Origin: an uncultured Hyphomicrobiales bacterium
GTDB taxonomy: Bacteria > Pseudomonadota > Alphaproteobacteria > Rhizobiales > Xanthobacteraceae
Length of the DNA stretch: 64,000 bases
Assembly: GCA_903878085.1 (NCBI GenBank)
Contig: CAIRGJ010000054.1
Span: 1 to 64,000, forward strand
Direction of reading: 5' to 3'
The notes under the pieces are model-generated. The model saw only the letters and a list, made by a program, of their open reading frames with translations, made no database searches and was not told the DNA's origin. The position numbers and the translations under genes are program-made. Below are positions 1-64,000 of this stretch, piece by piece. Position 1 is the first letter of the stretch; each line of letters starts with the position of its first letter.

Positions 1-120
1 CGCCGAGAGGCGCCCGCGTTCTCCAAAAGGGAACGCGGCTACTGCAAGACTGGTGCGCCGCTCGGTGCTCCATCCCCTCGGCTTTTTCCGAGGGGGACGA
101 AAGGGAAGACGGCGTACCCC

Positions 121-177
121 GCGCCGCAAAGAACAGGGGCGCACAAGTGCGTCCTGTTGGAATACGGGCGATGACGC
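121..177. repeat. Direct repeat, copy 1, with inserted hairpin
   Basis: The 13 bases at 121-133 (gcgccgcaaagaa) and the 17 bases at 161-177 (aatacgggcgatgacgc) recur fused together at 334-361. In this copy about 27 extra bases sit between them, and these form an imperfect hairpin (aacagg near 132-137, cctgtt at 153-158, with gcgca/tgcgt inside). The arrangement suggests either insertion of a small palindrome into this copy or its clean loss from the other. Confidence 0.6.
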
Positions 178-192
178 ATGGCCACTTTCTTC

Positions 193-324
193 ACCTCCCC
201 CTGGAGGGGGGAGGTCGACAGCCGGAGCGAAGCGACGGCTGGCGGGAGGGGGTGAACGCGAACGAAGTATCACCCCACCCCGATTGCACTTCGCGCAATC
301 GACCCTCCCCCTCCAGGGGAGGGT
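193..324. repeat. Cluster of palindromic intergenic elements
   Basis: Four inverted repeats lie in a row: acctcccc/ggggaggt (193-200, 208-215), agccg/cggct (220-224, 236-240), cgattgc/gcaatcg (281-287, 295-301) and accctcccc/ggggagggt (302-310, 316-324). The region reads as the palindromic intergenic repeats common in Bradyrhizobium relatives. The open frames through it are compositional accidents. No gene is seen in bases 1-429. Confidence 0.6.
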
Positions 325-333
325 GAAGAAGAA

Positions 334-361
334 GCGCCGCAAAGAATACGGGCGATGACGC
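334..361. repeat. Direct repeat, copy 2, without insert
   Basis: This 28-base stretch joins the two halves of the repeat at 121-177 without the hairpin insert. It ends 68 bases before the start codon of the first gene. Confidence 0.6.
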
Positions 362-429
362 TTGCCCGCTTGACCGGCGCGCCATTGGCAGTGATTTTGC
401 ATCTAACCTTCCGAACAGGACTTTCCCGC

Positions 430-609
430 ATGGCCGCTTCCCTCGACGATTTCATCGCAGCCGCGGCGGCAGCCCTCGATCTGCCGCTGGAGCCGGCCTG
501 GCAACCCGCGATCAAGGCCAATCTCGAGGTCAGCCTGCGGCTCGCCAATCTGGTCGCCGAGTTCGACTTGCCGGACGCGGCCGAGCCCGCTCCGATCTTC
601 AAGGCTTGA
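430..609 (+). CDS. DUF4089 small subunit, AtzG/HpxX-like
   Basis: This 59-residue, mostly helical, Ala/Leu-rich protein begins at ATG 430 and ends at the sequence PAPIFKA. Length, composition and position four bases before an AtzE-type amidase match the DUF4089 family. Known members are AtzG, which forms a complex with 1-carboxybiuret hydrolase AtzE, and HpxX of oxalurate breakdown. I infer that it is the non-catalytic partner of the next gene. An upstream in-frame ATG at 355 would add 25 residues but falls in the intergenic repeat, so the shorter start is preferred. Confidence 0.75.
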   Translation: MAASLDDFIAAAAAALDLPLEPAWQPAIKANLEVSLRLANLVAEFDLPDAAEPAPIFKA

Positions 610-613
610 CGCA

Positions 614-1999
614 ATGGCCGACGATTTGAGTTGGGCAACATCTTCCGCCATCGCCAAGGCGGTCGCCTCGGGCGCGGCGACGGCATCGAGCGTCACCGAA
701 GCGACGCTCGCCCGCATCGCCAGGCTAAACCCCACGCTCAACGCCTTCACCACGGTCACGGCGGAGCGCGCGCGGGCGCGGGCCAAAGCCATCGATGCCG
801 CCGACAAGTCTAAGCTGCCGCTGGCCGGCGTGCCCTTCGCGGTGAAGAATCTTTTCGACATCGCAGGCATCCCGACCGTCGCCGGCTCCAAGATCAACCG
901 CGCGCATGCGCCGGCGAAAAAAGATTCCCCGCTCATTGCTCGATTGGAGGCGGCGGGCGCCGTGCTGGTCGGCGCGCTCAACATGGGCGAATACGCCTAC
1001 GATTTCACCGGCGAGAACCTGCACGACGGCCCATCGCGCAATCCGCACGACATCACGCGCATGAGCGGCGGCTCGTCCGGCGGATCGGGCAGCGCGGTCG
1101 GCGGCGGCCTGGTGCCGCTGGCGCTCGGGTCCGATACGAATGGGTCCACAAGAGTGCCGTCGTCGCTGTGCGGCATTTTCGGCCTGAAGCCGACTTATGG
1201 ACGGCTGACGCGCGCCAACTCTTTTCCCTTCGTCGCCAGCCTCGATCATCTCGGACCCTTCGCGCGCTCGGCGCGCGATTTGGCGTTGAGCTACGACGCG
1301 ATGCAGGGCTTCGACGCCGAAGACGCGGCCTGCGTCGATCGCGGCGTCGAGCCGGCGTTGCCGCTTATCGACAAAGGCATCAGCGGACTGCGCATCGCCA
1401 GCGCCGGCGGTTATTTCCGCAAGGGCGCATCGCCGGAAGCGCTATCGGCACTCGACAGCGTCGCCAAGGCGCTCAATGTGCGCACTGAGGTTGAAATTCC
1501 CGAAGCGGCGAGGGCGCGCGCCGCGGCTTACGTCATCACCACCACCGAAGGCGCGGCGCTGCATCTCGATCGCCTGCGCCAGCAGGCCAACGACTTCGAC
1601 CCGGCGGTGCGCGACCGGCTGATCGCCGGCGCCATGGTGCCGGCGACGCTGGTCGTGAAGGCGCAGAACTTTCGCCGCTGGTATCGCGACCGCGTGCTGG
1701 AATTGTTCAAGGATTGCGACGCGATTCTCGCCCCCGCCACCCCGGTCACCGCGCCCAAGCTCGGCCAGGTCAACTTCATGCTCGACGGCGTCGAACTACC
1801 CGTGCGCGCCAATATGGGCATCTACACGCAGCCGATCTCGTTCATCGGTCTGCCGGTGGTGGCGGTGCCGGTGCCGGGGAAGCCGCTGCCGATCGCGGTG
1901 CAGATCATTTGCGCGCCGTGGCGCGAAGACGTCGCCTTGCGCATTGCGCAGGCGCTGGAACAGATGGGCGTCTGCGTGGCGCCAAGACCAAATCTCTAG
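614..1999 (+). CDS. AtzE/HpxY-family amidohydrolase (amidase signature)
   Basis: The 461-residue protein belongs to the amidase signature family, which hydrolyses carbon-nitrogen bonds with a Ser-cisSer-Lys triad. The triad is visible as Lys78 (VPFAVKN), Ser154 in SGGSSGGSGS (151-160) and Ser178 in GSDTNGSTR. The preceding DUF4089 gene and following DUF3225 gene give the gene order of atzG-atzE-atzH and hpxX-hpxY-hpxZ, so a ureide-type substrate such as carboxybiuret or oxalurate is likely. The exact substrate cannot be read from sequence. The protein should be cytoplasmic; no signal peptide is seen. It starts four bases after the DUF4089 stop. Confidence 0.85.
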   Translation: MADDLSWATSSAIAKAVASGAATASSVTEATLARIARLNPTLNAFTTVTAERARARAKAIDAADKSKLPLAGVPFAVKNLFDIAGIPTVAGSKINRAHAPAKKDSPLIARLEAAGAVLVGALNMGEYAYDFTGENLHDGPSRNPHDITRMSGGSSGGSGSAVGGGLVPLALGSDTNGSTRVPSSLCGIFGLKPTYGRLTRANSFPFVASLDHLGPFARSARDLALSYDAMQGFDAEDAACVDRGVEPALPLIDKGISGLRIASAGGYFRKGASPEALSALDSVAKALNVRTEVEIPEAARARAAAYVITTTEGAALHLDRLRQQANDFDPAVRDRLIAGAMVPATLVVKAQNFRRWYRDRVLELFKDCDAILAPATPVTAPKLGQVNFMLDGVELPVRANMGIYTQPISFIGLPVVAVPVPGKPLPIAVQIICAPWREDVALRIAQALEQMGVCVAPRPNL

Positions 2000-2011
2000 G
2001 GAGTGAACACA

Positions 2012-2401
2012 ATGGAAGTCGACCTGCCGGAGGTCGTGGCCGAAGTGCGCGCCGCCTTCGATGCTTACGAAGTAGCCTTGGTGAATAACGACGTCGATGC
2101 GCTCAACGCGATGTTCCGCGACGATCCGCGCACCATCCGCTACGGCGCCGGCGAAAATCTCTACGGCTATTCGGAAATCAAATCGTTCCGCGTCGCGCGC
2201 TCGCCGGTCGGCCTCGGCCGCACCATTTCAAAAACGGTGATTACGACTTACGGCCGCGAATTCGCGGTGGCCTCGACGTTGTACGAGCGGCCTTCCGCTG
2301 CCGGCAAGATCGGCCGCCAGATGCAGACCTGGGTGAAATTCCCCGAAGGCTGGCGCGTCGTCGCCGCCCACGTCAGCCTGATCGATCCGCCGAAGACTTG
2401 A
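2012..2401 (+). CDS. hpxZ: HpxZ/AtzH-like DUF3225 protein
   Basis: The 129-residue protein has the compact alpha-beta fold pattern of the SnoaL-like DUF3225 family, to which HpxZ (oxalurate catabolism) and AtzH (cyanuric acid pathway) belong. Clear family sequence is seen in MFRDDPRTIRYG and WVKFPEGWRVVAAHVS. ATG 2012 is chosen because AGGGAG at 1998-2003 lies eight bases upstream; the GTG at 2003 would overlap that site. It follows the amidase by 12 bases and closes the three-gene set. AtzH acts on dicarboxylated urea in the cyanuric acid route, and a similar auxiliary role is inferred. Confidence 0.8.
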   Translation: MEVDLPEVVAEVRAAFDAYEVALVNNDVDALNAMFRDDPRTIRYGAGENLYGYSEIKSFRVARSPVGLGRTISKTVITTYGREFAVASTLYERPSAAGKIGRQMQTWVKFPEGWRVVAAHVSLIDPPKT

Positions 2402-2409
2402 TCTACTTT

Positions 2410-2464
2410 CCCCGGACGCGGTGCAACACGAAGCTTAGCGGAGTGTTGCACCGCAGATCCGGGG
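2410..2464. repeat. Long imperfect palindrome, intergenic repeat
   Basis: The outer arms ccccgga/tccgggg (2410-2416, 2458-2464) and inner arms of 11 bases (2419-2429, 2443-2453, cggtgcaacac/gtgttgcaccg) make a strong stem. It resembles a repeat seen between many genes of Bradyrhizobium-type genomes, by recognition only. It lies between two convergent operons and could also stop transcription of the hpxZ-like gene. Confidence 0.6.
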
Positions 2465-2536
2465 CCTTTCCAAATTCCGGAGTTCGTAACGATCCCGGTT
2501 CTGCAGTCCACCGCTTCGCGCTGCGCTGCGCCCGGG

Positions 2537-2572
2537 ACAAACAAAAACGCCGCGGCCCGAAAGCCGCGGCGT
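2537..2572 (-). terminator. Rho-independent terminator of the 5806-2593 operon
   Basis: Read on the minus strand, a perfect ten-base-pair GC stem (2563-2572 with 2547-2556, loop 2557-2562) is followed by a T-rich run (TTTTTGTTTG). It lies 20 bases after the stop of the Bug protein gene and fits an intrinsic terminator well. Confidence 0.85.
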
Positions 2573-2592
2573 GATTTACGAAAAGGAGTGAC

Positions 2593-3564
2593 TTACTCGA
2601 CGCTTACGCCGCTGGCCTTGATCGGCGCTTCCCATTTCTTGATTTCGTCGGCGGTGAACTTGGCGAGATAGGCCGAGCTCTGCCGGTCGGGCGCGACGAT
2701 CATGGCGCCGAGGCCTTGCAGGCGCTCTTTGACCGACGGCGTGTTCATCGCTTCGACCGCGACGTCGTGCAGCTTCTTGACGACATCGGCCGGCGCGCCC
2801 TTCGGTAGATAGATCGCGTTCCAGGTATAGGCCTGCACGTCGAGGCCCTGTTCGCGCGTGGTCTGTAAGTTCGGCAGCACCGGCGAGCGATCCGCGGTCA
2901 TGATCGCCAATGCGCGCACCGTGCCGCCGTCGATCTGCGCCTTGGCGGTCGAGACGATCTCGCACAGGAAGTCGATGCGGCCGGCGACCAGATCCTGCAT
3001 CGCAGGTCCCGTGCCTTTGTAGGGCACATGGGTGATGTCGGTGCCCATCGCGGTATTGAGCACGACGCAGCCGAGATGCGTGGCGGAGCCGGCGCCAGCC
3101 GAGCCGAACTGCATCTTGCTCTGGTTCGCCTTGGAATAGGCAACGAATTCCTGGAGGTTCTGCGCCGGCAGGTCCTTGCGCACCAGGAGCGCGATCGGCA
3201 CGTCGGCGATCAGCACCACCGGGGTGAAATCGGTGATCGCGTTGTAGAGCGGCTTTTTATACAGCGTCTGGCCCTGCGCGTGGGTGCCGACGGTGCCGAG
3301 CGTCATGGTGTAGCCATCGGGCGTGGCGTCGGCGCCGCGTTTGGAACCGCTCATGCCGCCTGCGCCGCCGACGTTTTCGACGATCACGGTGTGGCCCATG
3401 ATTTCGCCCATGCGCTGCGCCATGATGCGGCCGAGCACGTCGGTCGGACCGCCGGCGGCGAACGGAATGATCATGGTCAGGGTACGGTTGGGAAACTGCG
3501 CGTGGGCGGCGCCGGTCAGCGCCAGCAGTATTGCCAGCGCGGCGCTATAGATTGTTCTTTTCAT
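2593..3564 (-). CDS. Bug/TctC-family periplasmic substrate-binding protein
   Basis: The 323-residue protein has a Sec signal peptide (MKRTIYSAALAILLALTGAAHA) followed by the Bug-family start FPNRTLTMIIPFAAGGPTD. Other typical family segments are ATPDGYTM, VPYKGTGPAMQDLVAGRIDF and LPNLQTTREQGL. Such proteins capture small carboxylates or amides for TctAB-type transporters, but no tctA or tctB is present in the window. ATG 3564 is chosen because GGAGG lies seven bases upstream; a frame start at 3594 would put residues before the signal peptide. It is last in a same-strand group with the M24 hydrolase and 2-hydroxyacid dehydrogenase, suggesting one catabolic unit. Confidence 0.9.
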   Translation of the reverse strand: MKRTIYSAALAILLALTGAAHAQFPNRTLTMIIPFAAGGPTDVLGRIMAQRMGEIMGHTVIVENVGGAGGMSGSKRGADATPDGYTMTLGTVGTHAQGQTLYKKPLYNAITDFTPVVLIADVPIALLVRKDLPAQNLQEFVAYSKANQSKMQFGSAGAGSATHLGCVVLNTAMGTDITHVPYKGTGPAMQDLVAGRIDFLCEIVSTAKAQIDGGTVRALAIMTADRSPVLPNLQTTREQGLDVQAYTWNAIYLPKGAPADVVKKLHDVAVEAMNTPSVKERLQGLGAMIVAPDRQSSAYLAKFTADEIKKWEAPIKASGVSVE

Positions 3565-3634
3565 GGTGTTTCCTCCAAATGAAGAGGAAAACACATACGC
3601 TTCGTGTGAGTCAGGTCAAGCTGCAGCGCACGCG

Positions 3635-4831
3635 TCAGCCGGCTTCGACCACCTCTTCAGGGAACTGGTGCAGCCGGTCGCCCGGACCGTTACCGCCGAT
3701 GATGTAATTGTCGCACAGCCAGTTCAGATAGCCGGCGTGGATATAAGTCGGGTGCACGACGATATTCATGTCCTTTTCGATCGCCATCGGCTCGTCGTTG
3801 CGCACCAGCGGCCGCTCGACCAGGTCGTAGCCCTGGCCGTGGCAATAGAGTCGCGCTTCCATCGGCCGGCCGTTCTTGCGCATGAAAGCGTTGAAGCCGT
3901 CCCAGACGTCCTTCGACGGCGTGCCCGGCTTGAGCAGGTCGAGCGTGACCTTGCGTGCTTCCATGACGAAGGCGAGTTCGTCCTTCATTTCCTGCGGCAC
4001 CTTCACGCCGACGACGCAGGAGCGGCCGAGCTCGGTGTACATGCCGCCCGGTCCGTTGTCCTCGACCAGCAAAGCGATCTGGTCGCCTTTCTCGATGACG
4101 CGGTTCTGCAAATGCTTGTTGGCGAATTTCGACGGCGTGCCGAGCGGCATCGAGGCGCAAAGGTAGATGCCGTTCTCGCTGCCGTGCGACACGCTGTACT
4201 GCTGCGCAATCGCCGCGACTTCGGTGTCGCGCATGCCGGGCTTGGCGGCGGCGAAGGCGGCGCGCATGGCGCCGTCCTGCATCGCTGCGGCGCGCTTGAT
4301 CAGCTCCATCTCCTCGGCGCTCTTAATGACCTTGATGCGGTCGACCATGTCGGAGGCATCGACATAACGCGCCTTTGGGAAGCTGCGCTTGACGTAATCG
4401 AGCATCGCGTAGGACATCTGATAGGTGCCGACATAGCCGATAGTGCCGTTGCGGAACGGCTCCAGCGCCTTGGCGGCAAGCTCGGGGTCGTAATCTTTGG
4501 TGTAATGCGCCGAGGCGTAGCTCGGCGTCGTCATGATGCGCTTGACGCCGCGCCAGTTGACGTCGCCTTGCGCCGTGGTCTCGTTGCTGCCAAACGGGCC
4601 CTGGCAGACGACGGACATTTCATCGTCACGGGGAAAAATCACGGTGTTGGGATAGCCGTTGGTCGCCGGCATATCCGTAAAGTAACGGACGTAACCGCCC
4701 ATGTGATCGTTGTTGTTCTGCATCAACAGCACGTCGATCTTGGCGTCGGCCATCGCGGCGCGCACCAGCTTCCAGCGGCGCTCCAGTTCGGCGGTCGAGA
4801 TCGGGGCGTTCAGTCGTTCCGACAAAGCCAT
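3635..4831 (-). CDS. M24 (creatinase/Xaa-Pro peptidase-like) hydrolase
   Basis: The 398-residue protein has an N-terminal creatinase-type domain (about 15-165) and a pita-bread M24 domain (about 170-395). Members include Xaa-Pro peptidases, which bind two metals, and creatinase, which binds none. The usual metal ligands are only partly kept: the His-Gly motif is present as CHGQGYD, the expected Glu-Pro is VVHP, and the two early Asp positions appear to be VED and TEL. A metal-free creatinase-like or specialised role is therefore plausible. It starts three bases after the dehydrogenase stop and lies 70 bases before the Bug gene. Confidence 0.75.
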   Translation of the reverse strand: MALSERLNAPISTAELERRWKLVRAAMADAKIDVLLMQNNNDHMGGYVRYFTDMPATNGYPNTVIFPRDDEMSVVCQGPFGSNETTAQGDVNWRGVKRIMTTPSYASAHYTKDYDPELAAKALEPFRNGTIGYVGTYQMSYAMLDYVKRSFPKARYVDASDMVDRIKVIKSAEEMELIKRAAAMQDGAMRAAFAAAKPGMRDTEVAAIAQQYSVSHGSENGIYLCASMPLGTPSKFANKHLQNRVIEKGDQIALLVEDNGPGGMYTELGRSCVVGVKVPQEMKDELAFVMEARKVTLDLLKPGTPSKDVWDGFNAFMRKNGRPMEARLYCHGQGYDLVERPLVRNDEPMAIEKDMNIVVHPTYIHAGYLNWLCDNYIIGGNGPGDRLHQFPEEVVEAG

Positions 4832-4834
4832 AAC

Positions 4835-5806
4835 TCAGTCTCCCCAAGATGCGGGTTTGTGCACGATGTTGATCATGCTTTTGAGATCGTTATTGAGAAA
4901 CTTTTCCATATTGCCGGCAATGGTCGGCATGGCGCGGTCTTCGTAGCCGTGCGAATAGCCGCCGAGATGCGGAAAGATCGTGATGTTCTTGGCTTTCCAC
5001 AGCGGATTGTCGGGCGGCAGCGGTTCCTGCGAGAACACGTCGAGGGCCGCGCCCGCGATCTGGCCGTTCTCGAGGGCGGCGATCAAGGCCGGCTCGTCGA
5101 CCACGCCGCCGCGCGCGACATTGACCAGATAAGCGGTGGGCTTCATGGCGACGAAGACTTTGTCGTTGATGATGCCGCGGGTTTCCGGCGTCAGCGGCGC
5201 CAGCGCCACCAGATAATCGAGCTCACCGGCCAGCATGGTCAGTTCATTGCGCGGCGCGACGCGGTCGAAACCCAGTGTGCTGCGCGGGCTGCCGGAAAAC
5301 CCGATCACGGTCATGCCGAAGGCCTTGCAGATCGGCGCCAGATATTCCGCGATCAGGCCGACGCCGAGAATGCCGACGGTCTTGCCTTCGAGCAGTTGCG
5401 ACGGCCAGCGTTCCCAGGCGCTGCGCTCCTGCGCGCGTGCCGAACGCGGCAGGTCGCGCGCCAGCGACAGCATGTAGGCGATGGTGGCTTCCGACACCGG
5501 CGCACCGTGGATGCCGCGCACATTGGTGACGACCACTTCTTTGCCGAGCGAGGGCAGGTCGACGATGTTGTCGACCCCGGTGCCGAGCGCCTGGATCCAT
5601 TTCAGCTTGGGCGCGTCGCGCACCACATGGTCGGCCATCGGCGGCGAAAAGCACAGCAGCACCTCGGTGTCGGCGATATAGGGGCCGATATCGTTATGGT
5701 GGCCGACGACGTTGATGGTCAGTTGCGGAAACCGCTCCAGCAGCATGGCCTTGTAACGGGCCCGCATGGCTTCCTGGACTTCGGAGAGGATCAGAATGTT
5801 TGTCAT
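4835..5806 (-). CDS. D-isomer-specific 2-hydroxyacid dehydrogenase
   Basis: The 323-residue protein interconverts a 2-hydroxy acid and a 2-oxo acid with NAD(P). The NAD-binding segment is KTVGILGVGLIAEYLAP, and the catalytic triad is seen as Arg in VNVARGGVVDE, Glu in DVFSQEPLP and His in FPHLGGYS. The start MTNILIL at 5806 is preferred because family members begin just before the first beta strand; an extension to 5869 is possible but atypical. It is first of three same-strand genes with an M24 hydrolase and a Bug binding protein. The substrate is not evident. Confidence 0.85.
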   Translation of the reverse strand: MTNILILSEVQEAMRARYKAMLLERFPQLTINVVGHHNDIGPYIADTEVLLCFSPPMADHVVRDAPKLKWIQALGTGVDNIVDLPSLGKEVVVTNVRGIHGAPVSEATIAYMLSLARDLPRSARAQERSAWERWPSQLLEGKTVGILGVGLIAEYLAPICKAFGMTVIGFSGSPRSTLGFDRVAPRNELTMLAGELDYLVALAPLTPETRGIINDKVFVAMKPTAYLVNVARGGVVDEPALIAALENGQIAGAALDVFSQEPLPPDNPLWKAKNITIFPHLGGYSHGYEDRAMPTIAGNMEKFLNNDLKSMINIVHKPASWGD

Positions 5807-5920
5807 GGCGGGCTGGTATAGAGGGAAACGCATTCCGGGCAAATGCCGATCCGTCCCGGTGGCCCGCATCGCGGGCCTGCGTTAGAATTCCGCGGGGCTG
5901 CCATTACGAAAGACATCGCT

Positions 5921-6127
5921 ATGCCAATCGATTTGAGCGCCGTGGACTAGGTTTATGTCGGGGTGCTGGCGGTCTTCGCCTTTTTCGCCACCGTGGTCGG
6001 CAATCTGCTGTCCTTCAACCACCGCGGGCTCGCGGCGCTGCTGGCGGCGGCGACTTTTGCGGCCCTGTTCGTGGCCTGGACCTATTATCCGCACGGCCTG
6101 CCACTGCCGATCCGGCTCGCGCCTTGA
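5921..6127 (+). pseudogene. Small membrane protein gene with an in-frame TAG at codon 10
   Basis: Reading from ATG 5921 gives MPIDLSAVD, then TAG at 5948-5950, then VYVGVLAVFAFFATVVGNLLSF and a second hydrophobic stretch ending WTYYPHGLPLPIRLAP and TGA 6125-6127. The 68-codon frame is otherwise intact, with two likely membrane segments. A single G-to-A change would turn Trp TGG into TAG. Restart at GTG 5963 could still give a 54-residue membrane protein. Either the gene is recently broken, the base is wrong, or translation starts late. It lies between the minus-strand dehydrogenase and the CoA-transferase genes. Confidence 0.6.
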
Positions 6128-6199
6128 CCTTGCTTGACCTTTTCTATCGGCCATAGTCCATGTAAAGCTATTGTTGGCTGGAGAATTGGGCAGGAGTTC

Positions 6200-6931
6200 A
6201 TGAAAAAAGTATATCCCGACGCGAAATCGGCCTTGGCCGGCGTGGTCAAGGACGGCATCACCGTCATGGCCGGCGGCTTCGGCCTTTGCGGCATGCCGTC
6301 GACGCTGATCGCGGCGCTCCGCGATTCCGGCGTGAAAAACCTGACATGCGTCTCTAACAATGCCGGCATCGACGGCGCGGGACTCGGCCTGCTGCTGGAG
6401 ACGCGCCAGATCAAGAAAATGATCGCGTCCTATGTCGGCGAGAACAAATTGTTCGCGCAGCAATATCTGGCCGGCGATCTCGAGATCGAATTCAACCCAC
6501 AGGGCACCATGGCCGAGCGTATCCGGGCCGGCGGCGCCGGCATCGCGGCCTTCTTCACCAAGACCGGCGTCGGCACCCTGATCGCCGAAGGCAAGGAAGA
6601 GCGCGAGTTCAACGGCCAGCGCTACATCATGGAGACCGGGCTTTTGGCCGACGTCTCGCTGGTGCATGCCTGGAAAGGCGACACCGAAGGCAACCTCGTC
6701 TACCGCAAGACCGCGCGGAACTTTAATCCGATGATGGCGACGGCGGGCAAGATCACCATCGCCGAAGTCGAACATCTGGTGGAGCCGGGCGAACTCGACG
6801 GCGACGCCATCATCACGCCGGGCGTTTTCGTCCAGCGCATCATTCACACGACTGCCGAGAAGCGGATCGAGCAGCGCACCGTGCGCAAGCGCACGCCGGC
6901 GCCCGCTTTTGGCACAGGGGGAGAAGTCTAA
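6200..6931 (+). CDS. scoA: 3-oxoacid CoA-transferase, subunit A
   Basis: The 243-residue protein is the alpha subunit of a class I CoA-transferase that moves CoA from succinyl-CoA or a similar donor to a 3-oxo acid. Family sequence includes [29 protein letters not shown] and the glycine-rich [20 protein letters not shown] 6200 is chosen because CAGGAG lies just upstream and family members start with a charged helix. A longer frame from 6134 is not supported. Its TAA stop overlaps the ATG of the next gene. Confidence 0.9.
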
Positions 6932-7596
6932 TGCCCTGGACTCGCGATCAGATGGCGGAGCGCGCCGCCAAGGAACTGCGCGACGGCTTCTACGTCAATC
7001 TCGGCATCGGCATTCCGACGCTGGTGTCGAACTACATTCCCGACGGCATGAGCGTGCAGCTGCAAAGCGAGAACGGCATGCTCGGCTTCGGCCCGTTCCC
7101 TTACGAGGGCGACGAAGACCCGGACCTGATCAATGCCGGCAAGCAGACCGTCACCGAGCTGGCGACCACCAGCTATTTCTCCTCGGCCGATTCATTCGCG
7201 ATGATCCGCGGCGGTCACATCGACATCGCGCTGTTGGGCGCCATGCAGGTGGCGGAGAACGGCGATCTCGCCAACTGGATGATCCCCGGTAAGATGGTCA
7301 AGGGCATGGGCGGCGCCATGGATCTGGTGGCCGGCGTCAAGAAAGTCGTCGTCATCATGGAGCATTCGGCCAAGGCCAAGGACGGCACGGTCGAGGCCAA
7401 GCTGCTGCATAAGTGCACGTTGCCGCTTACGGGTGCGGGCGTCATCGACATGGTGATCACCGATCTGGCGGTGTTTACCATCGACAAGGTCAAAGGCGGC
7501 ATGACGCTGATCGAACTCGCGCCCGGCGTGACGGTCGATGAGGTCAAGCAGAAGACTGAGGCCGGCTTCGCTATCGACGCCAAGCTGAAGCACTAG
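6931..7596 (+). CDS. scoB: 3-oxoacid CoA-transferase, subunit B
   Basis: The 221-residue beta subunit carries the catalytic Glu47 in [10 protein letters not shown], the residue that forms the glutamyl-CoA intermediate in this family. NLGIGIPT and the segment [20 protein letters not shown] are also typical. The start overlaps the subunit A stop by one base (TAATG), a sign of coupled translation of the two subunits. The gene ends five bases before a convergent oxidoreductase. A role in ketone body or aromatic 3-oxo acid use is inferred; succinyl-CoA:3-oxoacid specificity is the best guess. Confidence 0.9.
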
Positions 7597-7601
7597 CCGC
7601 G

Positions 7602-8615
7602 CTACGGCTTCAAGCGGATCAGTCGCTTGCCGAGGTTCTCGCCGCGGTAAAGTTCGGCGATGGCGCCGGGACAATGCTCGATGCCATCGACGATGTCTTC
7701 GCGATAGCGCAGGCTGCCGTCGCGCACCCATGCGGCGAGGCGTGCGATCGCTTCCTCGTAGCGGTGCAGGTAATCGAAGATCAGGAAGCCCTGCATCCGC
7801 GCGCGCTTGACCAGAAGGTGCCGTTCGACCCGCGGTCCGCTCGGCGGTGGGTTCCAACTTGGAATCGACGCGGTACCGCAAATCACCACGCGCGCCTTGG
7901 CCGCGAGTTGGGCCATCACCGCATCGCTGATGGCGCCGGCGGTATTGTCGAAATAGACATCGATGCCGCGCGGACACGCCGCCGCCAAAGCCTCGGCGAC
8001 GTCGCCGGCCTTGTAATCGATCGCCGCGTCGTAGCCGAATTCGCCGGTGCAGAGCTTGACCTTCTCGGGGCCGCCGGTGATGCCGACGGTGCGGCAGCCG
8101 GAGAGCTTGGCGATCTGCCCGACGGCGGAGCCAACCGCACCGGCGGCTGTCGAGACGACAACGGTGTCGCCCGCGCGCGGTTGGCCCGCCTCGATCAATC
8201 CGAAGTAAGCCGTGATGCCGTTGAGGCCGAGGACGCCGAGCGAAAGCGACAGCGGCAGGTCGGTCTCCGTCACCTTGCGGGTAACGTTGCTGCCGTCGGA
8301 GACGGCGTAGTCCTGCCAGCCGAGCATGCCCATGACATGCTCACCCTCGGCAAAACCAGGATGGCGCGACGCAACGACCGTGCCGGCCGAGAACGAGCGC
8401 ATCACCTCGCCGATGCCGACCGGATCGGAATAATTGGCGACGGCTGAGACCCAGCCGCGCATCGCCGGCTCGACCGACAGGAATTCGTTGCGGACGATGA
8501 ACTCGCGGTCGCGCAAAGCAGGGACCGGCGTCTCGACGATCTCGAAATGCTCGGCCTGCGGAATGCCGCTGGGCCGGGATTTCAGACGGACCTGGCGGTT
8601 GCTTTGCGGGATCAT
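7602..8615 (-). CDS. NADP-dependent medium-chain oxidoreductase (CurA/PTGR-like)
   Basis: The 337-residue protein is a zinc-free medium-chain dehydrogenase/reductase. The N-terminal domain has SVEPAMRGW, and the NADP-binding domain has VVSTAAGAVGSAVGQIAKLSG. The motif VYFDNTAGAISDAVM is typical of the curcumin, leukotriene B4 or prostaglandin reductase group, which reduces double bonds of enones. The substrate here is unknown. The gene is nine bases downstream of the DUF1330 gene and probably cotranscribed with it. Confidence 0.85.
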   Translation of the reverse strand: MIPQSNRQVRLKSRPSGIPQAEHFEIVETPVPALRDREFIVRNEFLSVEPAMRGWVSAVANYSDPVGIGEVMRSFSAGTVVASRHPGFAEGEHVMGMLGWQDYAVSDGSNVTRKVTETDLPLSLSLGVLGLNGITAYFGLIEAGQPRAGDTVVVSTAAGAVGSAVGQIAKLSGCRTVGITGGPEKVKLCTGEFGYDAAIDYKAGDVAEALAAACPRGIDVYFDNTAGAISDAVMAQLAAKARVVICGTASIPSWNPPPSGPRVERHLLVKRARMQGFLIFDYLHRYEEAIARLAAWVRDGSLRYREDIVDGIEHCPGAIAELYRGENLGKRLIRLKP

Positions 8616-8624
8616 GCTTGCGGC

Positions 8625-8912
8625 CTACAGCCCCTCGACGCTGACCAGACGCGCCGAACTGCAGGCGTCGCGGATATGCTTGAGGCCCTGATAGGTCGGG
8701 CCGTTGTAGAAGCCTTCCCACGCTGCGACGGTGGGGAATTCCAAGAGGACGATGCGGCGCGGTTGCCAGTCGCCTTCGTAGACTTTGTGGGCGCCGCCGC
8801 GCGCCAGATATTTGGCGCCGGCCTGTTCCAAAGCGGGCTTCACGCCGGCCATGAATTCCTGATACTTCGCCGGATCGCGGATATCGACGTCGAAAATAAC
8901 GTAAGCGCTCAT
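8625..8912 (-). CDS. DUF1330 protein
   Basis: This 95-residue protein has the ferredoxin-like dimeric alpha-beta barrel sequence of DUF1330: AYVIFDVDIRDPAKYQEFM at the start and a strand-helix unit RRIVLLEFPTVAAWEGFYNGP. Function in the family is not established. GGAGG lies eight bases before the ATG at 8912. It stands between the dihydropyrimidinase and the oxidoreductase on the same strand. Confidence 0.9.
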   Translation of the reverse strand: MSAYVIFDVDIRDPAKYQEFMAGVKPALEQAGAKYLARGGAHKVYEGDWQPRRIVLLEFPTVAAWEGFYNGPTYQGLKHIRDACSSARLVSVEGL

Positions 8913-8943
8913 AAGTCCCCCTCCGAAAAAATCGAGACGGAAC

Positions 8944-10362
8944 TTAAACCGCTGCCGAAGGCTTTGCCAACTCCGACTTCTCGCGCGCGATATAATCGCC
9001 GGCGCCGAGCTTGCCGGTGAGCTTGCCGTCGCGCACCACGAATTGGCCGCGCACCATGGTCGACACCGGCCAGCCAGTGACCGCGATGCCTTCGTAGGGC
9101 GTATAGTCGCAGCCGCCGTGCATCAGCTTTTGCGAAATGGTTTCTTGCCGCTTCGGGTCCCAGATCGCGATGTCGGCGTCGCAGCCGACGGCGATAGTGC
9201 CTTTCTTTGGATAAAGCCCGTAGGTCTTGGCGTGATTGGTCGCGGTCAGCGCGACGAATTCGTTCAGCGTGATGCGGCCTTTGGAAACGCCTTCGGAAAA
9301 CAAGATCGGCAGCCGCGTCTCGATGCCGGGAATGCCGTTCGGCACCCAGCGGAAACTGGTCTTGCCCTTGGGCAATAATTTGCCCTGCGGATCGTCGTAC
9401 TTGAATGGGCAGTGGTCCGACGAGAACAGCGAGAAGATGCCCTGCTGCAAACCTTCCCAGCAAGCCGCCTGGCTGGCCTTGTCGCGCGGCGGCGGCGAGC
9501 AGACATACTTCGCGCCCTCCATATTGAGGCCGTCGAGGTCTTGCTCCGTTAGCATCAGATATTGTGGGCAGGTCTCGCCGTAGATCTTGAGGCCGCGGCG
9601 GCGGGCGCGGGCGATCTCGTCCATCGCCTCGCGGTTCGACACGTGCACGATCATGATCGGCACGTCGATCAATTCGGCGAGCGATATCGCGCGGTGGGTC
9701 GCTTCGCGTTCGACCGCGATCGGCCGCGAGACGCCGTGATATTTGGTTCCGGTTTTGCCCGCCTGCTCCAGCCGGTCGGTGAGGAAACGGATGGCGTCGT
9801 AGTTCTCGGCATGCACCATCACCAGCGCGCCGGTTTCGCGCGCCACGCTCATCACCTTGAGCATCTCCATGTCGGACAGCGCCAGACCCTCATAGGTCAT
9901 GAACACCTTGAACGAAGTGTAACCGTCATTGACCAGCGCCGGCAGTTCCTGGCCGAGCACGCTGTCGGTGGCGTCGGCAATGATGAGATGGAACGAGACG
10001 TCGACGTAACACTGGCCGTCGGCCTTGGCGTGATACTGCTTCACGACTTCGCGCAGGCTCTCGCCCTTCTGCTGCATGGCGAAGGGCAGCACCATGGTGT
10101 TGCCGCCGAACGCCGCCGAGCGCGTCGCGGAGGCGAAATCGTCCGCCATTACGATGCCCGGGCCGGACGGCTGGGCGATATGGACGTGGCTGTCGATGCC
10201 GCCCGGCAGCACCAAAAGGCCGCTGGCGTCCACGATCTCGCCGGCGTTGCCGAGATCGGCGCCCAAGGCTGTGATCTTGCCGCCGCTGATGCCGACGTCG
10301 CAGGAAAACGTGTCGGACGCGGTTGCGATCGTGCCGCCGCGGATAATGGTGTCGAAATTCAT
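8944..10362 (-). CDS. Dihydropyrimidinase / hydantoinase
   Basis: The 472-residue amidohydrolase opens cyclic diamides such as dihydrouracil or hydantoins. The complete binuclear metal site is visible: His59 and His61 (GGIDSHVHIAQ), the lysine that is carbamylated, Lys152 (TSFKVFMTYEG), His184 (VHAEN), His240 (IVHVSN) and Asp315 (SSDHCPF). The start MNFDTIIRGG at 10362 fits the family; ATG codons at 10377 and 10470 would add unusual leaders. It heads a group with DUF1330 and the oxidoreductase. Together with the ureide amidase set near the left end it suggests use of cyclic nitrogen compounds. Confidence 0.9.
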   Translation of the reverse strand: MNFDTIIRGGTIATASDTFSCDVGISGGKITALGADLGNAGEIVDASGLLVLPGGIDSHVHIAQPSGPGIVMADDFASATRSAAFGGNTMVLPFAMQQKGESLREVVKQYHAKADGQCYVDVSFHLIIADATDSVLGQELPALVNDGYTSFKVFMTYEGLALSDMEMLKVMSVARETGALVMVHAENYDAIRFLTDRLEQAGKTGTKYHGVSRPIAVEREATHRAISLAELIDVPIMIVHVSNREAMDEIARARRRGLKIYGETCPQYLMLTEQDLDGLNMEGAKYVCSPPPRDKASQAACWEGLQQGIFSLFSSDHCPFKYDDPQGKLLPKGKTSFRWVPNGIPGIETRLPILFSEGVSKGRITLNEFVALTATNHAKTYGLYPKKGTIAVGCDADIAIWDPKRQETISQKLMHGGCDYTPYEGIAVTGWPVSTMVRGQFVVRDGKLTGKLGAGDYIAREKSELAKPSAAV

Positions 10363-10493
10363 AGTCTCTTTTAACATTTTTGCTTCGTACCGCCAGTGAC
10401 TTTGCCCCTGCAAGGCGGCGGCAAGGGTTGATTTAGGCAGGCTTTCGGCGACATGGTCGCGTTGCCGCAACCTGCGTCGGACGGACTAAAAGC

Positions 10494-10712
10494 ATGCATA
10501 AAATTGAGGCGCTGGAAGCACGGATCGATACGCTGGAAACGCGGCTCGCGCACCAGGACCGGATGCTGGAGGATCTCAATGCCACCATCACGGATCAGTG
10601 GAAGCAGATCGAAATGCTGATCCGTCAGGCCAAGCGGCTGGACGAACAACTCCAGGATGTCCGCGATAGCGCAGGCTCGCCCGGCGAACAGGAGCCGCCG
10701 CCGCACTACTGA
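10494..10712 (+). CDS. slyX: SlyX family protein
   Basis: The 72-residue protein is a predicted coiled coil: EALEARIDTLETRLAHQDRM, followed by further heptads to about residue 57 and a proline-rich end (EQEPPPHY). This matches the SlyX family in length, heptad pattern and C-terminal PPHY. Its biochemical role is not known. It is transcribed away from the dihydropyrimidinase gene. Confidence 0.9.
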   Translation: MHKIEALEARIDTLETRLAHQDRMLEDLNATITDQWKQIEMLIRQAKRLDEQLQDVRDSAGSPGEQEPPPHY

Positions 10713-10793
10713 TCTTTCGCAGGCTGAGCCGGTTGCAAGCCTGCGGTCAGAACCGCTACAGGATCACGGCAAAGAAACGGGGAGGGACGACCA

Positions 10794-11576
10794 ATGCTTT
10801 CCAATGCCGATCGCAGCAAAGCGGCCGATATTCTCATGGCGGCGCAAAAGGAACGCAAACAGGCGGTCCAGCTGTCGGTGACCTTTCCCGGCATCACCAT
10901 CGAGGATTCCTATGCGATCTCGACCGAGGTCGCGAACCGCAAGATCGCGGCCGGCGCCAAGCTGATCGGCCACAAAGTGGGCCTGACCTCCAAGGCGATG
11001 CAGCGTTCGTCGATGATCGATGAGCCGGATTTCGGCTTCATCCTCGACGACCAGATGATCGCCGACGGCGCCAAGGTGAAGCACGCCGATTACTGCAAAC
11101 CGCGGGTCGAGGTCGAACTGGCTTTCGTCATGGGCAAGCGGCTGCTCGGCCCGGGCATTGGGCTCGCTGACGTGTTGCGCGCCACCGAATATGTCATCCC
11201 GGCGATCGAGATCGTCGACGCCCGCATTCAGGATCAGCGCAAGATTTTCGACACCGTCGCAGACAACGGCGCCGCGGCCGGCATCGCGCTCGGCGGCCGT
11301 CCGGTCGGACCATTGGACGTCGATCTGCGCTGGGTCGGCGGCATCATGTACCGCAACTCCGAAATCGAGGAGACGGGCTTGGCGGCCGGCGTGCTCGGCC
11401 ACCCGGCGCTCGGCGTCGCCTGGCTCGCCAACAAGCTCGGTACCGTCGGCACCGCGCTGGAGCCCGGCCACATCGTGCTCGCCGGCTCGTTCACCCGCGT
11501 GGTGTTCGCGCAAAAAGGCGATACGCTGCATGCCGACTTCGGCCCGCTCGGCGGCATCGCCATTCAGTTCATCTAG
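10794..11576 (+). CDS. hpaH: 2-oxo-hept-4-ene-1,7-dioate hydratase, HpaH-like
   Basis: The 260-residue protein adds water to a 2-hydroxy-dienoate in meta-cleavage pathways. The metal ligands expected for the HpcG/HpaH fold are at the same positions as in the known enzyme: Glu106 and Glu108 (RVEVELAFVMG) and Glu139 (PAIEIVDARI). The substrate lysine segment is GHKVGLTSKAMQ. A GGGGAGG site precedes ATG 10794. The aldolase follows 14 bases later, making a hydratase-aldolase pair. An analogous hydratase for a related substrate cannot be excluded. Confidence 0.85.
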   Translation: MLSNADRSKAADILMAAQKERKQAVQLSVTFPGITIEDSYAISTEVANRKIAAGAKLIGHKVGLTSKAMQRSSMIDEPDFGFILDDQMIADGAKVKHADYCKPRVEVELAFVMGKRLLGPGIGLADVLRATEYVIPAIEIVDARIQDQRKIFDTVADNGAAAGIALGGRPVGPLDVDLRWVGGIMYRNSEIEETGLAAGVLGHPALGVAWLANKLGTVGTALEPGHIVLAGSFTRVVFAQKGDTLHADFGPLGGIAIQFI

Positions 11577-11590
11577 GGAAAGCGGCAGCC

Positions 11591-12349
11591 ATGCAACGCA
11601 ACGCCTTCAAGCACAATCTCGCCGCCGGCAAACTCCAGATCGGTCTGTGGTCGAGCCTGTGCAGCAATATCGCGGCCGAGATCATCGGCGACAGTGGCTT
11701 CGACTGGATGCTGCTCGACACCGAGCATTCGCCGAACGAGATTCCCAATCTGCTTGGCCAGTTGCAGGCGATGCAGGGCGGCCCGACGACGCCGATCATC
11801 CGCCCGGCCTGGAACGATGCGGTGCTGGCCAAGCGCTGCCTCGACATCGGCGCGCAGTCGCTGCTGTTTCCCTACGTGCAGAACGCCGAGGAAGCCCGCG
11901 CCGCGGTCGCCTCGACGCGCTATCCGCCGCACGGCATTCGCGGCGTCTCGGTCGCCGCGCGCGCCAGCCGCTATGGCCGCACCCCCGGCTATCTCGGCAA
12001 GGCTAACGATGAAATCTGCGTGCTGGTGCAGGTCGAAACCCGCGCCGCGCTGAGCGAACTCGAAGCCATCGCCGAAGTCCCCGGTATCGATGGCGTGTTC
12101 ATCGGCCCGTCCGATCTCGCCGCCTCGCTCGGCCATCTCGGCAATCCGCAGCACCCGGACGTACAAAAGGCGATCAAGGACGCGGTCGACCGGCTCACGA
12201 AGGTCGGCAAGCCGGCCGGCATGCTGACCGGCAACGAGGAAGAGGCTAGGCGCTACATCGACTGGGGCTATCTGTTCGTCGCGGTCGGCGCCGACGTCGG
12301 TCTGCTCGCCAAGAACGCTGACGCGCTGTGCAAGCGGTTTAAGCCATAA
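11591..12349 (+). CDS. hpaI: 4-hydroxy-2-oxoheptanedioate aldolase, HpaI-like
   Basis: The 252-residue class II aldolase splits 4-hydroxy-2-oxoheptanedioate into pyruvate and succinic semialdehyde, or acts on similar hydroxy-keto acids. His46 (DTEHSPNE), Arg71 (IIRPAWND), Glu149 (VQVETRAAL) and Asp175 (IGPSDLAASLG) match the catalytic and metal-binding residues of HpaI. It follows the hydratase directly, which supports a shared meta-cleavage route. About 110 bases with no visible feature other than a strong ribosome site separate it from the dioxygenase. Confidence 0.87.
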   Translation: MQRNAFKHNLAAGKLQIGLWSSLCSNIAAEIIGDSGFDWMLLDTEHSPNEIPNLLGQLQAMQGGPTTPIIRPAWNDAVLAKRCLDIGAQSLLFPYVQNAEEARAAVASTRYPPHGIRGVSVAARASRYGRTPGYLGKANDEICVLVQVETRAALSELEAIAEVPGIDGVFIGPSDLAASLGHLGNPQHPDVQKAIKDAVDRLTKVGKPAGMLTGNEEEARRYIDWGYLFVAVGADVGLLAKNADALCKRFKP

Positions 12350-12462
12350 TCCGCCGTACCGGGGCGCGCGTCCCGGGTTTGGCGAGCAAGACCTTGCGCT
12401 AGATCAAAGCGCGGCCTCCTTAATCTCCCAATAGTTGCGATGGGAACCAAGGGAGGCCATTT

Positions 12463-13470
12463 ATGGCGGCACAAGCCGAACCGCTTCACGACATCGCGCA
12501 TCTGGGCAGCGTTGAATTATTCACGCCGGTGCTGGACAAAAGTCTCTGGTACTTTCGTGATCTGCTCGGCATGGAGCCGGTGCATGAGGCGGGGCCGTCG
12601 ATTTATCTTCGCGGCTACGGCGATTACGCCACCAGCACGCTGAAGCTCACCAAAGCGGCGACGAACGGTGTCGGTTGCGTGTCGTGGCGCACCACCAGCC
12701 CGCAGGCGCTGGAGCGGCGCGCCAAGGTCATCGGCGAGGCGGGCCTCGGCATCGGCTGGACCAATGGCGATTTCGGGCGCGGACGCTCGTACCGTTTTCA
12801 CGATCCCGACGGCCACGTCATGGAAATCTATTACGAGGAAGAGAAATTCGTCGCGCCCCCGGAACTGCATTCCACGCTCAAGAATCTGCCGCAGAAGTAC
12901 ACCGGCCGCGGGGTCTGCGTGCGGCGCATCGATCATCTGGCGCTGCTCGCCAAGGACGTCGAGGCCAACCGCAAATTCTCCCAGGAACTGCTCGGCTTCC
13001 AGTTGCGTGAGCAGGTGCGCTACGACCAGGGCAAGACCGAGATCGGCTCCTGGATGAGCCCGACCGCGGTGCATCACGAACTCGCTTACGTGGTGGATGT
13101 GAAGGGCGCGCACGGGCGGTTGCATCACTTCTCGCTGTGGGTGGACAATCGCGACGACGTCATGCGCGCCGCCGACCTCTTCACCGAGAACGGCATCTTC
13201 ATCGAGGCCGGGCCGTCCAAGCACAACAATTCGCAGGGCTTCTATCTGTACACCTACGAACCGGGCGGCAATCGCGTGGAAATCTATTCCGGCAGCTTCC
13301 TGGTGTTTGCGCCCGACTGGGAGCCGGTGACTTGGAACGAGGAAGAGCGCGGCACCGGCACCTATTGGGGTGCGACGCTGCCCGACAGTTTCATCCAATA
13401 CGCCACGCCGAATGTCGAAGGCGCGGGCGCCGATCCCGTCAAGGCGCCGGAATTTCCGGTGTTCTTTTAA
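12463..13470 (+). CDS. Type I extradiol ring-cleavage dioxygenase
   Basis: The 335-residue protein has two VOC modules. The C-terminal module carries the iron facial triad His158 (RRIDHLALL), His222 (RLHHFSLWV) and Glu273 (NRVEIYSG), plus the conserved active-site His254 and Tyr263. This is the pattern of catechol 2,3-dioxygenase and of type I homoprotocatechuate 2,3-dioxygenase. Because an HpaH-like hydratase and HpaI-like aldolase lie just upstream, homoprotocatechuate or a similar catechol is a reasonable substrate guess. AGGGAGG precedes ATG 12463. No semialdehyde dehydrogenase or isomerase gene is present nearby. Confidence 0.85.
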   Translation: MAAQAEPLHDIAHLGSVELFTPVLDKSLWYFRDLLGMEPVHEAGPSIYLRGYGDYATSTLKLTKAATNGVGCVSWRTTSPQALERRAKVIGEAGLGIGWTNGDFGRGRSYRFHDPDGHVMEIYYEEEKFVAPPELHSTLKNLPQKYTGRGVCVRRIDHLALLAKDVEANRKFSQELLGFQLREQVRYDQGKTEIGSWMSPTAVHHELAYVVDVKGAHGRLHHFSLWVDNRDDVMRAADLFTENGIFIEAGPSKHNNSQGFYLYTYEPGGNRVEIYSGSFLVFAPDWEPVTWNEEERGTGTYWGATLPDSFIQYATPNVEGAGADPVKAPEFPVFF

Positions 13471-13574
13471 GAGCTGTCATCAAGCGGTCCGCAAGGCCGT
13501 CAATCCCGCGGCTGGAATGCCTCAACCATGGGCAGTTCCAGTCGCAAAGTCTTATTTGCAACATGCGATTTATG

Positions 13575-13620
13575 TGGAATACCAGAACCTTATAAACTCT
13601 TGCCGTCATGTGAAAACATG
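13575..13620. promoter_or_regulatory. Possible operator region upstream of livG
   Basis: The 182-base gap before the transporter operon is AT-richer than its surroundings. It holds the near-palindrome TGGAATACCA (13575-13584) and a perfect inverted repeat CATGT-GAAA-ACATG (13607-13620), 33 bases before the start codon. Both are the kind of site bound by GntR or IclR type regulators, but no regulator gene is adjacent, so this is a suggestion only. Confidence 0.3.
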
Positions 13621-13652
13621 CCGAGAATAAGAGTGGTGGGGAACGCCGTGTG

Positions 13653-14408
13653 ATGAGTGATGACTTGATCCTCGAGACCGAGGATCTGACCAAGGAATTT
13701 GCCGGATTTACCGCCGTCAATGGCGTTAGCCTGCGCGTCAAGCGTGGAACGATCCACGCGTTGATCGGCCCCAACGGCGCCGGCAAGACCACCTGCTTCA
13801 ATCTGCTCACCAAATTCCTCAGCCCGACCCGCGGCCGCATTCTGTTCAAGGGCCAGGACATCACCACGTTGCAGCCGGCCGACGTGGCGCGGCTCGGCCT
13901 GGTCCGCTCGTTTCAGATATCGGCGGTGTTCCCGCATATGAGCGTGCTGGAAAACGTGCGCATCGCGTTGCAGCGCGCCCGCGGCGGCTCGTTCGATTTC
14001 TGGCGCTCGGCCTCGACGCTCAACGACCTCAACGGCCGGGCGATGGAACTGATCGAGGACGTCGGCCTGACGTCTTTCGCCGACTGGGCGGCGGTTGAGT
14101 TGCCCTATGGCCGCAAGCGCGCGCTCGAAATCGCCACCACGCTGGCGCTCGATCCGGAAATGTTGCTGCTCGACGAGCCGACCGCCGGCATGGGCCACGA
14201 GGACATCGATCGCATAGCGCAGCTGATCAAACGCGTCGCCGCCGACCGCACCGTGCTGATGGTCGAGCATAATCTGTCGGTGGTATCCGATCTGTCCCAC
14301 ACCATCACCGTGCTGACGCGCGGCCGCGTTTTGGCCGAGGGCGATTACGAGACGGTGTCGAAAAATCCGGAAGTGCGCGAAGCCTATATGGGGACGGGAC
14401 ATGCTTGA
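13653..14408 (+). CDS. livG: Branched-chain amino acid-type ABC transporter ATPase (LivG)
   Basis: The 251-residue cytoplasmic ATPase has Walker [10 protein letters not shown], a signature-like stretch LPYGRKRALEIAT, Walker B MLLLDEPTAGMG and the switch His in MVEHNLSVV. The signature lacks the common LSGG wording, which is usual for LivG-type subunits. ATG 13653 is used; GTG 13650 is an equal alternative. The gene overlaps livF by eight bases. The neighbouring meta-cleavage genes suggest that the importer handles an aromatic or other carboxylate rather than amino acids. Confidence 0.9.
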   Translation: MSDDLILETEDLTKEFAGFTAVNGVSLRVKRGTIHALIGPNGAGKTTCFNLLTKFLSPTRGRILFKGQDITTLQPADVARLGLVRSFQISAVFPHMSVLENVRIALQRARGGSFDFWRSASTLNDLNGRAMELIEDVGLTSFADWAAVELPYGRKRALEIATTLALDPEMLLLDEPTAGMGHEDIDRIAQLIKRVAADRTVLMVEHNLSVVSDLSHTITVLTRGRVLAEGDYETVSKNPEVREAYMGTGHA

Positions 14409-15117
14409 CGTCACCGCGCCCTTGCTCGCGATCAAGGACCTGCAAGCCTGGTACGGCGAATCGCACATTCTGCACGGCGTGAATTTCGACGTTCGCGAAG
14501 GCGAGGTCGTGACGCTGCTCGGCCGTAACGGCGCCGGCAAGACCACGACGTTGAAATCGATCATGGGCATGGTCGGCCAGCGCTCCGGCTCGGTGCGCTT
14601 CGAAGGCCGCGAATTGATCGGCAGCGCCGCCAATCAGATCGCGCGCGCCGGTATTGCGATCTGTCCCGAGGAACGCGGGATTTTCGCCAGCCTCAGCGTC
14701 GAGGAAAATCTGCTGCTGCCGCCGGTGGTCAAAGCGGGCGGGCTTTCGCTCAATCAAATCTTCGAACTGTTTCCGAACCTGAAGGAACGGCTCGGCTCCA
14801 GCCAGGGCACCAAACTGTCCGGCGGCGAACAGCAGATGCTTGCGATCGGCCGCATTTTGCGCACCGGCGCCAGACTTCTCCTGCTCGACGAGCCGACCGA
14901 GGGCCTCGCGCCCGTCATCATCCAGCAGATCGGCAAGACCATCCGTGCGCTGAAAGAGCAGGGCTTCACCATTCTGCTGGTGGAACAGAATTTTCGCTTC
15001 GCCTCGACCGTCGCGGATCGCTACTACGTCATGGAACATGGGCGTATCATCGACCAGTTCGCCAATGCCGAACTGGATGCCAATGTGGAGAAGCTGCACG
15101 ACTATCTAGGGGTTTGA
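14401..15117 (+). CDS. livF: Branched-chain amino acid-type ABC transporter ATPase (LivF)
   Basis: The 238-residue second ATPase has Walker A GRNGAGKTT, the LivF-typical IMGMVGQRSGSVRF, the signature LSGGEQQML and Walker B LLLLDEPTEGLAP. It overlaps livG by eight bases and is followed by the two binding-protein genes. LivG and LivF form the heterodimeric motor of the importer. Confidence 0.93.
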   Translation: MLDVTAPLLAIKDLQAWYGESHILHGVNFDVREGEVVTLLGRNGAGKTTTLKSIMGMVGQRSGSVRFEGRELIGSAANQIARAGIAICPEERGIFASLSVEENLLLPPVVKAGGLSLNQIFELFPNLKERLGSSQGTKLSGGEQQMLAIGRILRTGARLLLLDEPTEGLAPVIIQQIGKTIRALKEQGFTILLVEQNFRFASTVADRYYVMEHGRIIDQFANAELDANVEKLHDYLGV

Positions 15118-15179
15118 GACAGGCGATCGGCAATCAATAAGCCGAAATGTTGGAAACAAAAGCAGGGAGGGAATTCGCA

Positions 15180-16391
15180 ATGAACAAGACAATCAGTCTT
15201 GCGGCCTTGGCCGCCATCTTCGCTTGCGGTACTGCCGCTGCCCAGCAAATCAACGTCAAGGTCGGGGTGCTGACCGACATGTCGAGCCTTTATGCCGACG
15301 TTACCGGACCCGGCTCGGTTACTGCGGCAAAAATGGCGGCAGCCGACTTCATGAAGGATCATCCCAACGTGAAGGTCGAGGTCGTCGGCGGCGATCACCA
15401 GAACAAAGCCGATGTCGGCACCAACATCGCCAACCAGTGGTACGACGTCGACAAGGTCGACATCATCATCGACGTGCCGAACTCGGGCGTCGCGCTCGCC
15501 ATCAGCGAAGTCAGCCGGCAGAAGAACAAGGTGTTTGTCGGCTCGGGCCCGGCGTCGTCGGACCTCACCGGCGCCAAGTGCAGCCCCAATACCGTGCACT
15601 GGACCTATGACACCTGGATGCTGGCCAACGGCACCGGCAAGGCGATCGTGAAGACCGGCGGCGACACCTGGTTCTTCCTCACCTCGGACTATGCTTTCGG
15701 CCATGCGCTGGAGCGCGACACCGCCGCGGTGGTGGAAGCCAACGGCGGCAAGGTGCTCGGCAAGGTGCGCCATCCGATCAACACCAACGACTTCTCGTCG
15801 TTCCTGCTGCAGGCGCAGGCGTCAAAGGCCAAGGTGATCGGGCTCGCCAATGCCGGCGGCGACACCATCAACTCGATCAAGCAGGCGGCCGAGTTCGGCA
15901 TCGTCAAGGGCGGCCAGAGCCTCGCCGGCTTGCTGGTCTTCGCCAGCGACATCAACGCGCTGGGTCTGCAGGCCGCGCAGGGCCTGATCTTCACCGAGAC
16001 CTGGTATTGGGACCAGAACGACAATAACCGCGCCTGGACCAAGCGTTGGATGGCCGAGCGCAAGACCACCGACAAGGTGCCGACCATGAACCAGGCCGGG
16101 GTCTATGCCGGCACGCTGCATTATCTCAAGGCGGTTGCCGCGCTGAAAAGCGCCGCCGATGGCAAGGCCGTCGTGGCCGAGATGAAGAAAGAGCCGACCG
16201 ACGATCCGCTGTTCGGCAAAGGCACCATCCGCGCCGACGGCCGCAAGATTCACCCGGCCTATCTGTTTGAGGTGAAGAAGCCGTCGGAATCGAAATATTT
16301 CGGCGACTTCTACAAAGTCCGCGCCACTATTCCCGCCGATCAGGCATTCCGCCCGCTCAAAGACGGCGGTTGTCCGCTGGTGAGCGGTTAA
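15180..16391 (+). CDS. Periplasmic binding protein of LIV-type importer, copy 1
   Basis: The 403-residue type I periplasmic binding protein has a signal peptide (MNKTISLAALAAIFACGTAAA, cut before QQINVKV) and the segment GVLTDMSSLYADVTGPG that begins the ligand-binding fold. ATG 15180 is chosen because GGGAGGG lies eight bases upstream and it begins the signal peptide. It is a close paralog of the next gene, with identical stretches such as NTNDFSSFLLQAQ and GGDTINSIKQAAEFG. The ligand is unknown; aromatic acid binding is inferred from gene context. Confidence 0.9.
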   Translation: MNKTISLAALAAIFACGTAAAQQINVKVGVLTDMSSLYADVTGPGSVTAAKMAAADFMKDHPNVKVEVVGGDHQNKADVGTNIANQWYDVDKVDIIIDVPNSGVALAISEVSRQKNKVFVGSGPASSDLTGAKCSPNTVHWTYDTWMLANGTGKAIVKTGGDTWFFLTSDYAFGHALERDTAAVVEANGGKVLGKVRHPINTNDFSSFLLQAQASKAKVIGLANAGGDTINSIKQAAEFGIVKGGQSLAGLLVFASDINALGLQAAQGLIFTETWYWDQNDNNRAWTKRWMAERKTTDKVPTMNQAGVYAGTLHYLKAVAALKSAADGKAVVAEMKKEPTDDPLFGKGTIRADGRKIHPAYLFEVKKPSESKYFGDFYKVRATIPADQAFRPLKDGGCPLVSG

Positions 16392-16432
16392 CGTTCGACG
16401 AACTGTGTGACTTAACAAGAAGGAAGCGTGCA

Positions 16433-17644
16433 ATGAAGAAAGTTCTAGGGATGGCGGCACTCGCCGCCGTGCTCGGCTGCGGCGTCGCCAATGCCCAGCA
16501 AATCGATGTGAAGATCGGCGTGCTCAGCGACATGTCGAGCCTCTACGCCGACATCGGCGGCCCGGGCTCGGTCGCGGCGGCCAAGCTCGCCATCGCCGAC
16601 TTCGCCAAGACCAATCCCAATGTCAAAGTTGAGTTGATCAGCGGCGACCACCAGAACAAGCCGGACGTCGGCTCGCAGATCGCCAACCAGTGGTTCGATG
16701 TCGACAAGGTCGACATGATCATCGACACGCCGAACTCGGGTGTGGCGCTCGCGGTCAGCCAGATCGCCAGCCAGAAGAACAAGCTGTTCATCGTGTCCGG
16801 CGCCGCCGCTTCGACCCTGACCGGCGAGAAGTGCAACGCCAACACCATCCACTGGACCTACGACACCTGGATGCTCGCCAACGGTACCGGCAAGGCGATG
16901 GTGAAGACCGGTGGCGATACCTGGTTCTTCCTCACCGCCGATTATGCCTTCGGTCACGCGCTCGAAACCGACACCATTGCGGTGGTCGAGAAAAACGGCG
17001 GCAAGGTGCTCGGCAAGGTGCGCCACCCGCTCAACACCAACGACTTCTCGTCGTTCCTGCTGCAGGCACAGTCGTCCAAGGCCAAGGTCATCGGTCTGGC
17101 GAACGCCGGCGGCGACACCATCAACTCGATCAAGCAGGCGGCGGAATTCGGCATCGTCAAGGGCGGCCAGAGTCTGGCCGGTCTGCTGGTGTTTGCCAGC
17201 GACGTCAACGCTCTCGGCCTTGCGACCGCGCAAGGTCTGGCGCTGACCGAGACCTGGTACTGGGACCAGAACGATGCCAACCGCGCCTGGACCAAGCGCT
17301 GGCAGGCCGAGCGTAACGCGCCCGGCAAGTTCCCGACCATGATCCACGCCGGCGTCTACAGCGGCATTCTGCATTACCTGAAAGCCCGCGCGGCGATGGG
17401 CGGCAGCCCGGACGGCAAGGCGGTCACGGCGAAGATGAAGGAAATGCCAACGGACGATCCGCTGTTCGGCAAGGGTTCGATCCGCGCCGACGGTCGCAAG
17501 ATCCACCCGGCCTATCTGTACGAAGTGAAGAAGCCGGCTGACTCCAAATATCCCGGCGACTTCTACAACGTACGCGCCACCATTCCGGCGAACGAAGCCT
17601 TCCGTCCGCTCAGCGAAGGCAAGTGCCCGCTGGTCAGCGGCTAA
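16433..17644 (+). CDS. Periplasmic binding protein of LIV-type importer, copy 2
   Basis: The 403-residue protein has the same length as copy 1, its own signal peptide (MKKVLGMAALAAVLGCGVANA) and the same fold. Differences from copy 1 are scattered, for example VTGPGSVTAAKMA against IGGPGSVAAAKLA. ATG 16433 begins the signal peptide, with AGGAAG upstream. It lies 41 bases after copy 1 and 64 bases before livH. Tandem duplication with divergence suggests that the transporter accepts two related ligands. Confidence 0.9.
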   Translation: MKKVLGMAALAAVLGCGVANAQQIDVKIGVLSDMSSLYADIGGPGSVAAAKLAIADFAKTNPNVKVELISGDHQNKPDVGSQIANQWFDVDKVDMIIDTPNSGVALAVSQIASQKNKLFIVSGAAASTLTGEKCNANTIHWTYDTWMLANGTGKAMVKTGGDTWFFLTADYAFGHALETDTIAVVEKNGGKVLGKVRHPLNTNDFSSFLLQAQSSKAKVIGLANAGGDTINSIKQAAEFGIVKGGQSLAGLLVFASDVNALGLATAQGLALTETWYWDQNDANRAWTKRWQAERNAPGKFPTMIHAGVYSGILHYLKARAAMGGSPDGKAVTAKMKEMPTDDPLFGKGSIRADGRKIHPAYLYEVKKPADSKYPGDFYNVRATIPANEAFRPLSEGKCPLVSG

Positions 17645-17661
17645 CCTGACAACAGTCGCAC

Positions 17662-17688
17662 GGGGGCGGGTTCAGCGAGCCCGCCCCC
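17662..17688 (+). other. Strong intercistronic hairpin, no T-run
   Basis: Nine GC pairs (17662-17670 with 17680-17688) close a nine-base loop between the second binding-protein gene and livH. No T-run follows. Such structures often protect the upstream binding-protein mRNA or weaken read-through, which would favour more binding protein than permease. Confidence 0.6.
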
Positions 17689-17708
17689 TGCAACGACACG
17701 GATGATCG

Positions 17709-18620
17709 ATGTTTGAGATCTGCCTGCCTGTCATTCTCGGGGGAAAATGCATCCCCTCGACTGCGCTGTTTGGCCAGCTCCTGATCGGGCTGATCAACGG
17801 CTCGTTCTATGCGTTGCTGAGCCTCGGGCTGGCCGTGATCTTCGGCATGCTCAACATCATCAATTTCAGCCACGGCGCCCAATACATGATGGGCGCTTTC
17901 GCGGCTTATCTGTTGCTGCAGTTTTCCGGAATGAACTATTGGGTGGCGCTGATCGTCGCGCCCATTCTGGTCGGCGTCACTGGCGTCCTCATCGAGCGGT
18001 TGCTGCTGCAATGGCTGTACAAGCTCGACCACCTTTACGGCCTGCTGCTTACCTTCGGCCTGGCGCTGATCATCGAGGGTGTCGCGCGGCATTATTTCGG
18101 CTCCGCCGGTCTGCCTTATACCGTGCCAGAATCGCTGCAAGGCGGGCGCAATCTCGGCTTCATGTTCCTGCCCAATTATCGCGCCTGGGTCATCGTCGCC
18201 TCGGCCACCGTCTGCTTCGCGACTTGGTTCGTCATCGAGCGCACGCGGCTTGGCGCTTATTTGCGCGCCGCCACCGAGAATCCGGCGCTGGTACGCGCCT
18301 TCGGCATCAACGTGCCGCGCATGATCACGCTGACTTACGGCTTCGGCGTGGCGCTGGCCGCGTTCGCCGGCGTGATGGCGGCGCCGATCTATAACGTGTC
18401 GCCGCAGATGGGCTCCGAACTGATCATCGTGGTGTTTGCGGTGGTGGTGATTGGCGGCATGGGCTCGATCCTGGGCGCCATCCTCACCGGCTTCGGACTC
18501 GGCGTCGTCGAAGGCCTTACCAAAGTGTTCTTTCCGGAAGCGTCGAACACGGTGATCTTCGTCATCATGGCGATCGTGCTGCTGGTGCGGCCGGCGGGCC
18601 TGTTCGGACGGAGAGCGTGA
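17709..18620 (+). CDS. livH: LIV-type ABC transporter permease (LivH)
   Basis: The 303-residue inner-membrane permease has about eight hydrophobic segments and family sequence LINGSFYALLSLGLAVIFGM, NIINFSHGAQYMMGAF and the cytoplasmic EAA-like region TRLGAYLRAATENPALVRAFGI. Its TGA stop shares one base with the livM start (TGATG). It forms the membrane channel with LivM. Confidence 0.93.
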   Translation: MFEICLPVILGGKCIPSTALFGQLLIGLINGSFYALLSLGLAVIFGMLNIINFSHGAQYMMGAFAAYLLLQFSGMNYWVALIVAPILVGVTGVLIERLLLQWLYKLDHLYGLLLTFGLALIIEGVARHYFGSAGLPYTVPESLQGGRNLGFMFLPNYRAWVIVASATVCFATWFVIERTRLGAYLRAATENPALVRAFGINVPRMITLTYGFGVALAAFAGVMAAPIYNVSPQMGSELIIVVFAVVVIGGMGSILGAILTGFGLGVVEGLTKVFFPEASNTVIFVIMAIVLLVRPAGLFGRRA

Positions 18621-19603
18621 TGGAACAGCGCGTCGCCGAACCGGTCGAAAGCCCGATTGCCGCGCCGCCCTCGGCGGCACGCAGCAATGCCGCGACCATT
18701 CTCTTTGTGATCATGGTCGCCGGCCTGGTGGTCGCGCCGTTCGTGACCTATCCGCTGTTCCTGATGCAGGTGATGTGCTTTGCGCTGTTCGCCTGCGCCT
18801 TCAATCTGCTGATCGGCTATGTCGGCCTGCTGTCGTTTGGCCATGCGCTGTATTTCGGCTGGGGCAGCTACCTGTCGGCTTATGCCGCCAAGGCCTGGGG
18901 CTTGACGCCGGAACTGGCGATCCTCGCCGGCACGGCAACGGCGGCATTGCTCGGGCTGCTGGCCGGTTCGCTCGCGATCCGCCGCCAGGGCATCTACTTC
19001 GCCATGATCACCCTGGCGCTGGCGCAGATGATGTTCTTCTTCGCGCTGCAGGCGAAATTCACCGGCGGCGAGGATGGCATCCAGGCGGTGCCGCGCGGCC
19101 ATCTGTTCGGCTTGATCGATCTGAAAAACGAAATGGCGATGTACGTCGTCGTGCTGGTGATCTTCCTCGCCGGCTTCCTGTCGATCTATCGCATCGTGCA
19201 TTCGCCGTTTGGCGAAGTGCTCAAGGCAATTCGCGAGAACGAGCAGCGCGCGATTTCGCTCGGCTACAAGACCGACCGCTACAAGCTGGTCGCCTTCGTG
19301 CTGTCGGCGACGTTGGCGGGCGCGGCCGGCGCCACCAAGGCGATCGTGCTGCAATTGGCGTCGCTCACCGACGTTAACTGGCCGATGTCGGGCGAGGTGG
19401 TGCTGATGACCCTGGTCGGCGGCCTCGGCACCATCTTCGGGCCGATCGTCGGCTCCTTCGTGATCCTGGTCATGCAGTACAAGCTCGCCGCGCTGGGCGA
19501 GTGGGTGCTGGTGATTCAGGGCGTGATTTTTGTGGCCTGCGTGCTGTTGTTCCGCCGCGGCGTTATTGGCGAACTGGCGCACAAATTGCGAATTCGGCTT
19601 TAG
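18620..19603 (+). CDS. livM: LIV-type ABC transporter permease (LivM)
   Basis: The 327-residue permease has a 30-residue cytoplasmic leader, about nine membrane segments and LivM motifs NLLIGYVGLLSFGHALYFG and SPFGEVLKAIRENEQRAISLGY. ATG 18620 overlaps the livH stop and is preferred over GTG 18617. It completes the importer; the operon ends here. The 152 bases that follow contain only the DnaA-box match described separately. Confidence 0.93.
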   Translation: MEQRVAEPVESPIAAPPSAARSNAATILFVIMVAGLVVAPFVTYPLFLMQVMCFALFACAFNLLIGYVGLLSFGHALYFGWGSYLSAYAAKAWGLTPELAILAGTATAALLGLLAGSLAIRRQGIYFAMITLALAQMMFFFALQAKFTGGEDGIQAVPRGHLFGLIDLKNEMAMYVVVLVIFLAGFLSIYRIVHSPFGEVLKAIRENEQRAISLGYKTDRYKLVAFVLSATLAGAAGATKAIVLQLASLTDVNWPMSGEVVLMTLVGGLGTIFGPIVGSFVILVMQYKLAALGEWVLVIQGVIFVACVLLFRRGVIGELAHKLRIRL

Positions 19604-19654
19604 GGGATCGCTAGCCTCTTTGAATCATTAGCGAATCAGCTTACATTGTTCGAG

Positions 19655-19663
19655 TTATCCACA
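19655..19663 (+). promoter_or_regulatory. Exact DnaA-box consensus TTATCCACA
   Basis: The nonamer TTATCCACA occurs in the 152-base gap before the TIGR03809 gene, 93 bases upstream of its start. A single box in GC-rich DNA could be chance, and the gap lacks the box cluster and AT-rich unwinding region of an origin. It may be a DnaA-responsive promoter site. Confidence 0.35.
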
Positions 19664-19755
19664 CTGTGCGTAGGCGTCATTTGTGCAACTGACGGTCGTC
19701 ATCGATTCATAATGGATCGGGCGTTTGACGATTCGGCTCTCGCCTCGGACCATCT

Positions 19756-20022
19756 ATGCCAGCCGTGCAAGGCGGACTCCGCCTTAACCAGATCTCTCAG
19801 AAATGGCGCGATCTCGCTGATCGCCGGCTTGCCTACTTCACCGAGCTGTATCGCAGCGGGCGGTGGCAGCACTACTACACGCCGGAAGAGTTCGCCGAGC
19901 GCATGCGCGACGTGGTCAAGGCGGCCAAGGTCTGGAGCAATCTGGCCGATCGGGCGCTGTCGGACCAGATTTTGTCCGAGCAAATGCCGCAGCGTGACGA
20001 CAAGTTTCGTTCCGCCGCATGA
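19756..20022 (+). CDS. TIGR03809 family protein
   Basis: The 88-residue protein contains RWRDLADRR-like text (KWRDLADRRLAYFTELYRSG) and WQHYYTPEEFAERMRDVVKA, which I recognise as the TIGR03809 family, known from Bradyrhizobium relatives and of unknown function. It is soluble and helical. It overlaps the cytochrome gene by four bases (ATGA), so the two are probably translated together. Confidence 0.8.
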   Translation: MPAVQGGLRLNQISQKWRDLADRRLAYFTELYRSGRWQHYYTPEEFAERMRDVVKAAKVWSNLADRALSDQILSEQMPQRDDKFRSAA

Positions 20023-20339
20023 TCCGAACCGCCGGCTTTGCCGCTTTAGTGGCGCTCGTCGCGGCCATGACGCCCGCCGCCGCCCAAGACCTCAAACAGG
20101 GTGAGACGCTGCTGACGCGCGATTGCGGGCGCTGCCACGCCGTCGGCCGCACCGGCAGCAGTCCGGACAAGGCCGCCGTGGCGTTTCGCGCCCTTGGCAA
20201 GCGCTATCCGATCGAATCCCTGGAGGAGGCCCTGGGCGAGGGCCTCATGTCCGGGCACCCTGATATGCCGGAACTCAAGTTTGACGCCGACGAGGTCGGT
20301 GCCATTATTGCCTATCTGAAGTCCATCCAGCAGCCTTAG
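20019..20339 (+). CDS. Small periplasmic class I cytochrome c
   Basis: The 106-residue protein has a signal peptide ending near AAAQD and one heme c site, Cys36-Gly-Arg-Cys39-His40. The likely sixth ligand is Met83 in SGHPDMPELKF, and the last helix ends AIIAYLKSIQQP. It should be an electron carrier in the periplasm. The redox partner is not evident; the neighbouring Old Yellow Enzyme is cytoplasmic. Confidence 0.9.
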   Translation: MIRTAGFAALVALVAAMTPAAAQDLKQGETLLTRDCGRCHAVGRTGSSPDKAAVAFRALGKRYPIESLEEALGEGLMSGHPDMPELKFDADEVGAIIAYLKSIQQP

Positions 20340-20394
20340 GCGTTCCGCCAGCGGCTCCCACATCGAGTTGGTACATTCCCATGAGTCAATCATC

Positions 20395-21495
20395 ATGAGC
20401 AGTGCGCTGTTTTCACCTTACAAACTGGCAGGCCTGGAGCTTGCCAACCGCATCGTCGTATCGCCGATGTGCCAGTACTCAGCCGACGACGGCTGCGCCA
20501 ATGACTGGCACCTGATGCATCTCGGCATGCTGGCCAATTCCGGCGCCGCGCTGGTGGTGGTGGAGGCGACCCACGTCGAGCGCTCCGCCCGCATCACCCA
20601 CGGCTGCGTGGGGCTGTATTCCGACGACAACGAAGCCGCTCTGGCGCGCGTGATTTCGCAGTGCCGCCGCGCCGGCACCGCCAAGTTCGGTATCCAGATC
20701 GCGCATGCCGGCCGCAAGGCGTCGGCGCAGAAGCCCTGGGAGGGCGGCGGCTCGCTCCGGACCGGCCAGGATCCCTGGGAGACCATTGCGGCGTCGCCGA
20801 TCCCGTTCGGCGACGGCTGGCATGCGCCGCACGAGGCGACCGAAGCCGACCTGAACCGCGTCCGCGATGCCTTCGTGTCATCGTTCCAGCGTGCGGTGCG
20901 CATCGGTTTCGAGGAAGTCGAGCTGCACATGGCGCACGGCTATCTGATGCATGGCTTCATGTCGCCTTTGTCCAACAAGCGCACCGATCAATATGGCGGT
21001 TCGTTCGAGAACCGCATGCGGTTTCCGCTGTCGGTGGCCCGCGCGGTGCGCGCGGTGGTGCCGAAGAATGTCGTGCTTGGCGCACGCATCACCGGCAGCG
21101 ATTGGCGCGAGGGCGGGCTCACCCCGGACGACGCCGTCGCCATTGCCAAGCTGCTCAAGGCCGAGGGTATCGACTTCATCTGCGTGTCGTCGGGCGGCGT
21201 CGCCGGCGGCATCCACAATCCGACCGAGCCTGGCTTCAACGTGCCGATCGCGGCGCGCGTGAAGAAAGAGGCCGGCATTCCGGTTCGCGCGGTCGGGCTG
21301 ATCGTGAAGCCCGAGCATGCCGAAGAGATCGTGGCCAAAGGCGAAGCCGACATGGTGGCGATGGCGCGTTGCTTCCTCGACGACCCGCATTGGGGCTGGC
21401 ACGCCGCCAAGGCGCTCGGCGCCGACGTGGCGCGGCCTGTGCAATATGCCCGCGCCGGGCCCAAGCTTTGGGCGCCCGCGGCCGCCAAGGGCTGA
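20395..21495 (+). CDS. NADH:flavin oxidoreductase, Old Yellow Enzyme (YqjM-like)
   Basis: The 366-residue FMN-binding TIM barrel reduces activated carbon-carbon double bonds. It has the YqjM-class N-terminus SPMCQYSADDG with Cys26, the loop AHAGRKAS, the strand EVELHMAHGYLMHGFMSPLSN (part quoted from 20925 on) and RTDQYGGSFENR. ATG 20395 begins the family sequence SALFSPYKLAGLELANRIV; an ATG at 20368 is less likely. It converges on the arsenosugar pair with a 25-base gap. Confidence 0.9.
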   Translation: MSSALFSPYKLAGLELANRIVVSPMCQYSADDGCANDWHLMHLGMLANSGAALVVVEATHVERSARITHGCVGLYSDDNEAALARVISQCRRAGTAKFGIQIAHAGRKASAQKPWEGGGSLRTGQDPWETIAASPIPFGDGWHAPHEATEADLNRVRDAFVSSFQRAVRIGFEEVELHMAHGYLMHGFMSPLSNKRTDQYGGSFENRMRFPLSVARAVRAVVPKNVVLGARITGSDWREGGLTPDDAVAIAKLLKAEGIDFICVSSGGVAGGIHNPTEPGFNVPIAARVKKEAGIPVRAVGLIVKPEHAEEIVAKGEADMVAMARCFLDDPHWGWHAAKALGADVARPVQYARAGPKLWAPAAAKG

Positions 21496-21520
21496 CAAGC
21501 GGACGGCGTGGAAATCCCCG

Positions 21521-22225
21521 TCAATTCCCGGCGTGGCGATAGCCGTAGGCCTGCGCCAGCGCGCCGGGATCGGCGCCAAAGAAATAGCGCAGCCGCAACG
21601 ACCACATCAGCAGCACGGTGCGAAAGACGCCATGCTTGCGCCAGCGCCGCGGCGACGTGGTGACGCGCGCGCGCAAACAAAGCGGGCGGCCCAGGCGTTT
21701 GAGCCGCGCCGACATTGCAATGTCTTCCATCAGCGCGATGGCCGGATAACCGCCAGCGGCCTCGAAGGCCGCGCGGGTCACGAACATCGCCTGATCGCCG
21801 GTGGCGATCCCCGTCAGGCGCGACCGCCCGTTCATCGTCAAGGAGATCAGGCCGAACGGCCCGCCGCCCTCGATGCGAATGTCGAAGCGGCCCCAGAGGC
21901 AGCCGGTGCGGGCGAGACCGTCCAATATCAGCCGGTCGGCGTCAGCGGGAAGCTGCGTATCGGCATGCAGGAACAGCAAGACTTCGCCCTGCGCGGTCGC
22001 AGCCCCGGTATTCATCTGCAACGCGCGGCCGCGTGGCGCGGTAATCACATGATCGGCGAGGGCGCGCGCGATGTCGGGCGTGCCGTCTTTGCTGCCGCCG
22101 TCGGCGATGATCACCTCGACGCCGCGTGCCCGCAAAGGCGCCAATGCCGTGAGCGCGGCGACGATCCCCGCAGCCTCGTCGAGCACCGGCATGACGATAG
22201 AGAGCGTCGGCGCGGCGGCGTTCAT
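21521..22225 (-). CDS. TIGR04283 arsenosugar-type glycosyltransferase
   Basis: The 234-residue GT2-fold transferase starts with LSIVMPVLDEAAGIVAALTA and has the nucleotide-sugar stretch IIADGGSKDGTPDIA and the metal-binding FLHADTQLP. The ending TVLLMWSLRLRYFFGADP is typical of TIGR04283, a family found beside ArsS. The start ATG overlaps the ArsS stop by four bases. It would attach or modify the sugar part of an arsenic-containing lipid or sugar; this rests on family knowledge. Confidence 0.85.
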   Translation of the reverse strand: MNAAAPTLSIVMPVLDEAAGIVAALTALAPLRARGVEVIIADGGSKDGTPDIARALADHVITAPRGRALQMNTGAATAQGEVLLFLHADTQLPADADRLILDGLARTGCLWGRFDIRIEGGGPFGLISLTMNGRSRLTGIATGDQAMFVTRAAFEAAGGYPAIALMEDIAMSARLKRLGRPLCLRARVTTSPRRWRKHGVFRTVLLMWSLRLRYFFGADPGALAQAYGYRHAGN

Positions 22226-23193
22226 TCCGCCGCCTCTTTCAGGGCGCCGCCGCAGCTCGAGCCCTGGCCGGCGGTACAGCCGTAGCAATGGCCGGCAACG
22301 CGGATGTTGCGGCCGGCGATCTCCGCGTCGAGCAGGTCCGACAGATGCACGCGCCCGCCAGCGCCATCTCCCAGCGGCAGATCGAGCATCTGATTGAAGT
22401 CGCAGTCATAGACAAAGCCACGCCAATCGACCGAGATCAGGTTGCGGCACATCACGCCGTCGAGATTGGCGTCCAGATGCGCGTGCTGCAGCAGATCGAG
22501 ATAACCCTCGAATTCGCCGTTAGTCACCAGCGTCGAGCCGAAGCGCTGGATCGGCATGTTCGCCAGCACGAACAGTTGGTTGAACACGATGCCATGGTTG
22601 GCGCCGAGAATACGTTTGTAGTCGTCCTCAAGCGCCACTTGCGCTGGCGGCAGCGACGGCCCTTGCGGGTTATAGACGAGGTTGAGCGGCAGCTTTGGAT
22701 CGCGGCCGTAGCCGAACGCATTGAGCTTCTTTAGGCCGCGGACCGAGGCGTCGAACACGCCTTTGCCGCGCTGGCGTTCGACATTGTCTTGGAGATAACA
22801 CGGCATTGAGGCGACGACTTCGACGTTGTTAGCAGCGAGAAACCCCGCGAGGTCTTCCTGGCCCGGCTGCTCCAGAATCGTGAGGTTGCAGCGGTCCATC
22901 ACCTTGACGCCGAGTCTGCGGGCCCCGATCACTAAATGCCGGAAATGCGCGTTGAGTTCGGGCGCGCCGCCGGTGATGTCGAGCGTCGCGATCCGCCGGC
23001 GTTCGATAAACTGCAGGACCAGGTCGGCGACGTCGCCGGTCATTTCCTCAGGTCGCGTCGGTCCGGCATTGACGTGGCAATGGAAGCACGACTGGTTGCA
23101 GCGATAGCCGACATTAACCTGCAACGTGTCGAGCGTCCCGCGCTTGATCGCGGGAAACGAAATCTTGTCGAGCAGCGGCAGCATATCGCGCAT
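22222..23193 (-). CDS. arsS: Arsenosugar biosynthesis radical SAM protein ArsS
   Basis: The 323-residue radical SAM protein binds a 4Fe-4S cluster through Cys32, Cys36 and Cys39 (RCNQSCFHCHVNAGP) and SAM through the GGAPEL motif. The C-terminal half (DUF3641) adds cysteine groups in YDCDFNQM and HCYGCTAGQGSSCGG. ArsS is proposed to join the adenosyl group to methylated arsenic. ATG 23193 is used, with AGAGAGA nine bases upstream; an extension to 23250 is possible. No arsM methyltransferase or ars resistance gene is in the window. Confidence 0.87.
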   Translation of the reverse strand: MRDMLPLLDKISFPAIKRGTLDTLQVNVGYRCNQSCFHCHVNAGPTRPEEMTGDVADLVLQFIERRRIATLDITGGAPELNAHFRHLVIGARRLGVKVMDRCNLTILEQPGQEDLAGFLAANNVEVVASMPCYLQDNVERQRGKGVFDASVRGLKKLNAFGYGRDPKLPLNLVYNPQGPSLPPAQVALEDDYKRILGANHGIVFNQLFVLANMPIQRFGSTLVTNGEFEGYLDLLQHAHLDANLDGVMCRNLISVDWRGFVYDCDFNQMLDLPLGDGAGGRVHLSDLLDAEIAGRNIRVAGHCYGCTAGQGSSCGGALKEAAE

Positions 23194-23277
23194 GGGCCAA
23201 GTCTCTCTGAGTGCCCTGTCAACTTGCCATGCGGCACGGCCGCGCGTCACGCCACATCGGCGTGAGGTCGTCGTGCG

Positions 23278-24057
23278 CTATTTCGCCAGTGCGCTGCCGA
23301 TCGGGGCTTCGATGCCGATGCGTCCGAAGCCCGGCAGCTTCAGCGCCGGATGGCGCAGGTCGAGGCCAGCGACCAGCCCGAGCAAATTGACTTCGAGGCC
23401 CTCCGCCCAGGCCAGCTTGATGCCGGCAAAGCCGTTCAGGTTCACCTCGACGCCGGTGCCGCTGTCGGTCAGCCCGGCATAAAGGCCCGGGCGGAAATCG
23501 CGGCCAACCGCGTTCGGCGGCAGCGCCACGCCGAGTTCCGGCACGGCGCGCAGCACCGTGGCGGTGAAGCTGTTGCTGTTGGGGCCCGGCCAGATGCGGT
23601 AGTCGCCGGCGCGGCTATAGGTGTAGTCGCGCACGGCGGCTTCGATCTTGGGGATCATGCCTTCGGCGTCCGGCCCGGATACGTCGGCGATCGCCACCGG
23701 TATGTTGCCGTACCAGCGGCCGTCGGCCGGCCAGCCATTGGTGCGCAAAGGCATGCCCCAGCCGACCACGTCGTAGCGGGTCCATTCGCGGGCGCCCGCG
23801 CGCTTGAGCACGATCCAGCTATGCACCGAGAACACGCCCTTCCAGGCGCCGGTGGTGCCGGTGAAGACGACGACGCGGGCCGGCTCGTATTGCCGCGCCG
23901 GTGGCAATACGCCGGTGCTGGACCAATCGGCGTCGCGATAGCTGCGCGGGCTGTTGCCGACGGCGTAAAGCGCGCCCCGGGCGAGCAGGGGGACGAGGAA
24001 GATGGCGAAGATGGTGAGCATGATGGCGGTGCGGCGGCTGAAACGGCGGGTGGGCAT
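23278..24057 (-). CDS. DUF3750 protein
   Basis: The 259-residue protein has one N-terminal membrane anchor or signal (AIMLTIFAIFLVPLLARGAL) and a periplasmic domain with KGVFSVHSWIVLKR, YDVVGWGMPLR and WPGPNSNSFTATVLR. The His and Ser/Asn residues in SVHSW and GPNSNS recall papain-like or NlpC/P60-like folds, but no function is established. It lies between arsS and the C15 gene on the same strand, and no link to arsenic is visible. Confidence 0.8.
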   Translation of the reverse strand: MPTRRFSRRTAIMLTIFAIFLVPLLARGALYAVGNSPRSYRDADWSSTGVLPPARQYEPARVVVFTGTTGAWKGVFSVHSWIVLKRAGAREWTRYDVVGWGMPLRTNGWPADGRWYGNIPVAIADVSGPDAEGMIPKIEAAVRDYTYSRAGDYRIWPGPNSNSFTATVLRAVPELGVALPPNAVGRDFRPGLYAGLTDSGTGVEVNLNGFAGIKLAWAEGLEVNLLGLVAGLDLRHPALKLPGFGRIGIEAPIGSALAK

Positions 24058-24084
24058 GTCCCGTAGATAGGCACGCTTTCCGGC

Positions 24085-24699
24085 CTAATCGTGGCAAGTC
24101 TTGGCCACTACGCGGAGAGCGGCCTCGCCGGCGATCACGAGATCGTCAAAAGTGAACTTCTTCTTGACCGTCTTGACCGGCTTTTCCGCGACCAGCGGCA
24201 CATGCACGAAGGCGGCCAACCGCGGTCCATTCCTGCTCGTGGTCGCTTCCGTCGCGCGCCAGCACAGATAATTGCACAGATACTGCCCCGCATCGCGCGA
24301 CAGCCGTGCCCGCAGGCCGGTTGTGCGGATGGCTTGCAATATCAGATGCGATGGCAGCGCCATCGGCTGCGCCTCGGCTTTGCCTTTGGCGATGGCGGCG
24401 CGCTTCGGCGTTCGGCCCGCTGCGTCAGGCAAGGCTGCCAGCGCATTCTGCGCGCGCGTCTCGATGCGGATGATACGGGCGCGCGTCGCCAGCCCGAACA
24501 TCAGCAGCGCATCGGGTTTGTAGCGGGCCATGAGCTTCGGCAGATCGCGGTCAACGGCTTTGTAACTGGTCTCGAAAATATGCGTGACGATTTTGACGCC
24601 CGGGCGCTTCACGCGCGCCAGCCGCTCCACCAGCGGCCCGGTCGGGTTGAACGGTGCGCCGGGAAACGGTCCAAAGCCTGTGATGAGGATGGTGGGCAT
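24085..24699 (-). CDS. Pyroglutamyl-peptidase I-like protein (family C15)
   Basis: The 204-residue protein keeps the whole C15 triad: Glu80 (IRIETRAQN), Cys142 (DAGQYLCNYLCW) and His166 (FVHVPL). The N-terminus MPTILITGFGPFPGAPFNPT is typical. These enzymes remove N-terminal pyroglutamate, although sequence around the Glu (canonical RPEKVA) is altered, so specificity may differ. The start ATG 24699 is fixed by the family N-terminus; the frame runs on upstream through the palindromic repeat into meaB sequence without meaning. Confidence 0.82.
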   Translation of the reverse strand: MPTILITGFGPFPGAPFNPTGPLVERLARVKRPGVKIVTHIFETSYKAVDRDLPKLMARYKPDALLMFGLATRARIIRIETRAQNALAALPDAAGRTPKRAAIAKGKAEAQPMALPSHLILQAIRTTGLRARLSRDAGQYLCNYLCWRATEATTSRNGPRLAAFVHVPLVAEKPVKTVKKKFTFDDLVIAGEAALRVVAKTCHD

Positions 24700-24714
24700 C
24701 GTTTTGTCTCTACC

Positions 24715-24810
24715 TGTCGTCCCCGCGAAAGCGGGGACCCGTACTCCGTGCGCTCTCGATAGGCCGGCGGTTATGGGTCCCGGCTCGCGCTTCGCTTGGC
24801 CGGGACGACA
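24715..24810. repeat. 96-base palindromic intergenic element
   Basis: The ends tgtcgtccc and gggacgaca are exact inverted repeats. Inside lie the hairpin ccccgcgaaagcgggg (24721-24736) and a second GC-rich foldback with cggctcgcgcttcgc. I recognise this as a widespread repeat of Bradyrhizobium-type genomes. It fills the whole gap between meaB and the C15 gene and could end meaB transcription. Confidence 0.75.
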
Positions 24811-24812
24811 GC

Positions 24813-25796
24813 TTACACCCCCAGCAACTGCGCAATTTCTTCCACGGCAATCGTCGGCGCCAGTCTGCCGGCGGCGACCGCGGTCTCCGCCTGCCGCACC
24901 TTGGCACGGACCGTGGGATCGCTGCGCAGCCGCGCGGTGAGCCGCTCCTCCAGCATGGTCCACATCCATTTGACCTGCTGTTCGCGCCGCCGCGCGGCCA
25001 ATTCGCCCGACGCGGTCATCTTTTCCTTGTGGTCGAGCACCTGCGCCCAAAGTTTGTCGATGCCGTTTCCAGTGAGCGCCGAATAGGTCAGCACCGGCGG
25101 CGACCAGGTCGGCGAGCGCGGCGCGAGGATATGCAGCGCGCCGCGATAGTCCGCCGCCGCCATCGTGGCGCGCCCGATATTGTCGCCATCGGCCTTGTTG
25201 ACCGCGATCATGTCGGCGAGTTCGACGATACCCTTTTTGATGCCCTGCAATTCGTCGCCGGCGCCGGCGACCATCAGCACCAGGAAGAAATCGGTCATGT
25301 CGGCGACGGTGGTTTCCGACTGGCCGACGCCGACGGTCTCGACGATCAGCACGTCGTAGCCGGCGGCCTCGCACAGCAGCATCGTTTCACGCGTCTTGGC
25401 GGCGACGCCGCCGAGTGTGCCGGAGGAAGGCGAGGGCCGGATGAAGGCGTTGGGGTCGACGGCAAGCTGCGCCATCCGCGTCTTGTCGCCGAGGATCGAG
25501 CCGCCGGTGCGGCTCGACGACGGATCGACCGCCAGCACCGCGACCTTATGGCCTTGCGCGGTGAGATAAGTGCCGAGCGTATCGATGGTGGTCGATTTGC
25601 CGGCGCCGGGCGCGCCGGTGATGCCGAGCCGCACCGCCTTGCCGGTCGCCGGCAGCAATTCCTGCACCAGCAGGTGCGCGGTCTTGCGGTGGTCGGCGCG
25701 CTTGCTCTCGATCAGCGTGATGGCGCGCGCCAAGGTCGCGCGGTCGCCGCTGCGGATGGCGGCTGTGAGGGCTGAAACATTCGCGGGCGGTTTCAT
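24813..25796 (-). CDS. meaB: Methylmalonyl-CoA mutase-associated GTPase MeaB
   Basis: The 327-residue G3E GTPase protects and reloads cobalamin in methylmalonyl-CoA mutase. The P-loop GAPGAGKS is at 61-68, followed by VLAVDPSSSRTGGSILGDKTRM, the switch segment IVETVGVGQSE and the base motif VNKADGDN. ATG 25796 is used. It ends a same-strand group that begins with mutA, although two other genes stand between mutB and meaB. Confidence 0.93.
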   Translation of the reverse strand: MKPPANVSALTAAIRSGDRATLARAITLIESKRADHRKTAHLLVQELLPATGKAVRLGITGAPGAGKSTTIDTLGTYLTAQGHKVAVLAVDPSSSRTGGSILGDKTRMAQLAVDPNAFIRPSPSSGTLGGVAAKTRETMLLCEAAGYDVLIVETVGVGQSETTVADMTDFFLVLMVAGAGDELQGIKKGIVELADMIAVNKADGDNIGRATMAAADYRGALHILAPRSPTWSPPVLTYSALTGNGIDKLWAQVLDHKEKMTASGELAARRREQQVKWMWTMLEERLTARLRSDPTVRAKVRQAETAVAAGRLAPTIAVEEIAQLLGV

Positions 25797-25807
25797 GACG
25801 CTGCCGC

Positions 25808-26611
25808 TCAATTGTTGTCCTTCTCGGCATCGGCGGTCGGCCGTTCGCCGCCGAACAACGCGGTACCTTCGCCCGACAAGTCGTCCTTGAACACAGTCCA
25901 AGGCACATAGGCGCTGTAGGGCCCTTCGGCATAGGAGCCGACGGCGTAGGCGGAATAATAAAAGATCAGGCCGGCGCTTTTGTCCTTCTCGGTCGACGGC
26001 ACAAGGGCGACGGGGCCGATCTTGAGCAGGTCAGGCTCAACATGCCCCAATTCGAAGTCGGTCTCCGGATCGACCTCGTCCGCGCCGCGCGCCTTCTTCT
26101 CGACGGCAAGAGTGGCGCGGATCGCCTTGGCAATTTTCGTCAGCGCCCGTCCGCCCGGTGCGGTCTCCTTGAAGAATGGCCGGATGCTGATGCGTTTTTT
26201 CGCCTTCGCATCCCACAGGATGGTGTTGGTGATACTGTTAGGGTGCGCGCCAAGGCCATTGAAATAGTCGTCACGCTGGATGCTGACATACCGCCCGATC
26301 TCCGAACGCTGCGTATAACTGCGCTCGAAATCGTAGTGCCGGCCGTCCGCAAAGAGGTCAGGCGTGTCCTTGCGATCTTTGTCGGCCTGCACGCGTTGCT
26401 TCGCCACGTCGCGCCGGCCCTCGGCAAGCAGGTTTTCGAACAGGCCGGGAAAGGCTTTCAATTCATCGGCGATGGTGACGCTGGCCTCGATCGAGCGGAT
26501 ATTGATTGTGAAGGCGGGCTTCTCATCGGCCGCGTTCGCGCCGGACACGCCCAATGGCACGCTTATGAGTGCGGCCAGGACAAGAGAGGTTATGAAAAGC
26601 GGCCGCATCAT
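25808..26611 (-). CDS. Secreted DUF4163/DUF3298 protein
   Basis: The 267-residue protein has a signal peptide (cut near ANAADEKP) and the RsiV-like DUF4163-DUF3298 layout. A beta-rich N-terminal part is followed by YVSIQRDDYFNGLGAHPNS and the acidic YYSAYAVGSYAEGPYSAYVP. The family includes lysozyme-binding anti-sigma factor ectodomains, but this protein has no cytoplasmic anti-sigma part, so it is a free periplasmic protein of unknown role. It lies six bases after the lipoprotein gene and 11 before meaB. Confidence 0.75.
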   Translation of the reverse strand: MMRPLFITSLVLAALISVPLGVSGANAADEKPAFTINIRSIEASVTIADELKAFPGLFENLLAEGRRDVAKQRVQADKDRKDTPDLFADGRHYDFERSYTQRSEIGRYVSIQRDDYFNGLGAHPNSITNTILWDAKAKKRISIRPFFKETAPGGRALTKIAKAIRATLAVEKKARGADEVDPETDFELGHVEPDLLKIGPVALVPSTEKDKSAGLIFYYSAYAVGSYAEGPYSAYVPWTVFKDDLSGEGTALFGGERPTADAEKDNN

Positions 26612-26617
26612 GTGAAG

Positions 26618-27157
26618 CTATTTGTCTTTCCTGTCGGCATCGTCGGGCAGGCGGATCACAAGCCCGCCTTTGTCCTTCGGGCGTGCCGCGGTCGCGCGCG
26701 CGAAGGCGAACAGTTGGCCGCGCGTCTCGACCCGGCAGGCTGCGCCATTCGCTTTGCCGCAATAGACCGCGCGGGTTTTCTTGCTGGCATCTGCTTCGTC
26801 GATCGGAATCACCTGGAAGACGCCGTCGGTAAGCTTGCGCAGAACGGCGTATTCGGTCTTGCGAGGATTGCCCGCCGGCCGGCTCTGGATAATGAAGGTG
26901 CCGGCTTTGAACGGGTGCACCGAGAAGGCATCATAGCCCTTCGCACCGCCGGGGACGGGTGCATACAGCGCGCCGTCCCAGGCGTAATCCACGCGCTCGG
27001 GGTCCGCCGCGAAGCCGTTGTGCAAGGTGTAGAGTTGCAGCTTTAACGTCGGTCCAAACAGCGCCTTCGAATCCTTCAGGATCGGGGCGGCGGAGTCGAT
27101 GCAGCCTGCCAACGAAAGGACGCAAAGCGCGGCCAGCGCAATACGGAACGTCTTCAC
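26618..27157 (-). CDS. Putative lipoprotein
   Basis: The 179-residue protein has a lipoprotein signal with lipobox LAGC (Cys19). Beyond it are a beta-rich domain with [20 protein letters not shown] and a lysine-rich end. I do not recognise a family. The start overlaps the mutB stop by four bases (ATGA), so it is translated with the mutase. A cell-envelope protein inside a mutase operon is unexpected; it may be a hitchhiking gene pair with the DUF3298 neighbour. Confidence 0.7.
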
Positions 27158-29310
27158 TCCGCCGCCTGCTGATCGTGGCCGAGGCGGTGGTGCAGCGTCT
27201 TGAGCAGCTTTTCGGCGGCTTCGGAAATCACCGTGCCGGGCGGAAAGATGGCCTCGCAGCCTCCCTTCATCAGCGCGTCGTAATCTTGCGGCGGCACCAC
27301 GCCGCCGACCACGATCATGATGTCGTCGCGGCCCTGCGCGGCCAGTTCCTTCTTGAGCTCGGGCACCAGCGTCAGATGCGCGGCGGCGAGCGACGACACG
27401 CCGAGAATGTGAACGTCGTTCTCGACCGCCTGTCTGGCGGCCTCCTGTGGCGTCGCGAACAGCGGCCCGATATCGACGTCGAAGCCCAGATCAGCAAAGG
27501 CCGAGGCGATCACTTTCTGGCCACGGTCGTGGCCGTCCTGGCCGATCTTGGCGACCAGGAGGCGCGGGCGGCGGCCCTCGGCGGCCTCGAAGGCTTCGAC
27601 GGCCACGCGCACGCGTTCGACGGCGCCGGTCATGCCGACCTCCCGCTTGTAGACCCCGGTGATGGCTTTGATCTCGGCACGATGGCGGCCATAGACCTTC
27701 TCCAGCGCCATGGAAATCTCGCCGACCGTGGCCTTGGCGCGCGCGGCGTCGATGGCCAGCGCCAGCAGATTGCCGTTGCCGCCATCGGCGGCCCGTGTCA
27801 GCGCATCGAGCGCTTCCTGCAGCACGACCGGGTCGCGCTCCTCACGCAGCCGCTTGAGCTTGTCGAGCTGCATGTTGCGCACGGCGGTGTTGTCGATCTT
27901 GAGCACGTCGATCGGCGCTTCTTCGGTCGGTTGATATTTGTTGACGCCGATCACCGACTGCACGCCGGCGTCGATCCGCGCCTGGGTCTTGGCAGAGGCT
28001 TCCTCGATACGCAGCTTCGGAATGCCGGCCTCGATTGCCTTGGTCATGCCGCCGAGCGCTTCGATTTCCTCGATGTGGCCCCAGGCCTTGCGCGCGAGAT
28101 CGTAGGTGAGCTTCTCGACATAATAAGAACCGCCCCAGGGATCGACGATGCGGGTGGCGCCGGCTTCCTGTTGCAAGACGATCTGGGTATTGCGGGCGAT
28201 GCGGGCGGAGAAATCGGTCGGCAGGGCGAGCGCCTCGTCGAGCGCATTGGTGTGCAGCGACTGGGTCTGGCCTTGGGTTGCCGCCATCGCCTCGATCATG
28301 GTGCGCGACACGTTGTTGAACACGTCCTGCGCCGCCAGCGACCAGCCCGAGGTCTGGCAATGCGTGCGCAGCGACAGCGAGCGCGCGTCCTGCGGGTTGA
28401 ACGGCTTCATCAGTTTCGTCCAGATCATGCGCGCGGCGCGCATCTTGGCGATCTCCATGAAGTAGTTCATGCCGATCGCCCAGAAGAAGCTAACCCGTGG
28501 GGCAAACTGATCGATGGTGAGGCCGGCCTTCAACCCGGCGCGGACATATTCGACGCCGTCGGCCAGCGTGTAAGCCAGTTCGAGGTCCTGCGTCGCGCCG
28601 GCTTCCTGCATGTGATAGCCGGACACCGAAATCGAATTGAACTTCGGCATCTCGGCGGACGTATAGGCGAAGATGTCGGAGATGATGCGGATGCTCGGGC
28701 CGGGCGGATAGATATAGGTGTTGCGCACCATGAATTCTTTGAGGATGTCGTTCTGGATCGTGCCCGACAGCTTGGCGTGCGGCACGCCTTGCTCTTCGGC
28801 GGCGACGACGTAGAGCGCCAGCACCGGCAGCACCGCGCCGTTCATGGTCATCGACACGCTCATCTGGTCGAGCGGGATGCCGGAGAACAGCGTACGCATG
28901 TCGTAAATCGAGTCGATGGCGACGCCCGCCATGCCGACGTCGCCGGCGACGCGTGGATGATCCGAGTCATAGCCGCGATGCGTGGCGAGATCGAAGGCGA
29001 TCGACAGGCCTTTCTGCCCGGCAGCGAGATTGCGCCGGTAAAAGGCGTTGGAATCTTCCGCGGTGGAGAAGCCGGCATATTGCCGGATGGTCCAGGGCTG
29101 CGCCGCGTACATCGCAGGATAAGGCCCGCGCAGGAACGGCGCCTTGCCGGGAAAAGTGTCGAGGAAATCGATGCCGGCGAGATCGGCCTCGCCGAATGAG
29201 GGCTTCACCGGGATGCCTTCGGGCGTCATCCAGGGTGCGCCGGCCGCCGCTGCCGGTGTGGGCGCGGCATCGGCGAAATTTACCGTGGCGAAGTTCGGGA
29301 CCTTGCTCAT
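27154..29310 (-). CDS. mutB: Methylmalonyl-CoA mutase, large subunit
   Basis: The 718-residue cobalamin enzyme interconverts methylmalonyl-CoA and succinyl-CoA at the end of propionate and odd-chain or branched-chain breakdown. A TIM-barrel domain (about 40-560) is followed by a B12-binding domain with the axial ligand His594 in GQDGHDRG. Substrate-site sequence such as [13 protein letters not shown] and [11 protein letters not shown] is present. It overlaps mutA by four bases and the lipoprotein gene by four. It is the catalytic subunit. Confidence 0.96.
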
Positions 29311-31169
29311 TTGGCCCCCAGAATATCATGGGCCGCCTGCAACGTCGCCACCACATCGCAGCCCATGAATACGAAGGTTTTTGCACCGGCCTCGGTCAGC
29401 GCAGCCTCCAGTTCGCCCGGCCTGCCGGCCAGATGCACGATGGCTCCCGCCGCAGTCAGGGCCTTGGCCGCCGCGACGGCCTCAACGGCATAAATCTTAT
29501 CCGACGAGCACAGGCAGGCAATTTTGGCGCCCGACTTTTTGAACGCGGCCACCATCTCGGCCTGATCCTTGAAGCCGTCATGGCCCGGCGTCTCGATGCC
29601 ACCGGCCTCGTAAAAATTCTTGGCGAACATCGCGCGCGCGGTGAAGTCGGGCAGGGTGCCGAGCGTCGCCAGAAACAGCTTCGGCCGCGCCCCGGTCTTC
29701 ATCAACATGCGGTCGGATGCGTCGCGCAAGCGCTCGAACGGTTCGGCCAGGCGGATGCGCGGCAGCGCTTCGGTGGTGACGGCAACCGCGCTCTCTTTCG
29801 GCGGAGCGGCCGGTGCGACATCCAGCACCTTCGCCGTCTTCTCACCGAGATTGGGGTAATCGCTGGTGCCGGTGATCGCGTCCTTGCGCCGTGCGACCGC
29901 CTTTTCGCGCTCGGCGCGCACGCCTGCGACGTTGCGCTGGATGACCCGGCGCTCAAGCGCCGCCCAGCAGCCGCCGGCGGCCTCGATCTCCTGAAACTGC
30001 ACCCAGGCGGCGGCGCAAAATTTGCTGGTCAGGCCCTCGATGGCGCCGGAGCCGGCGGCCGGATCGGCGACCTTCGCCAGATTGCTCTCCTCCAGCAGAA
30101 TGAGCTGGGTGTTGCGCGCGACCCGTCGGGCAAAGGCATCGGGCAGGCCGAACGGTGCGGTATGTGGCAAGGCCACGATGCTGTCGGCGCCGCCGAGGCC
30201 GGCCGCTGCCACCGCCAGCGTCATGCGCAGCATGTTCACGTCGGCGTCGCGTTTGGTCATCATCCGCCACGCCGTCTCGGCGGCGACGTAAGTAGGCTTC
30301 GGCGTCAGACCGCAGGCCTCTTCGACCCGCGCCCACAGTTTCCGCAACGCACGAAACTTGGCGATGGTGATGAATTCGTCGGCGTCGGCGGCGAGCCGAA
30401 AATAGATCATGCCGCGCGCGGCCTCGAGCGGTAGGCCGCTTGCTTCAAGCGCGCGCAGATATTCGACGGCGCCGGCAATCGCAAAGCTGAGTTCCTGCGC
30501 TTCGGAGCCGCCGGCATTGTGAACGATGCGGCCATCGGCCACCGCAAAGGGCCCGGCAAATCCCTGATCGGCCAGTTCGCGCACCAGGCCGCTGAAATTG
30601 CGCGACACGTCGCTCCAGGGCCGCGGCGCGGTGCCGGTCGCGGCGAAGCCGCCGATCGGATTGAGGCTGGCGCGCAGGCCGACCGAGGCTGGCGCTATCT
30701 TGCGGCTTTTCACCAGCGCGGCGAAGTGCTGCGCCGCCAGCCGTGTCGGCGGGCTCAAGTTGAAATCGATGGTGATGCCGGCGTCGAGTTCGATGTCCTT
30801 GAACACGCGCTCGATCGTCGCCGCCGAGGCGTCGAGGCCGTAGCCATTGGCGCTGACCGAGCCTGCCATGACGACCGTCAGCCCGGTCGCGCCGTTCATC
30901 AGATCGTCCAGCGCCTGCTTGTTGGCCGCCGCCGGATCGGGATGGTCGACCCGCTGCATCAGCGCCCAGGCGGTCCCCGGCACGCGCCCGGCGATAGGCG
31001 AGGCCCCGGCGGCGCGCGGGTACAGCGGCTCGACCCGCAGGCCGTCGTAGGTTTGGGTCACCAGCTTTTTGTCGAACGAGGCGCCTTTGAGCGCGGCATC
31101 GACAAGCTTGCGCCATTCCGCCTGGGTGGCGGGCGGAAACTCGGTCGCGAGGGGCAATTCGGTGGTCAT
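29307..31169 (-). CDS. mutA: Methylmalonyl-CoA mutase, small subunit
   Basis: The 620-residue homolog of the large subunit forms the heterodimer but does not bind cobalamin in the usual way. The B12-type domain lacks the DxHxxG motif, having [11 protein letters not shown] instead, as expected for MutA. The barrel shows [15 protein letters not shown] and [20 protein letters not shown] (part). It is first in the operon, and its promoter probably lies in the 62-base gap before folK. Confidence 0.92.
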
Positions 31170-31231
31170 TGGCTTGAAAATGGCACAGACAGCGCGGCGG
31201 CGCTATTGAGGTAAAGCAAATTGCATGCCCC

Positions 31232-31723
31232 TCATGATTGCGGCGGCAGCCGCTTGATCCCGGCGGTATCGACCGCGGCGAGCGCCTCGCGCACCGTCTT
31301 GCCGGCGATGACGCGGTCCGGCGCGATTTCGGCGAGCGGGCGGAGCACGAAAGCCCGCTCGAACAGCCGGGGGTGCGGCAAAGTCAGGCCCAACTCGTCG
31401 ATCTCCAGATCGCCGTAGGCGATGATGTCGACGTCGGCGGTGCGCGGGCCCCAGCGCTTCTCATGGGCGCGGTCGCGGCCGAGCTGCAGCTCGACTTCCT
31501 GGCCGCGCGCCAGCAGATCGCGCGGGGAGAGCGAAGTCTCGACCAAGAGGGCGAGATTGACGAAGGGCGGCTGGTATTTGAACCCCCAGGGCGGCGTCAG
31601 GTAGTCGGCCGAGCGCGCTTTCAGCACGATATCGCCGCGTTCGCACAGCAGGGTCACGGCGCGGTCGAGGATGGCGCGGCTGTTCCCGACATTGCCGCCG
31701 AGCGCGAGAAGGGCCTCGGTCAT
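31232..31723 (-). CDS. folK: 6-hydroxymethyl-7,8-dihydropterin pyrophosphokinase
   Basis: The 163-residue enzyme moves pyrophosphate from ATP to hydroxymethyl-dihydropterin in folate synthesis. The family signature is RWGPRTADVDIIAYG, and ALGGNVGNSRAILDRAV begins the fold. Its start overlaps the folB stop (ATGA). It is last of the folP-folB-folK operon. Confidence 0.95.
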   Translation of the reverse strand: MTEALLALGGNVGNSRAILDRAVTLLCERGDIVLKARSADYLTPPWGFKYQPPFVNLALLVETSLSPRDLLARGQEVELQLGRDRAHEKRWGPRTADVDIIAYGDLEIDELGLTLPHPRLFERAFVLRPLAEIAPDRVIAGKTVREALAAVDTAGIKRLPPQS

Positions 31724-32091
31724 GATTTGGCGCGTTTACGCGTCAGCGTCACGCCGACATCGCTGAAGATGGCGGCAATCGGCGCATGCGGCTTGTGAAT
31801 CGTCACCTGGATCGATTGCACGCGCGGAAATGCCGTGAGCACGGCGTTAGCCACGTTGCCGGCGGCGGCTTCGATCAGCTTGTAAGGCTTGGCGCAAAAC
31901 GCATTGCTGGCGCACTCGGCGACCTTGTCATAGGAAACCGTATCCATGACCTTGTCCGAGCGTGCGGCATCGGACAGGTCTATTTCCAATTCGAGATCGA
32001 TCGAAAAGCTTTGCCCAACCTTGCTTTCGTAGGCCAAGACGCCGTGATAGGCGTGCAACGACAGGGCCTTGATAAAAATGCGATCGCTCAT
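31720..32091 (-). CDS. folB: Dihydroneopterin aldolase
   Basis: The 123-residue tunnelling-fold enzyme makes hydroxymethyl-dihydropterin from dihydroneopterin. Expected residues are seen in LHAYHGVLAYESKVGQ and in the catalytic lysine region TIHKPHAPI, with the pterin-binding Glu in LIEAAAGNVA. It overlaps folP and folK by four bases on each side. Confidence 0.93.
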   Translation of the reverse strand: MSDRIFIKALSLHAYHGVLAYESKVGQSFSIDLELEIDLSDAARSDKVMDTVSYDKVAECASNAFCAKPYKLIEAAAGNVANAVLTAFPRVQSIQVTIHKPHAPIAAIFSDVGVTLTRKRAKS

Positions 32092-32951
32092 CGTGCCGCC
32101 TCGATAGCCGCGGCAACCCGCAGCGCCTGTACTGTCTCTTTGACGTCGTGCGCGCGGATGATGACAGCGCCGCTCGAAGCCGCCAAGAGGTGACTGGCGA
32201 TCGAGCCGCCGATACGGTCGTCCGTCGCCGACGGCGTCACGGTATTGATGAAGCGCTTGCGCGAGGCGCCGACTAGCAGCGGCAAGCCGAAACGCTTAAA
32301 GTCGGCAAGCCGGGCGAGGCAGCGGATGCTTTGCTCGGGCGTCTTGCCGAAACCGATGCCCGGATCGAGCACGATTTTCTCGCGCGCGATGCCGGCGCGC
32401 TCGGCGATCTCCAGCGAGCGCGCGAAAAACGCCACGACGTCAGCGATGATGTCGAGGCTTGCGTCGGCGCTGTCGCGATTGTGCATCACGATCACCGGCA
32501 CGCCGCGCTCGGCGATGAGCGCCGCCATGTCCGGGTCGCGCTGCAGGCCCCAGACGTCGTTGACGATGGTAGCGCCGTGGTCGAGCGCCCAGCGGGCGAC
32601 GGGCGCTTTGACGGTATCGATCGAGATCGGCAGGCCGAGCTTGGCCACCGCGGGCAGAACCGGCGCCAGCCGCGCCACCTCGTCGTCTTGCGATACCGGC
32701 TTGGCGCCACCATAGGGTCGCGTCGATTCCGCCCCGATATCAAGGATATCGGCGCCCTGTTGCGCCATTTTGGCGCCATGCGCGATCGCCGTCGCCGGAT
32801 CGATGAAACGGCCGCCGTCCGAGAAAGAATCCGGGGTGACGTTGAGAATGCCCATGACCAGCGGCCGGCCGAGTTTGAGCAGCGCGGCAAGCGCATCAGA
32901 CGCTGTTGCGGCGGCTTCGGCAGGTGTTGCGATGGTGCGGGCAAGCGCCAT
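32088..32951 (-). CDS. folP: Dihydropteroate synthase
   Basis: The 287-residue TIM-barrel enzyme joins p-aminobenzoate to the pterin and is the sulfonamide target. The two family signatures are MGILNVTPDSFSDGG and ADILDIGAESTRPYG; the substrate loop ASRKRFI is near the end. ATG 32951 is used because upstream codons belong to no conserved sequence, although the frame stays open to 33245. It heads the folate operon. Confidence 0.95.
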   Translation of the reverse strand: MALARTIATPAEAAATASDALAALLKLGRPLVMGILNVTPDSFSDGGRFIDPATAIAHGAKMAQQGADILDIGAESTRPYGGAKPVSQDDEVARLAPVLPAVAKLGLPISIDTVKAPVARWALDHGATIVNDVWGLQRDPDMAALIAERGVPVIVMHNRDSADASLDIIADVVAFFARSLEIAERAGIAREKIVLDPGIGFGKTPEQSIRCLARLADFKRFGLPLLVGASRKRFINTVTPSATDDRIGGSIASHLLAASSGAVIIRAHDVKETVQALRVAAAIEAAR

Positions 32952-33001
32952 AACGCTGGCTTTGCGCGGTCCCGGAAACGCTGTCAAGCAGGCCGGGACA
33001 G

Positions 33002-33409
33002 TCAGTACTTGATCTTCAAATCCAGCTTCTGGGCATTCTCGATCCAGCGGATCACGACTTTCTCGGACGGCAGCAGGCGGACCATTTTGCGCTTCTTGTT
33101 GGCCTCGGCCATCGCCTTGGCGAGGTTGGCCGGACTGCGATACCGAAGTTCCTTCACGGTATCGACGCCGGCGGCCTGCAACAGTTCGGCATATTCCCGG
33201 CTGATGCCCTTGATGCGCATGCGGTCGGCGACATTGGCCCAGCACAGCAATTGCTTTTCGGCAAAGCCGGTCTTTTCGGCCAGAATCTTGCGGCCCTTCA
33301 CCGTGCGCGCGATCTCAAGCAGTTTTGCGGTCGACCGGATGCCCGCCGACTTCAGGGTCTTGGCGACATCGTCGTCGATTCCCCCAATATCGGTGATGGG
33401 ATAGGACAT
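33002..33409 (-). CDS. DUF4332 protein
   Basis: The 135-residue protein contains two helix-hairpin-helix-like units: IGGIDDDVAKTLKSAGIRST and RIKGISREYAELLQAAGVDT. This matches DUF4332, predicted to bind DNA or nucleotides but with no known role. It lies 50 bases upstream of folP on the same strand. A good GGAGACCCT-type ribosome site precedes ATG 33409. Confidence 0.85.
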   Translation of the reverse strand: MSYPITDIGGIDDDVAKTLKSAGIRSTAKLLEIARTVKGRKILAEKTGFAEKQLLCWANVADRMRIKGISREYAELLQAAGVDTVKELRYRSPANLAKAMAEANKKRKMVRLLPSEKVVIRWIENAQKLDLKIKY

Positions 33410-33460
33410 CCAGGGTCTCCTAATGTGCTGCTAAATTTAGAGTGCGAACCGGACCGTGGT

Positions 33461-33823
33461 TCAAACGAACTGGCTTAAACCCGGAATGGCGCCGACAATC
33501 TCGCCGACCGTATCTTCGCCGGCCTTTTCGCGGGCAAAGGCAATAACTTCCTTAGTGACGCCCTGCACCTGACCCATGCTGAGGCCGGCCGCCATCATTT
33601 TGCTGCCGGCGCCCATGAGCCCGCCCATGCTGAACATGCCGCCGCCGGCGTCCGCCTGCTGCGCGATCAAGGCTTCCGCGCCGGGAAGCTTGTCGACGAG
33701 GGCTTGCACCTTATCGGGGGGGCCTTCCTTGCGCAGGAAGTCCAGGATGATGCCGACGGACTTTTCCGCGACAGCTCTGTCGACGCCGACATTGGCAACG
33801 AGACGTCCGATCAGTTCTTCCAT
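33461..33823 (-). CDS. Small conserved protein, possibly DUF2267-like
   Basis: The 120-residue protein has a helical N-terminal half (MEELIGRLVANVGVDRAVAE), a Gly/Met-rich middle (GGGMFSMGGLMGAGSKMMAAG) and an ending TVGEIVGAIPGLSQFV. It resembles DUF2267 or DUF2780 proteins of rhizobia, by recognition only. AGGGGA lies three bases before ATG 33823. The frame stays open upstream to 34054, but that part is not protein-like. Confidence 0.6.
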   Translation of the reverse strand: MEELIGRLVANVGVDRAVAEKSVGIILDFLRKEGPPDKVQALVDKLPGAEALIAQQADAGGGMFSMGGLMGAGSKMMAAGLSMGQVQGVTKEVIAFAREKAGEDTVGEIVGAIPGLSQFV

Positions 33824-34216
33824 GGTCCCCTCATGCGTCCGCACTGAAAGGCGGCTTGGCTTTATATTGAACGCAGTGCGCGAAGATGACAAGCGCGATG
33901 CGTTGTCATGTTGCTGCGCTTTTAGTCGCGACGTCCGGCGTTGCGCGCAAGTCCAGGTACTAGTCAAGTAAAATGGTGATAACGGCAAGCTACAAGTTTG
34001 GTGCCGCGCCGTTGTTGCGCTCGATCGCGGGCGGCGTTTTAGACTTACGATCAATAAAAGTTCAAGCCGACGCCGAATAGGGAAGGCTTAAACTTAGAGT
34101 TTCGTAAAGCAAAGCATGAAAATGCCATCGTCTGCCGCCGGCCAGACACGTCCAAACACGGCTTTTCACACCGCGGCAGCATTGCTAGCGTGGCAGCGAC
34201 CAATAAGGAGCCCGAT
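33824..34216. other. Divergent intergenic region, 393 bases
   Basis: No gene is seen here. The region separates the DUF2267-like gene (-) from the M20 peptidase (+) and must hold both promoters. It contains one perfect inverted repeat, atgacaa/ttgtcat (33886-33892, 33903-33909), 63 to 86 bases upstream of the minus-strand start, and several AT-rich stretches around 33960-34100. Confidence 0.5.
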
Positions 34217-35602
34217 ATGAGCACACTCGACGCGGTGTTGAGCCGCATTGACCAGGATATCGACGGAAGCGTCGAGCGGCTGTTCGCTTTGCTCCGCATT
34301 GCCTCGGTATCGACCGATCCGGCCTTCGCGCCGCAGTGCCGGGAGGCCGCCGAGCACGTCGCCGCCGACCTCAAATCTATCGGTTTTGACGCAACGGTGC
34401 GCCCGACCGAGGGCCATCCGGTGGTGGTCGGCAAATCCAGCGGATTATCGGGTCCGCGCGTGCTGTTTTACGGTCATTACGACGTGCAGCCGGTCGATCC
34501 GCTCAATCTCTGGAAGACGCCGCCGTTCGAGCCGCGCATCGAGACGCTGCCCGACGGCCGCAAGATCATCGTGGCGCGCGGCGCCTGCGACGATAAGGGC
34601 CAGGCCATGACCTTCATCGAGGCCTGCCGCGCCTTCAAGGCGGTCACCGGCAAGCTGCCGCTGCCGATCACCATGATGATCGAGGGCGAGGAGGAGTGCG
34701 GCTCGCAGCATCTGTTCAAATTCGTCCGCGACAACGCCGAGGAGTTGAAACTCGACCTCGCTTTAGTCTGCGACACCGCGATGTGGGACCAGAAGACGCC
34801 GGCGATCACCACCTCGCTGCGCGGGCTGGTCTACGAGGACGTCAAGATAACGTGTGCGGATAGGGATTTGCATTCCGGCGTGTTCGGCGGCGCCGCGCAG
34901 AACCCGATCCGGCTGCTGGCCAAGATCCTCGGCGCGATGTGGGACGACAATGGCCGCGTCACCATTCCCGGTTTCTACGACGGCGTGGAGGAACTGCCGG
35001 ACGACATCAAGGCCGACCTCAAGGCGCTCGATCTGACGCCGGAGAAGTTCCTCGGGCCCATCGGGTTGAAAATTCCATCCGGCGAGAAGGACCGCATGCT
35101 GATCGAGCTGGTCACCACGCGGCCGACCGCCGAGCTCAACGGCATCATCGGCGGCTACACCGGCGACGGCGCCAAGACCGTGATCCCCGGCCAGGCTTCG
35201 GCCAAGGTGTCGTTCCGTCTGGTCGGCACGCAGGACCCGCAAAAAATCCGCGACAACTTCCGCGCCTTCGTCAAGGCGCGGCTGCCGTCGGATTGCAGTG
35301 TCGAGTTCGGCAATTTCGGTCTGGCGGCGGCGTTGCAGCTGTCGTTCGACAATCCGGCGCTCAACAAGGCGCGCGAGGTGCTGGGCGAGGAGTGGGGCAA
35401 GAAGGCAGTAGCGGTCGGCGCCGGCGGCTCAATCCCGATCGTCGCCGATTTCAAGAACGTGCTCGGTATGGATTCGCTGCTGGTCGGCTTTGCCCTCGAC
35501 GACGACCGTGTGCATTCGCCGAACGAGAAGTTCGACCTGACCTGCTATCATAAAGGCATCCGCAGCTGGGCGCGCATTCTCGACGCGCTTTCGACTGGCT
35601 AG
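34217..35602 (+). CDS. M20 family metallopeptidase (dipeptidase-like)
   Basis: The 461-residue zinc peptidase has the M20 metal-site motifs: His87 and Asp89 (YGHYDVQPVDP), the bridging Asp in RGACDDKGQ and the catalytic Glu pair in MMIEGEEECGS. The dimerisation domain lies at about 200-370, and the final metal His is in FALDDDRVHSPNEKF. This is the M20 group that includes CNDP-type dipeptidases. ATG 34217 has AAGGAG six bases upstream. It is followed 14 bases later by a Sel1 protein. Confidence 0.9.
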   Translation: MSTLDAVLSRIDQDIDGSVERLFALLRIASVSTDPAFAPQCREAAEHVAADLKSIGFDATVRPTEGHPVVVGKSSGLSGPRVLFYGHYDVQPVDPLNLWKTPPFEPRIETLPDGRKIIVARGACDDKGQAMTFIEACRAFKAVTGKLPLPITMMIEGEEECGSQHLFKFVRDNAEELKLDLALVCDTAMWDQKTPAITTSLRGLVYEDVKITCADRDLHSGVFGGAAQNPIRLLAKILGAMWDDNGRVTIPGFYDGVEELPDDIKADLKALDLTPEKFLGPIGLKIPSGEKDRMLIELVTTRPTAELNGIIGGYTGDGAKTVIPGQASAKVSFRLVGTQDPQKIRDNFRAFVKARLPSDCSVEFGNFGLAAALQLSFDNPALNKAREVLGEEWGKKAVAVGAGGSIPIVADFKNVLGMDSLLVGFALDDDRVHSPNEKFDLTCYHKGIRSWARILDALSTG

Positions 35603-35616
35603 GGCGGAGGGTGACG

Positions 35617-36456
35617 ATGAAGCGATCTGGCGCGATCATGATCGGCCTGGCGGCGCTTGCCATCGCCGCGGTGCATTGTTCTTCTGCCTACGCCCAATCG
35701 GCCGATCTCGTGTTGTGCGACCGGCTCGCCGCCGATCCCGCCGATCCGGACAAGCCGAAAGACGTGAAAGGCACAGCCGTCATCGCGCCGTCGGACGTCG
35801 AGACTGCGATCAAGTTCTGCAAGATCGCGTCCGCCGGATCGCGCCGCGCGCTGTTCCAGCTCGGCCGTGCCTACGCCGCCAATAGCCAATTGCCGGAAGC
35901 GGTCGCCGCTTACCGCAAGGCCGTCGACAAGGGCAACACGTCGGCGATGGTCGAGCTCGGCGTGCTGCTCGGCACCGGAAAAGGCGTGGCCAGAGACGAG
36001 GCGCAGGCGCGCAAGCTGTTCGAGCGCGCCGCCGCCGCCGGCAATCCGCGCGGCGTCGCAAATCTCGCAGGCCTTTCCAACGGCGGCGGCATATCGGCGG
36101 ATCCCGCCGCCGCGCGCGTCATGCTGTCGAAGGCGGCCGACGCCAGTTCGCCGGAAGCCCAGTATCAATATGGCCTGCTCTTGGCGGAGGGCACGGGTGG
36201 TCCGAAGGACGATGTTGCCGCGCGTTCCTTGTTCGAGAAGGCCGCGGCTCAGGGGCATGTTCAAGCGATGGTTTGGAGCGGCGCCTTTGCCCAACTCGGG
36301 CGCGGCGGGCCGCAAGACGATAACGTCGCCAAATCCTACTTTGAAAAGGCTGCGGCGCTCGGCAACGAAGAAGCCAAGGAGCGTCTCAAGATTATCGAAT
36401 GTCCTCGCGTGCTGAAAGACAAACGGGGCAACATAATCAGCCGTCTTTGCCTCTAG
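35617..36456 (+). CDS. Secreted Sel1-repeat protein
   Basis: The 279-residue protein has a signal peptide (cut near AYAQSAD) and at least five Sel1-like repeats from about residue 65 to 260, for example LFQLGRAYAANSQLPEAVAA and ARKLFERAAAAGNPRGVANL. Sel1 proteins act as periplasmic scaffolds. ATG 35617 is preferred over GTG 35611 because GGAGG ends at 35610. No partner is evident beyond the upstream peptidase. Confidence 0.85.
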   Translation: MKRSGAIMIGLAALAIAAVHCSSAYAQSADLVLCDRLAADPADPDKPKDVKGTAVIAPSDVETAIKFCKIASAGSRRALFQLGRAYAANSQLPEAVAAYRKAVDKGNTSAMVELGVLLGTGKGVARDEAQARKLFERAAAAGNPRGVANLAGLSNGGGISADPAAARVMLSKAADASSPEAQYQYGLLLAEGTGGPKDDVAARSLFEKAAAQGHVQAMVWSGAFAQLGRGGPQDDNVAKSYFEKAAALGNEEAKERLKIIECPRVLKDKRGNIISRLCL

Positions 36457-36595
36457 CCAGCCGCAAGTGAGCCGATGGCGTCGCCGGAGATTCATTAGCC
36501 TTTGACTACGCCGGTTTAGGCCTGTAACGCATCGCGAAACCGAAGCGGTGCGTGACATCATATCTGCGCGCCGCCAGAGATTAAGACAAAGCGCC

Positions 36596-38401
36596 ATGGC
36601 TCCCCCCCTTCTGCAACTCAAAGACATCGCCCTGACTTTCGGCGGTACGCCGCTGCTCACCAGCGCGGAATTGTCGGTCTCGACCGGCGAGCGCGTGTCG
36701 CTGGTCGGCCGCAACGGCTCGGGCAAATCGACGCTGCTGAAGATCGCCGCCAAGGTGGTCGAGCCGGACCGCGGCACGGTGTTCGTGCAGCCCGGCGCCG
36801 TGGTGCGCTATCTGGCGCAGGAGCCGAACTTCGGCAGCTTCACCACCACTCTGGCCTATGTCGAGTCCGGGCTGAAGCCGACCGACGATCCCTACATCGC
36901 CCGCCATCTGATCGAGGAACTCGGCCTCACCGGCGCGGAGCATCCGGCGAATCTGTCCGGCGGCGAGGCGCGCCGCGTGTCGCTCGCCTATGTGCTGGCG
37001 CCGTCGCCCGATATCCTGCTGCTCGACGAGCCGACCAACCATCTCGATCTCACCACCATCGAATGGCTGGAGCGCGATCTCGACGCGCGCCGCACCGCGT
37101 TGGTCATCATCAGCCACGACCGGCGCTTTCTCTCGACGCTGTCGCGCTCGACCGTTTGGCTCGACCGCGGCTGCACGCGCCGCATCGAGCGCGGCTTTGC
37201 GCATTTCGAGGAATGGCGCGACATGCTGTTGGCCGAGGAAGAGCGCGAGCAGCACAAGCTCGACCGCAAGATTGTCGCCGAAGAACACTGGATGCGTTAC
37301 GGCGTCACCGGGCGGCGCAAGCGCAACATGCGCCGCGTCGGCCAGTTGCAGGCGCTGCGCGAAAATCGCCGCACCTATCGCGCCTCCGCGGGCGATGCCA
37401 CCATCACCGCAGGCTCCGCGTCGCCGTCCGGCGCGCTGGTGATCGAGGCCAAGAACATCGGCAAGAGCTACGGCGACCGCGCCATCGTCAGCGATTTCTC
37501 GATCCGCATTCAGCGCGGCGATCGCATCGGCATCGTCGGGCCGAACGGCAGCGGCAAGACCACGCTGATCAGCATGCTGACCGGCATCCTGGCGCCCGAC
37601 ACTGGCACGGTGCGGCTCGGCTCGACGCTGGCGATCGCCACGCTCAACCAGCATCGCGACAGCCTCGATCCCAACGTCACGGTCAAGCAGGCGCTGACCG
37701 GCGGCGACGGCGACACCGTCTCGGTCAACGGTGTGGCCAAGCACGTCATCAGCTACATGAAAGACTTCCTGTTCTCGTCCGAGCAGGCGCGCACCCCGCT
37801 CGGCAAGCTGTCGGGCGGCGAGCGCGGCCGGCTGATGCTGGCGCAGGCGCTGGCCAAGCCGTCGAACCTGCTGATCCTCGATGAGCCGACCAACGATCTC
37901 GATATGGAAACCCTCGACGTGCTCGAGGACATGATCGGCGAATATCCCGGCACCGTGCTGCTGATCAGCCATGACCGCGATTTCCTCGATCGTCTGGTCA
38001 GCGGCGTGATCGCGCCGGAAGGCGACGGCCGCTGGATCGAATATGCCGGCGGCTATTCCGACATGCTGGCGCAGCGCGGCGCCGATCTGACGCGCGATGG
38101 GGGCAAGTCGGAGACGGCAAAGGTTTCCAAAGGCGCCCCCGCGGCGGAACCGCAAATCATCAAGCGCAAGATGAAATTCAAGGAAAAGCACGCTCTGGAA
38201 ACGTTGCCCAAGACCATGGCCGCCTTGAACCAGAAGGCCAATGAGCTGCAGACCAAGCTCGACGACCCGCAGTTCTATCTGCGTGACCGCACCGGCTTCG
38301 AGAAGGTCACCGGCGATCTCGCTGAGACCCAACGCAAGCTCGCCGCCGCCGAAGAGCAATGGTTGGAGCTGGAAATCCTGCGCGAGGAATTGGCGGGCTA
38401 G
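36596..38401 (+). CDS. uup: ABC-F family ATPase, Uup-like
   Basis: The 601-residue soluble protein has two ABC domains in tandem without membrane segments: Walker A GRNGSGKST and GPNGSGKTT, signatures LSGGEARR and LSGGERGR, and Walker B LLLDEPTNHLD and LILDEPTNDLD. An interdomain linker (about 225-270) and a C-terminal coiled coil (about 520-601) match Uup, which acts on ribosomes or branched DNA. ATG 36596 begins the family sequence. It converges on the ketosynthase gene with three bases between. Confidence 0.9.
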   Translation: MAPPLLQLKDIALTFGGTPLLTSAELSVSTGERVSLVGRNGSGKSTLLKIAAKVVEPDRGTVFVQPGAVVRYLAQEPNFGSFTTTLAYVESGLKPTDDPYIARHLIEELGLTGAEHPANLSGGEARRVSLAYVLAPSPDILLLDEPTNHLDLTTIEWLERDLDARRTALVIISHDRRFLSTLSRSTVWLDRGCTRRIERGFAHFEEWRDMLLAEEEREQHKLDRKIVAEEHWMRYGVTGRRKRNMRRVGQLQALRENRRTYRASAGDATITAGSASPSGALVIEAKNIGKSYGDRAIVSDFSIRIQRGDRIGIVGPNGSGKTTLISMLTGILAPDTGTVRLGSTLAIATLNQHRDSLDPNVTVKQALTGGDGDTVSVNGVAKHVISYMKDFLFSSEQARTPLGKLSGGERGRLMLAQALAKPSNLLILDEPTNDLDMETLDVLEDMIGEYPGTVLLISHDRDFLDRLVSGVIAPEGDGRWIEYAGGYSDMLAQRGADLTRDGGKSETAKVSKGAPAAEPQIIKRKMKFKEKHALETLPKTMAALNQKANELQTKLDDPQFYLRDRTGFEKVTGDLAETQRKLAAAEEQWLELEILREELAG

Positions 38402-38404
38402 GCG

Positions 38405-39619
38405 TCAGCCGGTGAAAGCCCGCGCGGCCAGCACCGCGTTCAGGCCGCCGAAGGCAAACGAATTGCTGATGGCCGCGCCGACTTTCATGCGGCGCGCTTC
38501 GTTCGGCACATAATCGAGGTCGCAGCCGTCATCGGCTCCCAGATAATTCATGGTCGGCGGCGCGACGCCGTCGCGGATCGCCATGATCGCGGCGACGAAC
38601 TCCAGCGCGCCGCCGGCGCCGAGCGCGTGCCCGACCACCGACTTAGTCGACGACACGGCGAGCTTGCCCGCATGGGCGCCGAAGCTCGAATGCAATGCCG
38701 CGGTCTCGGCGAGGTCATTGGCGACGGTGCCGGTACCGTGCGCGTTGACGTAGTCGATCTGATCCGGCGACAGCTTGGCATCGTTCAGCGCGCCGGTGAT
38801 GGCGCGGGCCATGCCGTTCGGATCGGGCGCGGTCAGGTCTTTGGCGTCGGCACTCATGCCAAAGCCGACGACTTCGGCCAAAATATCCGCGCTGCGCGCC
38901 TGTGCGTGCGCGAGCGTCTCCAGCACCAGCACCGCCGCGCCTTCGCCGATCACCATGCCCTTGCGATCCTTGGAGAACGGCCGGCAGGTGTCGGACGACA
39001 TGATGCGCATCGCCTCCCAGCCCTTCATGGCGCCGAAAGTGATGCTGGCTTCGGCGCCGCCGGTCACGGCGCAGGTCACGCTGCCGCTGCGCACCATGTG
39101 GAAGGCGACGCCTATGGCATGGGTCGATGAGGCGCAGGCTGATGAAATCGCGAAAGCCGGGCCTTTGATGCCGAGGTGAAGCGAGACCTGGCTGGCGGGC
39201 GCGCTGATCATGGCCTTGGGGATGGTCAGCGGATGCAGGCGCTGGGCGTTCTCGGCATAGAGCCGGTGGAAGCTGTCGTCGACGGTCGTATGGCCGCCAG
39301 ATCCGGTGCCGATGATGGCTGCGGTGCGCTCGGCGGTCTCACCCTGCAGATCGAGGCCTGCCTGCTTTATCGCCTGGCGCGCGGCAACCACGGCGAATTG
39401 CGAGACGCGGTCGAGCAGGAGGAGTTGGCCCCGCTCGAAATGCGCCGCCGGATCGAAGCCCTTCACCTCGCCTACGACTTTGTCGGTCGCCTGCGCGGAG
39501 GTTCCCAGCGTCGCCGGTGCGAAACCCGACCGGCCGGCAACCAGAGCGCTCCAATAATCGTCGGTCGATTGCCCGATCGACGAGATAACGCCGAGCCCGG
39601 TGATGACGACCCGGTTCAA
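38405..39619 (-). CDS. NodE/FabF-like 3-oxoacyl-ACP synthase
   Basis: The 404-residue condensing enzyme extends an acyl chain on a carrier protein. The triad is Cys162 (SSACASSTHA), His294 (NAHGTGT) and His331 (VVGHALGAGG). Segments such as WEAMRIMSSDTCRPFSKDRK and ILAEVVGFGMSADA closely resemble rhizobial NodE as I remember it, more than housekeeping FabF. It overlaps the carrier protein gene by four bases, so the two probably work as a pair. The product is unknown; a special fatty acid for a lipid or exported molecule is inferred. Confidence 0.85.
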   Translation of the reverse strand: MNRVVITGLGVISSIGQSTDDYWSALVAGRSGFAPATLGTSAQATDKVVGEVKGFDPAAHFERGQLLLLDRVSQFAVVAARQAIKQAGLDLQGETAERTAAIIGTGSGGHTTVDDSFHRLYAENAQRLHPLTIPKAMISAPASQVSLHLGIKGPAFAISSACASSTHAIGVAFHMVRSGSVTCAVTGGAEASITFGAMKGWEAMRIMSSDTCRPFSKDRKGMVIGEGAAVLVLETLAHAQARSADILAEVVGFGMSADAKDLTAPDPNGMARAITGALNDAKLSPDQIDYVNAHGTGTVANDLAETAALHSSFGAHAGKLAVSSTKSVVGHALGAGGALEFVAAIMAIRDGVAPPTMNYLGADDGCDLDYVPNEARRMKVGAAISNSFAFGGLNAVLAARAFTG

Positions 39620-39873
39620 GCCGGCTGTGCCTTCGCGGCAATCAGCTGATCGACCGTATTAATGAGGTCGCCCACGGTTTTGCTTTGAATGTCGGTATTG
39701 GCATTGAAGGGAATGGTGATGTTGAATTTCTCTTCGAGATCGAAGGTCAACGACACCACTTCCATGGAATCGAGCCCGAGCGTGTCGAGCGGCTCCGACA
39801 GCTCCAGCGCCTCGCGGGGAAAGGAAATTCTGCTCTTAATCATTTCGACGATTTCGTTCGCGGAACTTGCCAT
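39616..39873 (-). CDS. Specialised acyl carrier protein, NodF-like
   Basis: The 85-residue four-helix carrier has the phosphopantetheine site Ser36 in LGLDSMEVVSL. The region FDLEEKFNITIPFNANTDIQ and the ending VGDLINTVDQLIAAK differ from housekeeping AcpP and look NodF-like. ATG 39873 is used; a frame start at 39948 is not supported. The stop overlaps the ketosynthase start (ATGA). The exporter genes lie 124 bases upstream on the same strand. Confidence 0.85.
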   Translation of the reverse strand: MASSANEIVEMIKSRISFPREALELSEPLDTLGLDSMEVVSLTFDLEEKFNITIPFNANTDIQSKTVGDLINTVDQLIAAKAQPA

Positions 39874-39997
39874 CAACCTCAACCTTTTCGCCATGGCGCC
39901 AACGAACCGGCGCCATGCGACACAATTTCTATCCAGGGTCGCAGCCAATTAGACAGGCTGGGCTATATCGCACGAGTCGGGGCCGGGGGTCGACCGG

Positions 39998-40762
39998 TCA
40001 GTTCTTGAGCCTATAGCCGGTCCTGAATATCCACCAAACCGCGGCAAGGCAAATGGCCAGGAAAAGCAGCGTCATGGCGATACTGACGCTCGGGCTGACG
40101 TCGGAAATCTCGAAGAAACTCCAGCGAAAGCCGCTGATTAGATAGACCACCGGATTGAACAGCGTGATTTTCTGCCAGATCGGCGGCAGCACGCTGGTGG
40201 AATAGAAGGTGCCGCCGAGGAATGTCAGCGGCGTGATGATCAGCAGCGGGATGATCTGCAGCTTCTCGAAGCCGTCGGCCCAGATGCCGATGATGAAGCC
40301 GAGCAGGCTGAAAGTGACGGCCGTCAGCACCAGGAAGGCCAGCATCCAGAACGGGTGGGCGATGTGCAGCGGCACGAACAGAAACGACGTCGCCAGAATG
40401 ATCAGCCCGAGAATGATCGACTTGGTCGCGGCCGCGCCGACATAACCCAGCACGATTTCGAAGGCCGACACCGGCGCCGACAGGATTTCGTAGATCGTGC
40501 CGGTAAAACGCGGGAAATAGATCCCGAACGAGGCGTTCATGGTGCTCTGCGTCAGCAGCGTCAGCATGATCAGGCCGGGCACGATGAAGGCGCCGTAATT
40601 CACGCCCTCGATCTGCGTGATGCGCGAGCCGATCGCCGCGCCGAACACCACGAAATACAGCGAGGTCGACAGCACCGGCGAGACGATGCTCTGCCAGACG
40701 GTGCGCGCGGTGCGTGACATCTCGAACTTGTAGATTGCGCCGGCGGCTCGCAGGTTCATCAT
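39998..40762 (-). CDS. ABC-2 type permease, YadH/NodJ-like
   Basis: The 254-residue permease has six likely membrane segments, including [20 protein letters not shown] and [15 protein letters not shown]. The [16 protein letters not shown] loop and ending [14 protein letters not shown] are typical of the drug-resistance and nodulation exporter subfamily. It overlaps the ATPase gene by four bases. Substrate unknown; polysaccharide or lipid export is usual for the group. Confidence 0.87.
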
Positions 40763-41682
40763 CGCTCGCTCACCAGTCCGACGAAAATATCTTCCAGCGA
40801 ACTCTGCGTGGTGTGCAGGTCGCGGAACCGGATGTCGGCGGCGCTCACCGCGCTGAGCATCGCGGTCACGCCGGTGCGCTCGGCTTGCGTGTCATAGGTG
40901 AACACCAGTTCGGTACCGTCTTTGGCCAGCGTCAGGTTATGCGCGGTAAGCTGCGGCGGCAGCACGTCGAGCTTCTTCTGCAAGTGCAGGATCAGCTGCT
41001 TCTTGCCGAGCTTGCGCATCAGCTCGGCCTTTTCCTCGACCAGGACGATTTCGCCTTTGCTGATGACGCCGACGCGGTCGGCCATGTCCTCGGCTTCTTC
41101 GATGTAATGCGTGGTCAGAATAATGGTCACGCCGGAGTCGCGCAAATCGCGCACCACCTGCCACATGTCCTTGCGCAGCTCGACATCGACGCCCGCGGTC
41201 GGCTCGTCGAGGAACAGCACCTGCGGCTCGTGCGATAGCGCCTTGGCGATCAGCACACGCCGCTTCATGCCACCCGACAGCGTCATGATCTTGCTGTCTT
41301 TCTTATCCCACAGCGACAGCGCGCGAAGAATTTTTTCGATGTAAGCGGGATTCTTCGGCTTGTTGAACAGGCCGCGGCTGAAGCTGACCGTCGCCCACAC
41401 GCTTTCGAAAGCGTCGGTGTGCAGTTCCTGCGGCACCAGCCCGATCAGCGAGCGCGTGGCGCGGTAGTCCGTGATGATGTCGTGGCCGTCGACCGTGACG
41501 GTGCCCTGTGACGGATTGAGAATGCCGCAGACGATGCCGATCAGCGTGGTCTTGCCGGCGCCATTGGGGCCGAGCAATGCGAAAATCTCGCCGCGGCGGA
41601 TGTCGAGATTGATGTCCTTGAGCGCCCGGAAACCGGTCGCATAGGTCTTCGACAAATTATTGATAGAAATGATCGGCGGCAT
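40759..41682 (-). CDS. ABC-2 exporter ATPase, YadG/NodI-like
   Basis: The 307-residue ATPase has Walker [10 protein letters not shown], signature LSGGMKRR, Walker [21 protein letters not shown] and switch [13 protein letters not shown]. The C-terminal 80 residues form the extra domain of this subfamily. ATG 41682 ([17 protein letters not shown]) is chosen; upstream codons are not conserved. With the overlapping permease it forms a two-gene exporter placed before the NodFE-like pair. Confidence 0.9.
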
Positions 41683-41755
41683 GGACACGCGTTTCGTGGC
41701 GGGACAACGCATATAGGCGGCGAGGGTGGCCTCCGCTACCCCCGGATTGTGGCAA

Positions 41756-42415
41756 TTACACCACAGCGGCCAAGCCGTTGAGGTCGTGCAAGATCTGCTG
41801 CGGCGCAAAGTCTGGGTATTCGTCGGGCATCTTGGCGCGATTGATCCAATAAGCGGAAAAGCCGAAGGCAGTCGCGCCCATCACGTCCCAGCGGTTCGAC
41901 GACACAAACGTGACATCGCTGGCCGCACATTTGAAATGGCCGGTGGCGAGAGCGTAGACCTCCGGCCGCGGCTTGAACATTTTCAGCCCGTCAACCGACA
42001 GCACGGCGTCGAGATCGGCGGCGAGACCCGCGGCCTCGACCGCGGCCTTGAGCATGGGCGGCGAGCCGTTGGAGAGAATGCCGGTCTTGTGGCCTTTGGC
42101 CTTCAGCGCGCGCAGCGTGGGCAGAGCGTCGGGAAACGCATCGAGGGTGAAATAGGCGTCGAGTAACCGGGCTTTCAGCGCCTTGTCGACCGTCGGCACG
42201 CGCGCCAGCGCGTAGTCCAATGCGCGTTGGGTCAGCGTCCAGAAATCCACGTAGTGACCGGCGAGCGTCAGCGTCCAGCTGTATTCGAGTTGCTTGGTGC
42301 GCCAGATCTCCGACAGGCGGTCCGCCTCTGGGCCGGCCTCGGTGCGGCACCGTGCAATCGCCGCGTGCACGTCGAGCAGCGTGCCATAGGCGTCGAACAC
42401 GAAGATGGACGACAT
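41756..42415 (-). CDS. (S)-2-haloacid dehalogenase, HAD type II
   Basis: The 219-residue HAD hydrolase keeps every catalytic residue of L-2-haloacid dehalogenase: nucleophile Asp8 and Thr12 ([10 protein letters not shown]), Arg39, Ser115 (ILSNGS), Lys148, Tyr154, Ser172, Asn174 and Asp177 (SSNRWDV). It should replace the halogen of L-2-haloalkanoates with hydroxyl. It is divergent from the aminotransferase gene, with a 65-base gap holding both promoters. Confidence 0.9.
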
Positions 42416-42480
42416 GGTATCCTCCCGGCTACGCGGCTATGCTAGCGCACATAATAACAAACGGATGCAGGGGAGTGAGT

Positions 42481-43341
42481 ATGGCGGCGCCGGACTGGTC
42501 CAAAACCTGGACGTTTTACAAAGGCGATTGGCACGAGGGCAATATCCCGATCATGGGCGCTCGCTCGCATGCCGCCTGGCTGGGCTCGTCGGTGTTCGAC
42601 GGTGCGCGCACTTTTGAACAGGTGACGCCCGACCTCGATCTGCATTGCGCCCGGGTCAATGCCTCGGCCACCACGATGTTTCTCAAGCCGGTGGTTTCGA
42701 CCGAAGACTGGGTCGGGCTGGCCCGCGACGGCATCAAGCGATTTGACACAGATGCGGCGCTCTATGTGCGTCCGATGTATTGGGCCGAGCGCAACGGTCC
42801 GCTGCTGGTCGCGCCCGATCCGGACTCCACGCAATGGTGTCTGACGCTCTATGAGGCGCCGATGCGTCCGCCGGAGGGCTTCTCCATCACGCTGTCGCCC
42901 TATCGCAAGCCGAGCGCCGAGACCATGCCGGTCGACGCCAAGGCCGGCTGCCTCTATCCGAACAATGCCCGCGCGTTGATGGAAGCGAATGCCCGAGGTT
43001 TCGCCAATTGCGTGGTGCGCGACGTGCTCGGCAATGTCGCTGAGCTCGCCACCGCCAATCTGTTCATCGGCAAAGACGGCGTGGTGCTGACGCCTACGCC
43101 GAACGGCACCTTCCTCAACGGCATCACGCGCCAGCGCGTGATCAAGTTGCTGCGCGACGCCGGTGTCGAGGTTTTGGAGACAACGCTCACTTATAAAGAC
43201 CTGGGGACGGCCGACGAGATCTTCTCGTCCGGCAATTATTCCAAGGTGATGCCGATCAACCGCATCGATCAGCGCTCGTTGCAGCCCGGTCCGCTGTATC
43301 GCAGGGCGCGCGAACTGTACTGGGCGTTTTCGCATGGTTGA
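42481..43341 (+). CDS. ilvE: Branched-chain aminotransferase (class IV)
   Basis: The 286-residue PLP enzyme moves the amino group between glutamate and branched-chain 2-oxo acids. Lys154 (DAKAGCLYPNNARA) is the PLP lysine, and NVAELATANLFI and GTFLNGITRQRVI are typical. ATG 42481 is chosen because GGGGAG lies five bases upstream; the long frame extending to 42220 runs antisense to the dehalogenase. Class IV fold proteins vary in substrate, so IlvE is the best guess. The phosphoesterase gene starts ten bases after its stop. Confidence 0.8.
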   Translation: MAAPDWSKTWTFYKGDWHEGNIPIMGARSHAAWLGSSVFDGARTFEQVTPDLDLHCARVNASATTMFLKPVVSTEDWVGLARDGIKRFDTDAALYVRPMYWAERNGPLLVAPDPDSTQWCLTLYEAPMRPPEGFSITLSPYRKPSAETMPVDAKAGCLYPNNARALMEANARGFANCVVRDVLGNVAELATANLFIGKDGVVLTPTPNGTFLNGITRQRVIKLLRDAGVEVLETTLTYKDLGTADEIFSSGNYSKVMPINRIDQRSLQPGPLYRRARELYWAFSHG

Positions 43342-43350
43342 ACGATAACA

Positions 43351-44583
43351 ATGCGCCGGACAATTTTATTGTGTATCGCGCTCGTCGCGACAGCGTCCGC
43401 CGCATCCGCAGAGACCTATCACTGGCTGCAATACGCGCCGGATGGCCTGGAGGCGCGCGCCGTCACCGATCAGGCGGCGTGCCCGGCCGCCGAAGTGGAC
43501 GGCGTCGGCAAGGCGATGACGATCCGCGCCGCTCCCGGCACGCAATACCCCGTCACCATGTGCGCGTTGCCGATAGCGGCCGACGCGCGGTCCGCCACGA
43601 TCGCGGGCGTTCCGCTGGCGCTGCCGCGCGCCGAACTAAAGCGCATTGCCGTCATCGGCGACACCGGATGCCGCTTGAAGGGACAGGCGGTGCAGGCCTG
43701 CAACGATCCGCAGCAATGGCCGTTCCGTCTGATCGCGGACGTGGTCGCGCAACAAAAGCCCGATCTGGTGATCCATGTCGGCGACTATCATTACCGCGAG
43801 ACGCCCTGTCCCGCGGGCGAGGCTGGGTGCGCCGGCAGTCCGTACGGCGACAACTGGCCAGTGTGGCGGGCTGACTTCTTTGCCCCCGCCGATACGTTGC
43901 TGAAAGTGTCGCCCTGGGTGTTCGTGCGCGGCAATCACGAAGACTGCGAGCGCGGCGGACAAGGCTGGAGCCGGGCGCTGGAGCCCTACGCGTTTGACGT
44001 AGCGAAAGGCTGCAACGGAATCGGCAAGCCGTTCATCGTCCGGTTGCGCGGGCTCTCACTTGCCGTGATCGACGTCGCCACGGCGCGGGAAGAACGGGTC
44101 GATGAAGCGCAAGCTCAGTTATACCGCGAGCAATATCGTTCCTTGGCCGAGGCGACGGCGGGGCCAACCTGGATCTTGCAGCATCGTCCGATCTGGAGCC
44201 CCGGTGGAACCTTTTCCGGCAAGCTGATCGGCGACAGCAAGACGCTTGCCGTCGCCGCCAGCGGCGCGATCCCCGATAGCGTCACGCTGATCTTGTCGGG
44301 CCATCACCACCTGTTTCAGGTGTTGAATTATCAGAACCTGCCGGTGCAGATCGTCTCGGGCAACAGTGGCGACATCCTTAATCCCGGCACGGTAACCGAT
44401 CCCGCCGGATGGACCGTCAATGGCGTGACGGTGCAGAGCGGGATGCACATGCCGGGGAGCTTCGGCTTTTCGATGTTCGAAAAGCAGAACGACGGCTGGC
44501 AAGTCACCAATTACACGAGACTGGGCATCCCCCGGGCATCCTGCCTGGTCAAAGACCGCACCGCAGCCTGCGCGCCGAAGTAA
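43351..44583 (+). CDS. Secreted metallophosphoesterase
   Basis: The 410-residue protein has a signal peptide (MRRTILLCIALVATASAASA) and the calcineurin-like metal motifs GDTGC, IHVGDYHYRE, VRGNHEDCERG, QHRPIW and SGHHHLFQV in the expected order. It should be a periplasmic phosphatase or phosphodiesterase. Paired cysteines suggest disulfides. It follows the aminotransferase by ten bases and precedes the dehydrogenase by one. Confidence 0.88.
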   Translation: MRRTILLCIALVATASAASAETYHWLQYAPDGLEARAVTDQAACPAAEVDGVGKAMTIRAAPGTQYPVTMCALPIAADARSATIAGVPLALPRAELKRIAVIGDTGCRLKGQAVQACNDPQQWPFRLIADVVAQQKPDLVIHVGDYHYRETPCPAGEAGCAGSPYGDNWPVWRADFFAPADTLLKVSPWVFVRGNHEDCERGGQGWSRALEPYAFDVAKGCNGIGKPFIVRLRGLSLAVIDVATAREERVDEAQAQLYREQYRSLAEATAGPTWILQHRPIWSPGGTFSGKLIGDSKTLAVAASGAIPDSVTLILSGHHHLFQVLNYQNLPVQIVSGNSGDILNPGTVTDPAGWTVNGVTVQSGMHMPGSFGFSMFEKQNDGWQVTNYTRLGIPRASCLVKDRTAACAPK

Positions 44584-44584
44584 C

Positions 44585-45697
44585 ATGACAGTAGAAAAAT
44601 ACGCCATGCCCGCGCCCATCACGATCGCCATTCTCGACGACGATCACGTCATCCGCATGGCGCGATACGCGCTCGGCGGCCCGGGCGAGATCACCGACCA
44701 ATGGGTGCGCGACTTTTTCCTGCCCGAGGACATGGACATCGGCCGCGTCTATGCGGCCGGCAATGGTCTGCATGAGGCCGACGGCGTGACGTTGATCCCG
44801 ATGTCGGCCAAGCTCGACGTCCGCGCGGGCAGCGATGCCTCGATCCTGATCTTCCGGCGCGGCGTCATCGATGCCGCCTTGCTCGCCGCCAATCCGAAAC
44901 TCAAGCTGATCCAGCGCATCGGCGCGCGGCCCGACGCCATCGATCTCAAGGCCGCGGCGGCGCGCGGCGTCAAAGTCTCCTGCCTGCCGCGCAAGACGAT
45001 GCAATACACCGCCGAGCACGCCATCCTGCTGATGCTGGCGCTGTCCAAGCATCTGATCGAAGCCGACGACGCCGTGCGCCATGACCGCTGGGATCGCGCC
45101 CGCGTGCATCCCGAAAACGGCGTCGCCTATAACTACGCCGGCATTCCCAATCTCGGCGGGCTATTCAACAAAACCGTCGGAATCATCGGGCTGGGTGAGG
45201 TCGGGTCGCTCGCGGCCGGCATGGCGCGCGGCTTCGGCGCCCGCGTGCTCTATGCCAACCGCAACCGTCTGCCGGTCGAGCAGGAGCAGCGCCTCGGCGT
45301 CGAATACGCCGCCGTGCCAAAGCTTTTGGCCGAAGCCGACTTTGTCTCGATGCACGCCAATAATCTGCCGGAGAACAAAGGGCTGATCGGTGAAGCGACC
45401 TTCGCGCAGATGAAGAAGACGGCTTATTTCATCAACACAAGCCGCGGCCGCATGGTGGACGAGGACGCGCTCTACACCGCGCTGACCACGGGCGTGATCG
45501 CCGGCGCCGGCCTCGACGTGCATTACGAAGAGCCGCGCCCGCTATCGGACCGCTACGCCAAACTGCGCAACGTCATCATGACGCCGCATCTGGCCGGCGG
45601 TTCACGCACCGGCATCGTCGACGAGATCGAAACGATCCTCGACAACTGCCGCGCGGTGCTGGCGGGGAAACCGATCAAGTATCAGGTCAGCGCATGA
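44585..45697 (+). CDS. D-2-hydroxyacid dehydrogenase family protein
   Basis: The 370-residue protein has the NAD-binding segment KTVGIIGLGEVGSLAAGMA and the catalytic residues Arg in NTSRGRMVDEDAL, Glu in YEEPRPL and His in TPHLAGGS. The N-terminal part (ILDDDHVIRMARYALGGPGE) is longer than in the first dehydrogenase and less typical. Start at 44585 or 44606 cannot be separated by ribosome sites. Its TGA stop lies inside a 47-base repetitive palindrome. Confidence 0.83.
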   Translation: MTVEKYAMPAPITIAILDDDHVIRMARYALGGPGEITDQWVRDFFLPEDMDIGRVYAAGNGLHEADGVTLIPMSAKLDVRAGSDASILIFRRGVIDAALLAANPKLKLIQRIGARPDAIDLKAAAARGVKVSCLPRKTMQYTAEHAILLMLALSKHLIEADDAVRHDRWDRARVHPENGVAYNYAGIPNLGGLFNKTVGIIGLGEVGSLAAGMARGFGARVLYANRNRLPVEQEQRLGVEYAAVPKLLAEADFVSMHANNLPENKGLIGEATFAQMKKTAYFINTSRGRMVDEDALYTALTTGVIAGAGLDVHYEEPRPLSDRYAKLRNVIMTPHLAGGSRTGIVDEIETILDNCRAVLAGKPIKYQVSA

Positions 45698-45737
45698 TCC
45701 CGAAAAGTGTGAGGCGGTTTTCGGATAAGATCATGCG
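45691..45737. repeat. 47-base palindromic repeat, copy A
   Basis: The arms cgcatgatc and gatcatgcg flank an inner ccgaaaa/ttttcgg stem. A second 47-base copy in opposite orientation is at 59320-59366. It supplies the last codon, Ala, and the stop of the dehydrogenase gene, and separates it from the convergent lipocalin-like gene, so it may serve as a bidirectional terminator. The family is common in rhizobia, by recognition. Confidence 0.85.
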
Positions 45738-45743
45738 CCAAAG

Positions 45744-46145
45744 CTAGATCGCCGCGTCGGCGATCCGTTCCCAATACAATTCGCGATGCTGCATCACGCC
45801 CTGCCAGAGCCGCGGCTTTTGTGTGAGCACCAGCAGCTCGCCGTCGAAATGCGTGAAACGGGTCTGGTCGCCGCCGACGCGTTTGGGGTCGGCCGAGGCG
45901 TCGACGTGCGTGACCAGCGTCTTACCGTCATAATCGTAGTTGCCGCAGTACGAATTATATTCGCGCACCGTCTCTCCTTCGGGTAACGCGCCGCGGCCGT
46001 CGCACAGCACCGACATCATGCGTTTGTCGGGATAGAACACCAGAAGCCCGCGCGGCTTGTCGCCATAGGGCGGATGCATCGGCTTGCCGGCGTCGTCATG
46101 CGCCGCCGTCTTGCAAAGCCGCCAGGTGCCGACAATGCTTTTCAC
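45744..46145 (-). CDS. Lipocalin-like domain protein
   Basis: The 133-residue beta-barrel protein starts KSIVGTWRLCKTAAHDDAGK and has GLLVFYPDKRMMSVLCDGRG and the ending REYNSYCGN...YWERIADAAI. This is the pattern of small lipocalin-like domain proteins of unknown role. GTG 46145 is chosen because GGTGGAG lies just upstream and the start overlaps the Bug gene stop by four bases (GTGA). ATG 46187 would add residues encoded inside the Bug gene. Confidence 0.78.
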   Translation of the reverse strand: MKSIVGTWRLCKTAAHDDAGKPMHPPYGDKPRGLLVFYPDKRMMSVLCDGRGALPEGETVREYNSYCGNYDYDGKTLVTHVDASADPKRVGGDQTRFTHFDGELLVLTQKPRLWQGVMQHRELYWERIADAAI

Positions 46146-47125
46146 TGCTCCACCTTCAAGCCGAGCTTCTTGATCAGCGCGGCCCATTTGCCTTCTTCGC
46201 GCGCAATGTTGGCGGCATATTCGGCCGGTGTGCTGGCGATAGGCCCGCCGCCCGCGGCGGCAATGCGTTTCTTGAAGTCGTCGGAGTTCACGATACCGCG
46301 CAGCTCTTTATTGAGCCGGTCGACGATGGGCTTTGGCGTTCCGGCCGGCGCCACGACGCCGTAGTACTGCACGATATCGAGCGCCGGCATGCCGGATTCG
46401 GCGGTGGTCGGAACATCCGGGATGGCGGACAGTCGCTCAGGCGAGGCGACAGCGATGGCGCGCAGCTTGCCAGCCTGGATATTGCCGATCGCCGGCGGCA
46501 GCGTGTTGAAGGCAAACATCACATGGCCGCCGAGCAGATCGTTGGTCAGCGGTCCGGTGCCTTTGTAGGTCACGATGGTGACGTCGGTGCCGGTCAGCGA
46601 TTTGAATTGCTCGGCGCCGAAATAATTGAGCGTCGGCGATGGCGGTGTGCCGATCGTGACCTTGCCCGGGTCCTTCTTGGCAAGCGCTACGATGTCCTTC
46701 ATGGATTTCGCCGGCACGTCGGGGTTCGACATAATGACGATGGGAATGGACGCGATCAGGCTGACCGGAGCAAAATCTTTCGCCAGGTCGTAACCGGTGT
46801 CGGGCGGCAGGCTGGCGCCGGTGACCAGCATCAGCAGCGTGTAGCCGTCGGGCGCGGCCTTGGCGCCGTCGCGCACGCCGATCACCGAGCCTGCGCCGGG
46901 GCGGTTCAAGACCAGCACCTGTTGGTTGAGGGCTTCGCCCAGCCTTTGCGCGACGATGCGGCCGACCGTGTCGACGCCGCCGCCGGCCGGGTAGGGCACG
47001 ATCAGCGAGACGCCGTGCGATGGATAGTCCTGCGCGCACGCGCCGCTGACCGCAAATGCCGTGGCGAGCAGCACGGCGAGGACGCCAAGTTTCTTGGATC
47101 TATTTAATTTTTTACGACGAGGCAT
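46142..47125 (-). CDS. Bug/TctC-family substrate-binding protein
   Basis: The 327-residue protein has a signal peptide (lysine-rich start, then VLAVLLATAFAVSGACA) and the mature start QDYPSHGVSLIVPYPAGGGVDT. Family landmarks include APDGYTLL, VTYKGTGPLTNDLLGGHV and DVPTTAESGMP. It is divergent from another Bug gene at 47355 and overlaps the lipocalin-like gene. No TctAB membrane genes are near; it may share a transporter encoded elsewhere or act as a sensor. Confidence 0.9.
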   Translation of the reverse strand: MPRRKKLNRSKKLGVLAVLLATAFAVSGACAQDYPSHGVSLIVPYPAGGGVDTVGRIVAQRLGEALNQQVLVLNRPGAGSVIGVRDGAKAAPDGYTLLMLVTGASLPPDTGYDLAKDFAPVSLIASIPIVIMSNPDVPAKSMKDIVALAKKDPGKVTIGTPPSPTLNYFGAEQFKSLTGTDVTIVTYKGTGPLTNDLLGGHVMFAFNTLPPAIGNIQAGKLRAIAVASPERLSAIPDVPTTAESGMPALDIVQYYGVVAPAGTPKPIVDRLNKELRGIVNSDDFKKRIAAAGGGPIASTPAEYAANIAREEGKWAALIKKLGLKVEQ

Positions 47126-47283
47126 TTTTGCCCTCCGGTTTTTCCGTCCCTAGTTGCCGTCATCTTGGCAGGGATTGGCGGGCTTTAAAACCGGGCTGTC
47201 TCCGGGCGGCGGGGCGATCAGCCTCTCGGCTGCGCGGCCTGCCTGCCTTCAATCCGCTCCCGATCTTGCCGGTCGATTGACAG

Positions 47284-47316
47284 CCGATGCATGAGCGACC
47301 TTAATTGATGCATCGG
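47284..47316. promoter_or_regulatory. Perfect 9-base inverted repeat, likely operator
   Basis: CCGATGCAT (47284-47292) and ATGCATCGG (47308-47316) are exact inverted copies with a 15-base spacer. They lie in the 229-base gap between two divergent Bug genes, 39 bases before the plus-strand start and in AT-rich sequence. Size and symmetry fit the binding site of a dimeric regulator. No regulator gene is adjacent. Confidence 0.55.
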
Positions 47317-47354
47317 TTGCATAAAAATAATCAAAATCTTGCCGGGGGGGATCG

Positions 47355-48329
47355 ATGAAAGCCAAGGCCCTATGCGCAGCAATTGCGCTCGTGCTCGGCG
47401 TGACCGCGGCCGTGCCGACGCAAGCGGCGAGTTACCCGGAGCAAAACATCACCATCGTGGTGCCGTTTCCGCCCGGCGGCGCCTCCGATGTCACGGCGCG
47501 CCTGACCGGCAACAGCCTGTCGGAGCGCATCGGCAAGCCCGTCATCATCGAAAACCGTGCCGGCGCCAATGGCGGCATCGGCGCCGCCAGCGTCAAACTG
47601 GCCAAGCCGGACGGCTACACTTTGTTGATTGGATCGATCGGCGTCTATGCCATCAATCCGGCGCTGTACAAAAATCTCAAATACGAGCCGCTCAAGGATT
47701 TCGATCTGCTGTCGGTGATTGTGCGCACGCCCAATGTCTTGGTAGCGAGCCCGGACTTTCCCGCCAATAACGTCAAGGAATTGATTGCGTACCTCAAGGC
47801 CAATCCAAACAAGGTGACCTTTGCTTCATCGGGTACGGGGTCTTCCGACCATTTGACCGCCGCGTTGTTCTGGCAAAAAACCGCGACGACAGGCATCCAT
47901 GTGCCCTACAAAGGCGGCGGGCCAGCCATCAACGATCTGATGGGCGGACACGCCAACGTGTCGTTTCAAAATATGGGTGCGGTTGCCCAGCAGATCAGGG
48001 CCGGCAAGCTGAAGGCGCTGGCGGTCACCAGCGAAAAGCGTAGCGCCGCGCTGCCGGATGTGCCGACCACCGCCGAGGCCGGCGTGGCCGACCTGATTGT
48101 TTATTCCTGGCAGGCTGCGGCCGCGCCGAAAGGCTTGCCGGCGGATGTGCGGGGCAGATTGGAATCCGCACTGATCGCGGCGGCCAGTGCACCGGAGATC
48201 AAGAAGCAGTTCAACGATATCGGCTTTGATGTCGTTGCCGGCACCGGGGCCGAGTTTGCGGCCTTCCTGGCGGGCGAACTGCAACGCTGGAATGCGGTGG
48301 TCGAAACCGGGAAAATCGTCGCCGACTAG
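47355..48329 (+). CDS. Bug/TctC-family substrate-binding protein
   Basis: The 324-residue protein has a signal peptide (cut near TQAASYPEQ) and the family sequence NITIVVPFPPGGASDVTARL, KPDGYTLLIGS and VPYKGGGPAINDLMGGH. A G-rich ribosome site (GGGGGG) precedes ATG 47355. It stands alone on its strand. Divergence from the other Bug protein is large, so the ligands probably differ. Confidence 0.9.
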   Translation: MKAKALCAAIALVLGVTAAVPTQAASYPEQNITIVVPFPPGGASDVTARLTGNSLSERIGKPVIIENRAGANGGIGAASVKLAKPDGYTLLIGSIGVYAINPALYKNLKYEPLKDFDLLSVIVRTPNVLVASPDFPANNVKELIAYLKANPNKVTFASSGTGSSDHLTAALFWQKTATTGIHVPYKGGGPAINDLMGGHANVSFQNMGAVAQQIRAGKLKALAVTSEKRSAALPDVPTTAEAGVADLIVYSWQAAAAPKGLPADVRGRLESALIAAASAPEIKKQFNDIGFDVVAGTGAEFAAFLAGELQRWNAVVETGKIVAD

Positions 48330-48331
48330 CG

Positions 48332-48353
48332 GCCGATCGGAGATACGATCGGC
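48332..48353 (+). terminator. Hairpin just after the Bug gene stop
   Basis: GCCGATCG (48332-48339) pairs with CGATCGGC (48346-48353) around a six-base loop, two bases after the stop codon. Only a weak T-containing stretch follows (gtccctctt), so termination may be partial. Confidence 0.45.
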
Positions 48354-48552
48354 GGTCCCTCTTGGCTGCTGCTGCTTGGGTCAGCAGCTTCTCGCGAACG
48401 CGCTGTTTCCAGTCATGTCCACTTTTGGCCCGAAGCGGTCCTAACGTTTATCGCTGCCTTGACGTAGCGCAGACAGGGCGCGACACTTTCCGAACAAATT
48501 GAAAATGAGCGGAGCCGTTCGAGCATCCGACATAAGTCCCCGGGAGGACATC

Positions 48553-49302
48553 ATGAAAATTCAACGTGCGATCGCTGCGATCGTCGGACTGGCATTGCCG
48601 CTTCTGGCGGCTCAGGCTCAGGCAGCGGAGATCAAGGTGTTGGCCTCAACAGCCGTGAAGACGGTTCTTGAGGAGCTCGTGCCGCAATTCGAGAAAGCAA
48701 CGGGCAACAAAGTCGCTGTTGGCATCGCTCCGGCCGCGGTGTTGAAAACACAAATCGATCAGGGCGCGGCATTTGACGTTGCCATCCTCACGGTGCCGAT
48801 CACCGACGGCCTCGCGAAAGAAGGAAAGCTCGATACGACGCGCACGACCATCGCGCACGCGGGGATCGGCGTTGCCATCCGCAAAGGCGCGCCGAAGCCC
48901 GATATCGGCACGACGGAGGCCTTCAAGCGGGCGCTCCTCAATGCCAAATCTATCGGCTTCACGGCAGGAGGCGCTAGCGGCGTCTATCTCAAAAGCTTGT
49001 TCGAGAAACTCGGCATTGCCGACGAGCTCAAACCCAAGCTCAAACTGTTGCAGGGCCCGGCCGGCGAAGCGGCCGCCAATGGCGACGTTGAAATCGGCAT
49101 GACGCAGATCAGCGAGATTCTACCCTATGCCAACGCCGAGCTTGTCGGACCGCTGCCGCCGGACAGTCAGTCCTACACTTACTTCTCGGCCGCCGTGGCG
49201 GTGGCCAGCAAGGAACCCGATGCGGCCAAGGCATTCATCAAATTTCTCGCTGCGCCGGCCGCGCTGGCGGTGATCAAGGCAAAGGGCATGGAGCCGGGTT
49301 GA
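48553..49302 (+). CDS. ModA-like periplasmic substrate-binding protein
   Basis: The 249-residue type II binding protein has a signal peptide (cut near AQAAEIKV) and ModA-like text: IKVLASTAVKTVLEELVPQF, GAAFDVAILTVPITDGL and VEIGMTQISEILPYA. In ModA the Ser in the first motif and later residues hold molybdate; here LASTA is kept but no modB or modC is present. GGGAGGA lies four bases before ATG 48553. A ligand other than molybdate is quite possible. Confidence 0.8.
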   Translation: MKIQRAIAAIVGLALPLLAAQAQAAEIKVLASTAVKTVLEELVPQFEKATGNKVAVGIAPAAVLKTQIDQGAAFDVAILTVPITDGLAKEGKLDTTRTTIAHAGIGVAIRKGAPKPDIGTTEAFKRALLNAKSIGFTAGGASGVYLKSLFEKLGIADELKPKLKLLQGPAGEAAANGDVEIGMTQISEILPYANAELVGPLPPDSQSYTYFSAAVAVASKEPDAAKAFIKFLAAPAALAVIKAKGMEPG

Positions 49303-49345
49303 TCGGCACACCACGGGCTCTATTGCCGCAAAGTGCGGCAACCGC

Positions 49346-49417
49346 AGCAAGCGAAGCAAGCGAAGCAAGCGAAGCAAGCGAAGCAAGCGAAGCAAGCGAA
49401 GCAAGCGAAGCAAGCGA
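49346..49417 (+). repeat. Eight perfect copies of a 9-base unit
   Basis: The unit agcaagcga is repeated eight times without change, preceded by a small hairpin gccgca-aag-tgcggc (49325-49339). Nine bases keep any frame open: forward readings give Lys-Gln-Ala, Ala-Ser-Glu or Arg-Ser-Lys repeats and none holds a stop. It ends 11 bases before the start codon of the next gene, covering the place of its ribosome site. Confidence 0.95.
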
Positions 49418-49428
49418 AGAAAGATTCG

Positions 49429-49776
49429 ATGCCAATCAAATCCAAGTATCTGTTCGTCGCCAGCATGGACGTGGACCCTGAAAAGGAGGCGCTATTCAAC
49501 GATGTCTACGACACTGAGCATGTGCCCAATCTCTTGAAGGTGCCGGGCGTGCATGCCGTCATGCGCATTGAAGGTGAGCCGTTCACGGTGAGCATCGGTG
49601 GCGAAGAAAAGCGAGTAGCCCCCGATGGCCCGCGCCATAGCGCTCTCTACGAGATCGACGGTCCGCACGTTCTGGTGAGCCGCGAATGGGCGGAGGCTGT
49701 CGAAGCCGGACGCTGGCCCCGTGAGGTGCGGCCCTTCACCCACAATCGGAAGCACGCGCTCTACCGGGTACGTTAG
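49429..49776 (+). CDS. Small dimeric alpha-beta barrel-like protein
   Basis: The 115-residue protein reads SKYLFVASMDVDPEKEALFN, DTEHVPNLLKVPGVHAVMRI and HSALYEIDGPHVLVSREWAE. This is the strand-helix rhythm of EthD or Dabb-type proteins, with no clear catalytic residue. ATG 49429 is preferred; an ATG at 49333 would add a KQA repeat tail encoded by the tandem repeat. The GAAGAAAG just upstream may act as ribosome site. Function unknown. Confidence 0.65.
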   Translation: MPIKSKYLFVASMDVDPEKEALFNDVYDTEHVPNLLKVPGVHAVMRIEGEPFTVSIGGEEKRVAPDGPRHSALYEIDGPHVLVSREWAEAVEAGRWPREVRPFTHNRKHALYRVR

Positions 49777-49883
49777 CCCTGACGGCGAGAGCCGCCACAA
49801 CAAGCAACATCGAAGCGCGCCAGGGGCAAAGTGGACGTTGGCCAACCGCCGCGCATCAATCTCGTTTGGCTAAATCTCGTATC

Positions 49884-51515
49884 TCACGGCGGCGGCGTGG
49901 TCGTCAGCGGCTCGGCGGCGCGGCCGCGGAAATCGTACACGGTGGTGTAGACCACGCCTTCGCGCTCGACGGTGGCCATGATCGGCGCTTGCAAATGCCG
50001 ACAATAGAACGTGCCGAGCGCCATGGCGAAGTCGGCTTTCTTCTGGTCGAAGGTGGTTTCGAATTGCGGCCCGAGATCGACCTCCGCCGTCGATTGCGGG
50101 CCGCAGATCGCGACCACCCAGCGCCGTCCGGCGGGCGGCTTCTCGCTCGCAGCGGCGAGCCTGCCGCGCAGCTCGATGGCCGCCTGTTTGAAGGCGAGCC
50201 CCCAATAATCCAGCATGTAGTTGTCGCGCGCCATGCGCACGCCGCCCGACGCCGCGTTGAACGACGTATATTCGAACGGATGCAGGCGCACGATCTCGAC
50301 GATCGGCAAGGCAACGCCGCCGATAAACACGGCGGTCAGGAGGCCGAGCGCAAGTCGTCCGTAGCGGCGGATTCGGTCGGCGATCCAGGCAAAAGCAAGC
50401 CCGCCGACGGCTGCGAAGGGCGGCACCACAAAGATGAAATGCCGCACACCGTTGTAAAGCGCCGGCCGCATCACCATCGCGACGGCGATCGGCAGAATGG
50501 TCGTCAACGCCAGCATCAGCAGACTGGCGCGTCTGTTGATGATCACTTCCTTGCGCAACGTGAGCAGCAGGATGCTGACGAAGCCGAACGCGCCAAGCGC
50601 CAGCATGACCTCAGGCAGCGTCAACACGAACAAATGCGGCAGGTAGCTTGGCGGCATGTTCGGGACCGGAATTTGCCGGCCCTCGTACAATTCTTCCCAC
50701 GGCTTTTCGAAAAACGTGTCGAAGTATTCCGCCGCGCGCAATGGATTGAGCGGCGAGACGATTGACCAGGGCCACAACAGGCCCATGATCAGATAACCGA
50801 GCGCCAAAGCCGGCAGCATGATCCAGATGAATTGCCCGCAGCGTTGAGTGGCGAGCTTCCAGCCGCGCGTCCGGACGTCGGTTGCGACGATCAGCAGCAA
50901 CGCGGCCGCTGCGGCGGGCGCCGCGATGCCGGCCAGAATTCGAGTGCCGAACGCGAGGCCAAGACCGACGCCAATAATCACGACGGTGCGCACGTTCGGC
51001 CGCGGATATTCGTCGAGGGTGCGCACGATCCCGAACAACAGGATCACGATCGCGGTCGCGAACGGCGCGTCTTTCGCGTTGATGAACATGTGGCCATAGA
51101 ACAACGGGCACGTTGCCAGGAGGATCAAGGCCGCAAGCCCGGCCACCGGTCCGCCGGAAGATCCGCCTAAGCGGCGGGCGAGCCGCCACGTGACAAACAG
51201 GCCGACAATGCCGATCGCGGCGCCGACGAGGCGGCGCGTCTCGAACAGATCGAACGGCAAGACTTTGGCGGCGAGCGCCGCCGCCATGTCGAAGCCGCCG
51301 CCGTATTTGTACAAATTGACGAAGGACAGTGCGGCCGTGTCGGTAAAGCCCGAGCCGTAAAGCTTGAGCAACAGGTCGCCATATTGCGAATGGGTGTAAT
51401 CGTCCCAGCCGAGACCGTAGTCGCGAAACGTGAACAGCGCGGCGATCGCGACGATGGCCAGCACGACAAGCGCAAAACGGTCGGCAAAATAATTTGCCGA
51501 CCGCATGTCTTGCAT
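49884..51515 (-). CDS. GT39-like membrane glycosyltransferase
   Basis: The 543-residue integral membrane protein has about ten hydrophobic segments. After the first one is the acidic pair in GLGWDDYTHSQYG, which corresponds to the catalytic loop of dolichyl-phosphate-mannose or ArnT-type transferases. A further conserved loop is YGHMFINAKDAPFATA. The last 130 residues are a periplasmic domain. It would move a sugar from a lipid carrier to an envelope target; donor and acceptor are unknown. It follows sodB by 19 bases on the same strand. Confidence 0.78.
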   Translation of the reverse strand: MQDMRSANYFADRFALVVLAIVAIAALFTFRDYGLGWDDYTHSQYGDLLLKLYGSGFTDTAALSFVNLYKYGGGFDMAAALAAKVLPFDLFETRRLVGAAIGIVGLFVTWRLARRLGGSSGGPVAGLAALILLATCPLFYGHMFINAKDAPFATAIVILLFGIVRTLDEYPRPNVRTVVIIGVGLGLAFGTRILAGIAAPAAAAALLLIVATDVRTRGWKLATQRCGQFIWIMLPALALGYLIMGLLWPWSIVSPLNPLRAAEYFDTFFEKPWEELYEGRQIPVPNMPPSYLPHLFVLTLPEVMLALGAFGFVSILLLTLRKEVIINRRASLLMLALTTILPIAVAMVMRPALYNGVRHFIFVVPPFAAVGGLAFAWIADRIRRYGRLALGLLTAVFIGGVALPIVEIVRLHPFEYTSFNAASGGVRMARDNYMLDYWGLAFKQAAIELRGRLAAASEKPPAGRRWVVAICGPQSTAEVDLGPQFETTFDQKKADFAMALGTFYCRHLQAPIMATVEREGVVYTTVYDFRGRAAEPLTTTPPP

Positions 51516-51534
51516 CGTCGATGACCTAAGAATG

Positions 51535-52137
51535 TTACTTGGTCGCGGCGGCGAACGTCTCTTCCACGTATTCCCAGTTCACCAGGTGATCGAGGAACGC
51601 TTTGAGATAATCGGGGCGGCGATTGCGATAGTCGATGTAGTAGGAGTGCTCCCAGACGTCGCAGCCGAGGATCGGCGTCGCGCCATGCACCAGCGGGCTC
51701 TCGCCGTTCGGCGTCTTGGCCACGGCGAGCTTGCCGTCTTTCACCGTCAGCCAGGCCCAGCCGGAGCCGAACTGGGTGATGCCGGCTTGCGTGAAGTCTT
51801 CCTTGAACTTGGCGAGGCCGCCGAGATCGGAATCGATCTTGGCCGCGAGCTTGCCCGGAAGCTTGTCGCCGCCGCCGTTCGGCTTCATCCATTTCCAGAA
51901 ATGCAGGTGATTGTAGTGCTGGCCCGCATTGTTGAAGAGGCCGGCGTTCTTGCCGAACGAGCCCTTCACGATCTCTTCGAGCGATTTGTCTTCCAGGCCG
52001 CTGCCGGCCAGCAGCTTGTTGCCGTTATCGACATAGGCCTTGTGGTGCTTGTCGTGATGATATTCGAGCGTTTCGCGCGACATATACGGCGCCAGCGCGT
52101 CATGGGAATAGGGCAGCTCGGGCAGCGTGAACGACAT
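51535..52137 (-). CDS. sodB: Superoxide dismutase [Fe]
   Basis: The 200-residue enzyme converts superoxide to peroxide and oxygen. Metal ligands are His27 (LEYHHDKHH), His77 (QHYNHLHFW), Asp160 and His164 (CDVWEHSYY). Gln73 in NNAGQHYNH is the residue position that marks the iron type. No signal peptide is seen, so it is cytoplasmic. GAGGAGG-like sequence precedes ATG 52137. Confidence 0.95.
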   Translation of the reverse strand: MSFTLPELPYSHDALAPYMSRETLEYHHDKHHKAYVDNGNKLLAGSGLEDKSLEEIVKGSFGKNAGLFNNAGQHYNHLHFWKWMKPNGGGDKLPGKLAAKIDSDLGGLAKFKEDFTQAGITQFGSGWAWLTVKDGKLAVAKTPNGESPLVHGATPILGCDVWEHSYYIDYRNRRPDYLKAFLDHLVNWEYVEETFAAATK

Positions 52138-52506
52138 CAGATCCTCCTCGATCGACCAACGATGACTTGCGGAATAGGCCAGCCTCTGAATGAAACCGGC
52201 ATGTACCTGGAGAGTTCCCCTATTAAGCTAGTTAGGCGTTGGCGCGCATCGGAGCAACCTTTTGCGGTGGGGCGGAATAGGGGGGATTCCACCCTCGCGC
52301 AAGGCTTGGAGAGGGTGTTTTTGGCGCCGAGTTTTCCCGCCGCCGGCGGTGTGGATGCGGTTTAAGTGCCTGGAAGATCAGCATTAATGAAGTTTGAAGG
52401 CATTGAATGGTATTTTAACATTAACAGTTGCCGCAAATGCCGGAAAAAGCGAGAATTGTCTCATATTAGAAGAGCTTAGCGGTTTTCCGGTCTAGTAGAG
52501 GATCGT
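52138..52506. other. Divergent intergenic region, 369 bases
   Basis: No gene is seen. It must hold the promoters of sodB (-) and of the membrane protein gene (+). It contains the small inverted repeat ggaat/attcc (52275-52279, 52287-52291) and an AT-rich stretch near 52385-52430 with ttttaacattaac. Confidence 0.5.
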
Positions 52507-53493
52507 ATGCGTATGTCGGGTATTTTGTATGCGGTCGGCGCCGTTGCCGCTGTGGCTGGTGTCGTGATGATCGGCTTTGGCATTCCGGTCAATGAATTCA
52601 GCTTTGGAAACACGCTGATTATTTCAGGGGTTACGGCCCTTGTCGGCGGTTTGATCGTCGCCAGCCTGGGTGTGGTGGTGGCGCAGCTGCAACGCCTCGC
52701 CGAAGCCCTGGCGACCCGCTCCCCCGCTCGTCCGCCGCGTCCGCTGGACATGTTTGGCGCCGCGGGCTCGCGCGACATGGCGCCGCCGAGCCGCGTTCCG
52801 TTTCCGTCCAAGCCGAAGCCCGAGACCGGCGCCGCGACGCCGGCCGGTGACCTGGCTGACGAGGGCGCGGCGCAGTCATTCGCACCGGCTTTGCGCAATC
52901 CGGAAGAGTCCGACGTTGCCGTCGAAGACGAAATTTCGCTCTCGCCGCGGCACCCGACCGCCGGCAGCTCAACGCCCAATCGCGACACGATCGAGCGCGC
53001 CAATCGCGACATTACCGACGACGCCAATCGCGACATGACCGAGGGCACCAATCGAGACATGACTGAAGGTGCCAATCGAGACATGACCGAGGGGCATGTT
53101 TTCGGTCATGCCTCGGCGGTCGCGGAACGCCGCCCCGAGCCGATGCTCAATGCCGGCTGGCGTCCGTCGCCGCGTCCGAGCGCGGAGCCCGCGCGCAAGT
53201 CGGCCACCACCTACTTCGACGCGATGTGGCCGGCGGACGGCAGGCCAGCCAAGGACGCCGATAGCCACGTGGCCGAGGCCCCCGTTTCCGAGCCTGCGCC
53301 TCAGGCCGAGCCGGAACGGCCCGCGGCCGTTGAGGAAGAGCCCCAGTCGGTCGCCATCCTGAAATCCGGCGTGGTCGATGGCATGGGCTACACGCTCTAT
53401 GTCGACGGATCGATCGAAGCCGAACTGCCGCAAGGCACGCTGCGTTTCGCCTCGATCAACGAACTGCGCAGCCATCTGGAAAAGCACCCATAG
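52507..53493 (+). CDS. Membrane protein with repeat-bearing disordered middle
   Basis: The 328-residue protein has two N-terminal membrane segments (about 5-25 and 37-60). A long charged, proline-rich region contains five copies of an eight-residue repeat (158-197, NRDMTEGA type). A short C-terminal domain reads SGVVDGMGYTLYVDGSIEAE and FASINELRSHLEKHP. The layout resembles uncharacterised proteins of Bradyrhizobium relatives. GAGG lies five bases before ATG 52507. The end domain would face the cytoplasm if both membrane segments insert as a hairpin. Confidence 0.75.
   Translation: MRMSGILYAVGAVAAVAGVVMIGFGIPVNEFSFGNTLIISGVTALVGGLIVASLGVVVAQLQRLAEALATRSPARPPRPLDMFGAAGSRDMAPPSRVPFPSKPKPETGAATPAGDLADEGAAQSFAPALRNPEESDVAVEDEISLSPRHPTAGSSTPNRDTIERANRDITDDANRDMTEGTNRDMTEGANRDMTEGHVFGHASAVAERRPEPMLNAGWRPSPRPSAEPARKSATTYFDAMWPADGRPAKDADSHVAEAPVSEPAPQAEPERPAAVEEEPQSVAILKSGVVDGMGYTLYVDGSIEAELPQGTLRFASINELRSHLEKHP
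52978..53097 (+). repeat. Five 24-base units inside a coding region
   Basis: Units beginning aatcg at 52978, 53002, 53026, 53050 and 53074 encode NRDTIERA, NRDITDDA, NRDMTEGT, NRDMTEGA and NRDMTEGH. The last three units are nearly identical at DNA level, suggesting recent expansion of the number of copies. Confidence 0.92.
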
Positions 53494-53679
53494 GCACGCG
53501 CCTCGGGCTCGCAGCTCGGACCGGCCAGCCGGTCAATCTCGACGTGTATTCAATAACATCACAGAAAACCCGCAAGTCTAACGCGCCTTATGGCGATGTT
53601 TTGCTTGCGATGATTGAAGACCGCTAGTAAAGTTTAAATATAGGATTTTGGGCCGAAAATTATTGCGAGGGCATTTGCG

Positions 53680-54099
53680 ATGATCGACACTCCGGCCACC
53701 GGAAATTACATTGAGCTGACCGCGGAAATCGTCTCCGCTTATGTCAGTAATAACACCGTTCCCGCCAGCGAGATCCCGAGCCTGATCAGCCAGATCCATG
53801 CCGCCTTGTCGCGGGTTTCGGGCAAATCCGGCGATGCGCCGGCCGAGCAGCTCAAACCCGCGGCGTCGGTGAAGAAATCGGTGACGCCGGAACACATCGT
53901 CTGTCTCGAGGACGGCAAAAAATTCAAGTCGCTCAAGCGCCATCTGCGCACCCAGTACAACATGACGCCCGAGCAATACCGCGAGAAGTGGGGCCTCGGC
54001 GCCGACTACCCGATGGTGGCGCCGAATTACGCCGCCGCCCGCTCGCAATTGGCCAAGCAGATGGGGCTCGGCCAGCAGCGCCGCCGCCGCGCCAAGTAG
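53680..54099 (+). CDS. mucR: MucR/Ros family transcriptional regulator
   Basis: The 139-residue zinc-finger-type regulator has an N-terminal oligomerisation region ([20 protein letters not shown]) and the DNA-binding part [20 protein letters not shown] with [12 protein letters not shown]. The metal ligands are Cys75, Asp78 and His88, while the place of the second His is taken by Gln92-Tyr93. Members bind AT-rich, T-A rich DNA and control surface polysaccharide, motility and cell cycle genes. The AT-rich 186 bases upstream may be its own target. It is followed by the DnaA-like operon. Confidence 0.93.
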
Positions 54100-54264
54100 G
54101 CAAGGCAGCAAGCACGACACGCTTTGATCGTGGGTCAGTCGGATCCCGTCGACGCGGCCTCGCCGTTGCGGGCGACTCACCATTTTGGACGCGAGTCCTA
54201 GAGCCGCGTGCCTTCGGCCACGCCGACGTTTAAAATCATCAGTAAAACCAGTAATTTAATTGTA

Positions 54265-54281
54265 GGATAAAAAACTTATCC
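54265..54281. promoter_or_regulatory. Inverted pair of DnaA-box cores
   Basis: GGATAA (54265-54270), AAAAC, TTATCC (54276-54281) forms a perfect six-base inverted repeat. Each arm is the TTATCC core of a DnaA box, one on each strand. It lies 56 bases before the start of a gene whose product is a lone DnaA domain IV, in an AT-rich region, so an autoregulatory operator is a reasonable proposal. Confidence 0.5.
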
Positions 54282-54337
54282 CCGCGGGCTAGAAATCGGC
54301 GATGATCTGGCAAATAATCCTACCAAGGAGATTGCCG

Positions 54338-54751
54338 ATGCAGCTCGCCGAAGCCGCCCCTGACAAGCAACGCTTTCGGCGCCGGCCGCCACGAAACGAC
54401 CTCGCCAGAGTCTGCTGGCTGGTGGAGGCCGCGACCGCGGCGGCCTTTGCGGTTGCGGTCGACAAGGTGAGGGCGCCGTCGCGGGGGTCCGCCACCGTCG
54501 CCTTCGCACGGCAGAGCGCGATGTATCTCGCCCATGTCGTGTTGCGGTTGGATTTCAAGTCCACCGGCCGGCTGTTCCGTCGCGACCGCACCACCGCCGC
54601 GCATGCCTGCCGGATCGTCGAACAGCGCCGCGACGACCCCGCCATCGACCGCCTGCTCGACACGCTCGAAAGCATCTGTGTCGATCTGGCGCGCGGCATC
54701 CTGGAGGCGCCGCAGGCGCCGCCGCAAGTGCGGGGCGAGGTGCGGCGATGA
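54338..54751 (+). CDS. Orphan DnaA domain IV (DNA-binding) protein
   Basis: The 137-residue protein consists almost only of the DnaA C-terminal DNA-binding domain: VAFARQSAMYLAHVV (54-68) matches the R399 helix, and RRDRTTAAHACRIVEQRRDD (81-100) matches the DnaA signature GGRDHTTVLHA. There is no AAA+ ATPase domain. The signature His that reads the box is Arg84 here. AAGGAG seven bases upstream fixes ATG 54338; the frame start at 54302 lacks support. It overlaps the DUF6456 gene by four bases. It probably binds DnaA-box-like DNA; competition with DnaA or plain gene regulation are both possible. Confidence 0.85.
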   Translation: MQLAEAAPDKQRFRRRPPRNDLARVCWLVEAATAAAFAVAVDKVRAPSRGSATVAFARQSAMYLAHVVLRLDFKSTGRLFRRDRTTAAHACRIVEQRRDDPAIDRLLDTLESICVDLARGILEAPQAPPQVRGEVRR

Positions 54752-55362
54752 GCGGCAAGATTAGAAAGCACGCGGCGCGGCCGCCTGAAAGCCAGCAGCC
54801 AGCCATCAATGAATTTCGTGGTCAGCACCTCGCTCTGGCGCAGCGCCAGATCGCGACCGAAAGCGGCTCCGCCAACGTCACCATCGACGACGCGGAAAGT
54901 CCGTTGGCCTGGCTGGCGCGAAGGCGCGGCCGCGACGGGCGGCCCTTGATCGAACCGCACCAATTGCAGGCGGGCGAACGGCTGCGCGCCGATTTCACCC
55001 GGGCCGATCTGATGCCGCGCACCACGTCGAACTGGGCCAGCCCGATCTCCTCGGACCGCGGCGGCGGGCGCGCCGGCACTTTTACCGAGACGATGATCGC
55101 GTCGCGCCAGCGCGTGCGCCAGGCGCTCGATGCGGCCGGTCCGGAATTTTCCGGCTTGCTGGTCGATGTCTGCTGTTTCCTCAAAGGGCTCGAAGGCATC
55201 GAACGCGAGCGCGCTTGGCCGACGCGGTCGGCCAAGATCGTCCTGCAACTCGCATTGGATCGGTTGGCTCGCCATTACGGCTACGCCGCCAAGGCCACGG
55301 GCCGGGGGCATGCGCCGGTGCGCACCTGGCTCGCCGAGGGTGCGGCTTTTATTGTCGAATGA
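54748..55362 (+). CDS. DUF6456 protein
   Basis: The 204-residue protein has a variable N-terminal half with a basic stretch (LAWLARRRGRDGRPLIEPHQ). The conserved C-terminal half begins at AGERLRADFTRADLMPRTT and includes LLVDVCCFLKGLEGIERE and the helical ending SAKIVLQLALDRLARHYGY. This is the DUF6456 family, probably helix-turn-helix and of unknown role. The ATG overlaps the DnaA-like stop, so the two products are likely made together. It converges on sufE with eight bases between. Confidence 0.85.
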   Translation: MSGKIRKHAARPPESQQPAINEFRGQHLALAQRQIATESGSANVTIDDAESPLAWLARRRGRDGRPLIEPHQLQAGERLRADFTRADLMPRTTSNWASPISSDRGGGRAGTFTETMIASRQRVRQALDAAGPEFSGLLVDVCCFLKGLEGIERERAWPTRSAKIVLQLALDRLARHYGYAAKATGRGHAPVRTWLAEGAAFIVE

Positions 55363-55370
55363 CGGGGTAT

Positions 55371-55799
55371 TTACGCCGCGTCGGCGAGTGCGGCTTCGGC
55401 GCGGACCCGCTCGACCATCGAGCGCAGCCCATTCGAGCGCTGCGGCGTGAGGCCGTCGCGCAAGCGGATGCGTTCGAACAGCTCCAGCGCGTCGGTCGCC
55501 AGAATCTCCCGTGCGGTCTTGCCCGAATAAAGCGCCAATAAAATCGCGACCAGGCCGCGCACGATATGCGCATCGCTGTCGCCCTCGAACGTCAGCACAG
55601 GCCCGCCGGCGCCGTCCGGAGTGACATGCGTGACCAGCCAGACCTGACTGGCGCAGCCTTGCACCTTGTTGGCATCGGTGTGCGCGCTGTCCGGCAACGG
55701 CGGCAGAGTGCGGCCGAGTTCGATGACATAGCGATAGCGATCATCCCACTCGTCGAGCAGGGCGAAATTCTCGATGATGTCGTCGATCGATATAGCCAT
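55371..55799 (-). CDS. sufE: SufE family sulfur acceptor
   Basis: The 142-residue protein accepts sulfane sulfur from a cysteine desulfurase for iron-sulfur cluster assembly. Cys49 in KVQGCASQVWLV is the acceptor residue. The fold continues with DSDAHIVRGLVAILLALYSG. No other suf gene is in the window. A long inverted repeat lies 16 bases upstream of its start. Confidence 0.93.
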   Translation of the reverse strand: MAISIDDIIENFALLDEWDDRYRYVIELGRTLPPLPDSAHTDANKVQGCASQVWLVTHVTPDGAGGPVLTFEGDSDAHIVRGLVAILLALYSGKTAREILATDALELFERIRLRDGLTPQRSNGLRSMVERVRAEAALADAA

Positions 55800-55815
55800 T
55801 ATCCGCTTATGGGAT

Positions 55816-55856
55816 CCGTTCGAGCCGTTGCAAACGGGGTATATAGGCTCGAACGG
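55816..55856. promoter_or_regulatory. Perfect 11-base inverted repeat upstream of sufE
   Basis: CCGTTCGAGCC (55816-55826) and GGCTCGAACGG (55846-55856) are exact inverted copies around a 19-base spacer containing TATATA. It fills most of the 77-base gap between DUF5330 and sufE. It could be an operator over the sufE promoter or a terminator for the DUF5330 gene; the lack of a T-run makes the operator reading somewhat more likely. Confidence 0.55.
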
Positions 55857-55876
55857 CGGCGGAGGCTACGGCTTGC

Positions 55877-56302
55877 TTAGGCTGCTGGGCGGGCCTCGCG
55901 GCGGGGCGGCAACGGCACCGGCGCGTGCCAGGTCGGGGCCATATCGCCTTGCGTCAGCGTTCCGTTCGGCGCGCCGTATTGCACATTTTGACCGGGCGCG
56001 AATTTGGGCGAGGCCTTCTCGGCCGGCGCCGACTTGTCATTGACCTTGGCGCTGATGAACTCGATCAGCGTACGCGCCCCGGCTTCGGCTTTGTGGCCGA
56101 TTGCGACCGCGACTTTGCCGCCGACTTCGCAAGCGTCGGGCTGACGGCCGCAGAAGCCGCGAACGTCCGACACCGCGGCGGTTGCCAATGATGCGGCTTG
56201 CGTCGCGTCGATCTGGGCGTCCGGAGATGGTGTGTTGCTGCCGCTCGGCAGCAGCACACAAACGACGGTTAGCCAGAACGCCATGCGCAACAAAAAGAAC
56301 AT
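55877..56302 (-). CDS. DUF5330 protein
   Basis: The 141-residue protein has an N-terminal signal or anchor (FFLLRMAFWLTVVCVLLPSG) and the conserved segment SDVRGFCGRQPDACEVGGKV with two cysteines likely to form a disulfide. The remainder is proline-rich and probably disordered. The family is restricted to alphaproteobacteria and has no known role. Confidence 0.8.
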   Translation of the reverse strand: MFFLLRMAFWLTVVCVLLPSGSNTPSPDAQIDATQAASLATAAVSDVRGFCGRQPDACEVGGKVAVAIGHKAEAGARTLIEFISAKVNDKSAPAEKASPKFAPGQNVQYGAPNGTLTQGDMAPTWHAPVPLPPRREARPAA

Positions 56303-56742
56303 GACCCACCCATTATCCCCAACGGCTTTTCCCGCCGTCTTGAATTAAAATCTAGCAGCCCAGCTTGAAGCTGTCGTTGGCAATGAAGCGACGTTTTTGG
56401 GCTAAATCGACGCGAATACGATGCAAGTTTGAGTCAAATGCGAGAAGACCGAATTTGATTAAAATTTTAACGATCGAAAGACGCGGCCAGGTGCGCGGGG
56501 AGTTTCCCGCCATACGGTATGGTTACCGCAGCGGTAAGGATTTCGCCGCAACCGGCCTGAATACGGTTTGCGGCAACCGAAATTTCACCATGCCTGCCGA
56601 ATGGCGCGTGTGATCATTCGAAAATCCCGTGCGAACGCCGGAAGCGGCGCTGCCGCCGTCCGGCTTTAGCGTTCGCTTAAGCGGCGCTGGCTAGTTTCAA
56701 GATTGAAAAAAGGGGCGCGTCGTAAAGGCGTGGACAGGAACC
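56303..56742. other. Divergent intergenic region, 440 bases
   Basis: No convincing gene is seen; an 82-codon frame at 56365-56613 has no protein-like pattern. The region is AT-richer near 56340-56470, with the palindrome TTAAAATTTTAA at 56459-56470, and has an imperfect inverted repeat ccgcaaccg/cggtttgcgg (56546-56573). It must hold the promoters of DUF5330 (-) and the histidine kinase (+). A small RNA cannot be excluded. Confidence 0.5.
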
Positions 56743-58560
56743 GTGAGTTTTCTCACACCAGTGTGGAGCTATGTCGAGGCGCTGGTGCACCCGGCGGCGC
56801 AGCAGGATGCGCTGACCGCGGCGCGCCATCGCGCCTTCATTGCGCCGCGCCTGCTCGGCAGCTTCGCCGCGCTGGCGAGCTTTCCGGTCTATATCGCGTT
56901 TCGCGGCGTGCCGAGCGCGCTCGAGGCCGGCGTCTTCGCCTGGCTGGTTGCGCCTATCCTGATCGCCTACTTCCTGTCGCGTACCGGCCGCTACGAAAGC
57001 GCACACATCTTATCGTCGCTCTCGCTCACCGGTCTGGTCGGCGTTGTCGCCTGGTGCACCGGCGGCATCGGCTCGTTCGCCGCGATCTGGCTGGTGCTGG
57101 TGCCGCTCGAAGCCGCGTTGTCGGCGTCGCGCCGCGTGGTGGCGCTGGCCTCGACCTTTGCCCTGATCGCTGCCGGACTGCTGCTGATCTTCAGCGCCAC
57201 GGGCCTGCTGCCGCCCGCGGCGGCGGAGGCCAATGAGCATGGCGCGCTCGCAGCCCTCGGCATTATCTCGGCCGCGCTCTATGCCACCGGCCTTGCGCTC
57301 GGCGCCGAGTCTCTGGCGCGCACCACGTTCTGGCTGCTCTATGCCGAGGAAGACCGTTACCGGCTGCTGGCACGCAATATCACCGACGTCATCACGCGCC
57401 ACGGGCGCAATGGCGCGGTGTTGTTTGTCTCGCCGGCGGCGGAGACGCTGTTTGGCGTTGCCACCGGCGAACTCGCCGGCCACGGCCTGTTCGAGCGCGT
57501 GCATGTCGGCGACCGGCCCGCCTATCTGACGGCGCTGGCAGACGCTGCCGCGCTCGGCGAGGTCCGTTCGGTCGAATTCCGCATCCGTCGCGGCGCTGAC
57601 GGTGAGGCCCAGGCCGGTCGCTTCGTTTGGGTGGAAATGCGCTGCCGGCCTTTCGACCGTGTGGCGGAAACCGCAAGCGCCGGCGAGCGCGAGGTGGTTG
57701 CGGTGCTGCGCGATGTCAGCGATCGCAAGACGCAGGAGCGCGCCATTGAAATCGCGCGGGCCGAATCCGAGCGGGCCAATGCCGCCAAAAGCCGCTTCCT
57801 CGCCACCATGAGCCACGAACTGCGCACGCCCCTCAACGCCATCATCGGCTTCTCCGAAATGATGTTCGATGAATCGCTGGTGCTCGACGATGCGCGCAAG
57901 GTTGAATACGCCAAGGTGATCAACGAGTCCGGCCGTCACCTGCTGTCGGTGGTCAACGGCATTCTCGATATGTCGAAAATGGAAACCGGCAATTTCGAGA
58001 TCGCGCCGGAGCCGTTCGTGCCGACGCAAGCGATCGCCGGATGTTGCGATTTGCTGGCACTGAAGGCGCGCGATGCCGGCGTCGAACTCAAGACGAGAAT
58101 CGCAGAGTTGCCCGAAATTGTGGTGGATCGGCGCGCGCTCAACCAAATTCTAATCAACCTGATCTCCAACGCCATCAAGTTTACGCCGCGCGGCGGCAAG
58201 GTGACGGTCAGTGCTGCCTGCGAAGGTTCGACATTCACCGTCTCGGTGGAGGACACCGGCGTCGGCATCGGCGAGGACGATCTGCCGCGGCTCGGCGAGG
58301 CTTTCTTCCAGGCGCGCGCATCCTACGACCGCAAGCACGATGGCTCCGGTCTTGGCCTGTCCATCGTCAAGGGCCTCGTGCAACTGCACGGCGGCGATAT
58401 CGATATCCGCAGCCGGTTGAACGAAGGCACGCGGATCACCGTGCAACTGCCGGTCGATTACGAGGGCATCAAGGGCGTGGCCGATCCGATCAAGCTCGTC
58501 ACCCAACGGGCGAGCGAATTTGCGGTGGCCGCCAGAATTCCGGTGAAGAAGAGTGCGTAA
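56743..58560 (+). CDS. Membrane PAS-domain sensor histidine kinase
   Basis: The 605-residue kinase has about six membrane segments (residues 25-190), then a PAS domain (about 205-330). The phosphoacceptor domain has His358 in MSHELRTPLNAIIGFSEMM, and the ATPase domain has the N box LINLISNAIKFTP, G1 VEDTGVGIG and G2 GSGLGLSIVKGL. The start is GTG 56743, with AGGA upstream and no better candidate. No response regulator is adjacent, so it may feed a phosphorelay elsewhere, as PdhS or CckA-like kinases do. Confidence 0.88.
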   Translation: MSFLTPVWSYVEALVHPAAQQDALTAARHRAFIAPRLLGSFAALASFPVYIAFRGVPSALEAGVFAWLVAPILIAYFLSRTGRYESAHILSSLSLTGLVGVVAWCTGGIGSFAAIWLVLVPLEAALSASRRVVALASTFALIAAGLLLIFSATGLLPPAAAEANEHGALAALGIISAALYATGLALGAESLARTTFWLLYAEEDRYRLLARNITDVITRHGRNGAVLFVSPAAETLFGVATGELAGHGLFERVHVGDRPAYLTALADAAALGEVRSVEFRIRRGADGEAQAGRFVWVEMRCRPFDRVAETASAGEREVVAVLRDVSDRKTQERAIEIARAESERANAAKSRFLATMSHELRTPLNAIIGFSEMMFDESLVLDDARKVEYAKVINESGRHLLSVVNGILDMSKMETGNFEIAPEPFVPTQAIAGCCDLLALKARDAGVELKTRIAELPEIVVDRRALNQILINLISNAIKFTPRGGKVTVSAACEGSTFTVSVEDTGVGIGEDDLPRLGEAFFQARASYDRKHDGSGLGLSIVKGLVQLHGGDIDIRSRLNEGTRITVQLPVDYEGIKGVADPIKLVTQRASEFAVAARIPVKKSA

Positions 58561-58582
58561 GCGAAGCCGACAAGAACCAGTT

Positions 58583-59299
58583 ATGGAAAGCAATGGCGCC
58601 GGCAGGCTGGCGGCGGCGATCGGCCGTCACCCGCGCGAGTTCGTCGGCGTCTTGATGGCGACGATCGCCATGATTTCGATTTCCACCAATGCGCTGTTCC
58701 TGCAAAAGGGCCCGCATCCGGCGCCGATTTTTGCCACGCGGCCGATCCAGCACCAGGAAACACCGGTGCCGCCGCCGCGGCCGGCGATCGCGCAGCCGAT
58801 GGTGCAGCCCAATCTTTCTCAAACCAGTGCTGCGCCGGAGCCGTCGGCGCAGAGCCGTGAGCAGCTTGTCGGCAATATCCAGCGCGAGTTAGGCCGCCGC
58901 GGCTTCTATGACGGCGTGGTCGATGGCATCTGGGGCGCCAAGACCGACGCCGCGACCCGCGATTTCATCCAGACCGCCGGTGTGCGGATCAATCCCGAGC
59001 CGGGCGATCTGCTGCTGCGCGCGATTTTGTCGTCCGGCGCGAAAGTGAGCCGTGCCGCAGAGCCGGTGCGCAACGATCCAATTGCCGAATTGATCGCGCC
59101 GTCCAAGCGGGTGCTGGCAATCCAGCGCGCGCTGTCCGACTTCGGCTACGGCCAGATCAAGCCCACCGGGCAATACGATCCGGACACGCGGACGGCGATC
59201 GAGAAATTCGAGCGCGACCACCGTCTGCCGGTGACCGGCCAGATTTCCGACCGGGTCGTGCGCGAACTCGCCTCGATGACGGGCCGCCTGCTCGAATAG
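58583..59299 (+). CDS. Anchored peptidoglycan-binding protein
   Basis: The 238-residue protein has one membrane segment (about 21-41), a proline-rich linker (50-95) and two PG_binding_1 domains: NIQRELGRRGFYDGVVDGIW near 105 and AIQRALSDFGYGQIKPTGQY near 185. It should sit in the inner membrane with its domains on the cell wall. ATG 58583 is used; a GTG at 58553 overlapping the kinase stop is an alternative. The tight link to the kinase suggests that it may sense or report wall state. Confidence 0.83.
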   Translation: MESNGAGRLAAAIGRHPREFVGVLMATIAMISISTNALFLQKGPHPAPIFATRPIQHQETPVPPPRPAIAQPMVQPNLSQTSAAPEPSAQSREQLVGNIQRELGRRGFYDGVVDGIWGAKTDAATRDFIQTAGVRINPEPGDLLLRAILSSGAKVSRAAEPVRNDPIAELIAPSKRVLAIQRALSDFGYGQIKPTGQYDPDTRTAIEKFERDHRLPVTGQISDRVVRELASMTGRLLE

Positions 59300-59319
59300 C
59301 GGCGCGGCACTTTTTCTTA

Positions 59320-59366
59320 CGCATGATCTTGTCCGAAAACCGGTTCCCACTTTTCGGGATCATGCG
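59320..59366. repeat. 47-base palindromic repeat, copy B
   Basis: This is the inverted counterpart of 45691-45737, with arms cgcatgatc (59320-59328) and gatcatgcg (59358-59366). The two differ at five positions in the middle. It lies between the peptidoglycan-binding gene and the DUF1491 gene and may end transcription of the former. Confidence 0.85.
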
Positions 59367-59383
59367 ATGTGCTAGTAAACCCC

Positions 59384-59734
59384 ATGCGCTTGAAATCCGG
59401 TATCTGGGTCGCGGCCTATGTGCGGCGCTGCTTTGTCGAGGGGGCATTCGCCGCCGTGCGCCGCCGCGGCGCGGAGGAGGCGGGCGCGGTCTATATCAAG
59501 GTCGCCCGGCTCGACGGCACCAGCACGCTGTATGGTCCGGCGCCGCAGGCCGTGTTTGAGGACGCCAACCCGGCGGGGCGCTTGTTCACCGTCATCCTCG
59601 GACGCGAGGCGCCGGCCGCCGACGCCGATGTCGAGACGCGGCTGGTGCGCGAGATCCGCTACGACCCCGATCTCTGGATTCTCGAAGTCGAGGATCGCAC
59701 CGGGCGGAATTTTCTCGACGATGCGCTGGTCTAG
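59384..59734 (+). CDS. DUF1491 protein
   Basis: The 116-residue protein begins MRLKSGIWVAAYVRRCFVEG and includes GAVYIKVARLDGTSTLYGPA and the ending EVEDRTGRNFLDDALV, which is the DUF1491 pattern of alphaproteobacteria. Function unknown. It starts 17 bases after the palindromic repeat. Its last four bases overlap the end of the convergent DUF2336 gene. Confidence 0.88.
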   Translation: MRLKSGIWVAAYVRRCFVEGAFAAVRRRGAEEAGAVYIKVARLDGTSTLYGPAPQAVFEDANPAGRLFTVILGREAPAADADVETRLVREIRYDPDLWILEVEDRTGRNFLDDALV

Positions 59735-60597
59735 CGCCCGCTATTGCGGGTGCGTGACTGGTCGTCGCTGCGGGACACCCGGCGGCGTACGGTCGAGGTC
59801 GCCAGCGACCGGGCGCTGCGGCGCTCGTCGTCCCAATGCATCGGCTCGTAGGTGCGCTTGGGCGCTCTTTGAGGTTGCGATGCCGATTTGCGCCACATCG
59901 AGAGCATGCGATCTGCGGTTTCCGGCGCCAGGTCGTCAAACAGACGCGCGAGGTCGTGGACCCGCTCGACCGATTGTCCAATCGCCGGGTCGAGGAACAG
60001 CAAGATGCGCTGGACCACCGCGGCCGACATGCCTAGCGCCTTGGCCGCAATCACGATCGGCTCGCCGGAATGATCGCGCGTGATCCGCTCGGCCAGTTCC
60101 GGACTGACTCCGAGCGCCCGTTCGAGCACGCGGCTGAACTCGCCGGCATTGCGCTGCAGTGCCGCGGTCTCCAGGCGGCGGATCAATTCGCCCGCGGGCG
60201 GCGCCGATCCGCGCGACGGCGCGTCCGGAACCTCGAGGCCGCCGAGGATCGCGCGGCGCTCCGGCGCGGCGGCGGTGAAAAACCGCTCGATGAGATCATC
60301 GATCTCGCCGTCGGGTGCTAGCTGCTCGGCACTGCCGAGTTTGCGCAGGATCGCGGCGGGGGCCGCAGGATATTTGGCGAGGCTGGCTGCGACCGCGGCG
60401 CGGGTCGGCGCATCGACGCTGTCGATCAGGCCCAGCGCAAGCTCGACATATTGGGCTTCTTCGTCCGTGCTGTGTGACGGCTTCTGCACATAGAGGTCGG
60501 TCAGAACCCGCAGCAGCGTCGGGCGGATATCGACGCCGTCGCGGCATGCGAGGTCGACCAGGCCATCGAGATGGGGGTAGTCGGGTAGCTTCATCAT
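59731..60597 (-). CDS. DUF2336 protein
   Basis: The 288-residue, mainly helical protein has repeated short helical units (for example LVDLACRDGVDIRPTLLRVL and AALQRNAGEFSRVLERALGV) like HEAT-type solenoids. A basic C-terminal tail (RSLATSTVRRRVSRSDDQSR) follows. It matches DUF2336, seen in alphaproteobacteria and without known function. It is divergent from the small gene at 60730. Confidence 0.82.
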   Translation of the reverse strand: MMKLPDYPHLDGLVDLACRDGVDIRPTLLRVLTDLYVQKPSHSTDEEAQYVELALGLIDSVDAPTRAAVAASLAKYPAAPAAILRKLGSAEQLAPDGEIDDLIERFFTAAAPERRAILGGLEVPDAPSRGSAPPAGELIRRLETAALQRNAGEFSRVLERALGVSPELAERITRDHSGEPIVIAAKALGMSAAVVQRILLFLDPAIGQSVERVHDLARLFDDLAPETADRMLSMWRKSASQPQRAPKRTYEPMHWDDERRSARSLATSTVRRRVSRSDDQSRTRNSGR

Positions 60598-60729
60598 TGC
60601 GGATACGCACTTTTACGGAACTATGATGCGTCAGATTAGTCGGCCAGCGTTAGCAGAGCGTTAACCTTGCAACCCCTTAATTAAAGACGCCGACCCGGAT
60701 TTCATGCCGGGAAGGAATAGGGGACTGAA

Positions 60730-60927
60730 ATGGGCGAAGTCATCCAATTTCCCGACGAGGCGGGATACGCGCGTGGCGGCCGGTACATCGACGCACATAC
60801 CGAATCCGCGACCGTGATTATTCTTCCGGTGATCCGGATCGAGCGCGATCCGGACGGAAGCAATGGCCTCGAACCGAACACCGGCAACAGCGCTGGCCGC
60901 CGCCGCCGCCGTCGCGTCGCGCGCTGA
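60730..60927 (+). CDS. Small basic-tailed protein
   Basis: The 65-residue protein starts MGEVIQFPDEAGYARGGRYI, has a short hydrophobic strand (ATVIILPVIRIERD) and ends in GRRRRRRVAR. The MGEVIQFP opening is common in small rhizobial proteins. AGGGGAC lies upstream. No function is known. The next gene begins eight bases later. Confidence 0.6.
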   Translation: MGEVIQFPDEAGYARGGRYIDAHTESATVIILPVIRIERDPDGSNGLEPNTGNSAGRRRRRRVAR

Positions 60928-60935
60928 GCTATACA

Positions 60936-61655
60936 ATGTGGCGCCGCCGCATGTTGGCGATGGCGGCCTTGGCGCTGCTCGCAGGCTGCACCGCCAACCG
61001 CGACTTCGGCGAAGTGCGTCCGATGCTGGTGCGCGATGATATCCACGACTGGCTAGGCCCCGCCGCCGCCGCTCCCAACCCATCATCGAGTTTCGAACTA
61101 ACTGACGATGAGCGCCAGCTCCGCGATCTGGCATTCCCACTGATCGAGCCGCCTTACGAACGGCAGCAACCTTATGCCGTGGCGCTTGAATATGGCATGG
61201 CCGGCACCGCCGGCATGACGCGGACCAGTTATGCCGACTACCTGTTGAGCTCGCGCTATCGTTCGCCGGCGGCGCGCTACGCGCAGCTCACCGAAGACAT
61301 TCGTAACGACGTGACGCGGCTGCCGGGGTTCTTCGAAATGGCCTCGCGCGTGACCGACATCGATCAGAAACGCAGGAAAAGCCTGTCTTATGTGCGCGAC
61401 CTGTCTCCGGGCGAACGCGAACAGGCGCTTCGCCGCATGCGCGAGAACGCATCCTTGATCGCGCTGGTGCGCGCGAGGTTGGGCCAGCGCGTCTCGGCCT
61501 ATCGCTTCGCGCTCGAGCGGCTGGTGGTCATGACGCCGTCGCCGCAAGCAGTCGAGGTCGAACAATCGCTTAATCAATTGCAGGCGTCGATTGCGCGCTA
61601 TCGCACACCGATGCTGCCCTGGGCGCGTGAACAGAGCCTGGCGAACGCACGCTAG
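60936..61655 (+). CDS. Putative lipoprotein, helical
   Basis: The 239-residue protein has a lipoprotein signal with lipobox LLAGC (Cys18). The rest is helical: LTDDERQLRDLAFPLIEPPY, YADYLLSSRYRSPAARYAQL and REQALRRMRENASLIALVRA. I recognise it as a conserved protein of rhizobia but not a function. It is probably an envelope lipoprotein cotranscribed with the small upstream gene. Confidence 0.72.
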   Translation: MWRRRMLAMAALALLAGCTANRDFGEVRPMLVRDDIHDWLGPAAAAPNPSSSFELTDDERQLRDLAFPLIEPPYERQQPYAVALEYGMAGTAGMTRTSYADYLLSSRYRSPAARYAQLTEDIRNDVTRLPGFFEMASRVTDIDQKRRKSLSYVRDLSPGEREQALRRMRENASLIALVRARLGQRVSAYRFALERLVVMTPSPQAVEVEQSLNQLQASIARYRTPMLPWAREQSLANAR

Positions 61656-61731
61656 GGCGCGTCGTCACAAATCAGCCGCCCGCAACCGTCCATTATGCAG
61701 TACTTTGCGGCCCCATGCCGGACGACGCGCC
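61656..61731. repeat. Inverted repeat with 11-base arms between convergent genes
   Basis: GGCGCGTCGTC (61656-61666) and GACGACGCGCC (61721-61731) are exact inverted copies, 54 bases apart. The left arm begins right after the lipoprotein stop. It may be a bidirectional terminator or an intergenic repeat. The rest of the 135-base gap holds no gene. Confidence 0.6.
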
Positions 61732-61790
61732 AAGAGCGCCATGAGCAAATAGCCGACAAATGGCAGATACCGTCATAGCCGTACGCGCGT

Positions 61791-62771
61791 TCAATCCGAC
61801 TTGAGGCCGGCTTCGCGGACCACCTTGCCCCATTTGTCGGTTTCGGTCGCAATAAACTTGCCGAAGTCTGCTGCCGTGCCGGGGGTCGGTTGACCGCCAA
61901 GCTCGACGAGCCGCGTTTTTAATTTGGCATCGCCAAGCACCGTATTGATTTCTCGATTGAGCTTGTCGACGATGTCGGCCGGCGTCTTGCTCGGTGCGCA
62001 AACGCCCTGCCAACCGCCCGCTTCGAAGCCGGGAATGAATTCGGCGATCGTCGGGACGCCCGGCAGCAGTTCGTGCCGTGCCGGCGTGGCAAGTGCGATC
62101 GGCCGGAGCTGTCCGGCATTGATGTATGACAGCGACGAAACGACAATGTCGAACATGACCTGAACGCGGCCGGCCATCAGATCGGGGATGGCCTGCGCCG
62201 CGCCGCGATAGTGTACCGGTACCATGTCGATCCCGGTCATCATCTTGAAATACTCGCCACACAGGTGCTGGAGGCTGCCGGCGCCTATGGTTGCCATATT
62301 GATCTTGCCCGGATTAGCCTTGGCGTAGGCGATGAATTCGGGGACGGTCTTGACCGGGAGATCGCGATTGACCTCCATCACCACCGGTGTGCGGACGACG
62401 CCTGCGACCGGCGCAAGATCCGTCTGCGCGTTGAAACTAAGCTTGCCCGCGTAGAGCGTCGTGTTGATGGCAATCGCGGTCGACGCATAGAGCAGCGTGT
62501 AACCATCCGCCGGCGCCCGCACGACGAACTCGCTGGCGATATTGCCGCCGGCGCCCGCGCGATTATCGACGATGAAAGGTTGGCCGAGCCGTTCCGACAG
62601 CCACTGGCCGACAAGACGCGCATTGATGTCGGATGCCGAGCCGGCTGCGAAGCCGGCGACGAGATGCACCGGCCGTGACGGGTAAGTATCGGCAAATGCC
62701 ATGCGCGTCGCCGTAGGAAGTACAGCGGCGCCGGCGGCTAGTTGAAGAAATCGGCGGCGAGGGATGTTCAT
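61791..62771 (-). CDS. Bug/TctC-family binding protein with Tat signal
   Basis: The 326-residue protein has a twin-arginine signal (NIPRRRFLQLAAGAAVLPTA) and then the Bug sequence YPSRPVHLVAGFAAGSASDI, APADGYTLLYAS and VPVHYRGAAQAIPDLMAGR. AAGGAAA lies before ATG 62771. An upstream extension to 63203 would run through the SDR gene and is rejected. Most Bug proteins use Sec, but Tat signals occur in some. It lies 47 bases after the SDR gene on the same strand. Confidence 0.88.
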   Translation of the reverse strand: MNIPRRRFLQLAAGAAVLPTATRMAFADTYPSRPVHLVAGFAAGSASDINARLVGQWLSERLGQPFIVDNRAGAGGNIASEFVVRAPADGYTLLYASTAIAINTTLYAGKLSFNAQTDLAPVAGVVRTPVVMEVNRDLPVKTVPEFIAYAKANPGKINMATIGAGSLQHLCGEYFKMMTGIDMVPVHYRGAAQAIPDLMAGRVQVMFDIVVSSLSYINAGQLRPIALATPARHELLPGVPTIAEFIPGFEAGGWQGVCAPSKTPADIVDKLNREINTVLGDAKLKTRLVELGGQPTPGTAADFGKFIATETDKWGKVVREAGLKSD

Positions 62772-62818
62772 GGCGTTTCCTTTTCGCATCTTTACTTCTG
62801 GTGAAAGGTCATTGGCCC

Positions 62819-63607
62819 TCAGAGCGACATCGAGCCGCCGCCATCGACATACCAGGCGGTGCCGACGACGTAGCTTGCGCGCTCCGAAGCCATAAAGGCG
62901 ACGACCGCGGCAGCCTCTTCCGGGCGGCCCATCCGCCCCACCGGGACCTTCGAAACACGCTGCTTGCGGACTTCTTCCTCGGTCTGACCAGTCATTGTCG
63001 CCCATTCCTTCATCGTCTCGTCTTGCCGTTCGGTATTGATGATGTAGGGCACGACAGCATTGATTAGGATATTGTCCTTGGCCAACTCGGCTGCGAGCGA
63101 CTTGGTCAGATTGAGCATCGCGGCATTGTTGAGCGCGGCAGGCACGACGGTGAAGTGCGGCTGCCGACCGGCGAGGCCGGATAGATTGATGATGCGGCCC
63201 CATTTTCGCTTGCGCATGTGCGGCACGACGTGACGGATGCAGCGGGCGGCCGCATTGAATTTTTGATTCAGCAGATTCGACAGATGGGAATCGTCCATCT
63301 TGAAAAAGTCTTCCGGGATCACCGTCGCGGCGGCGTTCACCAGGATGTCGATGCGGCCGAGCGTCTTGATGACTTGCGCCGTCATCGCGCCAATGGCGGC
63401 ATCGTCGTTGACGTCGGTCGGTATTCCAATGACGCGGCCAGGATATATCTTCTCGAACTCACGCACGGTGGCAGTGTTGTTCTCCGGACTTTGACTGACG
63501 AGAACGGCGATGGCGCCTTCGGCCAGCAGTTCCTTGGCGCACGCTTTGCCGATACCGCGGCTGCCGCCGGTGACAATGGCAACTCTGTCTTTAAGACCAA
63601 GATCCAA
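62819..63607 (-). CDS. Atypical short-chain dehydrogenase/reductase family protein
   Basis: The 262-residue Rossmann protein has the cofactor motif VTGGSRGIGKACAK, the Asn motif ILVNAAAT and the C-terminal PEEAAAVVAFMASERASYV. The catalytic region reads GRIINLSGLAGRQPHFTVVP followed by AALNNAAMLNLTKSLA. Aligned on the usual YxxSK-AA-LTKSLA pattern, the Tyr is Ala and the Lys is Asn. It may therefore be inactive, or use other chemistry. Start TTG 63607 is chosen because GAGGAG lies six bases upstream; ATG 63643 is the alternative. It is linked to the Bug gene. Confidence 0.8.
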   Translation of the reverse strand: MDLGLKDRVAIVTGGSRGIGKACAKELLAEGAIAVLVSQSPENNTATVREFEKIYPGRVIGIPTDVNDDAAIGAMTAQVIKTLGRIDILVNAAATVIPEDFFKMDDSHLSNLLNQKFNAAARCIRHVVPHMRKRKWGRIINLSGLAGRQPHFTVVPAALNNAAMLNLTKSLAAELAKDNILINAVVPYIINTERQDETMKEWATMTGQTEEEVRKQRVSKVPVGRMGRPEEAAAVVAFMASERASYVVGTAWYVDGGGSMSL

Positions 63608-63739
63608 GTTATTCTCCTCAGAAGAAAGTCGAGAGTCGCGCATCGCGACTCGGTATGTCAAACCTACAGACGACTATCTGGCATTCGTCAAACGCGCATC
63701 AAACCGAATATGGTTGCGCGCTTATGACTCCACGCGCGA

Positions 63740-64000
63740 TCAGCGCGCCGGCTTGCTATCCGAAGCCTTGGCGTCGTCCTGCCGCACGCATCGTGCCGCG
63801 GCGATGGTGTTCTGTGCCATCGCGATCAAGCCAGGTTCCGGCGCCAGCGCCCGGATCGCGATCAATCCGGTCAGCGTCGGCGATTCCACGATCAGCCGGT
63901 CGGCGGCGGTGATTTCCTCGTCCTCGGGCAATTGGCCGTGCTGATCGGCGGTCATCAGTTCCAGTTCGATGACGCGGCGGCCGGCGGCGCGGTCGTTGAT
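63740..64000 (-). CDS. C-terminal part of a gene cut by the window edge
   Basis: The minus-strand frame is open from 64000 to its TGA stop at 63740, giving at least 86 residues: INDRAAGRRVIELELMTADQ, then GQLPEDEEITAADRLIVESP and a predicted helix LTGLIAIRALAPEPGLIAMA. An ATG at 63955 lies inside the frame, but the upstream part looks continuous, so the gene is probably longer than the window. No family is recognised. The 132 bases between it and the SDR show no feature. Confidence 0.5.
   Translation of the reverse strand: MNDRAAGRRVIELELMTADQHGQLPEDEEITAADRLIVESPTLTGLIAIRALAPEPGLIAMAQNTIAAARCVRQDDAKASDSKPAR

Follow-up and report, generated by a model that had tools for sequence, protein, structure and literature searches.

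A probable gafYZ operon with a predicted repressor operator in a Hyphomicrobiales genome that seems to have lost its gene transfer agent

Positions 54338-55362 of the window, as we denote the whole 64,000-nucleotide stretch of DNA from an uncultured Hyphomicrobiales bacterium that was analysed here, very probably constitute a gafYZ operon, that is, the split, two-gene form of GafA, which directly activates gene transfer agents (GTAs), phage-like particles that move host DNA from cell to cell. This high confidence is attached to the explanation as a whole, in which the pair is gafYZ, a RogA-type protein silences it, the operator is present in a diverged form, and the GTA genes are missing or cut. 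A preliminary description of this DNA knew of no described function for the pair; GafY-GafZ, a known system that activates GTAs and is here found in a known place, provides one. What is new, by computation only, is an operator that is conserved across Hyphomicrobiales and recurs on a conserved GTA promoter, along with a genome in which the activator pair is kept and the tested GTA genes are missing or cut. In place of the wrong, if plausible, idea of an additional protein that reads DnaA boxes, the analysis offers testable GTA biology, and it yields a predicted gafYZ operator across Hyphomicrobiales and a predicted GTA promoter for the window's family, as well as natural cases in which the activator, the co-activator and the GTA cluster are no longer found together. 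With the operator and the promoter defined, it would be easier to learn what induces these GTAs.

The gafYZ locus and its published counterparts

The genes and the promoter-like element of the locus are as follows (coordinates in the window).

mucR, 53680..54099, + strand: Ros/MucR-type regulator (Pfam ROS_MUCR, E 4e-54), a conserved neighbour with no predicted role
promoter-like hexamers TAGAAA-17-AATAAT, 54290..54318, + strand: a consensus match only
gafY, 54338..54751, + strand: ATG start, 137 aa, DnaA domain IV-like DNA-binding protein
gafZ, 54748..55362, + strand: 204 aa, DUF6456 protein, corresponding to the C-terminal half of GafA
sufE, 55371..55799, - strand: Pfam SufE (E 3.9e-46), a conserved neighbour to which no role is assigned

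Both reading frames of the pair are open, gafY adjoins gafZ upstream on the same strand, and the two genes overlap by the 4 bp ATGA. The preliminary description, a protein of 137 aa with little besides DnaA domain IV, encoded behind mucR and overlapping a DUF6456 gene by 4 bp, is confirmed in all these points. The promoter-like hexamers were found once, compared with a mean of 0.2 in 50 shuffles. At 52507-53493, the window contains a gene for a hypothetical protein with an internal tandem repeat, with CCAATCGCGACATGAC-like units near 53000-53090.

In the parts of the published accounts available to us, the literature on DUF6456 concerns GTAs, GafY and GafZ are each described as homologous to one half of GafA (PMC11150451, PMC9632790), and gafA homologues are reported in 196 of the 208 genomes of one GTA study (PMC9765227). 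In most cases, a small gene for a DnaA-like protein stands before the Hyphomicrobiales gafA, sufE lies on the downstream side, and mucR or a different HTH gene on the upstream side; the order mucR, DnaA-like gene, gafA, sufE, identical to that in the window, was published in 2022 together with "occasional exceptions" that have no DnaA-like gene, and the available text, supplement aside, describes neither an operator nor a GTA promoter for this arrangement (PMC9638019, Sherlock and Fogg 2022). Like Caulobacter crescentus GafY-GafZ (CCNA_01111-01112), the window's pair is a two-gene operon for a DnaA domain IV protein followed by a GafA-C-terminal protein; unlike the Caulobacter pair, it sits behind mucR and before sufE, and the tested GTA genes are missing or cut. 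Rhodobacter capsulatus GafA, in the accessible part of its description a GTA activator with a DnaA-like N-terminal DNA-binding domain and a DUF6456-type C-terminal part, is a single fused protein, whereas the window has two overlapping genes.

In Caulobacter, again according to the sections available, GafY binds promoters and interacts with RpoD, GafZ is an antiterminator with an element of its own at the GTA promoter, between -35 and -10 (PMC11150451), and RogA represses gafYZ (PMC9632790). By analogy, the window's GafY would attach to promoter DNA and bring in sigma-70 RNA polymerase, on which GafZ would load at a GTA promoter, allowing transcription to continue past terminators. A RogA-type (cI/LexA-like) repressor would keep gafYZ silent through a palindromic operator that covers the promoter, and the inverted repeat in the window would be this operator in a diverged form. 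We infer that the pair may be active; with the tested GTA genes missing or cut, it may have only leftover GTA-type promoters as targets.

GafY and GafZ

GafY matches Pfam Bac_DnaA_C with E 5.5e-12 (46 bits; cut-off, 31.5), so that the significant match proposed as a check of the 137-residue protein was obtained, and apart from this domain it has no Pfam match at E 1 and no AAA+ domain. Its AlphaFold model has a mean pLDDT of 89.5, and DnaA entries fill the first 12 ranks of its Foldseek matches, with the DNA-binding domains 3pvp and 1j1v at TMt 0.83 and 0.81, respectively; in a phmmer search against the PDB, the matches below E 0.001 are DnaA proteins. These results support the suggested DnaA-type DNA-binding domain without ATPase, and this DnaA domain IV without AAA+ is the make-up of the N-terminal half of GafA. 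GafY shares with DnaA the fold and most of the recognition helix, including the aligned D and T-T residues, and differs from it in the lack of the AAA+ domain and in an arginine (R84) that replaces the recognition-helix histidine, a residue that contacts bases in DnaA, in at least 90% of 36 GafY rows. At all 8 invariant columns of this 36-row alignment, which includes it, the window's GafY has the expected residue.

GafZ matches DUF6456, the domain that marks this protein, with E 9.2e-49. When its fold was compared with the PDB by Foldseek with a view to a sigma-like helix-turn-helix, nothing was matched at E 0.001, and a sigma/anti-sigma complex appeared only at rank 48 with a non-significant E of 3.7. 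Rough dN/dS estimates for GafZ are 0.125 in comparison with the relative L078 (dS 0.87) and 0.135 with L077 (dS 1.07).

Conservation of the pair and its link with GTA genes

We collected 110 gafZ loci, 30 from a genome search and 80 named ones (the best 80 of 97 found); omission of L085, where the upstream sequence is too short, left 109 upstream regions in the motif set. The duplicate pairs L016/L092 and L027/L086 were merged for the split motif discovery, the GafZ tree and the overlap count, and were left in for the two 110-locus counts given next, the 109-region motif run, the held-out operator scoring and the upstream-region counts. The family set of 42 loci consists of the window, 29 family genomes and 12 hand-chosen named near relatives.

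The pair is conserved: gafY lies upstream of gafZ in 88 of the 110 loci and mucR is present in 86 (both counts with the best 80 of 97 named loci), in agreement with the proposal that DUF6456 is a conserved partner of the DnaA-like protein. The in-frame 4-base overlap is likewise conserved in relatives, being found in 53 of the 87 gafY-bearing loci (one duplicate removed; best 80 of 97 named included).

Among 119 family genomes, DUF6456 is matched in 90, strongly in 83 (E 2e-16 or better, a cut of our own; 3 of the 83 are short fragments), and GTA_TIM in 70. A strong DUF6456 match and GTA_TIM occur together in 69 of these genomes, a strong DUF6456 match without GTA_TIM in 14, and GTA_TIM without a strong DUF6456 in 1 (Fisher p 1e-17, for genomes that are related and not independent). 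Bac_DnaA_C is matched only once in 18 of the 69 genomes with gafZ and GTA_TIM, which therefore have no gafY detectable by Pfam. Three genomes of the window's genus (G034, G070 and G091) contain gafZ and GTA_TIM but lack both a second Bac_DnaA_C match and a gafY in the mucR-gafZ interval; a fourth, G110, has gafZ without GTA_TIM and without a second Bac_DnaA_C, and the absence of GTA_TIM may be an assembly gap because a full TerL lies near the contig edge. In the GafZ tree, the window's gafZ is nested among gafY-lacking relatives (one of these, L078, was scored as gafY-less and is cut by a contig end), a topology that both repeated loss and regain of gafY fit.

A conserved palindrome upstream of gafYZ

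Three sites of no assigned strand lie upstream of gafY.

inverted repeat GGATAA-AAAAC-TTATCC (GGATAAAAAACTTATCC), 54265..54281: overlaps operator 1
predicted repressor operator 1, RogA-type (GTAGGATAAAAAACTTAT), 54262..54279: best palindrome match in the window
predicted operator 2, weak (TCTGGCAAATAATCCTAC), 54306..54323: over the predicted -10

The inverted repeat is present as first described and is the sole exact GGATAA-N5-TTATCC in the 4.41-Mb genome; with up to 2 mismatches, this pattern occurs at 2 places in the window, against 0.55 expected. The reading of the repeat as a conserved pair of DnaA boxes was rejected: GGATAA-N3..8-TTATCC is found in 1 of the 109 gafYZ or gafZ upstream regions (best 80 of 97 named included), namely, the window's own. 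Motif discovery on these 109 regions (with the same best 80 of 97) returned a palindrome, ATAGGAATATATTCCTAT, which emerged identically from 40 family and 67 non-family regions in separate runs with random starts. The core of this palindrome, found de novo, is GGAA-N4-TTCC, matching the inverted repeat reported, in the available part of the source, to occur twice in the RogA-bound promoter region of Caulobacter gafYZ (PMC9632790).

A matrix trained on the 67 non-family loci scores at least 10 bits in 31 of the 42 held-out family regions, compared with 0.24% of 840 shuffles; the remaining 11 regions score below 10 bits. Operator 1 reaches 11.8 bits with this matrix and 18.8 bits with a family matrix from which the window's genome was excluded, and it is the highest of the 3 places with at least 8 bits on both strands of the 88-kb contig. 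It covers most of the inverted repeat; this copy has diverged and fits GGAA-N4-TTCC in part, whereas the consensus of the window's relatives fits it. Operator 2 scores 9.2 bits with the family matrix and 1.8 bits with the non-family matrix.

The operator also occurs where gafY does not. Twelve of the 17 held-out family loci that lack gafY directly upstream score at least 10 bits (one duplicate pair included), among them L003, L006, L009 and L011, which represent all four same-genus genomes without a second Bac_DnaA_C; with the training loci included, the operator is found in 15 of the 22 loci without gafY and in 77 of the 87 with it (best 80 of 97 named included). Because the palindrome is conserved, also without gafY, and the TTATCC pair is confined to one region, the repeat at 54265-54281 is, judging from these sequences, best read as a putative repressor site rather than as a DnaA-box pair.

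Candidate repressor

The window's genome encodes two S24 proteins, one of which is LexA in our reading. The RogA candidate is a protein of 209 aa (L188) that matches Peptidase_S24 with E 8.4e-26 and no HTH family at E 0.01; as we read it, it carries Ser and Lys at the expected S24 dyad, unlike Caulobacter RogA, which is said in the text available to us to be without key catalytic residues (PMC9632790). Relatives of this protein are present in 118 of the 119 family genomes (6 of them weak), including genomes without gafZ, so that it is not GTA-specific. We infer that a RogA-type protein reads the predicted gafYZ operator; by analogy, the reader could be another XRE protein, since several of these, namely, CdxA, CdxB, RtrA and RtrB, also bind or repress gafYZ in Caulobacter, according to the accessible parts of the reports (PMC10688885, PMC13236601).

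GTA promoters of the family

Upstream of GTA-type terminase genes, TTGACA[G/A]CG is found in 20 of the 30 fetched family loci. The consensus of 42 GTA promoters is TTGACAGCGTgaCGCTgctcngcTAggnttngggCAtgCTCCAcAatTGcG; they were picked by a pattern of -35 and spacer, with an additional TA and CTCC-like filter for those of the genus set, so that these positions are biased. Besides the operator on the -35, the promoter features include a conserved start region, CATGCTCCACANTTGCG, and, within the spacer, the inverted repeat AGCG-TGA-CGCT. The spacer repeat resembles a GafZ site and lies between -35 and -10, the place of the Caulobacter GafZ element in the available text (PMC11150451). The gafYZ operator matrix scores at least 10 bits in 14 of the 23 GTA promoter regions (20 from the family and 3 from the window's genome), compared with 0.43% of 1150 shuffles, and 12 of these 14 sites have their centre 5 or 6 bases before the -35; in the window's genome, the three GTA promoter copies score below 2 bits. 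Many family GTA promoters thus have the consensus -35 TTGACA with the operator on top, whereas the -35 of Caulobacter PgtaT is AATCAT, with GafY acting far upstream of the core promoter, in the part of the account available (PMC11150451).

The pattern TTGACANCGNNNCGCT matches 19 of 20 same-genus genomes; single matches mean little because a reversed control matches 13 of the 20. Its matches in the window's genome are the three GTA-type copies and three others, one of which was inspected (L232) and is unlike them.

A single cI/LexA-like repressor might, in this branch of Hyphomicrobiales, act on both the gafYZ and the GTA promoters, with direct repression and antitermination by GafZ having taken the place of activation by GafY; we offer this as a tentative scenario, with the balance tipped somewhat against it. 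Under such dual repression, GafY would be dispensable (18 of the 69 genomes with gafZ and GTA_TIM have no second DnaA-like match), and the circuit could outlive the GTA through other targets, for example, the HTH gene at 70.2 kb of the window's contig. Direct repressor action on the GTA promoter would be new in comparison with Caulobacter because RogA is enriched there only at gafYZ and CCNA_02002, in the text available (PMC9632790). The accessible literature on GafY/GafZ, RogA, GafA, MucR and GTAs, supplements aside, does not describe a GTA promoter with an operator in Hyphomicrobiales. A strong GTA promoter as the cause of gafY loss was rejected, given that the promoter is found in genomes with and without gafY.

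In the loci L189-L192, a GC-rich hairpin followed by a T run, terminator-like by eye, directly precedes TerS; the promoter is separated from it by a small membrane-protein-like frame. This hairpin is a possible reason for the need for antitermination.

GTA remnants in the window's genome

The window's genome (4.41 Mb in 64 contigs, 99.29% complete) seems to have lost its GTA yet kept gafY, gafZ and three GTA-type promoters. GTA_TIM is absent from this genome, with the Caulobacter positive control matched; the capsid search was empty, a result that is weak alone as the set held no known-positive genome; and TerL is represented by fragments only, one cut after Walker A and another on a different contig. 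An intact GTA cluster elsewhere in the genome was not found with these three markers, so that in place of the RcGTA-type cluster that GafYZ would activate there are only a TerS-like gene and TerL fragments. The former (223 aa, with weak HTH matches only and 32% identity to its G034 counterpart) lies with the three GTA promoter copies and a cut TerL at 83.3-86.4 kb of the window's contig C54 (88,145 bp). TerL is cut 1.8 kb from the contig end, and given this position of the GTA remnant, an assembly error is possible. Among 8 near-relative genomes, for which completeness is not given, GTA_TIM is found in 2 (L081 and L084) and not in L077 or L078; L079 was left out. Without a GTA cluster, the gafYZ pair may be decaying.

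The promoter copies, each of 90 nt, lie at 83286-84973 of C54 (L063 3258-5019), upstream of the TerS-like gene, with spacings of 894 and 778. Behind the cut TerL, at 86.5-87.7 kb (L063 6553-7652), there is a MafB19-deaminase-like gene (E 2.2e-4, not reaching the Pfam cut-off) accompanied by an Imm1 immunity gene (E 4.9e-6). At 70.1-70.9 kb of the same contig (L062 10122-10938), a GTA-type promoter with an 11.4-bit operator stands before a 252-aa open HTH frame, itself upstream of an MFS transporter frame; from its sequence context, this HTH gene is a possible remaining target. GTA induction in Caulobacter also upregulates a homeodomain-related gene, in the available part of the report (PMC9632790).

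Alternative explanations

TTATCC is the core of the DnaA box, and GafY itself, or DnaA, might read the palindrome at 54262-54281, resulting in autoregulation. The repeat holds this core, which occurs on either strand in 59 of the 109 upstream regions (best 80 of 97 named included), and D and T-T from the recognition helix of DnaA are retained in GafY. Self-regulation, as proposed in the preliminary description, gains support by analogy from the ChIP signal of Caulobacter GafY at gafYZ itself, reported in the accessible text (PMC9632790); however, Caulobacter GafY works far upstream of the PgtaT core promoter, as far as the available account goes (PMC11150451). Full DnaA boxes, TTATNCACA, are found in 6 of the 109 regions (again with the best 80 of 97 named), the histidine of the DnaA helix is an arginine in GafY, and loci without gafY keep the operator, so that GafY is disfavoured as its reader. 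We regard reading by GafY or DnaA as improbable and prefer a repressor site. Less probable still is a role of GafY in replication, as a modulator of the HdaB type that would act on DnaA or on its inactivation (RIDA). In 2020, Frandi and Collier reportedly described CCNA_01111 of Caulobacter as HdaB, a name initially given after effects of its overexpression on replication. Later authors, in the text available, attribute these effects to GTA production and propose no oriC regulation via DnaA (PMC9632790), and in the same-genus G034, G070, G091 and G110, the single Bac_DnaA_C match is DnaA, so gafY is dispensable for replication in close relatives.

The preferred explanation, a gafYZ operon under a RogA-type repressor, also has to be weighed against the pair being a dead relic that does nothing after the loss of the GTA, which we consider unlikely, if deserving of serious weight. 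The failure to find GTA_TIM and the capsid, the reduction of TerL to fragments, the degenerate operator 2, and the scores below 2 bits in the three GTA promoter copies are consistent with such a relic. It is, however, at odds with the open state of both frames, the GafZ dN/dS of 0.125-0.135 relative to L078 and L077 (genomes also without a GTA_TIM match, completeness not given), the agreement of GafY with all 8 invariant columns, and the GTA-type promoter with a good operator at 70.1 kb before an open HTH frame.

In another set of genomes, G066, G088 and G107, which belong to one genus of the family, gafZ is kept, GTA_TIM is absent, and the TerL match is an N-terminal fragment only. These genomes perhaps represent a second, separate decay of the GTA in which the regulator was kept.
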